Shown: one piece after another, positions 1 to 64,000 of the stretch
Numbering within the stretch: position 1 is the first letter of the stretch
Layout of the letters: every line of letters starts with the position of its first letter
DNA from: Skermanella pratensis
GTDB lineage: Bacteria > Pseudomonadota > Alphaproteobacteria > Azospirillales > Azospirillaceae
Direction of reading: 5' to 3'
NCBI RefSeq assembly: GCF_008843145.1
Contig: NZ_CP030265.1
Span: 4,022,501-4,086,500 of the forward strand
DNA length: 64,000 bases
Notes under the pieces: model-generated
The model's input: only the letters and a program-made list of their open reading frames with translations
What the model was told of the DNA's origin: nothing
The model's database searches: none
Position numbers and translations under genes: made by a program

Positions 1-260
1 CCTCGCTTGTCCAGCAGCAACGCCAGCGTCCGCCGCCCGTCCGCCGAATCCGGGCACAGGGCGACCGCCCGTTCCAGCAGTTCGAGCGCCACGTCGGCTT
101 GCCCCTGCTGGTGGCGCAGCAGTCCGAAGAACCGGAGAAGGTCGGCATGGCCCGGATGGGCGGCAAGAAGGATCCGATAGACGGCTTCCGCCTCGCCCAG
201 CCGGCCGGCGCGGTGGAGGACGAGCGCGTCCTCCAGGCTCATGGCCGATGTCGATCCCAT
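1..260 (-). CDS. TPR-repeat protein, N-terminal part (runs off window)
   Basis: The minus strand is open from an ATG at 260 to the left edge (86 codons visible). It reads as helix-turn-helix repeats of about 34 residues typical of tetratricopeptide repeats, with segments such as AGRLGEAEAVYRILLAAHP followed by HQQGQADVALELLERAVAL. GGAGG stands about 8 bases before the ATG. It follows the rpoC terminator, so it is probably a separate transcription unit. Alphaproteobacterial TPR proteins of this sort often carry a C-terminal enzyme domain such as a sulfotransferase or glycosyltransferase; that part is outside the window, so the function is open. Confidence 0.7.
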   Translation of the reverse strand, partial: MGSTSAMSLEDALVLHRAGRLGEAEAVYRILLAAHPGHADLLRFFGLLRHQQGQADVALELLERAVALCPDSADGRRTLALLLDKR

Positions 261-295
261 GCTTCCGGTCCTCCCCGCCCGATCGGGCTCGAATG

Positions 296-332
296 AAAAA
301 AGGCCGCCCCGGTTTCCCGGAGCGGCCTTTTA
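296..332 (-). terminator. Rho-independent terminator after rpoC
   Basis: GGCCGC and GCGGCC form the stem, with CCGG/CCGG pairing inside, and six T follow on the minus strand (A run at 296-301 on the plus strand). It sits 27 bases past the rpoC stop and ends the ribosomal protein/RNA polymerase operon before the TPR gene. Confidence 0.85.
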
Positions 333-358
333 CTCATGCTTGGCGTCGGTCCCGCGGC

Positions 359-4630
<4,272 letters not shown>

Positions 4631-4733
4631 TTATGTCTCGAACAGCAGTCCACCGGTCGCGTTCCGGATGGGAACGGGCCGGGCGGGCGCGGACGGAGGC
4701 GGCAATCGCCGCGACCGCCCGGAACCCTTCGGG

Positions 4734-8924
<4,191 letters not shown>

Positions 8925-9185
8925 GGATGCCCCTCGTAGACTCATCCGATTTGTGCGTCCCCAAGGGACGCGAATCGGTGCCGCAGCCTTTCCGTTAACC
9001 TTACGGAAGGTTGCGCACCGTATACTGTGTCATGTCCGTCGTCATACGCTGCGCGGCAGACACCGGGCACCATACAACTCCCGCCAGAAAACGCATACAA
9101 CGCCGTTCGACGGCATGCCCCCCTCTCGGGGAGCAGGCCGTCGTCAAGCGCTTGAATATGAACTCTGTCGTTCAGCAAGACGGTC

Positions 9186-9560
9186 TTACTTAATGTCGAC
9201 CGTCGCGCCCGCTTCTTCAAGCTGTTTTTTGATCTTGGCGGCCTCGTCCTTGGACACGGCCTCCTTGACCGCCTTCGGAGCGCCTTCCACCAGGTCCTTC
9301 GCCTCCTTGAGGCCCAGGCCGGTGATGGCGCGGACTTCCTTGATGACGTTGATCTTCTTCTCGCCGGCGGCGGAGAGGATCACGTTGAACTCGGTCTGCT
9401 CCTCGACCGGCGCGGCGGCGGCGGCCGGGGCGGCGGCGGCGGCAGCCACCGGAGCGGCGGCGGAAACGCCCCACTTCTCTTCGAGCATCTTCGACAGCTC
9501 GGCCGCTTCGAGGACGGTCAGAGCGGACAGGTCGTCAACCAGCTTGGCCAGATCAGCCAT
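9186..9560 (-). CDS. rplL: 50S ribosomal protein L7/L12
   Basis: The 124-residue acidic stalk protein recruits translation factors to the ribosome. The N-terminal dimerisation domain ([22 protein letters not shown]) is joined by a long Ala/Pro hinge (about residues 36-53) to the C-terminal domain with its conserved [18 protein letters not shown] helix. It follows rplJ at a 48-base distance, as in nearly all bacteria, and is transcribed with it. Confidence 0.99.
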
Positions 9561-9608
9561 TTTGAACTCCGTTTTGAGCTTGAACTTCTGTTTAGATCGT
9601 AAGGAGGC

Positions 9609-10139
9609 TTAAGCCGCCTCGTCCTGCTTGTTCTGGGCATCGGCATAGGCCGCGAGAACGCGGGCCACCTGGCCACCCGGAGCCTGAAGCACGCCGGCGA
9701 TACGGGTCGCGGGAGTGCTGATCATGCCCAGGAGCCTGCCGCGCAGTTCGTCGAGCGACGGCAAGGACGCGAGCGCCTTGACACCTTCGATGTCCAGGGT
9801 CTGGGTGCCGAGAGAGCCGCCGACAATCTTGAACTTGTCGTTGCCCTTGGCATAGTCGGCGGCCACCTTGGCGGCCGCGACCGGGTCCTTCGAGTAGGCG
9901 ACCGCGGTCGGCCCCTTGAACAACCCGTCCAAACCTTCGAACTGCGTACCCTTGAGGGCGATGCGAGCGAGCCGGTTCTTCGTCACTTTGAAGCTGGCGC
10001 CCGCAGCGCGCATCTTGCGGCGCAGGTCCGTTACCTCGGCCACCGTCATCCCGCTCTGCTGGGTGACGACGACGAGACCGGTATCCTGCAACGCAGAGTG
10101 CAACGCCGCGACCGTCTCTTCCTTCTGAGTGCGGTCCAC
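9609..10139 (-). CDS. rplJ: 50S ribosomal protein L10
   Basis: The 176-residue stalk base protein anchors L12 dimers. The N-terminal RNA-binding part (RTQKEETVAALHSAL..KVTKNRLARIAL) and the C-terminal L12-binding helix rich in Ala (residues about 140-170) are visible. The start is a GTG at 10139, preceded by GGAGACGATCC. L10 with L12 normally represses its own mRNA by binding the leader; the 299-base untranslated stretch upstream fits this. Confidence 0.98.
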   Translation of the reverse strand: MDRTQKEETVAALHSALQDTGLVVVTQQSGMTVAEVTDLRRKMRAAGASFKVTKNRLARIALKGTQFEGLDGLFKGPTAVAYSKDPVAAAKVAADYAKGNDKFKIVGGSLGTQTLDIEGVKALASLPSLDELRGRLLGMISTPATRIAGVLQAPGGQVARVLAAYADAQNKQDEAA

Positions 10140-10438
10140 GGATCGTCTCCGTTGCTAAATGGCATGGGCACCCTCGACCTTGAGGAAGCCCCTGCCGTGC
10201 AGACAATTGGAACCCTTCCCCGAGTGAGTGGGGGAACGGTCCCGGTTTACCTGTCCCAGAAGTTCAAGCCGTCAGTGCCGGCCGGGGCCTGACCCGTCCG
10301 GTAATCGGTTGCAACTCCCGTCTATGCAGGCGAATTTTAGGCCGGCGGACCGGCACCTGCAGTCTCGGACAGGGCGGACGGTGCGGACACCGTCCTGACG
10401 GCGGCGGTTCCGGTCACCCGGTTCCGCCGCCATGTCCC
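10140..10438 (-). promoter_or_regulatory. rplJ untranslated leader, probable L10 autoregulatory region
   Basis: There are 299 bases between the rplA stop and the rplJ GTG with no gene on either strand. On the minus strand it contains a GGACGGTG/CACCGTCC hairpin early on and several C/G-rich stems before the ribosome binding site. Position and length match the L10 leader found upstream of rplJL in most bacteria, where L10-L12 binding shuts off translation. I could not match the consensus kink-turn base by base, so the call rests mainly on location. Confidence 0.45.
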
Positions 10439-11155
10439 TTATGCGTTGGCGGTGGTGCCCGCCGCGGCGATGGTCGAGAGATCCAGCTTCACGCCCGGAC
10501 CCATGGTCGAGCTGAGCGAGATCTTCTCGATATACTGGCCCTTGGCGCCCGCTGGCTTGGCGCGGTTGATCGCGCCGACGAAGGCCCGGATGTTCTCCAG
10601 CAGCGCGTCGTCGCTGAAGCTGGCCTTGCCGACGCCGGCATGCACGATGCCGGTCTTCTCGGCGCGGAACTCGACCGAACCGCCCTTGGCCGACTTGACG
10701 GCCTCGGTCACGTTCGGGGTCACCGTGCCCAGCTTCGGGTTCGGCATCAGGCCGCGCGGGCCGAGGATCTTGCCGAGCTTGCCGACCACGGCCATCATGT
10801 CCGGGGTGGCGATGCAGCGGTCGAAGTTGATCTCGCCGGCCTGGATCTTCTCGGCCAGGTCATCCGCACCGACGATGTCGGCGCCGGCTGCCAGGGCCTC
10901 CTCGGCCTTGTTGGCGCGGGCGAACACGGCGACGCGGACAGTCTTGCCGGTGCCGTTGGGCAGCGTGACCATGCCGCGGACCATCTGGTCGGCGTGGCGG
11001 GGATCGATGCCCAGGTTCATCGCGACCTCGATGGTCTCGTCGAACTTGGCGGTCGCCTTGGACTTGATCAGCCGGAGGGCCTCTTCCAGCGGCATGAAGC
11101 CGTCGCGGTCGATGCCCTGGTAGGCGTTCTTGAGACGCTTTCCGATACGTGCCAT
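10439..11155 (-). CDS. rplA: 50S ribosomal protein L1
   Basis: The 238-residue protein of the mobile L1 stalk binds 23S rRNA and represses the rplK-rplA mRNA. Conserved blocks include [24 protein letters not shown] split across the first domain, [12 protein letters not shown] in the second, and the C-terminal [11 protein letters not shown]. It begins 5 bases after the rplK stop, consistent with translational coupling. Confidence 0.99.
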
Positions 11156-11160
11156 GGTCT

Positions 11161-11589
11161 TTACTCCACCACTTCCAGGCCCATGGAACGGGCGGAGCCC
11201 GCGATCATCTTGGCGGCGCCGTCAACGTCGTTGGCGTTGAGGTCGACCATCTTCGTCTGGGCGATCTCGCGGATCTGGTCCATCGTGATCTGGCCGATGA
11301 AGCCCTTGCCGGTCGTCTGCGAGCCCTTGGTGATGTTCGCAGCCTTCTTGATGAAGTAGGTCGCCGGCGGGGTCTTCGTGACGAAGGTGAAGGTACGGTC
11401 GCCGAACGCGGTGATCACGACCGGGATCGGCATGCCGACCTCCAGGTCCGCGGTCCGCGCGTTGAACGCCTTGCAGAACTCCATGATATTCAGGCCGCGC
11501 TGACCCAGCGCCGGACCGATCGGCGGCGACGGGTTGGCCTTGCCGGCCGGCACCTGGAGCTTGATATAACCGATAATCTTCTTTGCCAT
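11161..11589 (-). CDS. rplK: 50S ribosomal protein L11
   Basis: The 142-residue protein forms the GTPase-associated centre with L10/L12. The proline-rich loop ([20 protein letters not shown]) and the C-terminal rRNA-binding domain ([18 protein letters not shown]) are clear. The family start [16 protein letters not shown] fixes the ATG at 11589, and AGAGGT precedes it. It is separated from nusG by 142 bases without a gene. Confidence 0.99.
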
Positions 11590-11731
11590 CGTAGTACCTC
11601 TTGAAATGGTCCTCGGCGGACCATGTCGCAACCCTCGGAACAGTCACCGCAGGGTTGCAGGGCGCGCGGTTCGGCCATGGCGAGCCTCCCGCACAATGCC
11701 GCCGGGACGCCGAGGCGTCCCGACACCGGGA

Positions 11732-12262
11732 TCAGATCTTCTCGACCTGCCCGTATTCCAGTTCCACCGGAGTGGAGCGGCCGAAGATCGACACCGCGAC
11801 CTTGAGCCTGGCCTTTTCCTCGTCCACTTCCTCGACCATGCCGGTGAAGGAGGTGAAGGGGCCGTCGTTGACCCGGACCTGCTCCCCGACCTCGAAGGTG
11901 ATCGACGGCTTTGGCCGCTCGATGCCCTCCTGGACCTGGTAGATGATCCGCTCGGCCTCGGACTGGCTGATCGGCTGCGGCTTGCCGCCGCCGCCCAGGA
12001 AGCCGGTAACCTTCGGCGTGTTCTTTACGAGACTCCAGGACTCGTCGGTCAGTTCCATCTTCACCAGGACATAGCCGGGAAAGAACTTCCGCTCGGCGTT
12101 GACCTTGGCGCCCCGGCGAACCTCGACCACTTCCTCGGTCGGCACCAGGATTTCCTCGAACATCTCGGCGAGGCCCTTCTGGGCGGCCTTCTCGCGGATA
12201 CCCTGCGCGACCTTCTTCTCGAAGCCCGAATAGACGTGAACGACGTACCAGCGCATCGCCAT
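11732..12262 (-). CDS. nusG: Transcription elongation/antitermination factor NusG
   Basis: The 176-residue protein has the NGN domain ([17 protein letters not shown], then [16 protein letters not shown]) at residues 1-115 and a C-terminal KOW domain ([20 protein letters not shown]) at about 123-176. NusG binds RNA polymerase and couples it to ribosomes or Rho. It lies 4 bases after secE, the usual secE-nusG pair. Confidence 0.99.
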
Positions 12263-12266
12263 GGCT

Positions 12267-12464
12267 TCAGACCCCCAGGCCGAGAATCGTGCGGACGCCC
12301 AGCGCCAGCACCTGATCGACTAGCAGGAAGAACAGGGACGCGGCGATGACCATCACGAACACCATGCCGGAGGTGATCGTCGTTTCCTTGCGCGTCGGCC
12401 AGGTAACCTTGGCCACCTCGCGCCGGACTTCGCGAGCGAATTCTGCAGGGTTCTTTTTAGCCAT
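12267..12464 (-). CDS. secE: Preprotein translocase subunit SecE
   Basis: The 65-residue protein has the single-transmembrane SecE form common outside enterobacteria. The cytoplasmic amphipathic helix carries the family signature [17 protein letters not shown], followed by one membrane helix (about residues 33-56). SecE clamps SecY in the inner-membrane translocon. It lies between tRNA-Trp and nusG, the standard arrangement. Confidence 0.97.
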
Positions 12465-12582
12465 CGCGGTTGGGCCGCCAGTCTCACTTAAGTACAGCCG
12501 TCGCCATCGAGGCGCCGGCCAGAAATTCAGATCGTCACGGCTTGTGCCGTCATCGCCTGCTCGGATGTCCGCCTGCCAAGAG

Positions 12583-12658
12583 TGGCAGGAGTGGAGGGGC
12601 TCGAACCCCCAACCCCCGGTTTTGGAGACCGGTGCTCTACCAATTGAGCTACACTCCT
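12583..12658 (-). tRNA. tRNA-Trp (CCA anticodon)
   Basis: The 76-base cloverleaf includes an encoded 3' CCA. The acceptor stem is AGGAGTG/CACTCCT, the anticodon arm CCGGTCTCCAAAACCGG gives anticodon CCA, and the T arm carries GGTTCGAGCCC. It sits between tuf and secE, as in many proteobacteria. Confidence 0.97.
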
Positions 12659-12813
12659 ACGGCGCCCGTCCGCCGGACTTTGTCCCTACGCCGACGACGC
12701 TAGCGCCTCGACTTCGGGGTGGCGGGGGGTTTTATCGGATCCTTCGGCAACAATCCAGCGAAAAGCCCGCCGCCGGAAAATAATTCTCCGGCGGCGGCCA
12801 GATCCGCGGAACC

Positions 12814-14004
<1,191 letters not shown>

Positions 14005-14094
14005 CGCTCTTTCTGTCCCCGCGGCTTTAGCCGACATCCATCCGAAGATCAAAAACCACATGTACCGGAGCCGGCGGCCGTCGTCGTCCAGGAA

Positions 14095-14168
14095 TGGAGC
14101 GGGTGAAGGGAATCGAACCCTCGTCACCAGTTTGGAAGACTGGAGCTCTACCATTGAGCTACACCCGC
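14095..14168 (-). tRNA. tRNA-Gly (TCC anticodon)
   Basis: The 74-base cloverleaf includes an encoded CCA. The acceptor stem is GCGGGTG/CACCCGC, the anticodon arm CCAGTCTTCCAAACTGG gives TCC (reads GGA/GGG), and the T loop GGTTCGATTCC is standard. It lies 90 bases upstream of tuf and is probably cotranscribed with it. Confidence 0.97.
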
Positions 14169-14244
14169 CCGAACCATTTCCTGACGGCGCCATCGACACC
14201 GGTCTGCCGATCCCGGCCGGAGGATCCGGCCATGATGGCAGAGA

Positions 14245-14330
14245 TGGTGGAAGGGGCTGGATTCGAACCAGCGTACGCTATCGCGGGCAGATTTACAGTC
14301 TGCTGCCTTTAACCACTCGGCCACCCTTCC
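14245..14330 (-). tRNA. tRNA-Tyr (GTA anticodon)
   Basis: This is an 86-base class II tRNA with a long variable arm and encoded CCA. The acceptor is GGAAGGG/CCCTTCC, the anticodon arm GCAGACTGTAAATCTGC gives GTA, and the T arm has GGTTCGAATCC. It is the first gene of the tRNA-tuf string. Confidence 0.97.
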
Positions 14331-14455
14331 AACCGCCCCGGTCGCCCGGGACGGAGATGCGCACTATGGTAATTTCGCTCCCATTGTCAACGGCTAAAGA
14401 TGGCCGAACTCAACGCTGGCGTCGTAATTCGAGCCGGGGCAAAGTCGGTTCCATC

Positions 14456-15289
14456 ATGACCAGACGCAAGCCGCCCCGCCCCGCCCAACCCTCCCCCCAG
14501 ACCCCGGCCGCCCCGGCCCGCAGGCACAAGTCCGGCGCCGCTCAGTCGGGCCGCCCCGGCCTGCTGTTCGGGCTCCATCCCGTCGCCGCTGCCTGGGCCA
14601 ACCCGGACCGGCGCTGCAGCCGACTGCTTTGTACGGAGGCGGGCCTGGCGAGCCTTGCCGGCGCCGTCGAGCAGGCGCGAGCGGCCGGGCTGGAACGGCC
14701 CAAGCCGACCGTGACGGAACGGACCGAACTGGACCGCCTGCTGCCCCCCGGAGCGGTCCACCAGGGACTCGTGCTGGATGCGGCCCCCCTGCCGGAGGTG
14801 GACCTGGAGGACATCGTCCGCCAGGGATCGATGAAGGACGGCGACGTCATCGTCGTGCTGGACCAGGTGACCGACCCGCACAACGTGGGCGCCATCCTGC
14901 GTTCCGCGGCGGCCTTCGGCGCCAGCGCCGTGGTCCTGCCGGACCGCAACGCGCCCGAACTGACCGGCACGCTGGCGAAAAGCGCTTCGGGCGCCGCGGA
15001 GGTCGTGCCCCTGGTGCGGATCGTCAATCTCGCCCGCTCGCTGACCGAACTGCGCGAAGCCGGCTACTGGTGCGTCGGGCTTGACGAATCGGGCGCCCGG
15101 ACCCTTGCCCAGATGAATCTTCAAGGCCGGGTGGCGCTGGTGCTGGGCGCCGAGGGCAGCGGGCTGCGGCGGCTCACCATGGAGCGCTGCGACGAAATCG
15201 CCCGGCTGCCGACCGGCGGTCCGATCGGCAGCCTGAACGTGTCCAACGCGGCGGCGGTGGCGCTCTACGAACTGGCCCGGCTGCGCTGA
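14456..15289 (+). CDS. rlmB: 23S rRNA (guanosine-2'-O-)-methyltransferase, TrmH/SpoU family
   Basis: The 277-residue SPOUT methyltransferase is most like RlmB (Gm2251). After a basic, Pro-rich N-terminal tail (residues 1-32, probably disordered), the substrate-binding domain runs about 33-110 (LLFGLHPVAAAW) and the knotted catalytic domain about 120-277. Motif 1 is VVLDQVTDPHNVGAILRSAAAFGA, motif 2 VALVLGAEGSGLRRL, motif 3 PIGSLNVSNAAAVALYE. It is divergent from tRNA-Tyr. Assignment to Gm2251 rather than another rRNA or tRNA position follows family similarity only. Confidence 0.9.
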   Translation: MTRRKPPRPAQPSPQTPAAPARRHKSGAAQSGRPGLLFGLHPVAAAWANPDRRCSRLLCTEAGLASLAGAVEQARAAGLERPKPTVTERTELDRLLPPGAVHQGLVLDAAPLPEVDLEDIVRQGSMKDGDVIVVLDQVTDPHNVGAILRSAAAFGASAVVLPDRNAPELTGTLAKSASGAAEVVPLVRIVNLARSLTELREAGYWCVGLDESGARTLAQMNLQGRVALVLGAEGSGLRRLTMERCDEIARLPTGGPIGSLNVSNAAAVALYELARLR

Positions 15290-15327
15290 ACCGCCGCTTT
15301 CCTGCCGGGACCGCCTGCCGGGACCGC

Positions 15328-17277
15328 CTACCGGGACAGGTCGATCCGGTACTTGGCGAAGCCGTCGCCGGCATCGCCGAGCGCGCTGATCCGACTGCCG
15401 GCGGGGATCGCCTCCTTCGCCTTGGGCGACGAGGTGAAGGTCACCACCGCGTCGCCGCCGATCGGGCCGAGGGACCAGTTGCCGTCGGACGCCGGGTCGA
15501 TGGTCCTGCGGTCGAAGATGTAGTTGACCAGCGCCGTGCGGTTCTCGTCCGGAGCCTCCAGGATGACGTTGGAACCGTCGAGGCCGGGGAACTTGCCGCC
15601 GCCCCCGGCCCGGTAGTTGTTGGTCACCACGACGAACCGTCGCGACTCGTCGATCGGCCTGCCCTCGAAGGCCAAATCCTTGACGCGGTGCGAGGCCGGC
15701 GCCACGACCTTTCTGTCGCCGTCGTAGCGGGCCGGCTGCGACACGTCGATCCGGTAGGTCACGCCGTCGATGACATCGAAGTTGTAGCTGGGAAAGGACG
15801 GGTTCAGCAGCGCCTGCTCGCCCGGCTGCGACGGGTCGATCCGGTTGAAGGCGCCCGCCGACATCTCCAGCCACTCCCGCACCTGGGCGCCGGTCATCAC
15901 CACGGCGCGCAGGGTGTTGGGGTAGAGATAGAGGTCGGCCGCGTTCCTGATCGCGATCCGTCCGGCCGGGATGTCCGTGTAATAGTCCGGCCCGCCGCGC
16001 CCGCCGGCCTTGAAAGGCGCTCCGGCGGACAGCACCGGCAGCCCTTCGTACTCGGTGCCGGCCAGCATCCGCTTGGCATACCAGACCTGCGCGTTGGTCA
16101 CGATCTGGACGGACGGGTCGTCCTGGACCAGGGCGAAATAGCTGTTGATCGGCGCCGTCGTCTCGCCGATCGGCTGCCGGACATAGGCCAGGGTCGCCTC
16201 GTGGTCGGCCTTCAGCGCCTCGACGATGGCGGGGTCCGACTCGACCAGCGCCACCTTCTGCTTGTCCCGGGTCTCCCAGATCGGCCGCACCGACGACATC
16301 GCGTCGGCGACCGACCACTTGCCGCCCTCCTCCTTCAGGGTCAGGTCGATCAGGCCCAGGTGGCTGCCCCAGAACCCCGGCATCACCACCGGAACGCCGC
16401 GGACCTTGCCCTTCGCCATGTCGGTGTCGGGCAGTCCGGCGAAATCCAGGCCGGGAAAGACCTTGTGCTGGTGCCCCGTGAGGATCGCGTCGATGCCCTG
16501 GACCCCGGCGAGGTACCAGGTCGCGTTCTCCTCCCCGCCGACCCGCGGTTCGGCCGACAGGCCGCTGTGGCTGAGGGCGACGACGATGTCGGCCCCCTTG
16601 GCGCGCAGTTCGGGCACGTATTTGCGGGCGGCCTCGACGATGTCGGTGGTGACGACCTTGCCCTCCAGGGCGGCCTTGTCCCAGGTGGTGATCTGGGGCG
16701 TCACGAATCCGATGACCCCGATCCTCAGGGCATGGGCCTGCCCCGCCTCGTCCACCACCTGCCGGGTCAGGATCTCGTAGGGCTTGAAATAGGGCTGGCC
16801 GTCGCCCGCCCGCTCCACGTTCGCCGCCACGATCGGGAAGGTGGCGCCGCCCTGGGCATCGGCCAGGAAGCCGAGCCCGTAGTTGAACTCGTGGTTGCCG
16901 ACCGTGGCGGCGTCGTACTTCAGCAGGTTCATCGCCCGGTAGACGGGATGCACGTCGCCGCGCCTCAGGCCGCGTTCGCGCGCCACGAAGTCGCCCAGCG
17001 GATTGCCCTGGATGGCGTCGGCGTTGTCGAGCAGCAGGCTGTTCCTCGCCTCGTCCCGCGCCTTCGCGATCAGCGTGGCGGTTCGCGCCAGACCGACCGT
17101 GACGTCCTCCTTGTCCGAATAATAGTTGTAGGGCAGCACGTTGACGTGCAGGTCGGTGGTGCCGAGCAGCCGGAGCCGGACGGTGGCATCGGCGTGGGCG
17201 CCGGTGGCGAAACATGTGGCGGTCAGGCATGTCGTGGCCCCGAGGGCCAGCGCGAACAGGAAGCTTCTGCGGTCCAT
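15328..17277 (-). CDS. cpdB: 2',3'-cyclic-nucleotide 2'-phosphodiesterase/3'-nucleotidase, periplasmic
   Basis: The 649-residue protein is close to the usual length of CpdB. A signal peptide occupies residues 1-29 (RR then hydrophobic, ending AHA). The metallophosphoesterase domain follows with the CpdB-type opening LLGTTDLHVNVLPYNYY, then NAD after LLLDNADAIQGNPLGD, GNHEFNYGLGFL and LTGHQHKVFPG. The 5'-nucleotidase C-terminal domain starts near 370. The enzyme releases nucleosides from cyclic nucleotides and 3'-nucleotides for scavenging. GGGAG lies before the ATG at 17277; a longer frame to 17328 would mask the signal peptide. Confidence 0.9.
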   Translation of the reverse strand: MDRRSFLFALALGATTCLTATCFATGAHADATVRLRLLGTTDLHVNVLPYNYYSDKEDVTVGLARTATLIAKARDEARNSLLLDNADAIQGNPLGDFVARERGLRRGDVHPVYRAMNLLKYDAATVGNHEFNYGLGFLADAQGGATFPIVAANVERAGDGQPYFKPYEILTRQVVDEAGQAHALRIGVIGFVTPQITTWDKAALEGKVVTTDIVEAARKYVPELRAKGADIVVALSHSGLSAEPRVGGEENATWYLAGVQGIDAILTGHQHKVFPGLDFAGLPDTDMAKGKVRGVPVVMPGFWGSHLGLIDLTLKEEGGKWSVADAMSSVRPIWETRDKQKVALVESDPAIVEALKADHEATLAYVRQPIGETTAPINSYFALVQDDPSVQIVTNAQVWYAKRMLAGTEYEGLPVLSAGAPFKAGGRGGPDYYTDIPAGRIAIRNAADLYLYPNTLRAVVMTGAQVREWLEMSAGAFNRIDPSQPGEQALLNPSFPSYNFDVIDGVTYRIDVSQPARYDGDRKVVAPASHRVKDLAFEGRPIDESRRFVVVTNNYRAGGGGKFPGLDGSNVILEAPDENRTALVNYIFDRRTIDPASDGNWSLGPIGGDAVVTFTSSPKAKEAIPAGSRISALGDAGDGFAKYRIDLSR

Positions 17278-17454
17278 CTCATCTCCCGGGAGGGCGGAAC
17301 GCGGGGCACGGCCTCCGCGCATGCCCATGGGTTACCGGCACCGGGCGCCGGGCGTCAACCGGTCTGCTCCCCTTTCGCGCGGCGTAAGGAAATCTTCACC
17401 GCGGGCTTGTCGCGCGCCGCCCGCGGCGCTAGTCTGCGTCCCGTTCGACCCGGA

Positions 17455-17529
17455 GCCGGCTTAGCACAGTGGTAGTGCAGCGGTTTTGTAAACCGAAGGT
17501 CGGGGGTTCAAATCCCTCAGCCGGCACCA
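17455..17529 (+). tRNA. tRNA-Thr (TGT anticodon)
   Basis: The 75-base cloverleaf includes an encoded CCA. The acceptor is GCCGGCT/AGCCGGC, the anticodon loop TTTGTAA gives TGT (ACA/ACG codons), and the T arm contains GGGTTCAAATCCC. It stands alone, facing away from the cpdB-like gene. Confidence 0.97.
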
Positions 17530-17707
17530 GTCGAGAGCCCCCTGGCCTGACATTCCCGGAATCGCGTTGCGCCCGGCGGACGCCCCTGGCACAGGCTTGT
17601 CTTCTGGAACCAACCCCCTGCCCGCTCGTTGATGTCCCGGACGCGCGCGACGCCGCGCATCCTGAAGACATTTCTTCGACGAACAGCAACAGGCGCAGGG
17701 AACCCCA

Positions 17708-18082
17708 ATGGCCGACCGCGAAACGGACCGCGACATGGGCGCGGCGCACGATGCAGCCAGCCGCCCCGATCCCGCAAAGACAGCCAGTCCCGACCCGATG
17801 GAACGCGGTCATCTCCGAGACCAGATCGACAGCGGCAAATTCCGCGACAAGGTGGCGGCGCCCGATCCGGCAACCTCTCCGCTCGGCACCGACGACGAGG
17901 CGGCCGGCGTTCCGACCCCGGCCGCGGATGTCCAGTACGAGAGTCCGGCAGCGCCGGCCCATGCCCCGGCGAATTCCCATTCGCGGGACACGCCGCCGAG
18001 CCATCTCGGGCCGATGATCGCCGCCGGCATCGTCGTCGCCGCGTTCGTCATCGGGTTCATCATGATCTTCTCGGCCGGCTGA
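17708..18082 (+). CDS. Small tail-anchored hypothetical protein
   Basis: The 124-residue protein is not recognised as a named family. Residues 1-98 are charged then Pro/Ala-rich and look disordered; residues about 101-122 (GPMIAAGIVVAAFVIGFIMIF) form one membrane helix right at the C-terminus, so most of the protein should face the cytoplasm. AGGGAA precedes the ATG. It lies after tRNA-Thr and is followed by a perfect 10-bp hairpin, suggesting a single-gene unit. Confidence 0.6.
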   Translation: MADRETDRDMGAAHDAASRPDPAKTASPDPMERGHLRDQIDSGKFRDKVAAPDPATSPLGTDDEAAGVPTPAADVQYESPAAPAHAPANSHSRDTPPSHLGPMIAAGIVVAAFVIGFIMIFSAG

Positions 18083-18110
18083 GCGGCCTTAACCGCCCGC
18101 CTCCATCCCG

Positions 18111-18141
18111 ACGGCTCGCCGGAAGATCATAGGCGAGCCGT
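18111..18141 (+). terminator. Hairpin after the small membrane-protein gene
   Basis: ACGGCTCGCC (18111-18120) pairs perfectly with GGCGAGCCGT (18132-18141) around an 11-base loop. No T run follows, so it may end transcription weakly or protect the mRNA end. It separates the tRNA-Thr region from the glycan cassette. Confidence 0.55.
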
Positions 18142-18242
18142 CCTACGCCCCTGCGCCGCACTATACCCCGAAAGGGGGATTGGAACATCGACCGGCCGGA
18201 TCCCGTTCTCCTCCTGGAAGAAAATCCGGGGAAAACAATCTT

Positions 18243-19361
18243 ATGTCAAAAAAGATACTCATCACTGGCGGAGCCGGCTTCATAGGCTCGCATCTGGCCG
18301 ATGAACTCATTGCCGCCGGCCATGAAGTCCGGGTTTTGGACAGTTTATCCGAGCAGGTTCACGGCAGCAGCGGCGCCCGGCCGGAGTATCTGAGCCGTGA
18401 CATCGAGCTGCGCGTCGGCGACGTGCGCGATCCGGCCGCGGTCAAGTCCGCGCTGCAGGGCATCGATGCCGTCTATCACTTTGCCGCAATGGTCGGCGTC
18501 GGCCAGAGCATGTACCAGGTCGACGAATACGTCGGCGTCAACGATCTCGGCACCGCGGTGCTGCTCCAGGCGCTGATCGAGCGGCCTGTCGAGCGGCTGG
18601 TGGTCGCCAGCAGCATGAGCATCTACGGCGAAGGACTGTACCGCGACATCAGGGGCGAGATCGTCACCCCGGCCGAACGCAGCCTCTCCAGGCTCAAGGA
18701 CGGCTTGTGGGAGCCGCTCGGCCCGGACGGCGGCGAGATCACGCCCGTCCCGACGACGGAGGACAAGGCGCCGACGCTGTCGTCGATCTATGCGCTCAAT
18801 AAATATGTGCAGGAGCGCATGTGCCTGCTGATCGGGCAGGCCTACAACATTCCGACCGTCGCGATGCGCTTCTTCAACGTGTTCGGGACGCGCCAAGCGC
18901 TGTCCAACCCCTATACGGGCGTGCTCGCGATCTTCGCCTCCCGGCTGCTCAACGGCAATCCGCCGATGATCTTCGAGGACGGGCTGCAGCGCCGCGACTT
19001 CGTCCATGTGGCCGACGTGGCGCGCGCCTGCCATCTGGCACTGAACGCCAAGGATGCCGCGGGCCAGGTCTTCAATGTCGGCAGCGGCGACAGTTACAGT
19101 GTGGTCGAGGTCGCGGAGCAGCTCGCCGCCTCGCTCGGCAAGTCGCGCATCGCGCCGACACTGACCAAGAAGTTCCGCGTCGGCGACATCCGGCACTGCT
19201 TCGCCGACATCGGCAAGGCGCAGCGCCTCCTGGGCTACCGGCCGGAGACGTCGCTGGCCGACGGCATGGTCGAGCTGGCCGCCTGGCTCGACGGCCAGAT
19301 CGCGGTGGACCGCGTCGACCAAGCGAGCCGTGAGCTGGCGGCCAGGGGGTTGGCCGTATGA
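18243..19361 (+). CDS. NAD-dependent epimerase/dehydratase (sugar nucleotide, extended SDR)
   Basis: This 372-residue extended SDR opens the glycan cassette. The Rossmann motif GGAGFIG is at residues 9-15 and the catalytic Tyr-Lys pair is in YALNK (Y183, K187). An insert of about 45 residues between the SMSIYGEG strand and the catalytic Tyr (LYRDIRGEIVTPAERS..) is longer than in typical GalE. Substrates of such enzymes are nucleotide sugars; the exact sugar cannot be read from the sequence. I used the ATG at 18243, which gives the standard MSKKILITGG start. Its stop overlaps the next gene by 4 bases. Confidence 0.85.
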   Translation: MSKKILITGGAGFIGSHLADELIAAGHEVRVLDSLSEQVHGSSGARPEYLSRDIELRVGDVRDPAAVKSALQGIDAVYHFAAMVGVGQSMYQVDEYVGVNDLGTAVLLQALIERPVERLVVASSMSIYGEGLYRDIRGEIVTPAERSLSRLKDGLWEPLGPDGGEITPVPTTEDKAPTLSSIYALNKYVQERMCLLIGQAYNIPTVAMRFFNVFGTRQALSNPYTGVLAIFASRLLNGNPPMIFEDGLQRRDFVHVADVARACHLALNAKDAAGQVFNVGSGDSYSVVEVAEQLAASLGKSRIAPTLTKKFRVGDIRHCFADIGKAQRLLGYRPETSLADGMVELAAWLDGQIAVDRVDQASRELAARGLAV

Positions 19362-21283
19362 TGGGCGACCGGGACACTCCCAGGGATCCGCCCGCAACCA
19401 TGCCAGGCTTCACCGTCACCTTCCGACCCGATGACCGGGACCGCGCCGAGCAGGCCGTGGCGACGCTGAAGCGGCTGGGCATCCGCCGCCTGCGCGTTCC
19501 GGTCGGTGACGACGGCTCGGCCGATGGCTGGTACGACTGGCTGCTCCCGCGCCTCGCGACGGAGTTCGACCTGCTGCCGGCCCTCGCCCTCGGCGAGAGC
19601 GGCGCACTTGATGGCATTGGGAAGCTCATCGCGGCCGTGCCCGCCTTGGAGTGGATCGAGATCGCCGCCGCTCCGGGCCAATCGCCGGACATCGCGGAGG
19701 CCGCCGCCGCGACCCGGCGGGCCGGCCGCAAGGTGGTGCTGAGCGGCCTGGATCCGGCTGCCCTGGAACTCCTCGCCCAGCGGGGCGGCCTCGGCGCCAT
19801 CGACGCCGTCGGCATCGGAGCGTTCCCCGGCACCGGCGACATGTCCTGGCGCGGCTGGGAAGCGGTCGTCGAGGAGTACGCGGAGACGATGGCCGCGACC
19901 GGCCGGGTTCACCCCCTGTGGATCACCGGCACGGGCTTCTCCACCTGGCGCCACGACGAGCGCGGCCAGATCAGGGCCTTCCTCGCCGCGGCCGAGGCTC
20001 CGGCCGACCGGGTCTACTGGTCGTCGCTCCAGGACTTGACCCCGGACGAGGCCAGCGCCCGGGGTTTCCACGCGGACGAGCGGGACTACGCGCTGGGCGT
20101 CCTCCGGGCGGACGGTTCGCCGAAGCTGCTCGGCCGCCTGCTGGAGCGGGGCGGCATCGCAGCGGTCCGGTCGGTCGATCGCCTTGGCCGTCCCGGATCG
20201 CCCCGTCCGGCGTCGGGCAGCACGGGCAAGCCGGTGGTCATCACCGGCGGGGCCGGTTTCATCGGGACCAACCTGGCCGACCGTCTGGTCCGCGAGGGCC
20301 ATCGAGTCCTCGTCTATGACAACCTGTCGCGCCCCGGCGTCGAGCAGAACATCGACTGGCTTAAATCGACCCACGGCAACGCCGTCACCTTCGAACTGGC
20401 CGACATCCGCGATCCACACGTGCTCCGCGAGGCGGTCGCCCAGGCCGGCAAGATGTTCCACTTCGCGGCTCAGGTCGCCGTGACCACCAGCCTCGTGGAC
20501 CCGGTCACGGATTTCGAGATCAACGCGCGCGGTACGGTCAACCTGCTGGAGGCGATGCGGGCGCAGGCCGAGCCGCCTCCCCTGGTGTTCACCTCGACCA
20601 ACAAGGTCTACGGCAAGCTGGCCGACCTGGAACTTCGGCTCGACGGCGAGCATTACGCCCCGGCCGACCCGGAGATCCGCGCCCGCGGCATCGACGAGTC
20701 GCGTCCGCTGGACTTCTACAGCCCCTACGGCGCGTCGAAGGGCAGCGCCGACCAGTATGTGCTGGACTATTCCCGCACCTACGACCTGCCGACCGCGGTC
20801 TTCCGCATGAGCTGCATCTACGGTCCGCACCAGTTCGGCACCGAGGATCAGGGCTGGGTCGCCCATTTCCTGATCCGCGCGTTGGACGGCGAACCTATCA
20901 CCCTGTACGGCGACGGCTGCCAAGTCCGCGACATCCTGTTCGTCGAGGATCTGGTCGATGCCTTCCTTGCCGCGCAGGAGCATATGCCGGCGATCCGGGG
21001 GCAAGCTTTCAACATCGGCGGCGGCCCCGCGAATGCCACCAGCCTGGTCGAGCTGCTGGAGCGGATCGGATCGGCCTCCGGCCGCCGTCCCGACATCAGC
21101 TTCGGTCCCTGGCGACCGGGCGACCAGCTCTACTACGTCTCCGACACGGCCAAGTTCAACGCCGCGACCGGGTGGCGACCGCGGGTCGGGATCGCCGAAG
21201 GGATCGCGCGCCTGTCCGGCTGGCTGACCGAGAACCGTATCGCCGGAGCCGAGACGCCCGTCCTGAGGAGGGCGGCATCATGA
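19358..21283 (+). CDS. Fusion: degenerate barrel-like domain + CDP-paratose-epimerase-like SDR
   Basis: The 641-residue protein has two parts. Residues about 1-285 show alternating strands and helices like a (beta/alpha) barrel of glycosidase type; the segment PLWITGTGFSTW (W188-G191) resembles the glycosidase PVWITE strand end, with Gly where a catalytic Glu would be expected. Residues about 290-641 form an extended SDR: GGAGFIG at 297-303, TSTNKVYG, and a YGASK catalytic motif. NKVYG and the overall order are like RfbE/CDP-paratose 2-epimerase. ATGA overlaps join it to both neighbours. The N-terminal assignment is inference; the epimerase is secure at family level. Confidence 0.8.
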   Translation: MMGDRDTPRDPPATMPGFTVTFRPDDRDRAEQAVATLKRLGIRRLRVPVGDDGSADGWYDWLLPRLATEFDLLPALALGESGALDGIGKLIAAVPALEWIEIAAAPGQSPDIAEAAAATRRAGRKVVLSGLDPAALELLAQRGGLGAIDAVGIGAFPGTGDMSWRGWEAVVEEYAETMAATGRVHPLWITGTGFSTWRHDERGQIRAFLAAAEAPADRVYWSSLQDLTPDEASARGFHADERDYALGVLRADGSPKLLGRLLERGGIAAVRSVDRLGRPGSPRPASGSTGKPVVITGGAGFIGTNLADRLVREGHRVLVYDNLSRPGVEQNIDWLKSTHGNAVTFELADIRDPHVLREAVAQAGKMFHFAAQVAVTTSLVDPVTDFEINARGTVNLLEAMRAQAEPPPLVFTSTNKVYGKLADLELRLDGEHYAPADPEIRARGIDESRPLDFYSPYGASKGSADQYVLDYSRTYDLPTAVFRMSCIYGPHQFGTEDQGWVAHFLIRALDGEPITLYGDGCQVRDILFVEDLVDAFLAAQEHMPAIRGQAFNIGGGPANATSLVELLERIGSASGRRPDISFGPWRPGDQLYYVSDTAKFNAATGWRPRVGIAEGIARLSGWLTENRIAGAETPVLRRAAS

Positions 21284-22584
21284 AGTTCGCCCTGATCAAC
21301 CCGAACTGGAACTTCGACGGCAGCATCTATTTCGGCTGCCGTGAGCCGCACCTGCCGCTGGAGTACGGCTACTCCAAGGCCCTGATCGAGCGCGCCGGCC
21401 ACGAGGCGGTGATCATCGACGGCCAGCTGATGGACCTCGACCTGGACGGGATTCGCGCCAGGGTCGCCGAGTACGCGCCCGACTTCACCGTGGTCACCAC
21501 CGCGCCCAGCTACCTGTTCTGGCGCTGCGCCCCGCCGGAACTCCGGATTCCGCAGGAGGTGCTGAAGGCGGTCGGCGATGTCGGCGGAACCCTGGTCGCG
21601 GTCGGGCCTCACGGCTCGACCACGCCGCGGGCGGCCCATGCCAAGCTGGGGGTCGACGTGGTCGTGATGGGCGAGTGCGAGGAACTGCTCCCCCGCCTCG
21701 CCGACGAGCCGTGGGACGCCATCCCGTCGATCTGCTTCGGTCCCCGCGACAACGTGAAGGTCAATGGCGGACCCTACGCCTCGCGCTTCACCGACCTGCA
21801 GGCGCTGTCCTGGCCCGACGAGTGGGTCGCCCGGCACCATCACCACCATCACCGTTTCGATATCGATCCGAACGGCGCCCGGCCCGGCCCGGGGGCGGAG
21901 ATGGAGACCTCGCGCGGGTGCCCCTACCGCTGCTCCTTCTGCGCCAAGGAGACCTTCCGCGACAAGTACCGCAAGCGCCCGCTCCCGGTGATCCTGGAGG
22001 AGTTGGACCGGCTGATCGCGCAGGGCGTCGAGTATGTCTATTTCATCGACGAGATCTTCCTGCCCAACGCCGAGCTGCTGGAGGCCCTGGCCGAGCGCAG
22101 GATCAAGTTCGGCGTCCAGACCCGGATCGACCTGTGGAAGGAGCCGATGCTGGAACTGCTCGGCCGGGCCGGCTGCGTCTCGATCGAGGCGGGCGTGGAG
22201 AGCCTGACGCCGGAAGGGCGCCAGGCGCTGGACAAGAACTGCCGCATGTCGACCGACGAGCTGACCGACCGGCTGATCTTCGCCAAGCGGCACGTCGCCT
22301 TCGTCCAGGCCAACCTGATCGAGGCCGGCACCGACGACGACGGCATGGTCGAAGCGTGGCGCAAGCGGCTGCTGGAGCACGGCGTCTGGGCCAACGAGCC
22401 CGTGCCGCTGTTCCCCTATCCAGGTTCGCCCGACTACCGGAAGCTCTGGGGCCTGCCGGACGACCAGGCGTGGGAACGCGCCCTCGACCACTACCTGACC
22501 CACCACGTGGATTTCAGCGACATCCAGGACCAGCGGCCCTTGCCGCTGCGCGAACTGGAACTGGCCGCCCCGGACATGCGCTGA
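21280..22584 (+). CDS. B12-binding-domain radical SAM protein
   Basis: The 434-residue protein has an N-terminal cobalamin-binding-like domain (about 1-165; DGQLMDLDLDGI, then VVMGECEELLPRLA) and a radical SAM domain with the cluster motif CPYRCSFC (C-x3-C-x2-C) near residue 214. Later blocks EAGVESLTPEGRQ and FVQANLIEAG are typical of this class, as is the closing PLFPYPGSPDYRKLWG. These enzymes use S-adenosylmethionine and B12, often to methylate unactivated carbons. A run of six histidines lies at residues 186-191. GAGGAGG precedes the ATG, which overlaps the upstream stop. In this cassette a sugar or lipid-carrier modification is likely. Confidence 0.85.
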   Translation: MKFALINPNWNFDGSIYFGCREPHLPLEYGYSKALIERAGHEAVIIDGQLMDLDLDGIRARVAEYAPDFTVVTTAPSYLFWRCAPPELRIPQEVLKAVGDVGGTLVAVGPHGSTTPRAAHAKLGVDVVVMGECEELLPRLADEPWDAIPSICFGPRDNVKVNGGPYASRFTDLQALSWPDEWVARHHHHHHRFDIDPNGARPGPGAEMETSRGCPYRCSFCAKETFRDKYRKRPLPVILEELDRLIAQGVEYVYFIDEIFLPNAELLEALAERRIKFGVQTRIDLWKEPMLELLGRAGCVSIEAGVESLTPEGRQALDKNCRMSTDELTDRLIFAKRHVAFVQANLIEAGTDDDGMVEAWRKRLLEHGVWANEPVPLFPYPGSPDYRKLWGLPDDQAWERALDHYLTHHVDFSDIQDQRPLPLRELELAAPDMR

Positions 22585-22586
22585 CC

Positions 22587-23744
22587 ATGCTTCCCTCATC
22601 GGGCTCACCGCGCCGGGTGCTGATGACGGCCGACGCGGTCGGAGGCGTCTGGGACTACGCCCTGGAACTGGCCGGCGGATTGGCGCGGCGCGGCGTCCGC
22701 GTTACCCTGGCGGTCATGGGGCCGGCGCCCTCCCCGGTCCAGCGTGCCCGCGCGATCGCGACCCCCGGCCTGAGGCTGCACCATGGCGATTTCAGGCTGG
22801 AATGGATGGAGCGCCCGGAAGACGATCTCGCCGCCGCCGGCGACTGGCTGCTCGACCTGGCGGAGCGGGTGGCGCCCGATCTGGTCCATCTCAGCGGCTA
22901 TGCCCATGCAGCGTTGCCCTGGGGAAGGCCGGTCGTCGTGGTCGCCCATTCCTGCGTGCTGTCCTGGTGGCAGGCCGTCCACGGTTGTCCGGCCCCGGCG
23001 GAGTGGCGGCCCTATGCCGACCGGGTGGCCGCCGGGCTGGCGTCGGCGGACAGCGTGGTGGCCCCGACGCAGGCCATGCTCGACGCGCTGGAAACCCACT
23101 ACGGTCCGGTCCCGCACGGGCGGGTGGTCTGGAACGGACGGGACGGCGGCGCGTGGCACCCACGGCCGGACCGGGAGCCGACCGTCATCAGCGTGGGACG
23201 GATCTGGGACGAGGCCAAGAACATCCGCGCCCTCGACGGCGTCGCCGCCGGGCTGGACTGGCCGGTGGTCGTCGCCGGCTCCCGGAAGCACCCGGACGGG
23301 AGAAGGCCGGAAGGCGATGCCCTGCCGGCGAACCTGCGCCTGCTGGGCCACCTCCGCCCCGACGAGCTGGCCGACCGGTACGGAAGGGCGGCGGTCTTCG
23401 CCCTGCCCGCCCGGTACGAGCCGTTCGGACTGTCGATCCTGGAAGCCGCGCTGTCCGGCTGCGCGCTGGTGCTGGGCGACGTGCCGAGCCTGCGCGAGCT
23501 GTGGACCGGGGCCGCGGTGTTCGTCCCGCCCGACGACCCTGCCGCCCTGGCGCGCGAACTGCGGCGGATGACCGCGGACCCGCCGCACCTGCGGGCGCTC
23601 GCCACCGCGGCGCGCCAGCGCGCACGCAGCTATGGCACGGAACGCATGGTCGCGCGTTATCTCGACGTCTACGCCGACCTGCAGGACGCGCCGCGTTCGA
23701 TCCCCCTTCACCGCGATGGCGCCGCCGTACCGCTGGAACGCTGA
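22587..23744 (+). CDS. Glycosyltransferase family 4
   Basis: The 385-residue GT-B enzyme has an N-terminal acceptor domain opening RRVLMTADAVGGVWDYALEL and a C-terminal nucleotide-sugar domain with TVISVGRIWDEAKN and the GT4 E-x7-E motif in PARYEPFGLSILEAALSG. It transfers a sugar from a nucleotide donor, in the cytoplasm or at the inner membrane face. It starts 2 bases after the radical SAM gene's stop. Donor and acceptor are unknown. Confidence 0.85.
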   Translation: MLPSSGSPRRVLMTADAVGGVWDYALELAGGLARRGVRVTLAVMGPAPSPVQRARAIATPGLRLHHGDFRLEWMERPEDDLAAAGDWLLDLAERVAPDLVHLSGYAHAALPWGRPVVVVAHSCVLSWWQAVHGCPAPAEWRPYADRVAAGLASADSVVAPTQAMLDALETHYGPVPHGRVVWNGRDGGAWHPRPDREPTVISVGRIWDEAKNIRALDGVAAGLDWPVVVAGSRKHPDGRRPEGDALPANLRLLGHLRPDELADRYGRAAVFALPARYEPFGLSILEAALSGCALVLGDVPSLRELWTGAAVFVPPDDPAALARELRRMTADPPHLRALATAARQRARSYGTERMVARYLDVYADLQDAPRSIPLHRDGAAVPLER

Positions 23745-23778
23745 CCTCGACGCCGATCTTCAAGCCAAGCGGAGACCC

Positions 23779-24897
23779 ATGCGCTTCGTCTATTTCACTC
23801 ATTCGCTGGTGTCCGACTGGAATCACGGCAACGCCCATTTCCTGCGCGGCGTGATCCGGGAGCTGACCGCCCGCGGCCATCAGGTGCAGGTGTTCGAGCC
23901 GCGCAACGGCTGGAGCCTGCAGAACCTGATCGCCGACCAGGGAGCCGAGGCGGTCGCCCGTTTCGCCGCCGTCTTTCCCGGCTTCGGCTCCACCAGCTAC
24001 GATCCCGCCACCCTGGACCTGGACCGCGCGCTCGACGGTGCCGACATCGTGATCGTCCACGAATGGAACGACCATGACCTGGTGGCGGACATCGGCCGCA
24101 AGCGGGCCGCCGGCGGACGGTTCCAACTGCTGTTCCACGATACCCATCATCGTTCCGTCACCGATCCGAAGTCGATGGCGGCCTATGACCTGACGGCGTA
24201 CGACGGTGTGCTGGCCTACGGCGCCGTGATCCGGGAAATCTACCTCAGCATGGGCTGGGGCCGGCGCGCCTGGACCTGGCACGAGGCGGCGGACACCGCC
24301 CTGTTCCGCCCGCTGCCCGGACGCCCCCGCGAGGGCGACCTGGTGTGGATCGGCAATTGGGGAGACGGCGAGCGCTCGGTCGAACTGGGCGAGTTCCTGC
24401 TGCTGCCGATCCGCCAGCTCAAGCTGAAGGCCCGCATCCAGGGCGTGCGCTATCCGGCCGATGCCAAGGCGGCCATCGCGCTGGCCGGCGCCGAATATGC
24501 CGGATACCTGCCCAACCACGAGGCACCCGAGGCGTTCGCCCGGTTCCCGGTGACGGTCCACGTGCCGCGCCGCCCCTATGTCGAGACGTTGCGCGGCATC
24601 CCGACCATCCGCCCCTTCGAGGCCCTGGCCTGCGGCATCCCGCTGGTCTGCTCGCCATGGGACGACGCCGAGGGACTGTTCCGCCCCGGCAGCGACTACC
24701 TGATAGCCCGTGACGGTACCGAAATGACCAAGCATCTCCGAGACGTCCTCAACGATCTCGACCTTGCGGCATCGCTCGCGCGGAGCGGCTACGAGACGAT
24801 CCAGTCCCGTCACACCTGCGGCCACCGGGTCGACGAGCTGCTGGAGATCTGCCGCGGCCTGAAGCAGGAAAGACCTCTGCTCCAGGAGGCCCGCTGA
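23779..24897 (+). CDS. CgeB-like glycosyltransferase, first of three
   Basis: The 372-residue protein has the GT-B layout of the CgeB/DUF3880 type: N-terminal GNAHFLRGVIRELTARGHQVQVFEP, a middle domain with VWIGNWGDGERS, and C-terminal PFEALACGIPLVCSPWDDAEGLF. GGAG is 5 bases before the ATG at 23779. It shares motif order with the next two genes but is diverged from them, so the three look like old duplicates or parallel recruits rather than a recent tandem copy. Likely sugar transfer; acceptor unknown. Confidence 0.75.
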   Translation: MRFVYFTHSLVSDWNHGNAHFLRGVIRELTARGHQVQVFEPRNGWSLQNLIADQGAEAVARFAAVFPGFGSTSYDPATLDLDRALDGADIVIVHEWNDHDLVADIGRKRAAGGRFQLLFHDTHHRSVTDPKSMAAYDLTAYDGVLAYGAVIREIYLSMGWGRRAWTWHEAADTALFRPLPGRPREGDLVWIGNWGDGERSVELGEFLLLPIRQLKLKARIQGVRYPADAKAAIALAGAEYAGYLPNHEAPEAFARFPVTVHVPRRPYVETLRGIPTIRPFEALACGIPLVCSPWDDAEGLFRPGSDYLIARDGTEMTKHLRDVLNDLDLAASLARSGYETIQSRHTCGHRVDELLEICRGLKQERPLLQEAR

Positions 24898-25994
24898 TGG
24901 CCGGCCTCGACATCTCCTTCTACGGGTCCAGCCTGGTCTCGGCCTATTGGAACGGTGCCGCGACCTATTACCGGGGCATCATCCGGGCCCTGGCGGCGCG
25001 GGGGCACCGCGTGACCTTCTTCGAGCCGGACGCCTATGAGCGCCAGCAGCACCGAGACATCCCCGATCCCGACTGGGCGCGGGTGGTGGTCTACCCCAAC
25101 GACGAGGCGAGCGCCCGCAAGGCGCTGGAACAGGGCCGGAACGCCGACGTGATCGTCAAGGCCAGCGGCGTCGGCGTCTTCGACAGCCTGCTGGAGGCCG
25201 GCGTGCTCGACGTGCGGCGCCCGGATGCCACCGTGATCTTCTGGGACGTGGACGCCCCGGCGACCCTGGCGTCGATGCGGGAGAACCCCGGCGACACCCT
25301 GCGCCCTCTCGTTCCCCGCTACGACATGGTGCTGACCTACGGCGGCGGCGACCCGGTGATCCGGGCCTACCGCGAGGTCGGCGCGCGGGAATGCGTGCCG
25401 ATCTACAACGCCCTGGATCCCGACACCCACCACCCGGTGCCGGCCGACCCGCGCTTCGCCGCCGACCTGAGCTTCATGGCGAACCGCCTGCCCGACCGCG
25501 AGGCGCGGGTCGAGGAGTTCTTCCTGAACGCCGCGGCGACGCTGTCCGGCCGCCGGTTCCTGCTTGGCGGCAACGGCTGGGGCGACAAGCCGATGCCGGG
25601 CAACGTCAACTATATCGGCCACGTCTACACCGCCGACCACAACGCCGTGAACTGCTCCGCGCTGGCCGTGCTGAACGTCGCCCGCGACAGCATGGCCGCC
25701 GTCGGCTTCTCGCCGGCGACCCGCGTGTTCGAGGCGGCCGGAGCCGGCGCCTGCGTGATCACCGACGCCTGGGAAGGGATCGAACAGTTCCTGGTCCCCG
25801 GCGAGGAGATCCTGGTGGCGCGCGACGGCGCCGAGGTCGCGGCCCATGTCGACGCCTTGACGCCCGAACGGTCCCGCGCGATCGGCGAGGCTGCCCGGCG
25901 CCGCATGCTCGACGCCCACACCTACGCTCACCGCGCCAGGGAGGTCGAGGCCCTGCTGGTGAACGGCGCCCATGCCGGGCGGGTCCCGGCATGA
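24897..25994 (+). CDS. CgeB-like glycosyltransferase, second of three
   Basis: This 365-residue GT-B protein begins MAGLDISFYGSSLVSAYWNG, with ATYYRGIIRALAARGHRVTFFEPD matching the first strand-helix of its neighbours. The C-terminal signature is SPATRVFEAAGAGACVITDAWEGIEQFL, where the FEAAGAG segment forms the donor pocket in this family. A TGATG overlap couples it to the upstream gene and an ATGA overlap to the downstream one. Confidence 0.75.
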   Translation: MAGLDISFYGSSLVSAYWNGAATYYRGIIRALAARGHRVTFFEPDAYERQQHRDIPDPDWARVVVYPNDEASARKALEQGRNADVIVKASGVGVFDSLLEAGVLDVRRPDATVIFWDVDAPATLASMRENPGDTLRPLVPRYDMVLTYGGGDPVIRAYREVGARECVPIYNALDPDTHHPVPADPRFAADLSFMANRLPDREARVEEFFLNAAATLSGRRFLLGGNGWGDKPMPGNVNYIGHVYTADHNAVNCSALAVLNVARDSMAAVGFSPATRVFEAAGAGACVITDAWEGIEQFLVPGEEILVARDGAEVAAHVDALTPERSRAIGEAARRRMLDAHTYAHRAREVEALLVNGAHAGRVPA

Positions 25995-27160
25995 ACGGGT
26001 TCGTCGACGGACGGATGACCGAAGGCGCGGCCGGGCTGTCGGCCAAGCTGTCGGCCAAGCTGTCGGCCAAGCTGTCGATCGTCATCCTGGGCCTCAGCAT
26101 CACGTCGTCCTGGGGCAATGGCCACGCGACCACGTACCGGGCGCTGGTCAAGGCCCTTGCCGACCGCGGCCACGACGTGCTGTTCCTGGAAGCCGACCGC
26201 CCCTGGTACGCCGCCCACCGCGACCTGGCCGAGCCGCCGTTCTGCCGGACCGCGCTCTACCAGGACTTGGCGGACCTTGGCGACCGGTTCACCCGGGAGG
26301 TCCGCGACGCCGACCTGGTGATCGTCGGATCCTTCGTTCCGGACGGCGTCGAAGTCGGCGGCTGGGCGATCCGGACCGCGCGCGGCGTCACGGCCTTCTA
26401 CGACATCGACACCCCGGTGACGCTGGCGAAGCTGGAACGCGGCGACGTCGAGTATCTGAGCCCCGACCTGATCCCGCGCTACGGCATATACCTGTCGTTC
26501 ACCGGAGGTCCGACCCTCGGGCGGCTGGAGCGGCAGTTCGGCTCGCCGATGGCCCGTGCGCTCTACTGCTCGGTCGATCCCGAACGGTACTATCCGGAGT
26601 TGGGGGCCGGCCAGGGCGGTCCCCGCTGGGACCTGGGATATCTCGGCACCTACAGCCCCGACCGCCAGCCGACGGTTGACCGGCTGCTGGTGGAACCGGC
26701 ACGGGCCTGGACCGAGGGCCGTTTCGTCGTCGCCGGGCCGCAGTATCCCGAAACCATCGACTGGCCCGGCAATGTCGAGCGGACCGACCATCTGCCGCCG
26801 GACGAACATCGCGCCTTCTACAACGCCCAGCGATTCACGCTCAACGTGACGCGGGCAGACATGATCACGGCCGGTTGGTCGCCCAGCGTCCGGCTGTTCG
26901 AGGCCGCGGCGTGCGGGACGCCGATCATCAGCGACTGGTGGCCGGGCCTGGACGGCCTGTTCGAACCGGGCACGGAGATCATCATCGCGGCGGATGCCGG
27001 AGCCGTGCTCGAAACCCTGCGGTCCATGTCCGATGATCATCGCCAGGCGATCGGCGAACGGGCGCGTTCGCGGATCCTCGCCAACCATACGGCCGCCCAC
27101 CGCGCGGCCGAGCTGGAAATGTTCGTCGCGGAAGCGCGGGCTACCGTTTCCACCGCGTGA
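25991..27160 (+). CDS. CgeB-like glycosyltransferase, third of three, with LSAK repeats
   Basis: The 389-residue protein repeats the family plan: SIVILGLSITSSWGNGHATTYRALVKALADRGH at the N-terminus and SPSVRLFEAAACGTPIISDWWPGLDGLFEPG at the C-terminus. Unlike its neighbours it has a 28-residue N-terminal extension containing three LSAK units from a 12-base tandem repeat. The ATG at 25991 overlaps the upstream stop; an internal ATG at 26015 would also keep the repeats. A strong inverted repeat follows the stop, so this is the last gene of the cassette. Confidence 0.75.
   Translation: MNGFVDGRMTEGAAGLSAKLSAKLSAKLSIVILGLSITSSWGNGHATTYRALVKALADRGHDVLFLEADRPWYAAHRDLAEPPFCRTALYQDLADLGDRFTREVRDADLVIVGSFVPDGVEVGGWAIRTARGVTAFYDIDTPVTLAKLERGDVEYLSPDLIPRYGIYLSFTGGPTLGRLERQFGSPMARALYCSVDPERYYPELGAGQGGPRWDLGYLGTYSPDRQPTVDRLLVEPARAWTEGRFVVAGPQYPETIDWPGNVERTDHLPPDEHRAFYNAQRFTLNVTRADMITAGWSPSVRLFEAAACGTPIISDWWPGLDGLFEPGTEIIIAADAGAVLETLRSMSDDHRQAIGERARSRILANHTAAHRAAELEMFVAEARATVSTA
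26036..26077 (+). repeat. 12-bp in-frame tandem repeat (CTGTCGGCCAAG, 3.5 copies)
   Basis: Three identical copies of CTGTCGGCCAAG are followed by CTGTCG. They encode LSAK-LSAK-LSAK-LS inside the third CgeB-like gene. Because the unit is four codons, gain or loss of copies would not shift the frame. Confidence 0.95.
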
Positions 27161-27166
27161 TGGATC

Positions 27167-27215
27167 GGGAAAACGCCGGCCGTGGACATAGTGTCACGGC
27201 CGGCACCGTTTTCCC
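27167..27215 (+). terminator. Terminator-like inverted repeat closing the glycan cassette
   Basis: GGGAAAAC ... GTTTTCCC forms the outer arms and CCGGCCGTG ... CACGGCCGG a perfect 9-bp inner stem around a 10-base loop. The TTTT lies inside the 3' arm. It starts 6 bases after the stop of the last glycosyltransferase. Confidence 0.75.
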
Positions 27216-27293
27216 CGGATGTGCAGCCCGCCTCGCCGGGCGGCAAAGGCCCGTCAAAGAAGTATCATGATAATGGCGTGCCACCGGCACGGG

Positions 27294-27320
27294 TTGAATC
27301 TGTTTCTATGTTCCTATAAT
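27294..27320 (+). promoter_or_regulatory. Possible sigma-70-type promoter for the first XRE regulator
   Basis: TTGAAT (27294) and a perfect TATAAT (27315-27320) are spaced by 15 bases, slightly short. They lie in an AT-rich stretch about 50 bases before the ATG at 27371. Confidence 0.4.
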
Positions 27321-27370
27321 TTTAGGTAAAGTGGAAATGTATTCGAGCATCCGCAATTTCGAGAAAAAAG

Positions 27371-28009
27371 ATGGAATCCAAGGTTGAGCATGACGGCACG
27401 CGCCTTCGCAATTACCGGATGATGAAGAACATCACGCTGACGAGAGCCGCCGGCATGTGCGGCGTATCGAAGAGCGAGCTGTCCAAGCTGGAATCGGGCG
27501 CGCGTCCCATCCGGCCCGATCATGTGATCAAGCTGGCCGGGGTCTACGGGATCACCCCGCTCGATCTTCTGACTCCGGACAGCAAGCTGCGCGCCTTCAT
27601 CGAGCGCGCCACCGACACGCCGGTCCACCAGCATGACATCCCGCTGTTCGAAGGCCGGACGCTCTCTTCCCGGCGGAATGAAGCGGTGCCGACCGGCAAG
27701 GTCCCCTGCCCGATCCAGCTCGTCGACGTGCCGGGTGCCTATGCGGTCAGCATCGGCGACATGGCGAACGCCCCGGCTCTTCTGCCCGGCGTGATCCTGC
27801 ACATCCATCCGCAGTGCCCGGTCGTGATCAACGACCTTGTCATCAACCGCGTGACCTGGTCACCGCTGGTTTTCTTTCTGCGGCAGTCGGATGACGGGGA
27901 CCTTTACGGCCTGACCCTGTCCAAGAAGCGCGTCGATCTGGACCGCGACGCCATCGACCTGCTCCACAAGGTGGCAGGGGTCTGGATGATCAGCGGCGCT
28001 CGCGAGTGA
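27371..28009 (+). CDS. XRE-family regulator with S24-like C-terminal domain
   Basis: The 212-residue protein has an N-terminal Cro/cI-type HTH (residues about 10-62; LTRAAGMCGVSKSELSKLESGARPI) and a C-terminal beta-rich domain (LLPGVILHIHPQCPVVINDLVINR, then SPLVFFLRQSDDG) with the shape of a LexA/cI S24 dimerisation domain. I do not find the GDSM-type serine motif, so autocleavage is unlikely. AT-rich flanks and lower local GC suggest its own regulation. Target genes are unknown; the adjacent glycan cassette and the second regulator are the obvious candidates. Confidence 0.7.
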   Translation: MESKVEHDGTRLRNYRMMKNITLTRAAGMCGVSKSELSKLESGARPIRPDHVIKLAGVYGITPLDLLTPDSKLRAFIERATDTPVHQHDIPLFEGRTLSSRRNEAVPTGKVPCPIQLVDVPGAYAVSIGDMANAPALLPGVILHIHPQCPVVINDLVINRVTWSPLVFFLRQSDDGDLYGLTLSKKRVDLDRDAIDLLHKVAGVWMISGARE

Positions 28010-28377
28010 TCGGACACGTGCGAGTCGCTCCCTTTTCCTGAGCCGCAACCCCACGACGATCCCTGGAAGGCGCCTTTGCGGCGCCGCGGGGAGCGCTCCG
28101 GCGCCTGATCCGCCTTATGTCGCACCGCGTGGCTGACGCTCCGGTTCGGACACCCGGTCGGATTCCGCACAACGCTGTCCCCAAATCGGCATTCGTCCGG
28201 CTTGCTACCAAGTCGTATTATTACTTCCTGTTCATGAACATTTCCGGATCGGAACACCGTCCGACGCCATCCGATAGCATTGATATCTAATCATTTTTCA
28301 TCTTACCGTGCCGCAAAATAAGAAAATACAGAGGATTTTCTTTTTGTTATGACTGCGTAGCAAGCAGTTGGGGGCAG
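28010..28377. promoter_or_regulatory. Intergenic region between the two XRE regulators, with a 12-bp palindrome
   Basis: There is no gene in these 368 bases. The first half is GC-rich with a GGCGCC/GGCGCC hairpin (about 28068-28085, no T run). The second half is AT-rich. It holds a perfect palindrome TGTTCATGAACA (28229-28240), which has the form of an operator for a dimeric HTH protein, followed by AT-rich promoter-like sequence before the gene at 28378. Confidence 0.45.
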
Positions 28378-29010
28378 ATGATGAAAATGGTCTTGGATGG
28401 GGCGGATGGTCATCGTCAGTCGGTTCTTGCCCTGATCAGGACCAAGAGCACTCTAAAGGCGGCCAGCATCGCCTGCGGGAGAAATCACGGCTATTTCCAT
28501 CAGTATCTGTTTCAAAGCAAGCCGCGCTTCCTCCCGGAAGATGTCCGGATCAAGTTGGCTCAGTACCTGGGAATAGGAGAAAGCCGGTTACGGGAACCGG
28601 AATTGCTTGTTTCGACGGATACGCCGGTTTCCGCCCCTGCTGAAACGCGCCCCAGGCTGATGGTTTACGGGCGGGCATCCGATCTGGAGATCGACATGGC
28701 TTCCCCGGTCGCGGAGACGGAGCGGCCGGCAATGCTGGCGCATGTGATCGACGCCTTCGCCGCCTACGTGCACGATGCGGCTCTGAGCCCGTGCCTGCCG
28801 GTCGGCAGCCTGGCCTATGTCGATCCGAGCAAGCCGTTGCGCCCGGGGGATTTCGTTCTGGTCAAGCGGGCCGTCTCCGCCCGGATCGCGGTTTTCCGCG
28901 GCAGGAGTTCCGACGGCGTCATGCTCGATTTCGGCGGCGGGCGGGAGGAATCGATGAGCATCGGGCAGTTGACGGCTATCTGCAAGATCGTCGGCGTCGA
29001 TTATCCCTGA
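28378..29010 (+). CDS. Second S24-like regulator, catalytic dyad apparently lost
   Basis: This 210-residue protein has an N-terminal helical DNA-binding-like region (about 12-65; TLKAASIACGRNHGYFHQYL) and a C-terminal S24 fold: SPCLPVGSLAYVDPSKPLRPGDFVLVKR matches the LexA-type loop. Where LexA has GDSM-x-P this protein has DAAL-S-P, replacing the nucleophilic Ser by Ala, and the expected Lys strand reads ARIAVFRGR. It should therefore be a non-cleaving sensor or repressor. GGGGG lies about 5 bases before the ATG. Its 3' end overlaps the convergent kinase gene by 10 bases. Confidence 0.65.
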   Translation: MMKMVLDGADGHRQSVLALIRTKSTLKAASIACGRNHGYFHQYLFQSKPRFLPEDVRIKLAQYLGIGESRLREPELLVSTDTPVSAPAETRPRLMVYGRASDLEIDMASPVAETERPAMLAHVIDAFAAYVHDAALSPCLPVGSLAYVDPSKPLRPGDFVLVKRAVSARIAVFRGRSSDGVMLDFGGGREESMSIGQLTAICKIVGVDYP

Positions 29011-31007
29011 CGCACCGCATCTCCGAACTGGGGCAGCACGGAAAGAGGCAATATGACGCATACGCGGGTGCCGACGCCAAGTTCGCTGCGGATGTCGATC
29101 CGGCCGCCATGCATCTCCGTGAGGGAGCGCGTCAGGGCCAGCCCGAGACCGGTCCCGGCATGCCTGCGGGTGTGGCGGTTGTCGATCTGCTCGAACGGCG
29201 TCCCGACCCGGTCCAGGTCGTCCGGCGCGATGCCGATCCCGGTATCTGTCACCGCAAGGTGCATCTCGTCCGCGACGACCTCGGTCGAGATGGTCACCCG
29301 GCCCCCGCGGTCGGTGAACTTGATGGCGTTGGACAGCAGGTTGAGCAGGATCTGGTTGAGCGCCCGCTCGTCGGCGCAGACGGTAACGCCTCCGGGCGGC
29401 ATGGCGGCGCTGTCATCCTCGACCACGTCGATGCCCGCCTCGTCGGCACGCAGGCGGACCATCCGGGCGCAGCGGCGGACCACCACCGATATGTCGACCT
29501 CGGTCCGGTGCAGCACGTATTTCCCGGCTTCGATCTTCGACATGTCGAGGATGTCGTTGATCAGCTCCAGCAAGTGGCGTCCGCTGGTATGGACGTCACG
29601 CGCATATTCCACGTAGCGCTGCACGCCGACCGGACCCAGCGCCTGGGTCTCGATCATTTCGGAAAAGCCGATGATCGCGTTCAGGGGCGTCCGCAGTTCA
29701 TGGCTCATCATGGCGAGGAACTGGGACTTTATGCGGCTTGCCTCCTCCGCGTTGTCGCGCGCGGTCAGATAGCGCGACGCCAGTTCGGACAGCGCGCAGG
29801 TCTGGGCCTCCAGCCGGGAGCGCGCCTCCTCCAGCTCCGCGACATGGACGCGCAGGCTTTCCTCGCTGGTCTTCAGCTTCAGCTCCTGCTGCTTCCGCAG
29901 GGTGATGTCGGTCCTGATGCCGACGATCCCGCCTTCGGAGGTGCGCCGGTAACTGCCGAGCAGCCAGCGCCCGTCCGGCAACTCCTGCTCGTACTCGCCT
30001 TCCAGCCGGACAGCCTGCGGCGCCAGGCACGCTTCGCCCGAATCCGCGGGCGACAGGTCCTTGTAGCGGCTGTTGCACAGGACCAGCCGCTGATCGGCGT
30101 CCCAGAGCACGAAGCCCTCGTTGACGCTCTCGATGGCATCCCGAAGCCGCTGCTCGATGCGCCTGATCTCGGTCACGTCGACCCAGGCCGCCACCATGTG
30201 GCCGCGCGGCGTCTTCTGTTCGCTGACCCGGAAATGGCGCCCGTCGGCGAAAGCCACCGTCAGGTCCGTCCCGATGCCGCATTCCCCGCGGCATTGCAGC
30301 CGCGCCTCCACCCACTCCTCGGCATCGCCCTCGATCCGGTAGACGCCCGCCTCCACGTTGGCCCGCAACAGCCGCTCGAACCGGACGCCCGGGCGGACCA
30401 TGTGGGCGTTGGGCGCGAACAGCTCCGCGAAGCGCTTGTTATGGAGCAGCAGCCGGCCCTCGGGGTTCCACAGGGTTATGGCTTGCGAAACGGAGTCGAT
30501 CGCTTCCTGCAGGCGGTTGTTCGCTTCGCGCAGGGCATCCCGCTCCAGGCGCCGGGCATCCAGTTCCAGCCGGCGCGCGGTGACGTCGCGCTGGACCGCC
30601 AGCAGCAGGCGGCGGCCGCCGGCGGCATCCTGGAACGGCGATATCGTCAGGTCCGACCAGTACTCCCGCCCGTCCTTGGCATAGCCGCGAATCTCCGTCC
30701 GCACCGCCTGCCCGAGGCCGAGCGTCCGGCGTATCCGGACAAGCTCCCTGCGGGGCGGATCGATGCCGGGAAGGATTCCCGGCGTCAGCCCGGCGATCTC
30801 CTCCGGGCGGTAGCCCGTCAGTTCGGTGAAGGCGGGGTTGACGTACACGATCCTGGCCGCGGACAAGTCCGCGCCACCGTCGGCGCCCGTCCAGTCGGCG
30901 ATGGTCACCGTATCCGGGGAAAGCCGGAACAGGGCATCGAAAGCGGGTTCCGGCCGCATGGAGGGCGGAACCTCATGTTTCAGCTTGGTGATCGCTCCGC
31001 TTTCCAT
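29001..31007 (-). CDS. Soluble sensor histidine kinase with three PAS domains
   Basis: The 668-residue protein has no membrane segment. PAS1 (about 22-145) ends in DVTARRLELDARRLERDALREAN, a coiled linker; PAS2 (about 160-285) and PAS3 (about 290-375) are PAS_7-like, with the shared opening AI-S-A-LWN/WDAD. The dimerisation domain carries SHELRTPLNAIIGFSEMI with phospho-acceptor H436; the ATPase domain has NLLSNAIKF (N box), DTGIGI (G1) and GTGLGL (G2). No response regulator gene is adjacent. PAS1 lacks the LOV cysteine motif NCRFLQ, so light sensing is not indicated; the signal is unknown. Confidence 0.9.
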   Translation of the reverse strand: MESGAITKLKHEVPPSMRPEPAFDALFRLSPDTVTIADWTGADGGADLSAARIVYVNPAFTELTGYRPEEIAGLTPGILPGIDPPRRELVRIRRTLGLGQAVRTEIRGYAKDGREYWSDLTISPFQDAAGGRRLLLAVQRDVTARRLELDARRLERDALREANNRLQEAIDSVSQAITLWNPEGRLLLHNKRFAELFAPNAHMVRPGVRFERLLRANVEAGVYRIEGDAEEWVEARLQCRGECGIGTDLTVAFADGRHFRVSEQKTPRGHMVAAWVDVTEIRRIEQRLRDAIESVNEGFVLWDADQRLVLCNSRYKDLSPADSGEACLAPQAVRLEGEYEQELPDGRWLLGSYRRTSEGGIVGIRTDITLRKQQELKLKTSEESLRVHVAELEEARSRLEAQTCALSELASRYLTARDNAEEASRIKSQFLAMMSHELRTPLNAIIGFSEMIETQALGPVGVQRYVEYARDVHTSGRHLLELINDILDMSKIEAGKYVLHRTEVDISVVVRRCARMVRLRADEAGIDVVEDDSAAMPPGGVTVCADERALNQILLNLLSNAIKFTDRGGRVTISTEVVADEMHLAVTDTGIGIAPDDLDRVGTPFEQIDNRHTRRHAGTGLGLALTRSLTEMHGGRIDIRSELGVGTRVCVILPLSVLPQFGDAVRQG

Positions 31008-31113
31008 GATTCCGGCGGTGCCCGAGCCTTTCGTCCGGCCTCTTGTCGATATCGAAGACTACCGTCCGGCGAATGAATCTTTCGTAAACATTCAGCCGAC
31101 CGGCGCCGAAACG

Positions 31114-31144
31114 AAAAACCTCCTCCCCGCGGGGGGAGGAGGTT
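31114..31144 (-). terminator. Rho-independent terminator after hupE
   Basis: AACCTCCTCCCC and GGGGAGGAGGTT form a 12-bp stem with a short GC loop, followed on the minus strand by five T. It lies 62 bases past the hupE stop, making hupE a separate unit from the kinase gene downstream. Confidence 0.85.
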
Positions 31145-31205
31145 CGCGGCCAAGGATGCCGCCTCGTCTCGGCCTGGATCGTGCCGACCGGCCGGGAGAC
31201 GCCGA

Positions 31206-31808
31206 TCAGCCCATCAGGATCAGGGCTACGCCACCGATGCCGACCAGCGCGCCGCTGCCGCGCACCGCGATCCTTCCGGCCGCCCCCCGTGACACGTTGC
31301 GGATGCCGAGGATCGCCCCGATGCCGGCACCGTGGATCAGCGCGGTCGCCAGCGCGAAGCCCAGGCCGTAGAGCCACGGCGAGGTCGCCGCCGGCATCTC
31401 GGCGCCATGGGCATAGCCGTGGAAGACCGCGAAGAGCGCGGTGATCGCGGCGCAGGCGGCCAGCGGCAGCTTCGGCTGGAGCGCTACGAGGCCGCCCAGC
31501 ACCAGCACCGAGCCGATGATGCCCAGTTCGACCGACGGCAGCGGCAGCCCCGACATGCCGGCCAGCCCGCCCAGGACCATGGTCCCGACGAACGACGCCG
31601 GCAGCACCCAGAGCGCGCGGCCGCCCAGTTGAGCGGCCCACAGGCCGACCGCGACCATGGCGAGCAGATGATCGAGACCGCCGAGCGGATGCTCGAAACC
31701 GTGCATGAACCCGCCCGGTTCCATGTGCCCCGTGTGTGCGAACGCCGCCATCGGCATGGCCGTCAGCGCAGCCGCCACGAGCCCTAGTCCGAGACCTGTA
31801 CGCCTCAT
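31206..31808 (-). CDS. hupE: HupE/UreJ family membrane protein (nickel uptake)
   Basis: The 200-residue polytopic membrane protein has a cleavable signal (residues 1-24, AFA end) followed by HTGHMEPGGFMHGFEHPLGGLDHLLAM, the HupE signature with the HPxxGxDH motif, then about six membrane helices; a second His block FAVFHGYAHGAEMP lies near residue 130. HupE proteins carry nickel into the cell for hydrogenase maturation. AGGAG stands 9 bases before the ATG at 31808. It is transcribed away from hupS from the shared 380-base control region. Confidence 0.93.
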   Translation of the reverse strand: MRRTGLGLGLVAAALTAMPMAAFAHTGHMEPGGFMHGFEHPLGGLDHLLAMVAVGLWAAQLGGRALWVLPASFVGTMVLGGLAGMSGLPLPSVELGIIGSVLVLGGLVALQPKLPLAACAAITALFAVFHGYAHGAEMPAATSPWLYGLGFALATALIHGAGIGAILGIRNVSRGAAGRIAVRGSGALVGIGGVALILMG

Positions 31809-31850
31809 GTGATCGTCTCCTGAAGAAAGAATTGAAGCCGCCATTGCACA

Positions 31851-31914
31851 ACCTGGCCTAAAGGCAACCTGGCCACCGGGAGACCTGGCCAACGGGAGAC
31901 CTGGATCGAGACGG
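31851..31914. repeat. Four ACCTGG motifs at exact 16-bp spacing
   Basis: ACCTGG occurs at 31851, 31867, 31883 and 31899, each exactly 16 bases apart; the central units share ACCTGGCC-(A/C)-ACGGGAG or a close variant. This is an imperfect 16-bp tandem repeat in the hupE-hupS control region, 43-106 bases before hupE. Confidence 0.8.
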
Positions 31915-31958
31915 CAACACCGAGCCCGGATATTTTAGCAAAAATTGCCCGATCATGG

Positions 31959-31972
31959 TTGATCCAGATCAA
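31959..31972. promoter_or_regulatory. FNR box in the hupE-hupS control region
   Basis: TTGATCCAGATCAA matches the FNR consensus TTGAT-N4-ATCAA at all ten fixed positions. It is 217 bases before the hupS ATG and 151 bases before hupE, so it could act on either. An FNR-type regulator is encoded at the end of the same locus (44682-45389). The remaining bases of the 380-base gap show no other recognised site. Confidence 0.75.
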
Positions 31973-32188
31973 TGTGAGCCAAGGTCGTAAGACGGATTGT
32001 CTATGACCAAGCTGGCAGGGGAAAGCCCGGAGCAAGGAATCGCCGGGACCGCGACGGAAAGCAAGGGTCGCGTTCGGCGAAAGTCCTGATTTCGGGAAGC
32101 GGCGGCACTCCATGGCGTGTTCCGCCGCGGTCGTCCATCGAGGCCGATCGGACAAGGCGCACCGGGTACAAGCGAAAGGAACAGGCCG

Positions 32189-33289
32189 ATGGCCAGGGTG
32201 GAAACCTTCTACGACGTGATCCGGCGGCAGGGGATCAGCCGCCGCAGCTTCCTCAAGTTCTGCTCGCTGACCGCGGCTTCCCTAGGACTGGCGCCTGCCT
32301 TCGGGCCGCGCATCGCCCACGCGATGGAGACCAAGCCCCGCATCCCGGTGCTGTGGCTGCACGGACTGGAATGCACCTGCTGCTCGGAGAGCTTCATCCG
32401 ATCCGCCCACCCGCTGGTCAAGGACGTCGTCCTGTCGATGATCAGCCTGGATTACGACGACACCATCATGGCCGCCGCCGGCCACCAGGCGGAGGCGATC
32501 CTCGACGAGATCCGGCACGAGTACAAGGGCCGCTACATCGCGGCGGTGGAGGGCAACCCGCCTCTCAACGAAGACGGCATGTACTGCATCATCGGCGGCC
32601 GGCCGTTCGTCGAGCAGCTCCGCGAGGTCTGCTCGGACGCCATGGCCGTGATCTCCTGGGGCTCCTGCGCGTCCTGGGGCTGCGTCCAGGCGGCCAAGCC
32701 CAACCCGACCCGAGCCACCCCGGTCCACGAGGTTATCACCGACAAGCCGATCATCAAGGTGCCAGGCTGCCCGCCGATCGCCGAGGTGATGACCGGCGTG
32801 GTGACCTACATGCTGACCTTCGACCGCATTCCCGAGCTGGACCGCCAGGGCCGGCCCAAGATGTTCTACAGCCAGCGCATCCACGACAAGTGCTACCGCC
32901 GGCCCCATTTCGACGCCGGCCAGTTCGTCGAGCAGTGGGACGACGAGCAGGCCCAGAAGGGCTATTGCCTCTACAAGATGGGCTGCAAGGGCCCGACCAC
33001 CTACAACGCCTGTTCGACCACCCGGTGGAACGCCGGCGTTTCCTTCCCGATCCAGTCCGGTCATGGCTGCATCGGCTGTTCCGAGGACGGTTTCTGGGAC
33101 AACGGCTCGTTCTACGACCGCCTCACCAACATCAAGCAGTTCGGCATCGAGGCGAACGCCGACCAGGTCGGCGGCACCGTCGCGGGCGTGATCGGCGCCG
33201 GCATCGCGGCCCACGCCGCGGTCAGCGCCGTCAAGCGCGCCCGCATGAAGTCCGGCGAGACCCAAGCCCCCGCCACCCCGCACGACTGA
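32189..33289 (+). CDS. hupS: [NiFe]-hydrogenase small subunit, oxygen-tolerant (group 1d type)
   Basis: The 366-residue electron-transfer subunit carries a Tat signal (SRRSFLKF at residues 17-24, cleavage after AHA45). Counting from the mature N-terminus, the proximal cluster cysteines are C17, C19, C20, C115, C120 and C149, the same numbering as E. coli Hyd-1. C19 and C120 are the two extra cysteines of oxygen-tolerant enzymes with a [4Fe-3S] cluster. Further iron-sulfur ligands follow ([44 protein letters not shown]). A C-terminal membrane anchor (about 330-350) docks to HupC. AAGGA precedes the ATG at 32189. Confidence 0.97.
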
Positions 33290-33361
33290 CCGCCGGTCCG
33301 CACCCGGAACAAGCGCCCGGACCCGTGAACGCGAAGACTTAAGGACTAGAGGAACAGCGCG

Positions 33362-35155
33362 ATGGCAACCGTTTCGACGCCGAACGGATTCTCCCTGGAC
33401 AATACCGGCCGCCGGGTGGTGGTCGATCCCGTGACGCGGATCGAGGGCCACATGCGCGTCGAGGTCAACCTCGACGGCGACAACGTGATCCGCAACGCGG
33501 TTTCCACCGGCACCATGTGGCGCGGGCTGGAGGTCATCCTGAAGGGCCGTGATCCGCGCGACGCCTGGGCCTTCACCGAACGGATCTGCGGCGTCTGCAC
33601 CGGCACCCACGCGCTGACCTCGGTCCGCGCGGTCGAGGACGCGCTGGACATCAAGATCCCCGAGAACGCGAACACCATCCGCAACATCATGCAGCTCACG
33701 CTGCAGGTCCACGACCACCTGGTCCATTTCTACCATCTGCACGCGCTCGACTGGGTCGACATCGTCTCCGGCCTGAAGGCCGACCCCAAGGCCACGTCGG
33801 AGCTGGCCCAGAGCATCAGCTCGTGGGGCAAGTCGTCGCCCGGCTATTTCCGCGACATCCAGGCGAGGCTGCGCAAGTTCGTCGAGAGCGGCCAGCTCGG
33901 CCCGTTCAAGAACGCCTACTGGGGTCACGCCGCCTACAAGCTGCCGCCCGAAGCCAACCTGATGGCGACCGCCCACTACCTGGAGGCGCTCGACTTCCAG
34001 AAGGAGATCGTGAAGATCCACACGGTCTATGGCGGCAAGAACCCCCACCCCAACTGGCTGGTCGGCGGCGTGCCCTGCCCGATCAACATCGACGGGACCG
34101 GAGGCGTCGGTGCCATCAACATGGAACGGCTCAACCTGGTATCGTCGATCATCGACCAGACGATCGAGTTCGTGAACCAGGTCTATATCCCCGACCTGAT
34201 CGCCATCGCCGGCTTCTACAAGGACTGGCTGTACGGCGGCGGCCTGGCGAGCACGTCGCTCATGTCCTACGGCGACATCCCGGAGCGGGCGAACGACTAT
34301 TCCGACAAGAGCCTGATGCTGCCGCGCGGCGTGATCCTCAACGGCAAGCTGGACGAGATCCACGAGATCGACCTGAGGGCGCCCGACCAGGTGCAGGAGT
34401 TCGTGAACCATTCCTGGTACAAGTACGCCGACGAGTCCAAGGGCCTCCACCCCTGGGACGGCGTGACCGAGCCCAACTACGTGCTCGGCCCCAACGCCAA
34501 GGGCACCAAGACCCGGATCGAGGCGGTGGACGAGGGTGCCAAGTACTCCTGGATCAAGTCGCCGCGCTGGAAGGGCCACGCCGTCGAGGTCGGCCCGCTG
34601 GCCCGCTACGTCATCGGCTACGCCCAGAACAAGCCGGAGTTCAAGGAGCCGGTCGACCAGCTCCTGAAGGCCCTGGACGTGCCGGTCACCGCCCTGTTCT
34701 CCACCCTGGGCCGCACCGCGGCGCGCGGGCTGGAATGCGGCTGGGCGGCGGAGAAGCTGCGCCACTTCCAGGACAAGCTGGTCCGCACCATCAAGGCCGG
34801 CGACGAGACCACGGCCAACACCGCCAAGTGGGACCCGTCGAGCTGGCCGACGTCGGCCAAGGGCGTCGGCTTCACCGAGGCGCCGCGCGGCGCGCTCGGT
34901 CACTGGATCCGGATCGAGAACACCAAGATCGCCAATTACCAGGCGGTCGTCCCCACCACCTGGAACGGCAGCCCGCGCGACACCAAGGGCAACATCGGGG
35001 CGTTCGAGGCCTCGCTGCTCGACACCCCCATGGCGGATCCGGAGCAGCCGCTGGAGATCCTGCGCACCCTGCACAGCTTCGACCCCTGCCTCGCCTGCTC
35101 GACCCACGTGATCGCGCCGGACGGCAGGGAACTCACCGAAGTCACCGTGCGCTGA
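33362..35155 (+). CDS. hupL: [NiFe]-hydrogenase large subunit
   Basis: The 597-residue catalytic subunit binds the NiFe(CN)2CO centre. The N-terminal ligands are in [10 protein letters not shown] (C76, C79, H83) and the C-terminal ligands in DPCLACSTH (C576, C579, H582). The 15-residue tail after H582 is the peptide removed by HupD once nickel is inserted. With HupS it oxidises H2 on the periplasmic side, exported as a folded dimer by the Tat signal of HupS. It begins 72 bases after hupS. Confidence 0.98.
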
Positions 35156-35171
35156 GCGGAGGATCGCCCCC

Positions 35172-35930
35172 ATGACCGCGCATGTCGACAAGACCCCGGC
35201 AGCATCCTCCGCCGACGACGAGATCGCCGATCTCGCGACCGCGCGGAACCATCTCCAGGTCCGCCAGACCGCCATCTACGTCTACGAGTGGCCGGTCCGC
35301 CTGTGGCACTGGGTGAACGCCGCCGCGATCCTGGTGCTCGCCGTCACCGGCTACCTGATCGGCTCGCCGCCGGGCTCCCAGCCGGGAGAGGCGAGCGACG
35401 CCTACCTGATGGGCTACATCCGCTTCGCCCACTTCGCCGCCGGCTTCGTGATGGCGATCGGCATGGCGGGGCGGATCTACTGGGCGTTCGTCGGCAATGT
35501 CCATGCCCGCCAGATGTTCGTCCTGCCGTTCTGGTCGGGCAAGTTCTGGCGGGAAGTGCTGGTCGAGGCGCAGTGGTACGCCTTCATGCGCGACTACCCG
35601 AAGAAGTATATCGGCCACAACCCGCTGGCCCAGCTCGCCATGGTGACGATCTACAGCGTCGGCAGCATCTTCATGATCGTCACCGGCTTCGCGCTCTACT
35701 CCGAGGGGGCGGGTCAGGATAGCTGGTTCGACACGCTGTTCGGCTGGGTGATCCCGCTGGCCGGCAACTCGCAGAACCTGCACACGATCCATCATCTCGG
35801 CATGTGGGTGATCGTCACCTTCGTGATCATCCACGTCTATGCCGCGATCCGCGAGGACATCATGAGCCGGCAGAGCATGATCAGCACCATGATCAGCGGC
35901 TGGCGGATGTTCAAGGACGACGGCAAGTGA
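35172..35930 (+). CDS. hupC: Hydrogenase-linked b-type cytochrome
   Basis: The 252-residue membrane cytochrome passes electrons from HupS to quinone. Four membrane helices are visible, with heme-ligand histidines in VRLWHWVNAAAIL, RFAHFAAGF and NLHTIHHLGMWVIVTFVIIHVYAAI. AGCGGAGGAT lies before the ATG, 16 bases after hupL. Its stop overlaps the GTG of hupD. Confidence 0.95.
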   Translation: MTAHVDKTPAASSADDEIADLATARNHLQVRQTAIYVYEWPVRLWHWVNAAAILVLAVTGYLIGSPPGSQPGEASDAYLMGYIRFAHFAAGFVMAIGMAGRIYWAFVGNVHARQMFVLPFWSGKFWREVLVEAQWYAFMRDYPKKYIGHNPLAQLAMVTIYSVGSIFMIVTGFALYSEGAGQDSWFDTLFGWVIPLAGNSQNLHTIHHLGMWVIVTFVIIHVYAAIREDIMSRQSMISTMISGWRMFKDDGK

Positions 35931-36538
35931 GCATCGAATCCGGTCGTCCCGTCCTCGTCCTGGGCATCGGCAACATCCTCTGGGCCGACGAGGGCTTTGG
36001 CGTGCGGTGCGTGGAGGAACTGCACCGCCGCTGGAGTTTTCCCGAAGACGTCCTGGTGATGGACGGCGGCACCCAGGGCCTTTACCTCGTCCACTACGTC
36101 AAGGCGGCCCGCCGGGTGATCGTGTTCGACGCGATCGACTATGGCGAGGAGCCGGGAACCTTGAAGCTGGTGCGCGGCGACGAGGTGCCCAAGTTCACGG
36201 GCGCCAAGAAGATGAGCCTGCACCAGACCGGCTTCCAGGACGTGCTGAGCGCCGCCGAACTGCTGGGCGGCACCCTTGACGACATCCTGCTGATCGGCGT
36301 CCAGGCCGTCGAACTGGAAGACTACGGCGGGAGCCTGACCCCGCCGGTCCGGGCCCGGGTCGAGCCGGCCCTGGCCATCGCCGTCGAGCAGCTGGCGTGC
36401 TGGGGCTATCCGGCGGCGCCGCGAACCGACGCTCCCGATGATCTGCTTCACGGCGGCATCGGTCTCGCCGATTACGAAGCCGGCCGCCCCTCCGCCGAAG
36501 ACGCCTGCCGCGTCGGCGACTCCCGCTTCTTCGCCTGA
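35927..36538 (+). CDS. hupD: Hydrogenase maturation endopeptidase
   Basis: The 203-residue protease cleaves the C-terminal tail of HupL. Family residues that bind nickel in E. coli HybD are present as E22 (ILWADEGFGVR), D68 (VIVFDAIDYG) and H99 (KKMSLHQTGFQDVL). I chose GTG at 35927, which gives the family N-terminus RPVLVLGIGNILW and a GTGA overlap with hupC. The C-terminus is about 35 residues longer than HybD, a feature common in rhizobial HupD. Confidence 0.93.
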   Translation: MSIESGRPVLVLGIGNILWADEGFGVRCVEELHRRWSFPEDVLVMDGGTQGLYLVHYVKAARRVIVFDAIDYGEEPGTLKLVRGDEVPKFTGAKKMSLHQTGFQDVLSAAELLGGTLDDILLIGVQAVELEDYGGSLTPPVRARVEPALAIAVEQLACWGYPAAPRTDAPDDLLHGGIGLADYEAGRPSAEDACRVGDSRFFA

Positions 36539-36554
36539 TCGGAGCCGAACGGCC

Positions 36555-36878
36555 ATGTGCATCGGCATCCCCATGCAAGTCCGCTCAGAAAATGGACTGA
36601 CCGCTCTGTGTGCCGGCCGCGGCGAGGAACGCCGCGTCAGCCTGCTGCTGACCGGCGAACTGCCGGTCGGCGCCTGGGTCATGGTCCATGTGGACACCGC
36701 GATCCGCACCCTGGACGAAGCCGAGGTCCCGCTGATCAACGGCGCGCTCGACGCGCTGGAGGCGGCCGGCCGGGGCGATCCCTTCGAGCACCTGTTCGCC
36801 GACCTGATCGGCCGCGACCCCCAGCTTCCCGAACATCTCCGCGAGCAGCAGCCCGCCCCTTCACGAGGAAAAGCCTGA
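36555..36878 (+). CDS. hupF: HypC-like hydrogenase chaperone
   Basis: The 107-residue protein begins MCIGIPMQV, the HypC/HupF signature whose Cys2 contacts the large subunit and the iron centre. In rhizobia HupF protects HupL when oxygen is present. It differs from hypC (42219) in its extended, Glu/Pro-rich C-terminus. The ATG at 36555 is fixed by the signature; the frame upstream of it overlaps hupD. It ends with a TGATG overlap into hupG. Confidence 0.93.
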   Translation: MCIGIPMQVRSENGLTALCAGRGEERRVSLLLTGELPVGAWVMVHVDTAIRTLDEAEVPLINGALDALEAAGRGDPFEHLFADLIGRDPQLPEHLREQQPAPSRGKA

Positions 36879-37258
36879 TGCCCGCAACGGTCATCGAACG
36901 CCTTATCGCGATCGAGAACTGCCCGGTGATCACTGGGGACACGGTCGATCGTTTCCTGGACGGCAGCGGAATGGCGATCCTCTTCTTCACCGGCGATCCG
37001 CGCCAGAGGCCGGAAAGCAACGACGTCGCCGTCGTCCTGCGCGAGCTCAACACGGTATTCCCCGGCCGCCTGCGCATCGGCATCGTCGACCAGGCGGCCG
37101 AGGCCGCGCTCAAGCCCCGTTTCGGCGTGCTGGTCGTGCCCACCCTCGTCTACATGCGGCGGGGCGAGTTCGTCGGCCTGATCCCCCGGATCCAGGACTG
37201 GCAGAGCTACGTCGAGAAGACGCGCGCCTTCCTCGGAGCCGCGCCGCCAAGCCCCTGA
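36878..37258 (+). CDS. hupG: HyaE/HupG-type hydrogenase accessory protein
   Basis: The 126-residue thioredoxin-fold protein has RFGVLVVPTLVYMRRGEFVGLIPRIQDW, which matches the cis-Pro strand of thioredoxin without a CxxC active site. HyaE/HupG proteins bind the Tat signal or precursor of the small subunit. It overlaps hupF by one base. Confidence 0.9.
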   Translation: MPATVIERLIAIENCPVITGDTVDRFLDGSGMAILFFTGDPRQRPESNDVAVVLRELNTVFPGRLRIGIVDQAAEAALKPRFGVLVVPTLVYMRRGEFVGLIPRIQDWQSYVEKTRAFLGAAPPSP

Positions 37259-37322
37259 ACATGCTGCCGACTCCATCGCCTGCCCCCGCCGCCTCCTGCC
37301 CCCAGAAAAGGGACCGACCACG

Positions 37323-38189
37323 ATGCGCCACCCGATGAAATGGGAGAATGAAGAGCAGCCGACCGGCGTATTCCTGGGCGGTCCGGAAGCCGAGTCTCTG
37401 GACCTGATGCGGATGCCGGCCGCCGTGCGGCGTCTCGACCGGCTGTCGCTGCCCGGAACGGCGCCGGGGCTGGCCGATGCCGCGCGCATCCTCATGGCGG
37501 TCCGCGCGGCCCTCGACGGCTTCACGGTCGACTCTCCGCCGGCGCTGTTCCCGCTCTCCGGCCTGGACCAGGCGGCGGTGGCGCTGCTCGACGACGCCCT
37601 GGGCGAGGGCGAGGTCGGCATCGTCGTTTCGGGCGCCAGCGAGTACCAGATCCAGGAATCGGTGCTGCCCGGCGTCTGGCGGGTCAAGACCTTCGACATC
37701 GCCGGCGGACCCGCCGGCAACCTGGCCGGCGACCATATCGAGGTGGCGGACGTCCCCGGCGTCGTGCGCGCCGCAGCCCAGGGCGGCACCCGCGCGCATC
37801 TCGACATCGGGGAGCCGCCGGAAGGCTGCATGAACGTCATGCCGGTGCTGGCCGAGCTTAGGGCGCGCACGGCGGCCTACGTCAAGGGCGACCGCAACCA
37901 TGTCATCAGCTTCACCCTGTTCCCCATGAACGAGACGGACATGGCGTTCCTCAAGCGGACGCTCGGGCTGGGGCCGGTCCAGGCGGTCTCGCGCGGATAC
38001 GGCACCTGCCGCGTCACCCTGACCGGCCAGCGCCATGTCTGGAGCGTCCAGTACCTCAACGCCATGGACACCGTGATCCTGGACACGATGGAGGTCGGCG
38101 ACGTCCCGGTCGCCCTGTCGGCGGCGGACGAGGATTTCCAGGACAGCGCCGAACGGCTGGGCGAAATCCTGGAGGCCTATTTCCAATGA
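37323..38189 (+). CDS. hupH: HyaF/HupH-type hydrogenase accessory protein
   Basis: The 288-residue protein of the HyaF/HupH family is needed for small-subunit maturation in oxygen-respiring hydrogenase producers. Family blocks seen are LPGVWRVKTFDIAGGPAGNLAGDHIEVADVP (split across about residues 110-140), NVMPVLAELRARTAAY and TGQRHVWSVQYLNAMDTVILDTMEVGDVP. A 64-base gap precedes it; its stop overlaps the next gene by 4 bases. Confidence 0.93.
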   Translation: MRHPMKWENEEQPTGVFLGGPEAESLDLMRMPAAVRRLDRLSLPGTAPGLADAARILMAVRAALDGFTVDSPPALFPLSGLDQAAVALLDDALGEGEVGIVVSGASEYQIQESVLPGVWRVKTFDIAGGPAGNLAGDHIEVADVPGVVRAAAQGGTRAHLDIGEPPEGCMNVMPVLAELRARTAAYVKGDRNHVISFTLFPMNETDMAFLKRTLGLGPVQAVSRGYGTCRVTLTGQRHVWSVQYLNAMDTVILDTMEVGDVPVALSAADEDFQDSAERLGEILEAYFQ

Positions 38190-38953
38190 CCGCGGCGTCC
38201 CCCGCGGCCCAGAACCTGTTCGAGGGCTCGTTCCTGGGCGACGCCACGCGGATCGCTCCGGACGCGCGGCTCGAATGCGGCATCTGCTGGACCCCCTACG
38301 ACCCCGCCGAAGGCGACCCGGTCTGGCAGATCCCGCCGGGAACCCCCTTCGCGGCCCTGCCCGAGGACTGGCGCTGCCCGACCTGCGACGCGGAGAAGCA
38401 CAAGTTCATGGTGCTGGACGCGCCGGCCCCAGCCCCGGCCCCGGCGGAGCCGCCGCCCGCCGACCCGTCCGGCAAGCTGGCCGAGGCGTACCGCGGGATC
38501 GCGCGGAAGGTGATGTCCGACCTGCCGCTCTACAATCCCCGGCTGGCGGTCGAGGCGGTCGGCTTCCGGCGATATGGCGACAGCTGGCTCGGCATCATGG
38601 TGACGCCCTGGTTCATGAACGCCGTCCTGGTGCCCGGGGTGCCGGGAGCCTGGAACGGCACAAGGGACGGGGTCAAGTCGACCCATGCCCTGCCGTCCGG
38701 CGACTACGAGTTCGTCGCCGGCCATCTCGACGGCGTCGGGACGATCCTGAACTGCTCGCTCTTCTCCCCCATGTTCGAGTTCCAGGAGCAGGCCGTCGCC
38801 CGCCAGACCGCCGAGGCCGCGCTCGCGGCCCTGCTCGAACCCGAGTCTGGTGCCGAGGCATCCCCGCCATCTCCCGCCGCGCCCGCGGCGCCGGCACCCG
38901 CCCCGGTCGAGGTGAGCCGCCGTCACCTGCTGCGCGGCAGCTTCGGAGGATGA
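38186..38953 (+). CDS. hupJ: Rubredoxin-HybE fusion (HupI-HupJ)
   Basis: The 255-residue protein joins two hup products. Residues about 15-75 are a rubredoxin (CGICWTPYDPAEGDPVWQIPPGT..CPTCDAEKH, the two CxxC pairs), equivalent to HupI. After an Ala/Pro linker (about 78-96), residues 100-215 are HupJ/HybE (SDLPLYNPRLAVEAVGFRRYGD, VTPWFMNAVLVPG), a chaperone of the small or large subunit. The C-terminus is again Ala/Pro-rich. Rhizobium keeps these as two genes; fused forms are known in some alphaproteobacteria. It overlaps hupH by 4 bases. Confidence 0.9.
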   Translation: MTAASPAAQNLFEGSFLGDATRIAPDARLECGICWTPYDPAEGDPVWQIPPGTPFAALPEDWRCPTCDAEKHKFMVLDAPAPAPAPAEPPPADPSGKLAEAYRGIARKVMSDLPLYNPRLAVEAVGFRRYGDSWLGIMVTPWFMNAVLVPGVPGAWNGTRDGVKSTHALPSGDYEFVAGHLDGVGTILNCSLFSPMFEFQEQAVARQTAEAALAALLEPESGAEASPPSPAAPAAPAPAPVEVSRRHLLRGSFGG

Positions 38954-38957
38954 AGCC

Positions 38958-40142
38958 ATGAACGCGCGCGCCGGCATCGAAGGTACGCTCTCGTTCCAGA
39001 TCCTGGTCATCGACTCCACGGTGGCCGACGTGCGCCTGAAATCGTCGCGCGCAACCGGCATCGACCGCATGTTGGCGGGGCGCCCGGTGGCCGACGCCCT
39101 GTCGCTGGTCCCCATGCTGTTCAGCCTGTGCGGAACCGCCCAGGGCGTCGCCGCCGCCCGGGCCTGCGAGGCGGCGGCCGGCATCGTCCCGGCGGGCGCC
39201 CAGCAGGCCGCGCGCGAGCTTCTGATCCTGGGCGAAATGGTCGCCAGCCACGCCTGGCAACTGGCTATCGAGTGGCCGCGCCTGCTGGAGGAGGCGCCGG
39301 ACCCCGGCACCCTGCTCGGGATCCGCCGGGCCGTGGCGGCGCTTGCCGGAGCGCTCTATCCCGCGCGTGACTGGACCCGGCCCGGCGGCGGCGCGCTCAA
39401 ACCCGACGCCGTGGTCCTGGACGATGCGCTGGAGCATATCGCCGGCGCGGTCGTGACGCTGGTCGGCGCCGGCTTCGCGGAGATCCGCGACAGCGACGAT
39501 CTTGCCCGCTGGAGCCGCCGGACCGGCACGACGGCGGCCCGGCTGATCGACCGCGTCATGGCGGACGACATGGCGGGCTTCGGGCGCAGCGGGGTAGCCA
39601 AACTGCCCGGCCTGCCGGACCGCTGGTTCGCCGACCGGCTCTCCGCCGATCCGGACTTCGCCACGGCCCCGGACCTGGACGGCGGGCCGGCGGAGACCGG
39701 TGCCCTGGGCCGGGTCGCCGGCGCGCCGCTGATGGTCGCCTTGACCGCTTGCTTCGGCAACGGCCTGCTGCCGCGTTTCGCGGCACGGCTGGTCGACCTG
39801 GCGGGCCTGCCGGCCCGGATGCGCGACACCGCAAAGCTGCTGGAAGCCGCCCGGCCGGCCCCGCCGGACGCGGCCCAGGGAGCCTCAGGCTCCGGCGCGG
39901 GCTCGGCGGAGACCGCGCGCGGCAGGCTCGCCCACTGGGTCGCGCTGAACCGGGGAGCGGTGACCGCCTACCGGTCGGTCGCTCCCAACGAGTGGAATTT
40001 CCACCCGCGCGGCGCCTTCGTGCGCGGGCTCGTGGGGCTGCCGGCCGACGACGGCCTGCGCCGGAGGGTCGATCTGCTGATCGCCGCGCTGGACCCCTGC
40101 GTTCCCTGCTCCGTGATGATGGAGGAACGCGCCGGTGCATGA
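38958..40142 (+). CDS. hupK: HupK, scaffold-like large-subunit homologue
   Basis: The 394-residue protein is a distant relative of HupL, found only in hydrogenase loci of aerobic type. The C-terminus ends HPRGAFVRGLVGL..ALDPCVPCSVMMEE, keeping the DPCxxC of the large subunit but not the final His or the processed tail; the N-terminal CxxC pair is absent. It is thought to act as a scaffold for iron-centre delivery. It starts 4 bases after hupJ and overlaps hypA by 8 bases. Confidence 0.9.
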   Translation: MNARAGIEGTLSFQILVIDSTVADVRLKSSRATGIDRMLAGRPVADALSLVPMLFSLCGTAQGVAAARACEAAAGIVPAGAQQAARELLILGEMVASHAWQLAIEWPRLLEEAPDPGTLLGIRRAVAALAGALYPARDWTRPGGGALKPDAVVLDDALEHIAGAVVTLVGAGFAEIRDSDDLARWSRRTGTTAARLIDRVMADDMAGFGRSGVAKLPGLPDRWFADRLSADPDFATAPDLDGGPAETGALGRVAGAPLMVALTACFGNGLLPRFAARLVDLAGLPARMRDTAKLLEAARPAPPDAAQGASGSGAGSAETARGRLAHWVALNRGAVTAYRSVAPNEWNFHPRGAFVRGLVGLPADDGLRRRVDLLIAALDPCVPCSVMMEERAGA

Positions 40143-40476
40143 AATGGCGCTCTGCCAGGGTATCCTCGACATCATCCTCGACCGGGCGGCGGAGGAAGGT
40201 TTCAGCCGCGTCGCGATGGTCCGTCTCCGCGTCGGGGCGCTCTCCCACGTCGATCCGCGCGCCCTGGAATTCGGGTTCGACGTGGTGGCCCGGGGATCCC
40301 TGGCCGAAGGCGCCGAGCTGAGGATCGACCGGCCGGCGGGACAGGCCTTCTGCGTGGCCTGCTCAAGGACGGTGGCTCTGGCGGCCCGGGGAGATCCCTG
40401 TCCGGCCTGCGGCAGCCACCAGTTGATGGTGGTCGGCGGCGACGAACTGCGTGTCGAAGAACTGGAGGTTTCGTGA
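40135..40476 (+). CDS. hypA: Hydrogenase nickel incorporation protein HypA
   Basis: The 113-residue nickel chaperone starts with MHEMALCQ; the N-terminal amine, H2 and E3 bind nickel. The zinc site is the CVAC/CPAC pair at about residues 74-94. The start is the GTG at 40135, which alone supplies the MHE signature. It normally hands nickel to HypB, whose gene should follow but is reduced to a fragment here. Confidence 0.95.
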   Translation: MHEMALCQGILDIILDRAAEEGFSRVAMVRLRVGALSHVDPRALEFGFDVVARGSLAEGAELRIDRPAGQAFCVACSRTVALAARGDPCPACGSHQLMVVGGDELRVEELEVS

Positions 40477-42209
40477 TGTGCACGGTCTGCGGCTGCGGCC
40501 CCGGGGAGACCCGGATCGACGGACTCGATCCCGGGACCGGCCCGGAGCATGACCACGAGCATGTATCCTCCAATGGGACGGTGTTCCGTCACAGCCGCCT
40601 CGGCGGCTTCCATCTCGCCTGCGACGCCGGCACCCCCGGCACGGTCACCCGCCTCCGGGCGCTCAAGCAGCGCAACGGCAAGCCTTTCGCGATGATGGTG
40701 GCGAGCCTGGCCGAGGCACGGCGAATCGCCGAGATCGGCCCCGCCGAAGCGTCGCTCCTGACCGGCCCCGAGCGGCCGGTGGTGCTGGTCCGCCCGCGGT
40801 CCGGCACGGCCGCTCCCCGGGTCGCTCCCGATCTCGCCCCGGATCTGGCCTGGCTGGGCCTGATGCTGCCCTACACGCCCCTGCATTACCTGCTGTTCCA
40901 CGAGGCGGCGGGCCGCCCGGCGGGAACCGCCTGGCTCGACGGGCCGCAAGGTTTCGCGCTGGTCATGACCAGCGCCAACCCCGGCGGAGAGCCCCTGGTG
41001 ACCGGCAACGCGGAGGCGGCGGAACGGCTCGGCGACATCGCGGACTGCATCGTCACCCACAACCGGGACATCGTCACCCGCAGCGACGACAGCGTCGCGC
41101 GGGTGGTCGGCGGAGCGCCGATGCTGATCCGCCGCGCCCGCGGCTATGTCCCCGCGGGCATCCCGCTCGGCCGGCCGGTGCCCCAGGTCCTGGCCCTGGG
41201 CGGCCACCTGAAGAACACCGTCTGCGTGACCCGCGGGACGCAGGCCTTCCTCTCCCAGCACCTGGGCGACCTGGAGAACGCCGCGACGCTGCGCTTCTTC
41301 GAGGAAACGGTCGCCCACTTGCTGGACATACTGGAGGTCGATCCGGTCGCGGTTGCCCACGATCTGCATCCAGATTTCCTCTCGACACGCCACGCGGAGT
41401 CGCTCGGGCTTCCCGGCATTCCGGTCCAGCACCACCATGCCCACGTGGCGGCGGTCGCCGCAGAGTATGGCCGTTCCGGGCCGATCGTCGGCCTGGCCCT
41501 CGACGGCTTCGGGCTGGGCGAGGACGGCGACAGCCGGGGAGGAGAATTGCTGCGGGTGGACGGCGCCCGGTGCGACCGGCTGGGGCACTTCGCCCCCCTG
41601 GCCCAGCCCGGCGGCGACGCGGCGGCACGCCAGCCCTGGCGCATGGCGGCCGCAGCCCTGCACCGGCTCGGCCGGACGGACGAGATCGCGCACCGCTTCG
41701 CACGCTTCGGCAACCCTGCCTTGCTGGTCCAGATGCTCGACCAGGAAATCAACTGCCCGCCGACGACCTCGTGCGGGCGCTGGTTCGACGCGGCTTGCGG
41801 CCTGCTGGGCGTGCGCAACGTGTCGGGATTCGAGGGCGAGGCCGCGATGGTCCTGGAATCCCTGGTCACGCACCCCGCCGTGCTGCCCGGCGGCTGGACC
41901 ACGGATGGCGGCATCCTCGACCTGTTGCCGCTGCTCGACGCGCTCCGCGGACTGCCGCCCGCGGCAGGCGCCGATCTGTTCCACGGCACCCTGGCCGCCG
42001 CCCTGGTCGACTGGGCTCTTCCCTCCGTGGAAGGCGCCGAGATCGTCCTGTCCGGCGGCTGCGTCATGAACGCGGTGCTGACCGAAGGCCTGATCGAGGG
42101 TTTCGCCCGGCACGGCGTCAAGGTCCTGGTGCCGCGTCGGGTACCCGCCAACGACGGCGGCCTCAGCCTTGGCCAGGCCTGGGTCGCCGCGCACCACCTG
42201 ATCCACTAG
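40476..42209 (+). CDS. hypF: HypB N-terminus fused in frame to truncated HypF
   Basis: This 577-residue frame begins as HypB: MCTVCGCG is the nickel-binding CxxCGC start, followed by a short His stretch (HDHEH, residues 25-29). From about residue 42 (RLGGFHLACDAG) it reads as HypF to the end: the second part of the YrdC-like domain (GKPFAMMV, SDDSVARVV), then the Kae1-like domain with metal-binding VQHHHAH and the closing VPANDGGLSLGQAW. The HypB GTPase domain and the HypF acylphosphatase, both zinc fingers and the start of YrdC are missing (HypF is normally about 750 residues). The frame is open, so a hybrid protein may be made, but neither normal activity is expected. An assembly error is the main alternative. 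Confidence 0.88.
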   Translation: MCTVCGCGPGETRIDGLDPGTGPEHDHEHVSSNGTVFRHSRLGGFHLACDAGTPGTVTRLRALKQRNGKPFAMMVASLAEARRIAEIGPAEASLLTGPERPVVLVRPRSGTAAPRVAPDLAPDLAWLGLMLPYTPLHYLLFHEAAGRPAGTAWLDGPQGFALVMTSANPGGEPLVTGNAEAAERLGDIADCIVTHNRDIVTRSDDSVARVVGGAPMLIRRARGYVPAGIPLGRPVPQVLALGGHLKNTVCVTRGTQAFLSQHLGDLENAATLRFFEETVAHLLDILEVDPVAVAHDLHPDFLSTRHAESLGLPGIPVQHHHAHVAAVAAEYGRSGPIVGLALDGFGLGEDGDSRGGELLRVDGARCDRLGHFAPLAQPGGDAAARQPWRMAAAALHRLGRTDEIAHRFARFGNPALLVQMLDQEINCPPTTSCGRWFDAACGLLGVRNVSGFEGEAAMVLESLVTHPAVLPGGWTTDGGILDLLPLLDALRGLPPAAGADLFHGTLAAALVDWALPSVEGAEIVLSGGCVMNAVLTEGLIEGFARHGVKVLVPRRVPANDGGLSLGQAWVAAHHLIH

Positions 42210-42218
42210 GAAACCGCC

Positions 42219-42464
42219 ATGTGCCTCGCCTTGCCCGCCCGGATCGTCGAGATCCACAGTGACGACAGCGCCACGGTGTCGCTGGGAGGCGTGCGCAAGC
42301 AGGTCTCCACCGCGCTGATCGAGGAACCGGCCGTGGGCGATTATGTGATCGTCCATGTCGGCTACGCGCTGTCCAGGCTCGATCCGGCGGAAGCCGAACG
42401 GACCCTGGCGCTCCTCGCCGCCCTGGACCGGTCCGCACCCGAGCAGGAGGATGCCGCCGCATGA
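42219..42464 (+). CDS. hypC: Hydrogenase assembly chaperone HypC
   Basis: The 81-residue protein begins MCLALPARIVEI, the HypC signature; Cys2 binds the Fe(CN)2CO precursor with HypD. VGDYVIVHVGYALSRLDPAEAE is the conserved second half. It lies 9 bases after the hypF part and overlaps hypD by 4 bases. Confidence 0.96.
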   Translation: MCLALPARIVEIHSDDSATVSLGGVRKQVSTALIEEPAVGDYVIVHVGYALSRLDPAEAERTLALLAALDRSAPEQEDAAA

Positions 42465-44035
42465 AATACGTGGACGAGTACCGCGACGGCCCCCTGGCGT
42501 CCCGGGTCGCCGCCGCCATCGCGGCGGAGACCGATCCTGGACGGCACTATGCCCTGATGGAGTTCTGCGGCGGCCACACCCACGCGATCTGCCGCTACGG
42601 CATCGAGGATCTGCTGCCGTCCAACGTCGGCATGGTCCATGGTCCCGGATGTCCGGTCTGCGTGCTGCCGATCGGCCGGCTCGACATGGCGATCGAGCTG
42701 GCGATGCGGCCGGAGGTGATCCTGTGCACCTACGGCGACATGATGCGGGTACCCGGCCGCGACCGCACCAGCCTGATGAAGGCGAAGGCCGGGGGTGCGG
42801 ATATCCGCATGGTCTACGGCAGCGGCGACGCGCTGCGCGTCGCCCGGGAGAATCCCGGCCGCGAGGTCGTCTTCTTCGCGATCGGGTTCGAGACCACGGC
42901 CCCGACCACCGCCGTGGCCCTGGTCCAGGCGGCGGCGCTGGATCTCCGCAACTTCAGCGTCTTCGCCAACCATGTGCTGACGCCGTCCGCAATCCAGGCG
43001 ATCCTGGACAGCCCGGAGGTGACCGCGACCGGAACCGTGCGGGTCGACGGCTTCATCGGGCCGGGGCATGTCAGCACCATCATCGGCTCGGCCCCCTACG
43101 AGCGGTTCGCCCGCGACTATGGCCGCCCCATCGTGGTGTCCGGGTTCGAGCCGCTCGACATCATGCAGTCGATCCTGATGCTGGTGCGCCAGCTCAACGA
43201 GGGGCGCCGCGACGTCGAGAACCAGTTCAGCCGCGCGGTATCGCGGGACGGCAACGCCAAGGCCCAGGCGATGGTCGAGCGGGTGTTCGAGCTGCGCGAC
43301 AGCTTCGAATGGCGCGGCCTCGGGACGATTCCGGACAGCGCGCTGCAGATCCGCGAGGAGTTCGCGGACTGGGACGCGGAACGGCGCTGGCAGCTCCGCT
43401 ACGTCCCCGTCGCCGACAGCAAGGCATGCTCCTGCGCCCAGATCCTGCGCGGAGCCAAGAAGCCGCTGGACTGCACGATCTTCGGCACGGCCTGTACCCC
43501 GGAGAATCCCATGGGGTCCTGCATGGTCTCGCCGGAAGGCTCCTGCGCGGCGTATTATCTCTACGGTCGCTGGCGCGACATCCCCAACGGGCCAAAACGG
43601 GTTGAAATCCATGATGCAGGACGACCGCCGGCCTTTCACCCGCAAGCTGGACCTGAAGAACGGCCAAGTCGACATGAGCCACGGCAGCGGCGGGAAGGCC
43701 ATGGCCCAGCTGGTCGAGGAGATGTTCGGCGCGGCCTTCGACAATCCGTTGCTGGCCCGCCGCAACGACCAGGCGGTCTTCGACCCGCCGCCCGGCCGGC
43801 TGGCGGTCACCACCGACAGCTATGTGGTTTCTCCGCTGTTCTTTCCGGGCGGCGACATCGGCTCGCTGGCGGTTCACGGCACGGTCAACGACCTTGCGAT
43901 GGCCGGCGCCAGGCCGCTCTACCTGACGGCGGGGTTCATCATCGAGGAAGGCTTCGCACTCCGCGATCTCGCCCGGATCGTCGCCTCGATGGCGGCTGCT
44001 GCGGCCGGAGCCGGCGTCGCGATCGTGACCGGTGA
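42461..44035 (+). CDS. hypD: Hydrogenase formation protein HypD, with aberrant C-terminal extension
   Basis: HypD builds the Fe(CN)2CO group with HypC and HypE. The N-terminal cysteine motifs (MEFCGGHTHAICRYG, GPGCPVC), GFETTAPTTA and the iron-sulfur motif CSCAQILRGAKKPLDC..FGTACTPENPMGSCMVSPEGSCAAYY are intact through about residue 370. The family ends here, but this frame has no stop until 44035, giving 524 residues whose last ~145 are arginine-rich out-of-frame translation of hypE. A TGA in another frame at 43603-43605 would give a 380-residue protein if one base were added in the preceding G run. A frameshift at the end of hypD, real or from sequencing, is likely. Confidence 0.85.
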   Translation: MKYVDEYRDGPLASRVAAAIAAETDPGRHYALMEFCGGHTHAICRYGIEDLLPSNVGMVHGPGCPVCVLPIGRLDMAIELAMRPEVILCTYGDMMRVPGRDRTSLMKAKAGGADIRMVYGSGDALRVARENPGREVVFFAIGFETTAPTTAVALVQAAALDLRNFSVFANHVLTPSAIQAILDSPEVTATGTVRVDGFIGPGHVSTIIGSAPYERFARDYGRPIVVSGFEPLDIMQSILMLVRQLNEGRRDVENQFSRAVSRDGNAKAQAMVERVFELRDSFEWRGLGTIPDSALQIREEFADWDAERRWQLRYVPVADSKACSCAQILRGAKKPLDCTIFGTACTPENPMGSCMVSPEGSCAAYYLYGRWRDIPNGPKRVEIHDAGRPPAFHPQAGPEERPSRHEPRQRREGHGPAGRGDVRRGLRQSVAGPPQRPGGLRPAARPAGGHHRQLCGFSAVLSGRRHRLAGGSRHGQRPCDGRRQAALPDGGVHHRGRLRTPRSRPDRRLDGGCCGRSRRRDRDR

Positions 44036-44663
44036 CACCAAGGTGGTCGAGCGCGGCAAGGGTGACGGCGTCTTCATCAACACGACGGGCATCGGCGTGG
44101 TGCCGCCAGGCGTGGCTCCGTCCGGCGACAGGGCACGGCCCGGCGACGCCGTGCTGGTCAGCGGCTTCGTCGGGGATCACGGCGTGGCGATCATGTCCAC
44201 ACGCGAGAATCTCAGTTTCGAGACGACCATCGCCTCCGACAGCGCGGCGCTTCACGGCCTGGTGGCGGCCATGGTCGGCGCGGTCCCGGACATCCACGTG
44301 CTGCGCGACCCGACGCGCGGCGGCCTGGCGACCACGCTCAACGAGATCGCGCGGCAATCCGGGGTCGGCATGCTGCTCGACGAGCGGGCGATCCCGGTCC
44401 GCGGGGAGGTCGCCGCCGCCTGCGAGTTGCTGGGCCTCGATCCCCTCTATGTGGCGAACGAGGGCAAGCTGGTCGCAATCTGCGCGCCCGGGGATGCCGC
44501 CCGGCTGCTGGAGGCGATGCGCGGCCATCCGCTGGGCATGGACGCCGCCGTCATCGGAACGGTGATTGACGACGACCACCGCTTCGTGCAACTGCGGACA
44601 ACGTTCGGCGGAAAGCGCATCGTGGACTGGCTGGCCGGTGAGCAGTTGCCCCGGATCTGTTGA
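43611..44663 (+). CDS. hypE: Hydrogenase expression/formation protein HypE
   Basis: The 350-residue protein dehydrates the carbamoyl group on its C-terminal cysteine to cyanide. [25 protein letters not shown] opens the AIRS-like ATP domain, [32 protein letters not shown] is the next block, and the protein ends PRIC with the carbamoyl-accepting Cys. The start could be 43611, 43614 or the TTG at 43602. It overlaps the extended hypD frame by 425 bases. Confidence 0.95.
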   Translation: [350 protein letters not shown]

Positions 44664-44681
44664 AGCGGGAGGGAGGACGGC

Positions 44682-45389
44682 GTGAAGGAGCGGGAGATCG
44701 GTGACGCCTGGAAGGGACCTCCGCAATGCCGGAACTGCGGCATCCGGGACCTCGTGCTGTTCGCCGACCTTCGACGGACCGACTTCAGCCTGATCCACAT
44801 GCCGATCGACGAGGTCCGTTTCAAACCCGGCGAGTCGCTCTATCATGCCGGCGACGGGAAGCCCTACCTGTTCACCGTGCGCGAGGGCACGGTCAAGCTG
44901 GTGCAGTACCTGCCCGACGGATCGCACCGGATCGTCCGCCTGCTCCGCCGGGGTGCCGTCGCCGGGCTCGAGGCCCTGCTGGGCGAGCCCTACGCCCACA
45001 CTGCGACGGCCCTGCAGCCCGTCCTGACCTGCCGCATCCCGCGGGCGGTGGTCGACCGCCTCAGCACCGAGACGCCACGCCTGCACACGCAGTTGATGAA
45101 GCGGTGGCACCAATCGCTCCAGCAGGCCGACGACTGGCTGACCGAGTTGTCGACCGGAAGCGCACGGCTCCGGCTGGCGCGCCTGCTGCTACAGATGCTC
45201 GATGCGACAGACGGCGACATCTGCCATCTGCCGATCCGCGAGGACGTCGGCGCCATGCTGGCGATCACCATGGAAACGGCCAGCCGCACCGTCGCCGAAT
45301 TCCGCCGCGCCGGCCTGATCGCCGATGTCGGCGATCACCTGGTCCGCTGCAACCGCGAGGGACTGGAGGACGTGGTGGCGGAAGCGTAA
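44682..45389 (+). CDS. Crp/Fnr-family regulator with FNR-type recognition helix
   Basis: The 235-residue protein has a cyclic-nucleotide-type beta barrel (about 35-150), a dimer helix and a winged HTH (about 165-230). The recognition helix MAITMETASR-type segment has E198, S201 and R202, the FNR E-x-x-S-R set that reads TTGAT. Only three cysteines sit near cluster positions: C16 and C19 (CRNC) and C117; the third N-terminal Cys of FNR is absent, so an oxygen-labile [4Fe-4S] cluster is uncertain. The GTG start at 44682 has GGGAGG before it, 18 bases after hypE, so it is probably part of the hup/hyp operon and could act on the FNR box before hupS. Confidence 0.88.
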   Translation: MKEREIGDAWKGPPQCRNCGIRDLVLFADLRRTDFSLIHMPIDEVRFKPGESLYHAGDGKPYLFTVREGTVKLVQYLPDGSHRIVRLLRRGAVAGLEALLGEPYAHTATALQPVLTCRIPRAVVDRLSTETPRLHTQLMKRWHQSLQQADDWLTELSTGSARLRLARLLLQMLDATDGDICHLPIREDVGAMLAITMETASRTVAEFRRAGLIADVGDHLVRCNREGLEDVVAEA

Positions 45390-45778
45390 TGATGACGACG
45401 ACGCACGCTCGCAAGCTTCGATCCTGCACAACCGACGCGGAAGGGCGGCTCTGGTCGCTATGGCGGAACCGCCGCCTGGACGGCTGCAAATTCCGCAGTC
45501 AGCACCCGGTCGGCCGTTGCATTGCCGACTTCGCCTGCGTCGAGCGGATGCTGGTCCTAGAGGCTGATGGTGGTCGGTATGCAGATAATCAGGCCGATAA
45601 GCGGCGCACGGACTAGCTGAAAAGCCAGGGGTGGGGCGTGCTGCGGTTCTGGAATCCCGACATCCCGCGCGACACTGAGGGAGTTGTCACGGCGATCCGG
45701 GAAGCCCTCGGGTGCGGAGAACCCAAGTTGAGTGGCGAGGTGGTGGGCGGCGGCTTCCCAGCGGATGCAACTACCTGA
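45389..45778 (+). pseudogene. DUF559 (PD-(D/E)XK endonuclease-like) gene with a nonsense codon
   Basis: The frame opens at 45389 (overlapping the regulator's stop) with TDAEGRLWSLWRNRRLDGCKFRSQHPVG..IADFACVERMLVLEADGG, the DUF559 plan, then stops at a TAG (45614-45616). The same frame continues after the TAG with LKSQGWGVLRFWNPDI..TEGVVTAIREAL, the normal DUF559 end, to 45778. A single substitution to a stop therefore splits it. The usual ELDGxxH motif is EADGGRY. Product of the first half would be 75 residues. The last bases overlap the convergent purU. Confidence 0.8.
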
Positions 45779-46625
45779 ACACCACCGTCTTGCTGCCGTT
45801 CAGCAGGACCCTGTGCTCGATGTGGTACTTGACGGCGCGGGCCAGCACCACGCTCTCCACGTCGCGGCCGACTTCCACCAGATCCTCCGGGGTGCGGGTG
45901 TGGTCGACGCGTTCGACCTCCTGCTCGATGATCGGACCTTCGTCCAGGTTGGACGTCACGTAGTGGGCGGTTGCCCCGATCAGCTTGACGCCGCGCGCGA
46001 AGGCCTGGTGATAGGGTTTGGCGCCCTTGAAGCTGGGCAGGAACGAGTGGTGGATGTTGATCGCGCGCCCGGCCAGCCGCTCGCAAAGCTCGGGCGAGAG
46101 CACTTGCATGTAGCGCGCCAGCACGACCAGGTCGATACGCTCCTGCGCGATGATCTCCCACAGCCGAGCTTCCTGCTCAGCCTTGTTGTCGGACTTGACC
46201 GGCAGATAGTGGAACGGGACGTTGTGCCAGGCCGCGAGTTGGTAGAAGTCGCGATGGTTCGACACGATCGCCGGGATCTCGACGTTCAGGCCGCCCACCC
46301 GATACCGGTAGAGCAGGTCGTTGAGGCAGTGGCCGAACTTCGAGACCAGGATCAGCAGGCGCTGCGGGCGCTCCGCGTCGTGCAGGTGCCAGGTCATCCC
46401 GAACCGTTGGGCGACGTCGGCGAACTGCGCCGCCAGGGCCTCGCGGTCGGGTCCCTCGGCCGGGGCGGCGAGGAAGATGCGCAGGAAGAACAGGTCGCTG
46501 GTCCGGTCGCCGAACTGCGCGCTGTCGATGATGTTGCAGCCCCGCTCCGCCAGGAAGCCGGATACGGCCGCGACGATGCCGACGGTGTCCGGGCATGAAA
46601 TGGTCAGGATGTAGCGGGCGGTCAT
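45771..46625 (-). CDS. purU: Formyltetrahydrofolate deformylase
   Basis: The 284-residue enzyme hydrolyses 10-formyl-THF to formate and THF. The N-terminal ACT domain (about 1-80; YILTISCPDTVGIVAAVSGFLAERG) senses glycine or methionine in the family; the catalytic formyltransferase-like domain has SNHRDF, the catalytic INIHHSFLPSFKGAKPYHQAF and the essential Asp in YVTSNLDEGPIIEQ. The ATG at 46625 gives the usual MTARYILT start. It is a single-gene unit. Confidence 0.96.
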   Translation of the reverse strand: MTARYILTISCPDTVGIVAAVSGFLAERGCNIIDSAQFGDRTSDLFFLRIFLAAPAEGPDREALAAQFADVAQRFGMTWHLHDAERPQRLLILVSKFGHCLNDLLYRYRVGGLNVEIPAIVSNHRDFYQLAAWHNVPFHYLPVKSDNKAEQEARLWEIIAQERIDLVVLARYMQVLSPELCERLAGRAINIHHSFLPSFKGAKPYHQAFARGVKLIGATAHYVTSNLDEGPIIEQEVERVDHTRTPEDLVEVGRDVESVVLARAVKYHIEHRVLLNGSKTVVFR

Positions 46626-46713
46626 CTCGGAACTTTCCAGAACGGCTTGTGGCGCGGTCCGTGGAAAGAAGCGCAATCGAACACCCTGTGCAAGTGGCAA
46701 TCCGTTGCCCCGC

Positions 46714-48099
46714 TCAATCGAGCATCGGCAGGCCGCTCTCGATCCTGACCAGGGCCGCCAGCAGCGGCACCCCGATGTCGCGCCGGACGAAGGCGCTGCT
46801 CCGGTCGGCGGCGGCGATGGCCTGCGACATGGTGTTCCGCCACCGGTCATCGCCATACATCAGCTTCTCCGCCTTGGCGCGCTGGGCCAGCACGGTCGGC
46901 CGCCGGTTAGCCGGCACCTCGGCAAGTTGCACCAGACGCCCCATCCATTGCTGGGCGATCGCCAGCTCGCCCCGGCTGAGCGACGCCGCGACGAACTCCG
47001 ACAGGATTTCCGACTGCGGATCGGGATCCTGGACCTGCTCCAGGTATGCCGACGTCAACGATACCTCTCCCCGCGCCGCGAGGCGGCCGAGCACGGCGGG
47101 GACTGTCCAGGGACTGTCCTCCTGGACCGTGCGCAGCAGTCCAAGCGCCAGGTTGACTTCGCCCAGGTCGGCGGCGGCCACCGCCAGTTCGGCCGGGCAG
47201 CATTCCTGCTTCGTCTCGCGGAAGCGTGAGAATTGCTGTTCCACCGTGTTCAGGAAGAGGGTCCGAGCCTCCGCCTCGCGGCCGACCCGCATCAGCGCCT
47301 GCACCACCAGCCCCAGCTCCCAGGCGCAGGAATTCGCCTGGGCGTATTTCTGCGCCTCGGTGGTCAGAGCCGACGCCACCTCCTTCTCCCCGCGCCAGCC
47401 GGCGATCTCGGCTATGTCGGTCAGGTTGTAGAGACGCGTCGAGCAGTCGGCGATGCCCCGGGTGATCTGGAGCGCGATGTCGGTCTGGCCGCTCAGTGCC
47501 AGTGCACGGGCGACGAACAGGTCCTGTTCCTGGGATTCGGTACTGGCGGCGGCACCTCGCCGCAGCGCGCCGACGAAGGGAGCGATGATCTCCCGCGCGC
47601 GTTCGGCGCCGCCGTTCTGGTGGTAGGCCACCGCGAGTGACAGCCAGTCCCAGCGCGGCGTGGAAATCGGATGCTCGATCGGCGGCAGCAGGTTCTCGAT
47701 CTTGTAGAGGAAACAGGCCGTGGACAGCGCATCGTTGCAGATCAGCGCCCGAACGCGGTTGCGGAACTCGAAGACGTCGAAATCACCGATGAACTGGTTG
47801 GTGATCAGCTGGACCGCGACCGGACTTTCGGGATAGCGCTGCACGATTTCGTTCAGCAGGCGGTCGGCTTCGCGCAGCAGGCGCGCCTCCTCGGCCGGAT
47901 CGAACGTGGCGTTGGCCTGCTGGATGAACTGCATGGCCTGGACGAACTGCCGGTTGGCGCTGCCGGTGCTTTCCTGTGCCCGGGCGGCGGACGGAAGGCC
48001 CGCCGCCAGTCCGGCGGCAAGCAGGGCAAGCACTGCCGCGACGATCAGCAGGAACGCGCCGGGCCTCCTCCGACTATGCGCCGAACCGTCAGCGGACAT
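46714..48099 (-). CDS. Secreted TPR-like repeat protein of unknown function
   Basis: The 461-residue protein has a twin-arginine-like, hydrophobic signal (residues about 10-41, ending ARA). The rest is all-helical with repeated pairs like GGAERAREIIAPFVGAL, GQTDIALQITRGIADC, GREAEARTLFLNTVEQ and GEVNLALGLLRTVQED, the form of TPR/Sel1 solenoids. Several cysteines may form disulfides in the periplasm. Its ATG overlaps the end of the BON lipoprotein gene by 11 bases, so the two are translated together and may act together in the envelope. No enzyme motif was seen. Confidence 0.7.
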   Translation of the reverse strand: MSADGSAHSRRRPGAFLLIVAAVLALLAAGLAAGLPSAARAQESTGSANRQFVQAMQFIQQANATFDPAEEARLLREADRLLNEIVQRYPESPVAVQLITNQFIGDFDVFEFRNRVRALICNDALSTACFLYKIENLLPPIEHPISTPRWDWLSLAVAYHQNGGAERAREIIAPFVGALRRGAAASTESQEQDLFVARALALSGQTDIALQITRGIADCSTRLYNLTDIAEIAGWRGEKEVASALTTEAQKYAQANSCAWELGLVVQALMRVGREAEARTLFLNTVEQQFSRFRETKQECCPAELAVAAADLGEVNLALGLLRTVQEDSPWTVPAVLGRLAARGEVSLTSAYLEQVQDPDPQSEILSEFVAASLSRGELAIAQQWMGRLVQLAEVPANRRPTVLAQRAKAEKLMYGDDRWRNTMSQAIAAADRSSAFVRRDIGVPLLAALVRIESGLPMLD

Positions 48100-48667
48100 A
48101 GCTCACGACGCGCTTCACGTAGGGCAACGACCTGGCATGGCCGGTCACCCGCTCCAGCTCGGCCGGGTCGCGCGCGTTGCCCATCAGATAGACGACGCCG
48201 TTGACCGTCTCGATCGAGTAGTTGATCGACGACACCTCGCGATCGAACAGAAGCTTGCCGCGCAACTGGGTACTGATCCAGGTGTCGCGGGTCGAGTCCC
48301 CCAGGGTCGAGGTGTCGTCCACGACGATCTCGTTGATCACTTCGCGAACGCCGTTCGCCTGCCACGCCAGACGCACCGCATCAAGCCGTTCTTCGGGAGT
48401 CTTGGCGCGGCCGGTCAGGAGGACGGCACCCTGGTTGACCGTCATGCCGAGACGCGAATGCATCTCGATACTGTGTTGGAACCAGTAATGATTGATCTGC
48501 GCCTGGATCTCGGTATCGCTGATGGCGCCGCCCAGTCCCCGCTCCTGCGAGGCCGCGACGACCGCGGTGGTGGCAGCGCCGCCGACGACGAGCGGTGCGC
48601 ACCCCGACAGGGCGGCGACGACCAGGGTTCCCAGGACGAACAGCGGAAAACGCGCGCAAGACCTCAA
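48089..48667 (-). CDS. Dual-BON outer-membrane lipoprotein, DolP-like
   Basis: The 192-residue protein starts at a TTG (48667) with GGAGG 5 bases before it, giving a signal peptide with lipobox LSGC (Cys about residue 22). Two BON domains follow: about 47-115 (TEIQAQINHYWFQ..GAVLLTGRAKTPEERLDAV) and 122-190 (TWISTQLRGKLLF..GVVYLMGNARDPAELERV). Length and plan match E. coli DolP (YraP, 191 residues), which supports outer-membrane integrity and BAM function. The longer frame upstream would bury the signal peptide and is rejected. Confidence 0.85.
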   Translation of the reverse strand: MRSCARFPLFVLGTLVVAALSGCAPLVVGGAATTAVVAASQERGLGGAISDTEIQAQINHYWFQHSIEMHSRLGMTVNQGAVLLTGRAKTPEERLDAVRLAWQANGVREVINEIVVDDTSTLGDSTRDTWISTQLRGKLLFDREVSSINYSIETVNGVVYLMGNARDPAELERVTGHARSLPYVKRVVSYVR

Positions 48668-48830
48668 AGCTTCCTCCGTACACCGGTCGCGATCCACGTC
48701 CGGGCGGCGCGAAGAAGTCACGCCCGCCACGTGATTGCAACACATATTTGAATTACTCGAAACCGGAGCCACGGCTTTTTCGCCTATCGTGGCCCGATTG
48801 CTGCAACCAGCATCATACCGGCCCGCGCGC

Positions 48831-49670
48831 TCACGCGAAGGGAGCGCTGGTCATCACATCGGCCAACTCGCGCGACAGCACATCGGCGATACGGCGGCGC
48901 TGGGCACCGTCGCGCAGCAGGTCCTCGTCACGCGGGTTGGAGAGGAAGCCGGTCTCGATCAAAACCGATGGAACGTCGGGCGCCTTCAGCACCGCGAAGT
49001 TCGCCGACCTCTTGGGATTGTCGAGCAATCGAAGCGAGCGCCCGGCCCCTTCGACAAGGCTGCTCTTCGCCATCAGCGAGGCGGTGACGGTATGGCGCGC
49101 GACCAGGTCGGACAGGATCGCCGCGACTTGCGGCCGGGTGTGGCGCAGGTCGATGCCCCCTGCGCCGTCCGCCAGGTTCTCCTGCTTGGCCAGCGCGAAG
49201 GCGAAATCGTCCGACGCCTTGTCGGACAGGGTATAGGCGGAAAGCCCGCGCGCATCGCGATTGGGCGCGCTGTCCGCGTGGATCGAGATGAACAGGTCGG
49301 CCCCGGCGTCGCGCGCTATGGCGACTCTCTCGGCCAGCGGCAGGAAGATATCGGTGTCCCGCGTCAACTTCACCGCGACGCCGGATACGCCCCGAAGCCG
49401 GCGCGCGATCTCCCGCGAGATATCCAGCGTGATTTCCTTCTCCAGCGTCCCCCGGACACCGATGGCGCCGGGATCGTGGCCGCCGTGCCCCGGGTCGATC
49501 ACCACGAGTCGCCAGTTCGGAACGGCCGCGGGGGGCTCCGGCTTGCGCTGCGGTACGTTGGTGGGAGCGGCGGCGGCGGTACCGGGCGCCAGAAAGCCCG
49601 CCAGCCCGGAGGCCCCGATGCCGAGCAAGGGCGCGCTCAACGCCAATTGAAGCAGAACCCTGCGCTTCAT
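48831..49670 (-). CDS. amiC: N-acetylmuramoyl-L-alanine amidase (Amidase_3)
   Basis: The 279-residue zinc amidase is exported (signal residues 1-35, ending AAAA). The catalytic domain (about 53-270) has the zinc ligands in VVIDPGHGGHDPGAIG (His), the Glu in TLEKEITLDIS, the second His in LFISIHADSAPN, and the catalytic Glu in SVLIETGFLSNP. It splits stem peptides from glycan strands during cell separation. No AMIN domain is present, unlike E. coli AmiC, so the symbol is by family only. Confidence 0.88.
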   Translation of the reverse strand: MKRRVLLQLALSAPLLGIGASGLAGFLAPGTAAAAPTNVPQRKPEPPAAVPNWRLVVIDPGHGGHDPGAIGVRGTLEKEITLDISREIARRLRGVSGVAVKLTRDTDIFLPLAERVAIARDAGADLFISIHADSAPNRDARGLSAYTLSDKASDDFAFALAKQENLADGAGGIDLRHTRPQVAAILSDLVARHTVTASLMAKSSLVEGAGRSLRLLDNPKRSANFAVLKAPDVPSVLIETGFLSNPRDEDLLRDGAQRRRIADVLSRELADVMTSAPFA

Positions 49671-49984
49671 CCGATAAGACTGCCCATCGATCCTGTGGTC
49701 ATCGGTCCAGTGGCCGGCCCCCGGGCCGGCAGGAGGAACCTCGGCGACCAGTGTAGGCGGCTGTTGGTTAACTGTTAATTACCCCACCCGCTGCTTGTCG
49801 AGTCCCGAAGGAGTGATCCGCCGGAATTTCTGCCACCAACTTCCGGCACCGGCCAAGCCGGAGGCATCCCACCCGGAGGCTTTTCCATAGCCGCGGCGAT
49901 ATCAACGGCATTTTCGACTTATGATATCTTGTTCTCGGTCCCGACTCGGGTCAGACTGTTCTCTTGAAGATGGTGGAGGCGGTC

Positions 49985-50146
49985 ATGAAGGAAGCCTTGA
50001 TCAACATCATCCGCGAGGAGCGCATCGCTCTGGAAGCCCGTATAGCCGACGAACTGAAGCGGCGGGTGCCGGATGACATGAGGATCGAAGCCCTGCAGGA
50101 GGAAGCGTCCGACCTGCAACGGCAACTCGAAAAATACGAGCAGTAG
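49985..50146 (+). CDS. Small coiled-coil protein, DUF465/YdcH-like
   Basis: The 53-residue product from the ATG at 49985 (GGAGG 6 bases before it; upstream starts at 49964 and 49970 are possible) is nearly all helix: [19 protein letters not shown], then [19 protein letters not shown], with a short break at VPDDM. This two-helix form resembles the small DUF465 proteins common in alphaproteobacteria. A clear terminator follows 40 bases after the stop. The 314 bases between it and the amidase gene contain no other feature that I can see. Confidence 0.6.
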
Positions 50147-50186
50147 GCGACCGGTTCCCGCCGCGCCGAAGGCTACCCCCTCTGAG

Positions 50187-50226
50187 AGCCCGTACGGCCT
50201 TGCAACCGGGGCCGCTACGGGCTTTT
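50187..50226 (+). terminator. Rho-independent terminator after the small coiled-coil gene
   Basis: AGCCCGTACGGCC and the matching GGGGCCGCTACGGGCT form a stem with one bulge, followed by TTTT. It separates the small gene from hyi. Confidence 0.8.
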
Positions 50227-50264
50227 GTTCGCCCTGCCACCAGATCAGGGAAACGGGGGGAACC

Positions 50265-51053
50265 ATGCCCAAATTCGCCGCCAATCTGTCGATGATGTTC
50301 CAGGAGCACGATTTCCTGGATCGCTTCGGTGCCGCCGCCGGGTGCGGCTTCCGGGGAGTCGAATACCTTTTCCCCTATGAATGGCCCGCCGACGAGATCA
50401 AGCGGGCGCTCGACGACGCGGGTCTCGAGCAGGTGCTGTTCAATCTTCCTCCCGGCGACTGGGCCGGCGGCGAGCGCGGCATGGCGGCCCTGCCGGGGCG
50501 GGAAGCCGAGTTCGCGGAAACGGTCGAACGGGCGATCGAGTACGCTCGCGTGCTGGACTGCCCGCGGCTTCATGCCATGGCCGGCATCGTTCACGCCGGG
50601 ATCGACCGGGACGAGGCGGAGGCGGTCTATGTCTCCAATTTGCGTCATGCGGCCGACGCCGCCGCCCGGCATGGCATCACCCTGCTGGCCGAACCGATCA
50701 ACAGCCGGGACATGCCGGGCTATTTCCTGAACACCTCGACCGCCGGCCGCAGGATCATGGCCGCCGTCTCCCGTCCCAACCTGAAACTGCAGTTCGACAT
50801 CTATCACACCCAGATCATGGAAGGCGATCTGGCGGAACGGCTGCGCCAGAACCTGGAAGCGATCGGCCATATCCAGATCGCCGGGACTCCCGGCCGGCAC
50901 GAGCCCGACATAGGCGAGATCAACTACCCCTTCCTGTTCAACCTGATCGACGAGATCGGCTATACCGGCTGGATCGGCTGCGAGTACCGGCCGCGCGCCG
51001 CAACCCGGGCCGGCCTGGGCTGGGCGAAGGCGTACGGCATCGCCGCCGGGTGA
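50265..51053 (+). CDS. hyi: Hydroxypyruvate isomerase
   Basis: The 262-residue TIM-barrel enzyme of the xylose-isomerase-like superfamily interconverts hydroxypyruvate and tartronate semialdehyde. Family blocks: [55 protein letters not shown] with a metal-binding Glu, [15 protein letters not shown], and the C-terminal [23 protein letters not shown] lies before the ATG. No glyoxylate carboligase or tartronate reductase gene is nearby. Confidence 0.93.
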
Positions 51054-51146
51054 CAATCAAGGTTAGGAATTCTTTAATGACCCCATCGGCGAGCCATGCT
51101 AGTCATGGCCCGCCACCACTTCGCGCGTGGTCCATGGGGACACGGA

Positions 51147-52028
51147 ATGCCGCAACCGTCTGGAATAGACACCGGTGACAACCAGGCCGTGATCAGCCAG
51201 GAACCGCCGTTCGGCGCCTATGCGCCGTCTCGTCTCCAGCGCGCCGTCATCGGGCTGACCCGGACCCGGCCGGAAACCTGGCTCGGCAAGCGCACCGCCT
51301 TCGCGGCCCGGCGGCTGGTCCTGGCGGGACTCAAGTCGCCGCTGGACGTCGATGTCTTCGGGCAGAAGTTCCGGATCCACCCGGAAGACAACGTCTGCGA
51401 AAAGCGGGTGCTGTTCACGCCGCAGTTCTTCGATCCGGTCGAACGCCAAGTGCTGGCCGCCCGGCTGCACGACGGATTCACCTTCGTGGACCTGGGCGCG
51501 AATGTCGGCGTCTATTCCCTTTTTGTCGCCGGCCGGGCCGGGAAAAACGCCCGCGTGCTCGCGGTGGAACCTCAGCCGGAGATTTACCGCCGGCTCGCCT
51601 TCAACGTGGCCGCCAACGACCTGGGAACCATCCGGACACTGCAATGTGCGGTGGCGGACCGCACGGGGACCCTGGACCTGTTCATCGATCGCGGCAACCG
51701 CGGCCAGAGCAGCATCGCCATGAAGACGGGGGAGCGGATTTCCGTCCCATGCCGGACCCTCGACGGACTCCTCGCCGAGGCCGGTTTCGACCGGGTCGAC
51801 GCTCTGAAGATCGATATCGAGGGAGCCGAGGATACCGTGCTGGTGCCTTTCTTCTCTTCCGCGCCCGAACGGCGCTGGCCGGCGCTGATCCTGCTGGAGA
51901 CGTCGAGCGACCGGTGGAAGACGGATTGCGTCAAGCTGTGCGTCGACCATGGGTACCGGATCAGTCACACGACGCGTTTGAACGTGATCCTGCAGAGGAC
52001 GGCGGACAGCGCCTCCGCCGCGGCGTGA
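51147..52028 (+). CDS. FkbM-family SAM-dependent methyltransferase
   Basis: The 293-residue protein has the Rossmann methyltransferase fold with the FkbM motif I TFVDLGANVGVYSLFVA, motif II VLAVEPQPEIYRRLAFNVAAN and the metal-type segment VDALKIDIEGAEDTVLVPFF. Such enzymes often O-methylate sugars or polyketides. The start at 51147 has GGGGA upstream; another ATG at 51096 would add 17 residues. Substrate unknown; it is far from the glycan cassette. Confidence 0.85.
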   Translation: MPQPSGIDTGDNQAVISQEPPFGAYAPSRLQRAVIGLTRTRPETWLGKRTAFAARRLVLAGLKSPLDVDVFGQKFRIHPEDNVCEKRVLFTPQFFDPVERQVLAARLHDGFTFVDLGANVGVYSLFVAGRAGKNARVLAVEPQPEIYRRLAFNVAANDLGTIRTLQCAVADRTGTLDLFIDRGNRGQSSIAMKTGERISVPCRTLDGLLAEAGFDRVDALKIDIEGAEDTVLVPFFSSAPERRWPALILLETSSDRWKTDCVKLCVDHGYRISHTTRLNVILQRTADSASAAA

Positions 52029-52486
52029 GCGGTGTTGAGTCGGCCCGGAGTCGGGGCCCTGCACAGCCATTGTGCAGCGCAGCATAGCGGTGCCGCTCCT
52101 TCGGGAGGAACTTGACCCGGCCGGTGGATTTTCCAATAAACCTTTCGCAAACAAAGCGATGGCTGCGGCGTGGGGTCTGCGGACCGATTTTTGCGATACG
52201 TGGATATGGCCGGCCATATCCGTGACATTCTGTCGCTCAAATCGTTAAAAAGTGCTTTATTTTCAGCTACTTTGCTCATTTAATAGGCAGTTTCCAGGCA
52301 GCCCCCGAGCTTTGCTGCAATAATATGCAGATCCCTGCGGTCTCGGCTGGACTCCCCGGTCTTGTGACGGTTGTGTTGCTGTGTACAATCAGCGGGTCGC
52401 GCTAAAAAAGATGCTTGGCATAACGATTGCGATAGGGAGTTGGAGAGATGAAGTTCTGATCAGCCGCTTGTCAACGGAGAGCCTTG
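52029..52486. other. 458-bp AT-richer intergenic region
   Basis: No coding frame is convincing here. It contains an AT-rich block around 52237-52280 and, near its right end, a sigma-54-like promoter (52415-52431). I see no terminator with a clear T run after the methyltransferase gene. Confidence 0.6.
52415..52431 (+). promoter_or_regulatory. Sigma-54-type (-24/-12) promoter candidate
   Basis: TTGGCATAACGATTGCG matches the RpoN consensus TTGGCAC-N5-TTGC(A/T) with the invariant GG and GC exactly 12 bases apart. It lies about 55 bases before the ATG of the TolQ-like gene. No enhancer-binding activator gene is in the window. Confidence 0.6.
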
Positions 52487-53212
52487 ATGACCGATGCGAC
52501 TGCTGAGACCGTCCACATGGCGCGGAGTACCGTGCCAACCGTTCTACATACACGGTCTTCCAACACCATTGTCGATTTTGCTCGAAGCCCTCAGAAGTAC
52601 CTTTTAGTTCTACGATTTTTCTTGGTCAATACAGTCGCTTCCGCTCTTCTGGCAGCGGCATGGCTTCAGGGATGGGTCACGCCGATCCTCGCCACCGACA
52701 ATACCGGGTTGTGCCAATTGATATTCGCCGTTTTCCTGGTGGGGCTGGCAGTCTCGGCCGCCAAGATCTGGCGTACCAGTTGCGAAATCAATGCGTGCAA
52801 AGACTTCCAACTGCACGTCAATTCGCGCGCCTCGCGCTACGTGGCCGAGGTCATGGGCCGTGACAGCGGCAGCCGCAGCACCCTTGCGGGCAATCTCCGC
52901 CTGAAGCTGTCCTCCCGGGTCGCGATCGTCCGGCACTTGGCGGCGAGCCTGGTCCTGCTCGGGCTGATCGGGACCGTGGTCGGATTCATCATCTCCCTGA
53001 GCGGCGTCGATCCGGCTAAGGCGGGCGACGTGGCGTCGATCTCCCCCATGGTCACAAAGCTGATCGAGGGCATGTCGGTGGCGCTCTACACGACCTTGGT
53101 CGGCGGCGTGCTGAACATCTGGCTGAGCATCAACTACAACATGCTCGCCACCGGCACCGTCAACCTGATCACCGAGATCACGGCGCTGGGTGAACGCCAT
53201 GCAGGGTCTTGA
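52487..53212 (+). CDS. TolQ/ExbB/MotA-type membrane proton-channel protein
   Basis: The 241-residue protein has a membrane helix pair at about 38-95, a cytoplasmic segment, and the two signature helices of the family: SLVLLGLIGTVVGFIISLSG (LGLLGTV-G motif, about 150-169) and IEGMSVALYTTLVGGVLNIWLSINYN (about 188-213). Proteins of this fold form pentamers that use proton flow to move a partner. The ATG at 52487 has GGAGAG upstream; a TTG one codon earlier is possible. It overlaps the next gene by 14 bases. Confidence 0.85.
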   Translation: MTDATAETVHMARSTVPTVLHTRSSNTIVDFARSPQKYLLVLRFFLVNTVASALLAAAWLQGWVTPILATDNTGLCQLIFAVFLVGLAVSAAKIWRTSCEINACKDFQLHVNSRASRYVAEVMGRDSGSRSTLAGNLRLKLSSRVAIVRHLAASLVLLGLIGTVVGFIISLSGVDPAKAGDVASISPMVTKLIEGMSVALYTTLVGGVLNIWLSINYNMLATGTVNLITEITALGERHAGS

Positions 53213-53807
53213 CCAGTTCGACGACGACGACGTCAACGGTACCGTTTTCCGCGACGTCATCACGCTGGCCCTGTGCGGCTTCGTGGCGGTCGTGATCCTG
53301 CTGCTGCCGCACCTCAATCCCAAGCAGCAGGCACAGGCCGCCGTCAGCACGACCCCCGGCAACGTCATGGTCGAGGCCCGCTGGGCCGACGAACTGGACA
53401 CCGACATAGATTTGTGGGTCCAGGCGCCGGGCGACGTGCCGGTCGGCTATTCCAACAAGTCGGGCGTCATCTTCAACCTGCTGCGCGACGACCTTGGCCG
53501 CAACGCCGACCCGACCCAACTGAACTACGAGGTCAGCTACAGCCGGGGCATACCGCCCGGCGAGTATGCGATCAACCTGCACATGTACCGCAACAAGGCG
53601 CGGGTCTCGCCGGTCAAGGTCACGGTCGTGACCAGCGTCAAGAAACCTAATGCCGAGTCGGCGAAGCAGGTGCTGTCCAGTTCGGTCGACCTGACGGTCG
53701 AGAACCAGGAACTGACGGTCTACCGGTTCAAGCTGACGGAGGCCGGGGATCTCGTTCCCAGCAGCGTCAACAGCCTGCCGAAGGCCCTGCGGAAGTGGAG
53801 GCAGTGA
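53199..53807 (+). CDS. ExbD/TolR-like protein with a DUF2135-like periplasmic domain
   Basis: The 202-residue protein has one N-terminal membrane helix (about 18-40) starting VFRDVITLALCGF; Asp19 occupies the place of the essential proton-carrying Asp of ExbD/TolR (F-x-D-V). The periplasmic part is not the ExbD peptidoglycan-binding fold: it reads as a beta sandwich with DELDTDIDLWVQAPGD, like the Asp-rich DxDxDLWV motif of DUF2135/YfaP proteins, then GEYAINLHMYRNK. Starts at 53199 (ATG) or 53190 (GTG) are possible. Overlaps at both ends make it part of a three-gene unit. Confidence 0.75.
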   Translation: MQGLDQFDDDDVNGTVFRDVITLALCGFVAVVILLLPHLNPKQQAQAAVSTTPGNVMVEARWADELDTDIDLWVQAPGDVPVGYSNKSGVIFNLLRDDLGRNADPTQLNYEVSYSRGIPPGEYAINLHMYRNKARVSPVKVTVVTSVKKPNAESAKQVLSSSVDLTVENQELTVYRFKLTEAGDLVPSSVNSLPKALRKWRQ

Positions 53808-54331
53808 TGCAACTCATGATGAACCTCTTCGTGGTGGCGGTCGTCCTGGCCGCGGGCCTCGCCACCATCAGCATCTGGTCACCCCGCAATCTGTGGGTGA
53901 AGATCGGCGCCGTGACTCTTGCCGCCGGCTTCATGCCGCTGTCCTATGCCAGCTTCGCGGACCTGCTCAGCAAGCCGAAGCCGGTGGCGCTGGAGTGGTT
54001 CCACCGCAGCATGAGCGAGGCGACCGTGCTGAGCGCGCGGATGCAGGAGGGCGAGGCGATCTACCTGTGGCTCCAGCTGCCCGACACCGCCGAGCCGCGC
54101 TACTACAAGATCGGCTGGAGCGAGGACGTCGCCAAGCAGCTCCAGCAGGCGATGCGCGAGGCCGAGAAGAACCAGGGCGGCCTCAAGATGGAGCTGCCGT
54201 TCGAGAACACCTGGGACAAGGACAAGCCGATGTTCTACGCCCTGCCCCAGCCGAAGCTGCCGGAAAAGAACGGCGAGCGCGGCGGCGGCGACGCGCCCCT
54301 GGTTTATCAGCACCCCGGCACCAGCGCCTGA
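53807..54331 (+). CDS. Two-helix membrane protein of the TolQ-like operon
   Basis: The 174-residue protein has two N-terminal membrane helices (about 4-26 and 33-55) and a soluble C-terminal part (VALEWFHRSMSEATVLSARMQEGEAIYLWLQLPD..ARYYKIGWSEDVAKQLQQAMREAEKN) ending in a Pro/Gly-rich tail. I do not recognise the family. GGAGG is 5 bases before the ATG, which shares a base with the upstream stop. Location suggests it completes the complex formed by the two preceding proteins. Confidence 0.7.
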   Translation: MQLMMNLFVVAVVLAAGLATISIWSPRNLWVKIGAVTLAAGFMPLSYASFADLLSKPKPVALEWFHRSMSEATVLSARMQEGEAIYLWLQLPDTAEPRYYKIGWSEDVAKQLQQAMREAEKNQGGLKMELPFENTWDKDKPMFYALPQPKLPEKNGERGGGDAPLVYQHPGTSA

Positions 54332-54362
54332 CGGCCAGGCCTCCGGTCGAGCGGCTCTCCGG

Positions 54363-54394
54363 AACGCCTCCTCCCGATCCCGGGGAGGAGGCGT
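54363..54394. terminator. Bidirectional terminator between convergent operons
   Basis: AACGCCTCCTCCC (54363-54375) pairs with GGGGAGGAGGCGTT (54382-54394). It lies between the TolQ-like operon (plus) and ycjF (minus) and could serve both, although the T tracts are short. Confidence 0.7.
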
Positions 54395-54409
54395 TCTGCT
54401 TTCCGGACG

Positions 54410-55411
54410 CTACAGGACCTGCTTCGGCACCTTCAGCAGTTCCCGCCGGATGCGCCTGAGGCTGGGGCGGTTGGTCTCGTCATAGGCCAGCGGCCGGCAC
54501 AGATGCATGGCGGTGAGCCCGACGCGGGCGGTCAGCAGGCCGTTGATCACCCCCTGCCCCACGCGGGTCGAGAGCGATGCCGCGAGCGTGCTTCCCAGGG
54601 CCTCCACCATCAGGTCGTTGCCGCTCTCCGCGACGCCGGCAATCGCGATGTTGGCGAGCATCCGGCGCAGCAGCTTCAGGCTGCCGACATAGCCCGGACG
54701 GGCACCGTAGAGGGTGGCGACCTCGCGGACCAGCTTCAGGTTCCGCCATAGCACGATCACCACGTCGAGCAGCGCCGCCGGGCTCAGCGCCGTGGCGACC
54801 GCGGTGTCGCGGGCGGCGCGCAGCACCAACTGGTACGAGCGGCGGTCGATGTCCTGGAGCAGCTGGAGATCGACCATGCGCACGACCTCGCGGTCGTCGT
54901 GCGCGTCGCTCAGATTGTCCCGGAGAGCCTGGACCTGAGCCGACAGGTCGCGCCGGTCGCCGTAGAGCGAGGCGACCGCCCCGGCGTAGCGCGCGGCTTC
55001 GCCATGGGTGCCGGATGTCCGCAGGTGCTCCGCTTCCTCCCGCAGCCCGTCGATCCGGCGCAGCCGGCGAAGGCTGCGCAGCTCCCCGGCGAGCAGGCCG
55101 AAGCCGCCAAGCACGGCGCCGCCCGCCAGCGCCACGGCGCCACCGCCCAGCAGGACGCTGGTCTCGAAGGCGCGCCGGACCAGATCGACCGTGTCGTAGC
55201 CGACCGCCAGCGCCACCAGCGCCGCCGCCGAGCCGACCAGCAGCCGGACCGCCCAGCGCCGGGGTGCGGGGACAGGCTCCGGCAGCTCGGAGTCGGCCGT
55301 GACTTCTCCCGCCGCCGCGGCGGGCCGATCGTCCGGAACCACGACGACTGCGCCGCCGGGGTCCAGTTCCATCGGCGCGATATAGTCCTTGTCACGCGTC
55401 CGCCCGGTCAT
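54410..55411 (-). CDS. ycjF: YcjF-family membrane protein (DUF697)
   Basis: The 333-residue protein has an N-terminal Pro/Glu-rich cytoplasmic region, two membrane helices (about 54-72 and 86-107), a charged helical region (RSLRRLRRIDGLREEAEHL) and the C-terminal DUF697 domain (SPAALLDVVIVLWRNLKLVREVATLYG, RPGYVGSLKLLRRMLANIAIAGVAES). Paired with YcjX everywhere; in enterobacteria the pair belongs to the phage-shock regulon. No pspABC genes are here. ATGA overlap with ycjX fixes the start. Confidence 0.88.
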   Translation of the reverse strand: MTGRTRDKDYIAPMELDPGGAVVVVPDDRPAAAAGEVTADSELPEPVPAPRRWAVRLLVGSAAALVALAVGYDTVDLVRRAFETSVLLGGGAVALAGGAVLGGFGLLAGELRSLRRLRRIDGLREEAEHLRTSGTHGEAARYAGAVASLYGDRRDLSAQVQALRDNLSDAHDDREVVRMVDLQLLQDIDRRSYQLVLRAARDTAVATALSPAALLDVVIVLWRNLKLVREVATLYGARPGYVGSLKLLRRMLANIAIAGVAESGNDLMVEALGSTLAASLSTRVGQGVINGLLTARVGLTAMHLCRPLAYDETNRPSLRRIRRELLKVPKQVL

Positions 55412-56883
55412 GACAGGAAATCTCCGATCAGGAAGTCCAGCGCCTGGTCGAGCCGGATGTTCGGCAGGCCCCGGCCCTGCCGGACCGACAGCAGGGGCGG
55501 CCGGAAGTCCAGGAAGTTGAGCCGGCGCACGCCGTCGTCGGTCAGCAGCCGATGGTCGTCCGGGATCTCGCCGGGGTACAGGACAGTCGGCTCGGTTCGC
55601 CCGATGGGGATGCCGCGCACGCAGGCGAGTTGCCGCCCCTGGTGCTCGGCCATCACCGTCTCCGTGCATTTCAGCGCCGCGATCGCCATGGTTTCGACCC
55701 GCGCGCCTTCGAAGCGGATCGCGTTCCGCCGCTCCTCGACCAGACCGTCCAGCAGCCGGCGCAGGTTGGCGTGCTGGTTGGACGGGATGTGGTCGGCCTT
55801 GGTGGCGGCGAACAGCACCCGGTCGATCCGCCCGCCGAGCAGCCGGCCCAGCCAGCTCGACCTTCCGTGGCGGAAGGATTCCAGCGTGGCCGACAGGGAC
55901 GTCTGCATGTCGGCCAGGGCGGCCGGCCCGGCATTCAGCGCGCCGATCACGTCCACCAGCACGATCTGGCGGTCCAGCCGGGCGAAGTGCTCGGTGAAGA
56001 AACGCCGGACGACGTTGGTCTTGTAGGCCTCGAACCGCTCCTCCATCATCGCCCAGAGGGTATGCCGCCCGGCCCGCGCCGGCGGCTCCGGCAATGGGCA
56101 GAAGGCCAGCACCGGCGCTCCGACCAGTTCCCCCGGCTCCACGAAGCGGCCGGGCTGGATCAGGCTGAGCAGCTGGTCCGAGGCCCGGCAGGCCAGCAGG
56201 TATTCCGTGTAAAGCTCCGCCGCCCGGCGCGCCACCGCCTCCTCGGCGGGACCCGCCGGGTCGCGGTTGGACAGGTAGGCCAGCCATTCCGCCGCCAGGG
56301 CGTCGCGCGGCGCGCGCCTGGCAAGCTCCAGCGTCTCCCGCGACCACTCGGCATAGGTGCGGTCCAGCAGCGGCAGGTCTAGCAGCCACTCGCCGGGATA
56401 GTCCACGATGTCCAGGTTCAGCCGGGTCGCCCCGAGCAGCCGGCGCTTCAGCATCGTCCCCGGCATGTAGCGGAGCGCCACCCGCACCTGGCTGGTGACC
56501 TTGGTGTTGTTCGGCCATTGCGGGTCGGGCGCGGTCAGCCGGGCGATCTGGCTCTCGTAGTCGAAGCGCGGCACCGCCTGGTCGGGCTGGGGCTCCATGC
56601 GGGCGGCGATGAAGCGGCCGGTCGCGACCACGTCCAGGAACGGCAGCCGGTCGGCATGCAGCAGGTTGTCGATCAGGGCGGTAGTCAGGACCGTCTTGCC
56701 GGACCGGCGCAGGCCGGTCACGCCGATGCGCAGGTTGCCGTCCAGCATCCGGTCGGTCAGTTCGCCGACGCGGTCGATGGTCCGGCTGCCCAGGTTGGTG
56801 AGGTCGCGGAAGGGTGATGCAGGCAATCTCTGTCTCGACAGGTCCGGTTGATACGAAGTCCGTTGATATGAATCCTGCGGCAA
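55408..56883 (-). CDS. ycjX: YcjX-family P-loop GTPase-like protein
   Basis: The 491-residue protein carries the Walker A motif GLRRSGKT (about residues 57-64), DIVDYPGEWLLDLPLL as the G3-like block and TKADHI as the G4-like block. YcjX is a stress-linked nucleotide-binding protein. The TTG at 56883 is the only start that precedes the conserved helix and has no clear ribosome binding site, so the exact N-terminus is unsure. It starts 8 bases after the beta-helix gene and may share its transcript. Confidence 0.85.
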   Translation of the reverse strand: MPQDSYQRTSYQPDLSRQRLPASPFRDLTNLGSRTIDRVGELTDRMLDGNLRIGVTGLRRSGKTVLTTALIDNLLHADRLPFLDVVATGRFIAARMEPQPDQAVPRFDYESQIARLTAPDPQWPNNTKVTSQVRVALRYMPGTMLKRRLLGATRLNLDIVDYPGEWLLDLPLLDRTYAEWSRETLELARRAPRDALAAEWLAYLSNRDPAGPAEEAVARRAAELYTEYLLACRASDQLLSLIQPGRFVEPGELVGAPVLAFCPLPEPPARAGRHTLWAMMEERFEAYKTNVVRRFFTEHFARLDRQIVLVDVIGALNAGPAALADMQTSLSATLESFRHGRSSWLGRLLGGRIDRVLFAATKADHIPSNQHANLRRLLDGLVEERRNAIRFEGARVETMAIAALKCTETVMAEHQGRQLACVRGIPIGRTEPTVLYPGEIPDDHRLLTDDGVRRLNFLDFRPPLLSVRQGRGLPNIRLDQALDFLIGDFLS

Positions 56884-56890
56884 AGCCTAT

Positions 56891-57961
56891 CTATCGCGAA
56901 CCGGCGGGAAGCACATCCGTCCTGTGCAGGTCGGCCCACCGTGCGAGATCGCCGCCCTGGACCGCCGCCGTGCCGATGCCGGGCGCCGGCTCTCGCTCGT
57001 TGTTCTCCAGCCGGTTGTCGTGGTTGTGCATCGGCTCGTGGCCGCGGTTGCTGACCCGCTCGTTCAGGCAAGCCCGCCGTCCCGCGCAGAGGTTGCGCGT
57101 GACCTTATTGCCGGTGGCCCCGTAGATCAGCAGCCCGACCCGCCCTGCTTCGATGTCGTTTCCGACGACCGTGTTGTACTTGGCCTCCGAGTCCGTTCCG
57201 GGACGCATCCAGCGGCCCGTGGTCAGGCCGCCGACGGAGATGCCGTCGCGCTCGCACCCTTTCATGACATTGCCGGCGACGAAGTTGCCCTCGCTGCCGC
57301 CCTTCATCATCAGGCAGGTATGGCCGGGCGTGCCGTCGACGACGTTGCCGATCAATTGCGAGCCGTTGACCGCGACGAGGTCGATGCCGCCGTCGCCGTT
57401 GCCGTTGCGGTCGGCGCCGCTGTCGCGGACGATGTTGCGATAGAGATGGACATTGTCCGCCTGGCTGATCTTGATGCCGTCCTCGCCCGCCCGCTCGACC
57501 AGATTGTCGGCGATCACGATGTTCCGGGCATACCGGGACATGTCGCTGGTGTCGCGCCCGGACAGTCCGAACTGGATGCCGTTGCCCCCCGCCCCGGCGA
57601 TCACGTGGAAGCCGAACACCCCGACGTTCCGCGTCCCGAAGCCGTAGATCCCGGTCTTGCCCGAAACGATGCGCGCCTCCCTGCGGCCGTCGGCCGAGAT
57701 CAGCCGGATCGGAGCATCCTCCGTGCCGCTCTTGGAGAACTTGACCGGACCCTGATAGGTTCCCGCCTTGACCATGATGTCGGTGCCGGGCACCGCGCGT
57801 TCGATCGCCACGTTGATGTCGCTGACCGGTCCGTCGGGCGAAACCCAGATCCGGTATCTCTGCTCCCCCCCGGCGTCGAACGGCGGGGCGGCCCGGGACG
57901 CGGCCGGCCAGGCGGAGACGACGCCCGACAGCAGCAGGGCGAAGAGGATCGGACGCTTCAT
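56891..57961 (-). CDS. Secreted right-handed beta-helix protein
   Basis: The 356-residue protein has a signal peptide (residues 1-25, ending RAA) and a pectate-lyase-like parallel beta-helix: repeated turns such as NIVIADNLVERAGEDGIKISQADNVHLYRNIVRDSG, SQLIGNVVDGT, NFVAGNVMKGCERDGISVGG and KVTRNLCAGR. Such folds occur in polysaccharide lyases and epimerases and in carbohydrate-binding proteins; no catalytic triad could be assigned. The start at 57961 gives the signal MKRPILFALLLSG. Confidence 0.8.
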   Translation of the reverse strand: MKRPILFALLLSGVVSAWPAASRAAPPFDAGGEQRYRIWVSPDGPVSDINVAIERAVPGTDIMVKAGTYQGPVKFSKSGTEDAPIRLISADGRREARIVSGKTGIYGFGTRNVGVFGFHVIAGAGGNGIQFGLSGRDTSDMSRYARNIVIADNLVERAGEDGIKISQADNVHLYRNIVRDSGADRNGNGDGGIDLVAVNGSQLIGNVVDGTPGHTCLMMKGGSEGNFVAGNVMKGCERDGISVGGLTTGRWMRPGTDSEAKYNTVVGNDIEAGRVGLLIYGATGNKVTRNLCAGRRACLNERVSNRGHEPMHNHDNRLENNEREPAPGIGTAAVQGGDLARWADLHRTDVLPAGSR

Positions 57962-58036
57962 CGACAGGCAAGGCATGGGTAACGCGAACTCCATCCGGTC
58001 AGGAAAGATTGCAGGGGCGGCCGAGCGGATCTCCGG

Positions 58037-59035
58037 TCAGGCGCCGAGCTCGAACATCAGCAGCAGGGTTCGCTGGAAACCCCAGAGATTGTCGTCGGAG
58101 ACGACGTAGAGCAACGTCCTGCCGTCGGGCGTCGACACCGCGGAGATGCCCTCGAAGTTGTCGGTCGTGACCGGCGGCTCCAGCACCGCCAGTTCGGTCC
58201 CGGACAACTCGCCACCCGCCTCGATCGAGGCGCCGGGCACCCGGACGATCCGCGCGCCGAACCCGCCCAGGATCGAGGCCCGCCGCTCCAGGACCACGAG
58301 GTCGCCGTCAGGCAGGAACGTGGCGTCGGTCGGCCGGTACGGCGCTCGACCGCGATAGCTCAGGCTTTCCCAGCCCTCCGCGCCCCCCAGCCAGGCCCGG
58401 CTGAAGCCGGCCTTGTCGTCGGACCCTTCCTCGATCACCAGCATCCGCCCGTCGGGGAGGGCCGCCAGCGCCTCCGGCCCGCTGTTGCCTTCGGCGCTCC
58501 GGATACCCGGCGGGCGCGGCAGCTTGGGCAGCGGCCGCGTCACCGGTCCGTCCGGATGGGAGGAATACAGCTCGACCCGGTGCCAGCGCTCGAAGCTGAC
58601 CGCCCAGCGCCCGTCGGGCAGCCGGGCCAGCCCTTCGGAGTCGGCACGGTTGGTCTTGGCCTGCTTCCCGTCGATATCGAGCAGCGGCGCCACGGTGATG
58701 CCGCGCACCCCCGCGAGATCGCCCGCGTCGTCGTAATCCAGGTTGCCGGTAACCACGTTGCCGCGGTCGGAGACGGCGACGAACCGGCGCCCGTCCGGTT
58801 CGACCACGATGCCGGACAGGCCGCCGAAATCCGGATCGGAGTCCCTGAGCGCCAAGCCGCCCCGGTATATGAGCGTCCCGACGTCCCGCCGGTCGGGACG
58901 GCTGTCGTCGAGCCGGACGGGATACGAGTTTTCCAGGGGACCGTTGGCGGTCAGCGGCGAGCAGCCTACGACCGCCAGGGTGGCGAGCGAGGCGAGGAGG
59001 AACGCCCGCCGGACGAAATCTTGAAGTGCAGCCAT
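58037..59035 (-). CDS. Lipoprotein with esterase-like phytase-family propeller
   Basis: The 332-residue protein has a signal with lipobox VVGCS (Cys about residue 25). The rest matches the 'esterase-like activity of phytase' family: FGGLSGIVVEPDGRRFVAVSDRGN, ADSEGLARLPDGRWAVSFERWHRV, NSGPEALAALPDGRMLVIEEGSDD, RPTDATFLPDGDLVVLERRAS and NFEGISAVSTPDGRTLLYVVSDDN are five blades of a beta propeller, each with the PDGR turn. The ATG at 59035 was chosen for the lipoprotein signal. Substrate unknown. Confidence 0.85.
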   Translation of the reverse strand: MAALQDFVRRAFLLASLATLAVVGCSPLTANGPLENSYPVRLDDSRPDRRDVGTLIYRGGLALRDSDPDFGGLSGIVVEPDGRRFVAVSDRGNVVTGNLDYDDAGDLAGVRGITVAPLLDIDGKQAKTNRADSEGLARLPDGRWAVSFERWHRVELYSSHPDGPVTRPLPKLPRPPGIRSAEGNSGPEALAALPDGRMLVIEEGSDDKAGFSRAWLGGAEGWESLSYRGRAPYRPTDATFLPDGDLVVLERRASILGGFGARIVRVPGASIEAGGELSGTELAVLEPPVTTDNFEGISAVSTPDGRTLLYVVSDDNLWGFQRTLLLMFELGA

Positions 59036-59141
59036 GGCCCCATAGATGGCATCGCCGATGATGCGGTGCGACAGCTTTTGTCGGCTCATGCCGGGTACCA
59101 CGCCGCGGTAAGACGTTTGCCCCCTGTCAGGCTGGAAGTTC

Positions 59142-59936
59142 TCAGGAGGCGCGCAAGCCCCGGCTGCGGAAGATGTTCCGGACCGTGCGGACCTGCCGTG
59201 CGCTTGGCGGCCCCAAGGCGCGAAGCGCCGGGAACGGGCAGCGGTCGCGGAGATGGATCGTCGACAGCCGGTGGAACGGCAGCACCTCGACCCGCTCGAC
59301 GTCCGGCAGCGATGCCGCGAACTCCGCCAGGGTCTCCACGTGGCGGGGATCGTCGTTGACGCCGGGAACCACCGCGAAGCGCACCCAGACCGGCTTGCGG
59401 GCGGCCCGCAGAATTCCCGCGAAACGCTGGGCGCCCGGCACCGGTGCCGATGGACGCCGGTCGAACGCTCCGGGTTCGACCGGCGTGAGGTCGAGAACCA
59501 CGAGGTCGGTCAAGTGCAGCAGCCCCTTCGCCGCGAACAGGTTGCCGCTGCCGCAGGTATCCAGGGCGGTGGCAATCCCCATGTCGCGGCACCGCCGTAA
59601 CAACTCCCGGATGAAGCCGGCCTGCTCGAGCGGCTCGGCGCCGGCCACGGTGACGCCGCCGCCGGAGACCTGCATATAGTCCGCATAGCGGGCTATCTGG
59701 TGCATCAGGCCGTCGATCCCGCCGGCGCCTGCCCTGCTTCCGGGTTCAGCGTCGGCGCAGTCGGCGCTTCGCTCCTCGGTACATCGGGCGCAACGCAACG
59801 GGCAGCCGTCCAGTTGGATGACGAAGCGGACACCCGGCCCGCCGGCCCCCGTGCCGAGCGCGGAGACGGAGTGAATGCGTCCCACGAAATTCCGGGAACT
59901 CTCCGGCGGCACCATCTGGTTGGAAAGATCGGTCAT
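59142..59936 (-). CDS. Radical SAM activating enzyme, PflA-like
   Basis: The 264-residue protein starts with NFVGRIHSVSALGTGAGGPGVRF, the PflA opening, and has the cluster motif CPLRCARC (C45, C49, C52). VSGGGVTVAGAEPLEQAGFIRELLRRC, TALDTCGSGN and RFAVVPGVNDDPRHVE follow PflA order; the usual GGE motif reads AGAEP. PflA makes the glycyl radical of pyruvate formate-lyase; no glycyl-radical enzyme gene lies in the window. A perfect FNR box is 103 bases before the ATG, consistent with anaerobic induction. Confidence 0.85.
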   Translation of the reverse strand: MTDLSNQMVPPESSRNFVGRIHSVSALGTGAGGPGVRFVIQLDGCPLRCARCTEERSADCADAEPGSRAGAGGIDGLMHQIARYADYMQVSGGGVTVAGAEPLEQAGFIRELLRRCRDMGIATALDTCGSGNLFAAKGLLHLTDLVVLDLTPVEPGAFDRRPSAPVPGAQRFAGILRAARKPVWVRFAVVPGVNDDPRHVETLAEFAASLPDVERVEVLPFHRLSTIHLRDRCPFPALRALGPPSARQVRTVRNIFRSRGLRAS

Positions 59937-60038
59937 GAAATCCCGTGCGCCCGCCCCGCCGGATGCGTTTGCGCCATCGAGCCGCCGGTACGGCACCGAC
60001 CTCGATCGTCACCATGGAGCAATGCGGCGGCGGGAGCC

Positions 60039-60052
60039 TTGATCCAAATCAA
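60039..60052. promoter_or_regulatory. FNR box between the PflA-like gene and a small ORF
   Basis: TTGATCCAAATCAA matches TTGAT-N4-ATCAA at every fixed base. It is 103 bases before the minus-strand PflA-like start and 112 bases before the plus-strand small ORF, a suitable position for either promoter. Confidence 0.75.
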
Positions 60053-60163
60053 CCTGGGGAACAGACGGCCGGCTCCGGGTAACCGAATCTACACGCGTTG
60101 CGTTTAGCCTTGCCGGCGGTGCCCGTTCGGAGGGCTGGTTCGGAAACGACGCGACGCAAGGCA

Positions 60164-60469
60164 ATGACATCGCACATGACATATGAGCTCGTTCACAAGT
60201 TCCGTGGCCAAGGCAAGATGAACGAGGCTGAAGACTGGATCAGGGCCAACGTCAAGGGGCTATGGGAGCTTCAGTTCCTCGGCATGTCCGAGGAGGTCGA
60301 CGAGTTCAAGAAGACCAAGACCTATATCTTCCATGTCCGATTCACTTTCGGGCGCAGCGAGGACATGAAGCGCTTCAAGGACGAGTACATCGACGGGAAG
60401 CCGGCGCGACGGACCCAAGCCGCCGCGCCGGCGAAGAAACGCGGGTTCTTCAGCCGCCTGTTCGAGTAG
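60164..60469 (+). CDS. Small soluble protein of unknown function
   Basis: The 101-residue product MTSHMTYELVHKFRGQGKM.. shows an alternating strand/helix pattern (about 5-75: YELVHKF, EAEDWIRANVKGLWELQFLG, TYIFHVRFTF, SEDMKRFKDEY) like a ferredoxin-like fold, then a basic tail ending KKRGFFSRLFE. I do not recognise the family. The start at 60164 has GCAAGG upstream; 60179 is also possible. The divergent FNR box suggests low-oxygen expression. Confidence 0.65.
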   Translation: MTSHMTYELVHKFRGQGKMNEAEDWIRANVKGLWELQFLGMSEEVDEFKKTKTYIFHVRFTFGRSEDMKRFKDEYIDGKPARRTQAAAPAKKRGFFSRLFE

Positions 60470-60527
60470 TCCAGCCGCAATTCCCCGGTCACGGCATCCT
60501 CCTTCACCATGTTCCGGCCACCGCGTC

Positions 60528-60552
60528 GGAACCCTCCGCTGGGCTGGATGTT
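60528..60552 (+). promoter_or_regulatory. Weak EcfG-type general-stress promoter candidate
   Basis: GGAAC followed after 16 bases by TGTT resembles the alphaproteobacterial EcfG pattern GGAAC-N16/17-CGTT with one mismatch. It lies in the 353-base gap (60470-60822), otherwise AT-rich and without a gene, about 270 bases before the kinase gene. Confidence 0.25.
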
Positions 60553-60822
60553 ATATGCCGGATACAAGACGTGCAGTCCGGCCCCAGGCCGCGGTTGGCG
60601 AAAGCCAAGTGCGATCCCTATATATTTTAGAAAAACACGAAGAAAAATCCGCGGACTTGACCGCCCTCGTGGGTCCAATCACCTAAGCCGGAAAGTATAT
60701 TTGAGAGTTAGCCTGTTTGCTGTACATAATGGCGCATTCGACGGAAACTCCGCGGTATGGATAATTGCTTTCCGCCGAGCTTTTGTTCCGCGGCGTCAAG
60801 ACCACGGTCAGGAGATCCGCAT

Positions 60823-61479
60823 TTGACAACAGCACACGCTCCTGACATGGACGATCACACGCGGCAACTTGAACAGGCCCTGAAGGAGAAAGAGGCGGCC
60901 CTGCGCGAACTGCAGCACCGGGCCAAGAACAGCCTCCAGCTCGTCATAAGCCTCCTGAAGCTCCAGAGCGGCCGCATCCGCGACCCGGATGCCCGGACCG
61001 CCTACGACCTTACGCTCCAGCGGATCGAAGCGCTGGCCATCGCATACCGCCACCTTCACGAGTCCGGCAGCGAGACCCAGGTCGAGTTCGGCCGCTACCT
61101 GAGCGAGCTGGTGACGACCACCAGCGCCAACGTGCCGGGCGGCGCCCAGGGGACCGAGATCGACGTGCAGTCGGAGAAGATCACCGGCGGGCTTTCGCTT
61201 GCCGTGCCGCTGGGCCTGATCGTCAACGAACTGCTGACCAACAGCCTGCGGCATGCGTTCCCGGCCAAGAGCTGGATCCGCATCTCGCTGACCCGCCCTG
61301 CCCCGGATACGCTCGATCTGGTGATCGCCGACAACGGCCGGGGCCTGCCCTCCGGCTTCGACCCCGACGCCGATGCCGGCATGCTGCTGGCCGAAGCCCT
61401 GGCGGCGCAGCTGAGCGCGACCCTGGCGTCCGAGACGACCGGCAGCGGCACCGTCGTGCGGATGTCGATCCCGCTTTAG
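60823..61479 (+). CDS. Small HisKA_2-type histidine kinase without sensor domain
   Basis: The 218-residue protein opens with a short coiled helix, then LRELQHRAKNSLQLVISLLKLQS, the HisKA_2 motif with phospho-acceptor H32, and an HATPase domain with N box NELLTNSLRHAF and G1 DNGRGLPSGF; the final STLASETTGSGTVVRMSIPL has the G2-like turn. No sensory domain or membrane helix remains. Kinases of this class often serve the PhyR-EcfG stress pathway. TTG at 60823 has AGGAG 8 bases before it; ATG 60847 is the alternative. Confidence 0.85.
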   Translation: MTTAHAPDMDDHTRQLEQALKEKEAALRELQHRAKNSLQLVISLLKLQSGRIRDPDARTAYDLTLQRIEALAIAYRHLHESGSETQVEFGRYLSELVTTTSANVPGGAQGTEIDVQSEKITGGLSLAVPLGLIVNELLTNSLRHAFPAKSWIRISLTRPAPDTLDLVIADNGRGLPSGFDPDADAGMLLAEALAAQLSATLASETTGSGTVVRMSIPL

Positions 61480-61591
61480 GCGACGCCTTGATCCGGCTTC
61501 GCCCGGCAGGGCGAACGCCGACATCTTCCATCGGCGCCTCGGCCACTGTCTCAGCGTCGAGCCACGGGGAACCGGCCTGCTCCACCAATGC

Positions 61592-61624
61592 GAAAGCCCG
61601 CCGAACGGGGTTCGGCGGGCTTTC
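61592..61624. terminator. Bidirectional terminator between kinase gene and rplS
   Basis: GAAAGCCCGCCGAA (61592-61605) pairs perfectly over 14 bp with TTCGGCGGGCTTTC (61611-61624), loop CGGGG. It serves the converging kinase (plus) and rplS (minus) transcripts. Confidence 0.85.
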
Positions 61625-61657
61625 GCTTCATGCCCGGCAAGGGTGCCGGCGCGGTCC

Positions 61658-62056
61658 TTACTTGGACGCGCCTTCTTCCTTGTTGTTCATGCCGCGGCCG
61701 GTGGTGCGCTCGCTGATGCGCGCCCGCTTGCCGCGCAGCTCGCGCAGATAATAGAGCTTGGCGCGGCGGACGTCGCCCTTGCGGACCAGCTCGATGCTGT
61801 CGATCCGAGGGCTGTACAGCGGGAACACGCGCTCCACGCCCTCGCCGTAGCTGATCTTGCGCACGGTGAAGCTGCTGTTCAGCCCGGCGTTCTTGCGGGC
61901 GATGCAGACGCCCTCGTAGGCCTGGACGCGCTCGCGCGTGCCTTCGACCACCTTCACGTTGACGCGCAGCGTGTCGCCGGGGGAAAACTCCGGAACGCCG
62001 CGCTTGTCGACCAGCTTCTGGACCTGTTCGGCCTCGATCTGCTGAATGATGTTCAT
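61658..62056 (-). CDS. rplS: 50S ribosomal protein L19
   Basis: The 132-residue protein sits at the 30S-50S interface. [46 protein letters not shown] and [31 protein letters not shown] are the L19 blocks; the C-terminus has a basic tail ([19 protein letters not shown]) longer than in E. coli. The frame extends 3 codons upstream, but the ATG at 62056 gives the family start. Confidence 0.98.
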
Positions 62057-62127
62057 CGCACTCACCCCTTACCTTCACTGATGGCGCACCGAACCCTTGG
62101 CAGGCTCCCGGCGGACCCGTTTATCAT

Positions 62128-62898
62128 CTATTCCATCGTCGCGACGCGGTCGCGCCGGCGGCGCTTCCGCGGTTCTTCCGCCTCGCGGGCGGCCTCGTAG
62201 CGGGACCACAGGTCGGGCCGCCGGGCCCTGGTGATCCCCTCCGCCTCGGCCAGCCGCCAGGCCCTTACCTTCTCGTGATGACCGGAAAGCAGGACTTCCG
62301 GCACCGTGCGCCCCTGCCAGTCGGCCGGCCGCGTATAATGGGGATACTCCAGCAATCCCCGCTCGAAACTCTCCTCCCCGGCGGTCTCCTCGTTGCCCAT
62401 GACGCCCGGCAGAAGCCGGACGACGGCATCGATCAGGGCCAGGGCCGCCGGCTCGCCGCCGGACAGCACGAAGTCGCCGAGGCTGACCTCCTCGACCCGG
62501 TGGGCCTCCAGGACCCGCTCGTCGACCCCTTCGTAACGTCCGCACAGAAAGGTCACGACGGGTTCAGCCGCCAGTTCCCTGACCAGGGGCTGATCGAGCA
62601 GGCGCCCGCGCGGCGACAGGTAGATGACCCGGCCGCGTTCCGCCGCTTCCGCGCCGCCGGTGGCGGCCGTCAGCGCCGCGTCCAGGACATCCGGCCGCAT
62701 GACCATGCCGGGACCGCCGCCGAACGGGGTATCGTCGACCGAGCGGTGTTTATCGCGTGCGAAAGACCGGATGTCCACTGCTTCCAGGGACCAGATCCCG
62801 TTTTCGAGCGCGCGCCCGGCGAGGCTGAGACCCAGCGGCCCCGGGAACATTTCCGGGAAGAGGGTCAGCACGCGGACGGTCCATGCCCGGTCCATCAC
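62128..62898 (-). CDS. trmD: tRNA (guanine-N1)-methyltransferase
   Basis: The 256-residue SPOUT enzyme makes m1G37 in tRNAs. [24 protein letters not shown] opens the domain; [22 protein letters not shown] and [35 protein letters not shown] form the SAM-binding knot; the C-terminal domain closes with [26 protein letters not shown]. Its ATG overlaps the rimM stop by 4 bases. A basic C-terminal tail follows. Confidence 0.98.
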
Positions 62899-63503
62899 GC
62901 CCCCTCCCTGCCGACGGCGGCGTCGCCGTCCTCGTCGTCCCGATCCCGGTCCGGGGCGCCCGGCGGCGCCAGCAGATCCTCGGGCGGGTCGGCGACGATG
63001 CGTCCGCCGGCCACGTCCACAACCGGCACGATGGCCTTGGTGAACGGAACCATGGCGGTGCGCCGGTCGGGGAGCGCCAGTTCGAGCATGTCCCCGCCGC
63101 CGAAGTCGTGGACTGCGATCACCGTGCCGATCCGTTCGCCGTCCGGCCGCAGGACCGGCAGGCCGATCAGGTCGGCATGGTAGAACTCGTCCTCGTCCTC
63201 GGGCGGCGGCAGGCGGTCACGGTCGACGTGGAGCAGCACGCCGCGCAGGGCTTCCGCGGCGGTCCGGTCGGCAACCCCCTGCACCCGGGCCAGCCAATAG
63301 TCCTTCATCGCCGACTGGAGTTCGACGGTGAAGCGGCGGGTGCCGGTGTGGTCGGTCAGAGGGTTGTAATCCGCGATGGCGGCGGGGTCGCCGGTGAAGC
63401 TCTTCAGCTTCACCAGGCCGCGCACGCCATGCACGCCCACGATCTGGCCGACGCACACGCGTGCGCCAGTTGCATCGGGCTTGCCTGCGGACCGGGGTGC
63501 CAT
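62895..63503 (-). CDS. rimM: Ribosome maturation factor RimM
   Basis: The 202-residue protein helps mature the 30S head. The N-terminal domain ([25 protein letters not shown]) and the PRC-barrel domain with [14 protein letters not shown] are clear. The C-terminus has an acidic Asp-rich stretch (about 183-196, [13 protein letters not shown]) that is not part of the fold. It lies between rpsP and trmD as usual. Confidence 0.97.
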
Positions 63504-63540
63504 GGGAGGAGACCTGAGCCTTCGAGATTACCGGGCGGGA

Positions 63541-63918
63541 TTACTCGGCGCTGCCGGCGGCTTCCGCCTCGGCGCGCTTGGCGGCTGCGGCCTGCTCCGC
63601 CTTGATCCGCTCCTGGGCCTTCGCCTTGGGGGCGGCCTTCTTCGGGTTCTGGCCCTGGGCCGGCATCGGCACGATCTCGGCGCGGCCGAGGAACAGCTCG
63701 ACGCGGTCGGTCGGCTGGGCGCCGACGGACAGCCAATGCTTGGCGCGCTCGGTGTTGAGCACGACCCGCTCGGGATGATCCTTGGCCAGCATCGGGTTGT
63801 AGGTGCCGATCTTCTCGATGAAGCGGCCATCGCGCGGGCTGCGCGCGTCGGTGACGACGATGGCGTAGAACGGGCGCTTCTTGGCGCCGCCGCGGGTCAG
63901 ACGGATCTTCAAGGACAT
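63541..63918 (-). CDS. rpsP: 30S ribosomal protein S16
   Basis: The 125-residue protein starts [22 protein letters not shown] and contains [16 protein letters not shown] and [22 protein letters not shown], the S16 core (about 1-80). The rest is an Ala/Lys-rich tail found in alphaproteobacterial S16. The remaining 82 bases to the right window edge hold no visible gene; the expected upstream neighbour is ffh. Confidence 0.98.
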
Positions 63919-64000
63919 TGCGAAACTACTCTCTTCACTCAGGTTGCAGGTATTGGCTGTCTTGTCGGTAGGCGAACTGTCGTATACGAGGCTGTGCGGG

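Follow-up and report, generated by a model that had tools for sequence, protein, structure and literature searches.

An acylphosphatase domain of HypF is reported to make carbamate, which is shielded within the protein by an internal tunnel (PMC12134894, PMC6022934). Some proteins of the family have neither this domain nor the zinc fingers. Cupriavidus necator HypF1 (394 aa) and other HypF proteins that consist of the Kae1-like domain only are encoded in hyp operons; HypF1 is missing the YrdC-like domain as well, and its gene sits between hypC and an adjoining full-length hypB. HypF1 has been suggested to become functional under more aerobic conditions (PMC9100943), whereas it was inactive, or seemingly so, in E. 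coli under anaerobic conditions, with production of the protein being unclear in one study (PMC9100943, PMC5350229). Class III O-carbamoyltransferases, such as TobZ and GdmN, combine YrdC-like and Kae1-like domains in the absence of an acylphosphatase and are reported to adenylate carbamoyl phosphate with ATP (PMC9633730). For HypB, the N-terminal CxxCGC motif is described as not being universal (PMC7055735), and hypB defects can reportedly be overcome by low-millimolar nickel (PMC12134894). Clusters containing hupSL have been described in three other Skermanella species (genus paper).

Here we examine a hup-hyp operon of Skermanella pratensis W17, a meadow-soil isolate with a genome of 5.87 Mbp (PMC11767975). 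On the assembled sequence, there is a single in-frame deletion in this operon, and the result is a fusion of HypB to HypF. The hybrid resembles the HypF proteins of S. rosea and S. mucosa, with 91-92% identity across YrdC and Kae1 and the same place in the operon, but the S. rosea protein has an acylphosphatase, two zinc fingers and a YrdC-like domain that matches its profile from position 3, whereas the hybrid has no acylphosphatase, no fingers and no first YrdC strand and scores below the TIGR00143 cut-off. Like HypF1 and other Kae1-only proteins, it lies in a hyp operon and lacks the acylphosphatase and zinc fingers; unlike them, it keeps YrdC and has lost HypB. It shares its pair of domains with the class III enzymes but has YrdC before Kae1, while those enzymes have the reversed order (PMC6022934), act on a different acceptor and form a separate family. 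Compared with HypB (TIGR00073), the hybrid retains the CxxCGC nickel motif and has no GTPase domain at all. The features of the operon are as follows, numbered within the window, which is the whole 64,000-nucleotide stretch of DNA that was analysed.

32189..33289 (+): hupS, hydrogenase small subunit with a Tat signal (TIGR00391, 553.7 bits; TIGR01409)
33362..35155 (+): hupL, hydrogenase large subunit; no other match to PF00374 in the genome is full-length
35172..40142 (+): hupC and accessory genes (hupD, F, G, H, J and K-like), open frames named by order and likeness
40135..40476 (+): hypA, complete, 113 aa (PF01155, 1-112 of 112; TIGR00100, 100.2 bits, cut-off 88.1)
40476..40596 (+): HypB-derived part of the hybrid, residues 1-40 and one further base, including the MCTVCGCG motif and the beginning of a His-rich stretch
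40596..40597: junction between the HypB- and HypF-derived parts, one base into codon 41
40597..42209 (+): HypF-derived part of the hybrid, comprising the complete Kae1-like domain and all but the start of the YrdC-like domain
42219..42464 (+): hypC, open frame by direct reading, which as a query matches hypC of other loci
42461..44035 (+): hypD frame, 524 aa (PF01924 over residues 13-369, TIGR00075 over residues 2-371)
43602..44663 (+): hypE, complete (TIGR02124, 466.1 bits, 1-332 of 332)

The hybrid frame and its junction

The hybrid frame runs on the forward strand from an ATG at 40476, which is overlapped by the hypA stop, to a stop codon ending at 42209 and encodes 577 aa, as found both in the list of open reading frames and by direct reading; the list opens the frame at a GTG at 40473, giving 578 aa. 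Residues 1-40 of HypB are joined to HypF from position 211 of the TIGR00143 model. In both S. rosea (L034) and S. mucosa (L035), hypA, hypB and hypF occur in the same order, with hypB encoding 281 and 287 aa, respectively, and a hypF frame of 750 aa; both genes are also present in a third relative (L037). The two sister loci align to the window at 93-94% as far as 40594 and then, beginning at 40597, at 91-92%, and the window lacks 1365 bases relative to S. rosea and 1383 relative to S. mucosa, both of which are multiples of three. As hypB and hypF of the sisters occupy one reading frame, a deletion that joins the two leaves the frame open whenever its length is a multiple of three. The initial annotation had proposed an in-frame hypB-hypF hybrid at 40476-42209 that was produced by one deletion with ends near 40560-40600, and had given hypA-hypB-hypF-hypC as the order in related loci. 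The frame, the domains and the sister alignment agree with the first of these proposals, the junction (40596|40597) is in frame relative to both sisters and the gene order is that of the sister loci. Its estimates of length were less exact, as HypB contributes 40 residues rather than about 41 and the HypF portion begins at about residue 212 (of some 750) rather than near residue 225.

The domain content of the hybrid is that expected from this junction. The Pfam matches are to PF01300 (YrdC; 14-177 of 178), PF17788 (HypF_C; 4-99 of 99) and PF22521 (HypF_C_2; 1-241 of 241), the last two of which make up the Kae1-like carbamoyltransferase domain. A Pfam scan of the hybrid found no acylphosphatase (PF00708), zf-HYPF (PF07503) or GTPase (PF02492) domain; the first two are present in sister HypF and PF02492 is present in sister HypB. 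Thus, the predicted loss of the HypB GTPase and of the HypF acylphosphatase and zinc fingers was upheld, while the loss of part of YrdC, which had also been predicted, is real but confined to about the first 13 profile positions. Family models matched both parts of the hybrid below their cut-offs: TIGR00143 (hypF) matched over positions 211-740 of 741 with 441 bits (cut-off 466.1), and the HypB prefix model NF053667 matched residues 1-30 with 25.1 bits (cut-off 30). Identity to sister HypB is 87% over residues 1-38 and identity to sister HypF is 91-92% over residues 34-577; hence, judged by sequence, the likeness of the hybrid to HypB and HypF is not due to chance.

That the deletion is absent from the strain in nature, and reflects an assembly error or a change that arose in the sequenced cultured clone, is unlikely. 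When compared with the sister loci, the deletion ends have no flush shared bases, and no repeat of at least 14 nt is present at either end in either sister locus. The nearest direct pair, of 16 nt, is upstream of the two ends in S. rosea, at distances of 184-199 and 72-87 bases, respectively, with a like pair in S. mucosa; as this pair cannot yield the observed junction, we rejected assembly collapse across a repeat. The deletion also keeps the frame, and 14 of the 15 frames compared with both sisters are free of uncompensated frame changes over 12,855 coding bases. The exception is hypD, in which a C run near 43581 is one base shorter than in either sister, such that the frame overruns the start of hypE (the sister proteins have 381 aa), although the HypD domain is whole in Pfam and NCBIfam searches. 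This may be a second lesion of the operon, or else an error of sequencing. Loss of one base in a C run is a typical error of long reads, and the occurrence of such a change near the deletion is a point in favour of an artefact. A further such point is that no plasmid is part of the S. pratensis assembly, while three close relatives have 4-6 (PMC11767975), and the deposit may be incomplete.

Conserved residues and the predicted fold

Conservation was assessed in 80 relatives, for which 90 columns were at least 95% conserved. The hybrid departs at only 2 of these 90 columns, residues 38 and 41, both of which are at the junction. The segment that precedes the GG pair in relatives consists of G (77/78), A (77/79), K or R (77/79) and G (77/79); in the hybrid only the first Gly remains and the other three are Arg, Ser and Arg, with Ser replacing the conserved Lys/Arg between residues 38 and 41. 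Elsewhere the HypF part departs at none of 66 columns that are invariant in the 33 relatives aligned for the structural model, as counted from the relatives alone. Hence, the YrdC-like domain, while matched over 14-177 of its 178 profile positions, has had its first strand replaced and has lost the conserved A, K/R and G, changes that would be expected to harm a carbamoyl-adenylation domain.

An AlphaFold2 model built with 34 sequences had a mean pLDDT of 89.4, with residues 1-29 below 50. In this model a strand at residues 37-41, composed mostly of HypB-derived residues, stands in place of the first YrdC strand. The best PDB match was the HypF structure 3vti (TM 0.90 over the query), and the nine best matches were all HypF structures. 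However, a model that is fed with family sequences leans towards the family fold, and we therefore give more weight to the lost residues than to the model. A more ambitious reading is that the fusion is a new and still selected maturase, in which a HypB nickel-binding leader is carried on a YrdC-Kae1 carbamoyltransferase, HypB-derived residues rebuild the YrdC strand, the cyanide precursor is made without an acylphosphatase of its own and the cell loads nickel without the HypB GTPase. We consider this to be very unlikely.

Search for further copies in the genome and the age of the deletion

The S. pratensis genome is a single contig of 5,869,433 bases with a completeness given as 99.83%. Profile searches of this genome detected one match to HypF_C, no zf-HYPF and no HypB above the cut-off; the best TIGR00073 match reached 70.5 bits, where the cut-off is 121.2. 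Matches at this level also occur in other Skermanella genomes, and each of the four examined has one HypB above the cut-off. The searches with PF00374 gave one full match, to hupL of this operon, and two short ones. A second set of hyp genes elsewhere in the genome was rejected, as these searches gave no HypB above the cut-off, no second HypF_C and no zf-HYPF, and the suggestion of the initial annotation that other hyp genes might mature HupSL thus gained no support. A stand-alone acylphosphatase (a 103-aa frame) is present at C1:4373695-4373940 and likewise in all five Skermanella genomes examined. HypX gave no match in any of these five genomes at 1e-10 in a search run without a positive control.

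Intact hypB and hypF genes might instead be located on a replicon that is missing from the assembly and provide for maturation in trans. The size of the single contig, 5.87 Mb, and the plasmid content of three close relatives, totalling 1.43-1.66 Mb (PMC11767975), would allow for such a replicon; the chromosomes of S. rosea M1 and S. mucosa 8-14-6 are given as 6,098,631 and 6,407,183 bases in length, respectively (PMC11767975). However, the S. rosea and S. mucosa assemblies, plasmids included, each encode a single full HypF and a single HypB that exceeds the cut-off, both chromosomal and at this locus, so that a plasmid copy is not expected. No plasmid copy of hypB or hypF was seen in these sister assemblies, and searches of plasmids found only more distant hyp genes, which left the picture unchanged. 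Given also the stated completeness of the genome, we regard maturation from a missing replicon as most improbable.

Selection on the locus was assessed from changes unique to each lineage, pooled over 13 hup/hyp genes with hypC left out. The window branch had 106.5 nonsynonymous (N) and 291.5 synonymous (S) changes, a ratio of 0.365, as compared to 131 and 377 (0.347) for the two sisters together (p=0.82). For hypA, hypD, hypE and the HypF part, the ratios were 0.331 for the window and 0.233 for the sisters (p=0.18). In the counts as a whole, the last few hypD codons, which lie past the frame change, raise the nonsynonymous number for the window slightly. Relaxed selection on the window branch was therefore not detectable for these 13 genes relative to the two sisters, in a test that has little power to detect a very recent event. 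Hence, the deletion looks recent on these counts. Long decay of the locus, against which the initial annotation had argued from the open frame, is not supported, and its proposal of recent inactivation is the best fit. Unrelaxed N/S ratios also fit a protein that is still in use.

Our preferred reading, held with moderate confidence, is that this is a recent loss-of-function allele that leaves a maturation-defective hydrogenase. We reach this view because the sister species keep the full genes, no other HypB or HypF was found in the assembled genome, conserved residues are lost at the junction and hypD carries a further change. One recent in-frame deletion would have removed the HypB GTPase, the HypF acylphosphatase and zinc fingers and the start of YrdC, and fused the remainder. 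Without HypB, nickel would not be delivered to HupL at ordinary nickel levels. The hybrid, which has neither the acylphosphatase nor the internal tunnel for carbamate and has lost the A-x-K-G segment, would make little or no carbamoyl-adenylate, such that HypE would receive no cyanide precursor. HupL would then remain in its apo form without being processed, and the uptake hydrogenase would show no activity. An otherwise complete hydrogenase is thus probably no longer assembled normally. Several observations count against loss of function, namely, the open frame, the absence of departures at the 66 invariant columns, the frequent occurrence of a shortened HypF (in some cases even without YrdC) as the sole HypF_C protein, the nickel bypass of hypB, the stand-alone acylphosphatase and the confident model.

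The locus is a natural experiment on two questions. One is whether HypF can do without its acylphosphatase and zinc fingers provided that it retains YrdC and Kae1; the other is whether maturation of an uptake NiFe hydrogenase is possible in the absence of HypB. Should the allele prove dead, the hyp genes ought to be examined wherever genome papers deduce hydrogen oxidation solely from hupSL; should it prove alive, fewer maturation proteins suffice than has been assumed.

Shortened HypF and loss of HypB in other genomes

With the hybrid as the query, 27 of 385 genomes of the class matched at 1e-30; the sole match beginning at residue 1 was the window's own and the next began at residue 28. Among the 80 nearest loci, which are the best-listed matches in named genomes and may not include the window's own genome, 72 have a frame of at least 700 aa and an acylphosphatase motif, while the remaining eight lie at contig ends (five), are frame-broken copies (two) or have a variant motif (one). 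The HypB-HypF joint was found in none of the other 26 matching class genomes and in none of the 80 nearest loci listed. Among the matches listed for literature on hypB-hypF fusions and natural hyp deletions, as far as these sources could be consulted, we found no account of such a hybrid.

Shortened forms of HypF are, however, common in Pseudomonadota. HypF_C was detected, always as one match, in 97 of 398 genomes; in 33 of these 97 the open frame is shorter than 640 aa, a length that may have been cut by a contig end. We inspected 16 short loci, 12 from these 33 frames and 4 from the class-genome search, and most encode Kae1-only proteins in hyp clusters. Loss of the acylphosphatase and zinc fingers is thus no proof, on its own, of lost function, and the loss of HypB is the odder part of the hybrid. 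In six of the 16 loci (frames of 545-586 aa), a HycI-type protease part is joined to the Kae1 half. One such fusion (L196, 3859-5484, reverse strand) was confirmed with Pfam as a HycI/HupD-type protease and the Kae1 half of HypF, and lies beside hypC, hypD and hypE; the same fusion was recognised by eye in L195, L197, L198, L200 and L201, giving two families in all. The protease fusion is like the hybrid in that part of another maturation protein is carried on the C-terminal half of HypF, but has a different partner and occurs in several genomes, and matches to HypA and HypB adjoin it in L196. Other candidate precedents were dropped: the annotated record for R. leguminosarum HypF is of 2280 bases and 759 aa, the apparent acylphosphatase-less HypF proteins of L049 and L071 are frame-broken copies, and the HypF match of L165 (G157) begins at a contig start.

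A HypB match is present in the fetched stretch for 12 of the 16 short loci (split over two frames in L161 and truncated in L199, where the stretch ends); the other four are L159, whose genome has HypB on another contig, L195, L197 and L201. Eight of the 27 class genomes with HypF at 1e-30 have no HypB at this threshold, and the seven other than S. pratensis have no PF00374 match at 1e-30 either, a threshold that loses control genomes for PF00374 (2/14 as against 5/14 at the default). These seven alphaproteobacterial genomes (G118, G124, G126, G128, G157, G259 and G357) have no strong match to a large subunit, which is the sense in which they have no hydrogenase, and G157 and G259 are fragmented. 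Of the 27 genomes, only that of S. pratensis was seen to combine a strong match to the large subunit with an absence of HypB. Hence, loss of HypB beside a hydrogenase appears, from these searches, to be rarer than a shortened HypF.

The frequency of short HypF proteins bears on whether the hybrid works as a reduced HypF, with nickel entering HupL without HypB when plentiful, so that the hydrogenase is conditional and not dead. The hybrid might adenylate carbamoyl phosphate directly, as class III enzymes do with YrdC-like and Kae1-like domains (PMC9633730), or be fed by the stand-alone acylphosphatase. This reading is in keeping with the 33 short frames in 97 genomes and the prevalence of Kae1-only and protease-Kae1 proteins in hyp clusters, and with the aerobic function suggested for the 394-aa HypF1 (PMC9100943) and nickel rescue of hypB mutants (PMC12134894). 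The pLDDT of the model and its match to 3vti, and the unrelaxed N/S ratio, point in the same direction. Nevertheless, the conserved A, K/R and G are lost at the junction, the joint is absent from the other 26 class genomes and the 80 nearest loci listed, and HypF1 itself was inactive or seemingly inactive in E. coli anaerobically (PMC9100943, PMC5350229). We therefore judge a working hybrid to be unlikely, if still worth weighing, and prefer loss of function.

Damaged maturation genes were also observed in a second alphaproteobacterial hup-hyp locus, that of G391, a single contig of 8.0 Mb (L161, 6763-19000). In this locus hypB is split over two frames, and an in-frame joint in HypF connects the acylphosphatase to the end of YrdC, which is followed by Kae1.
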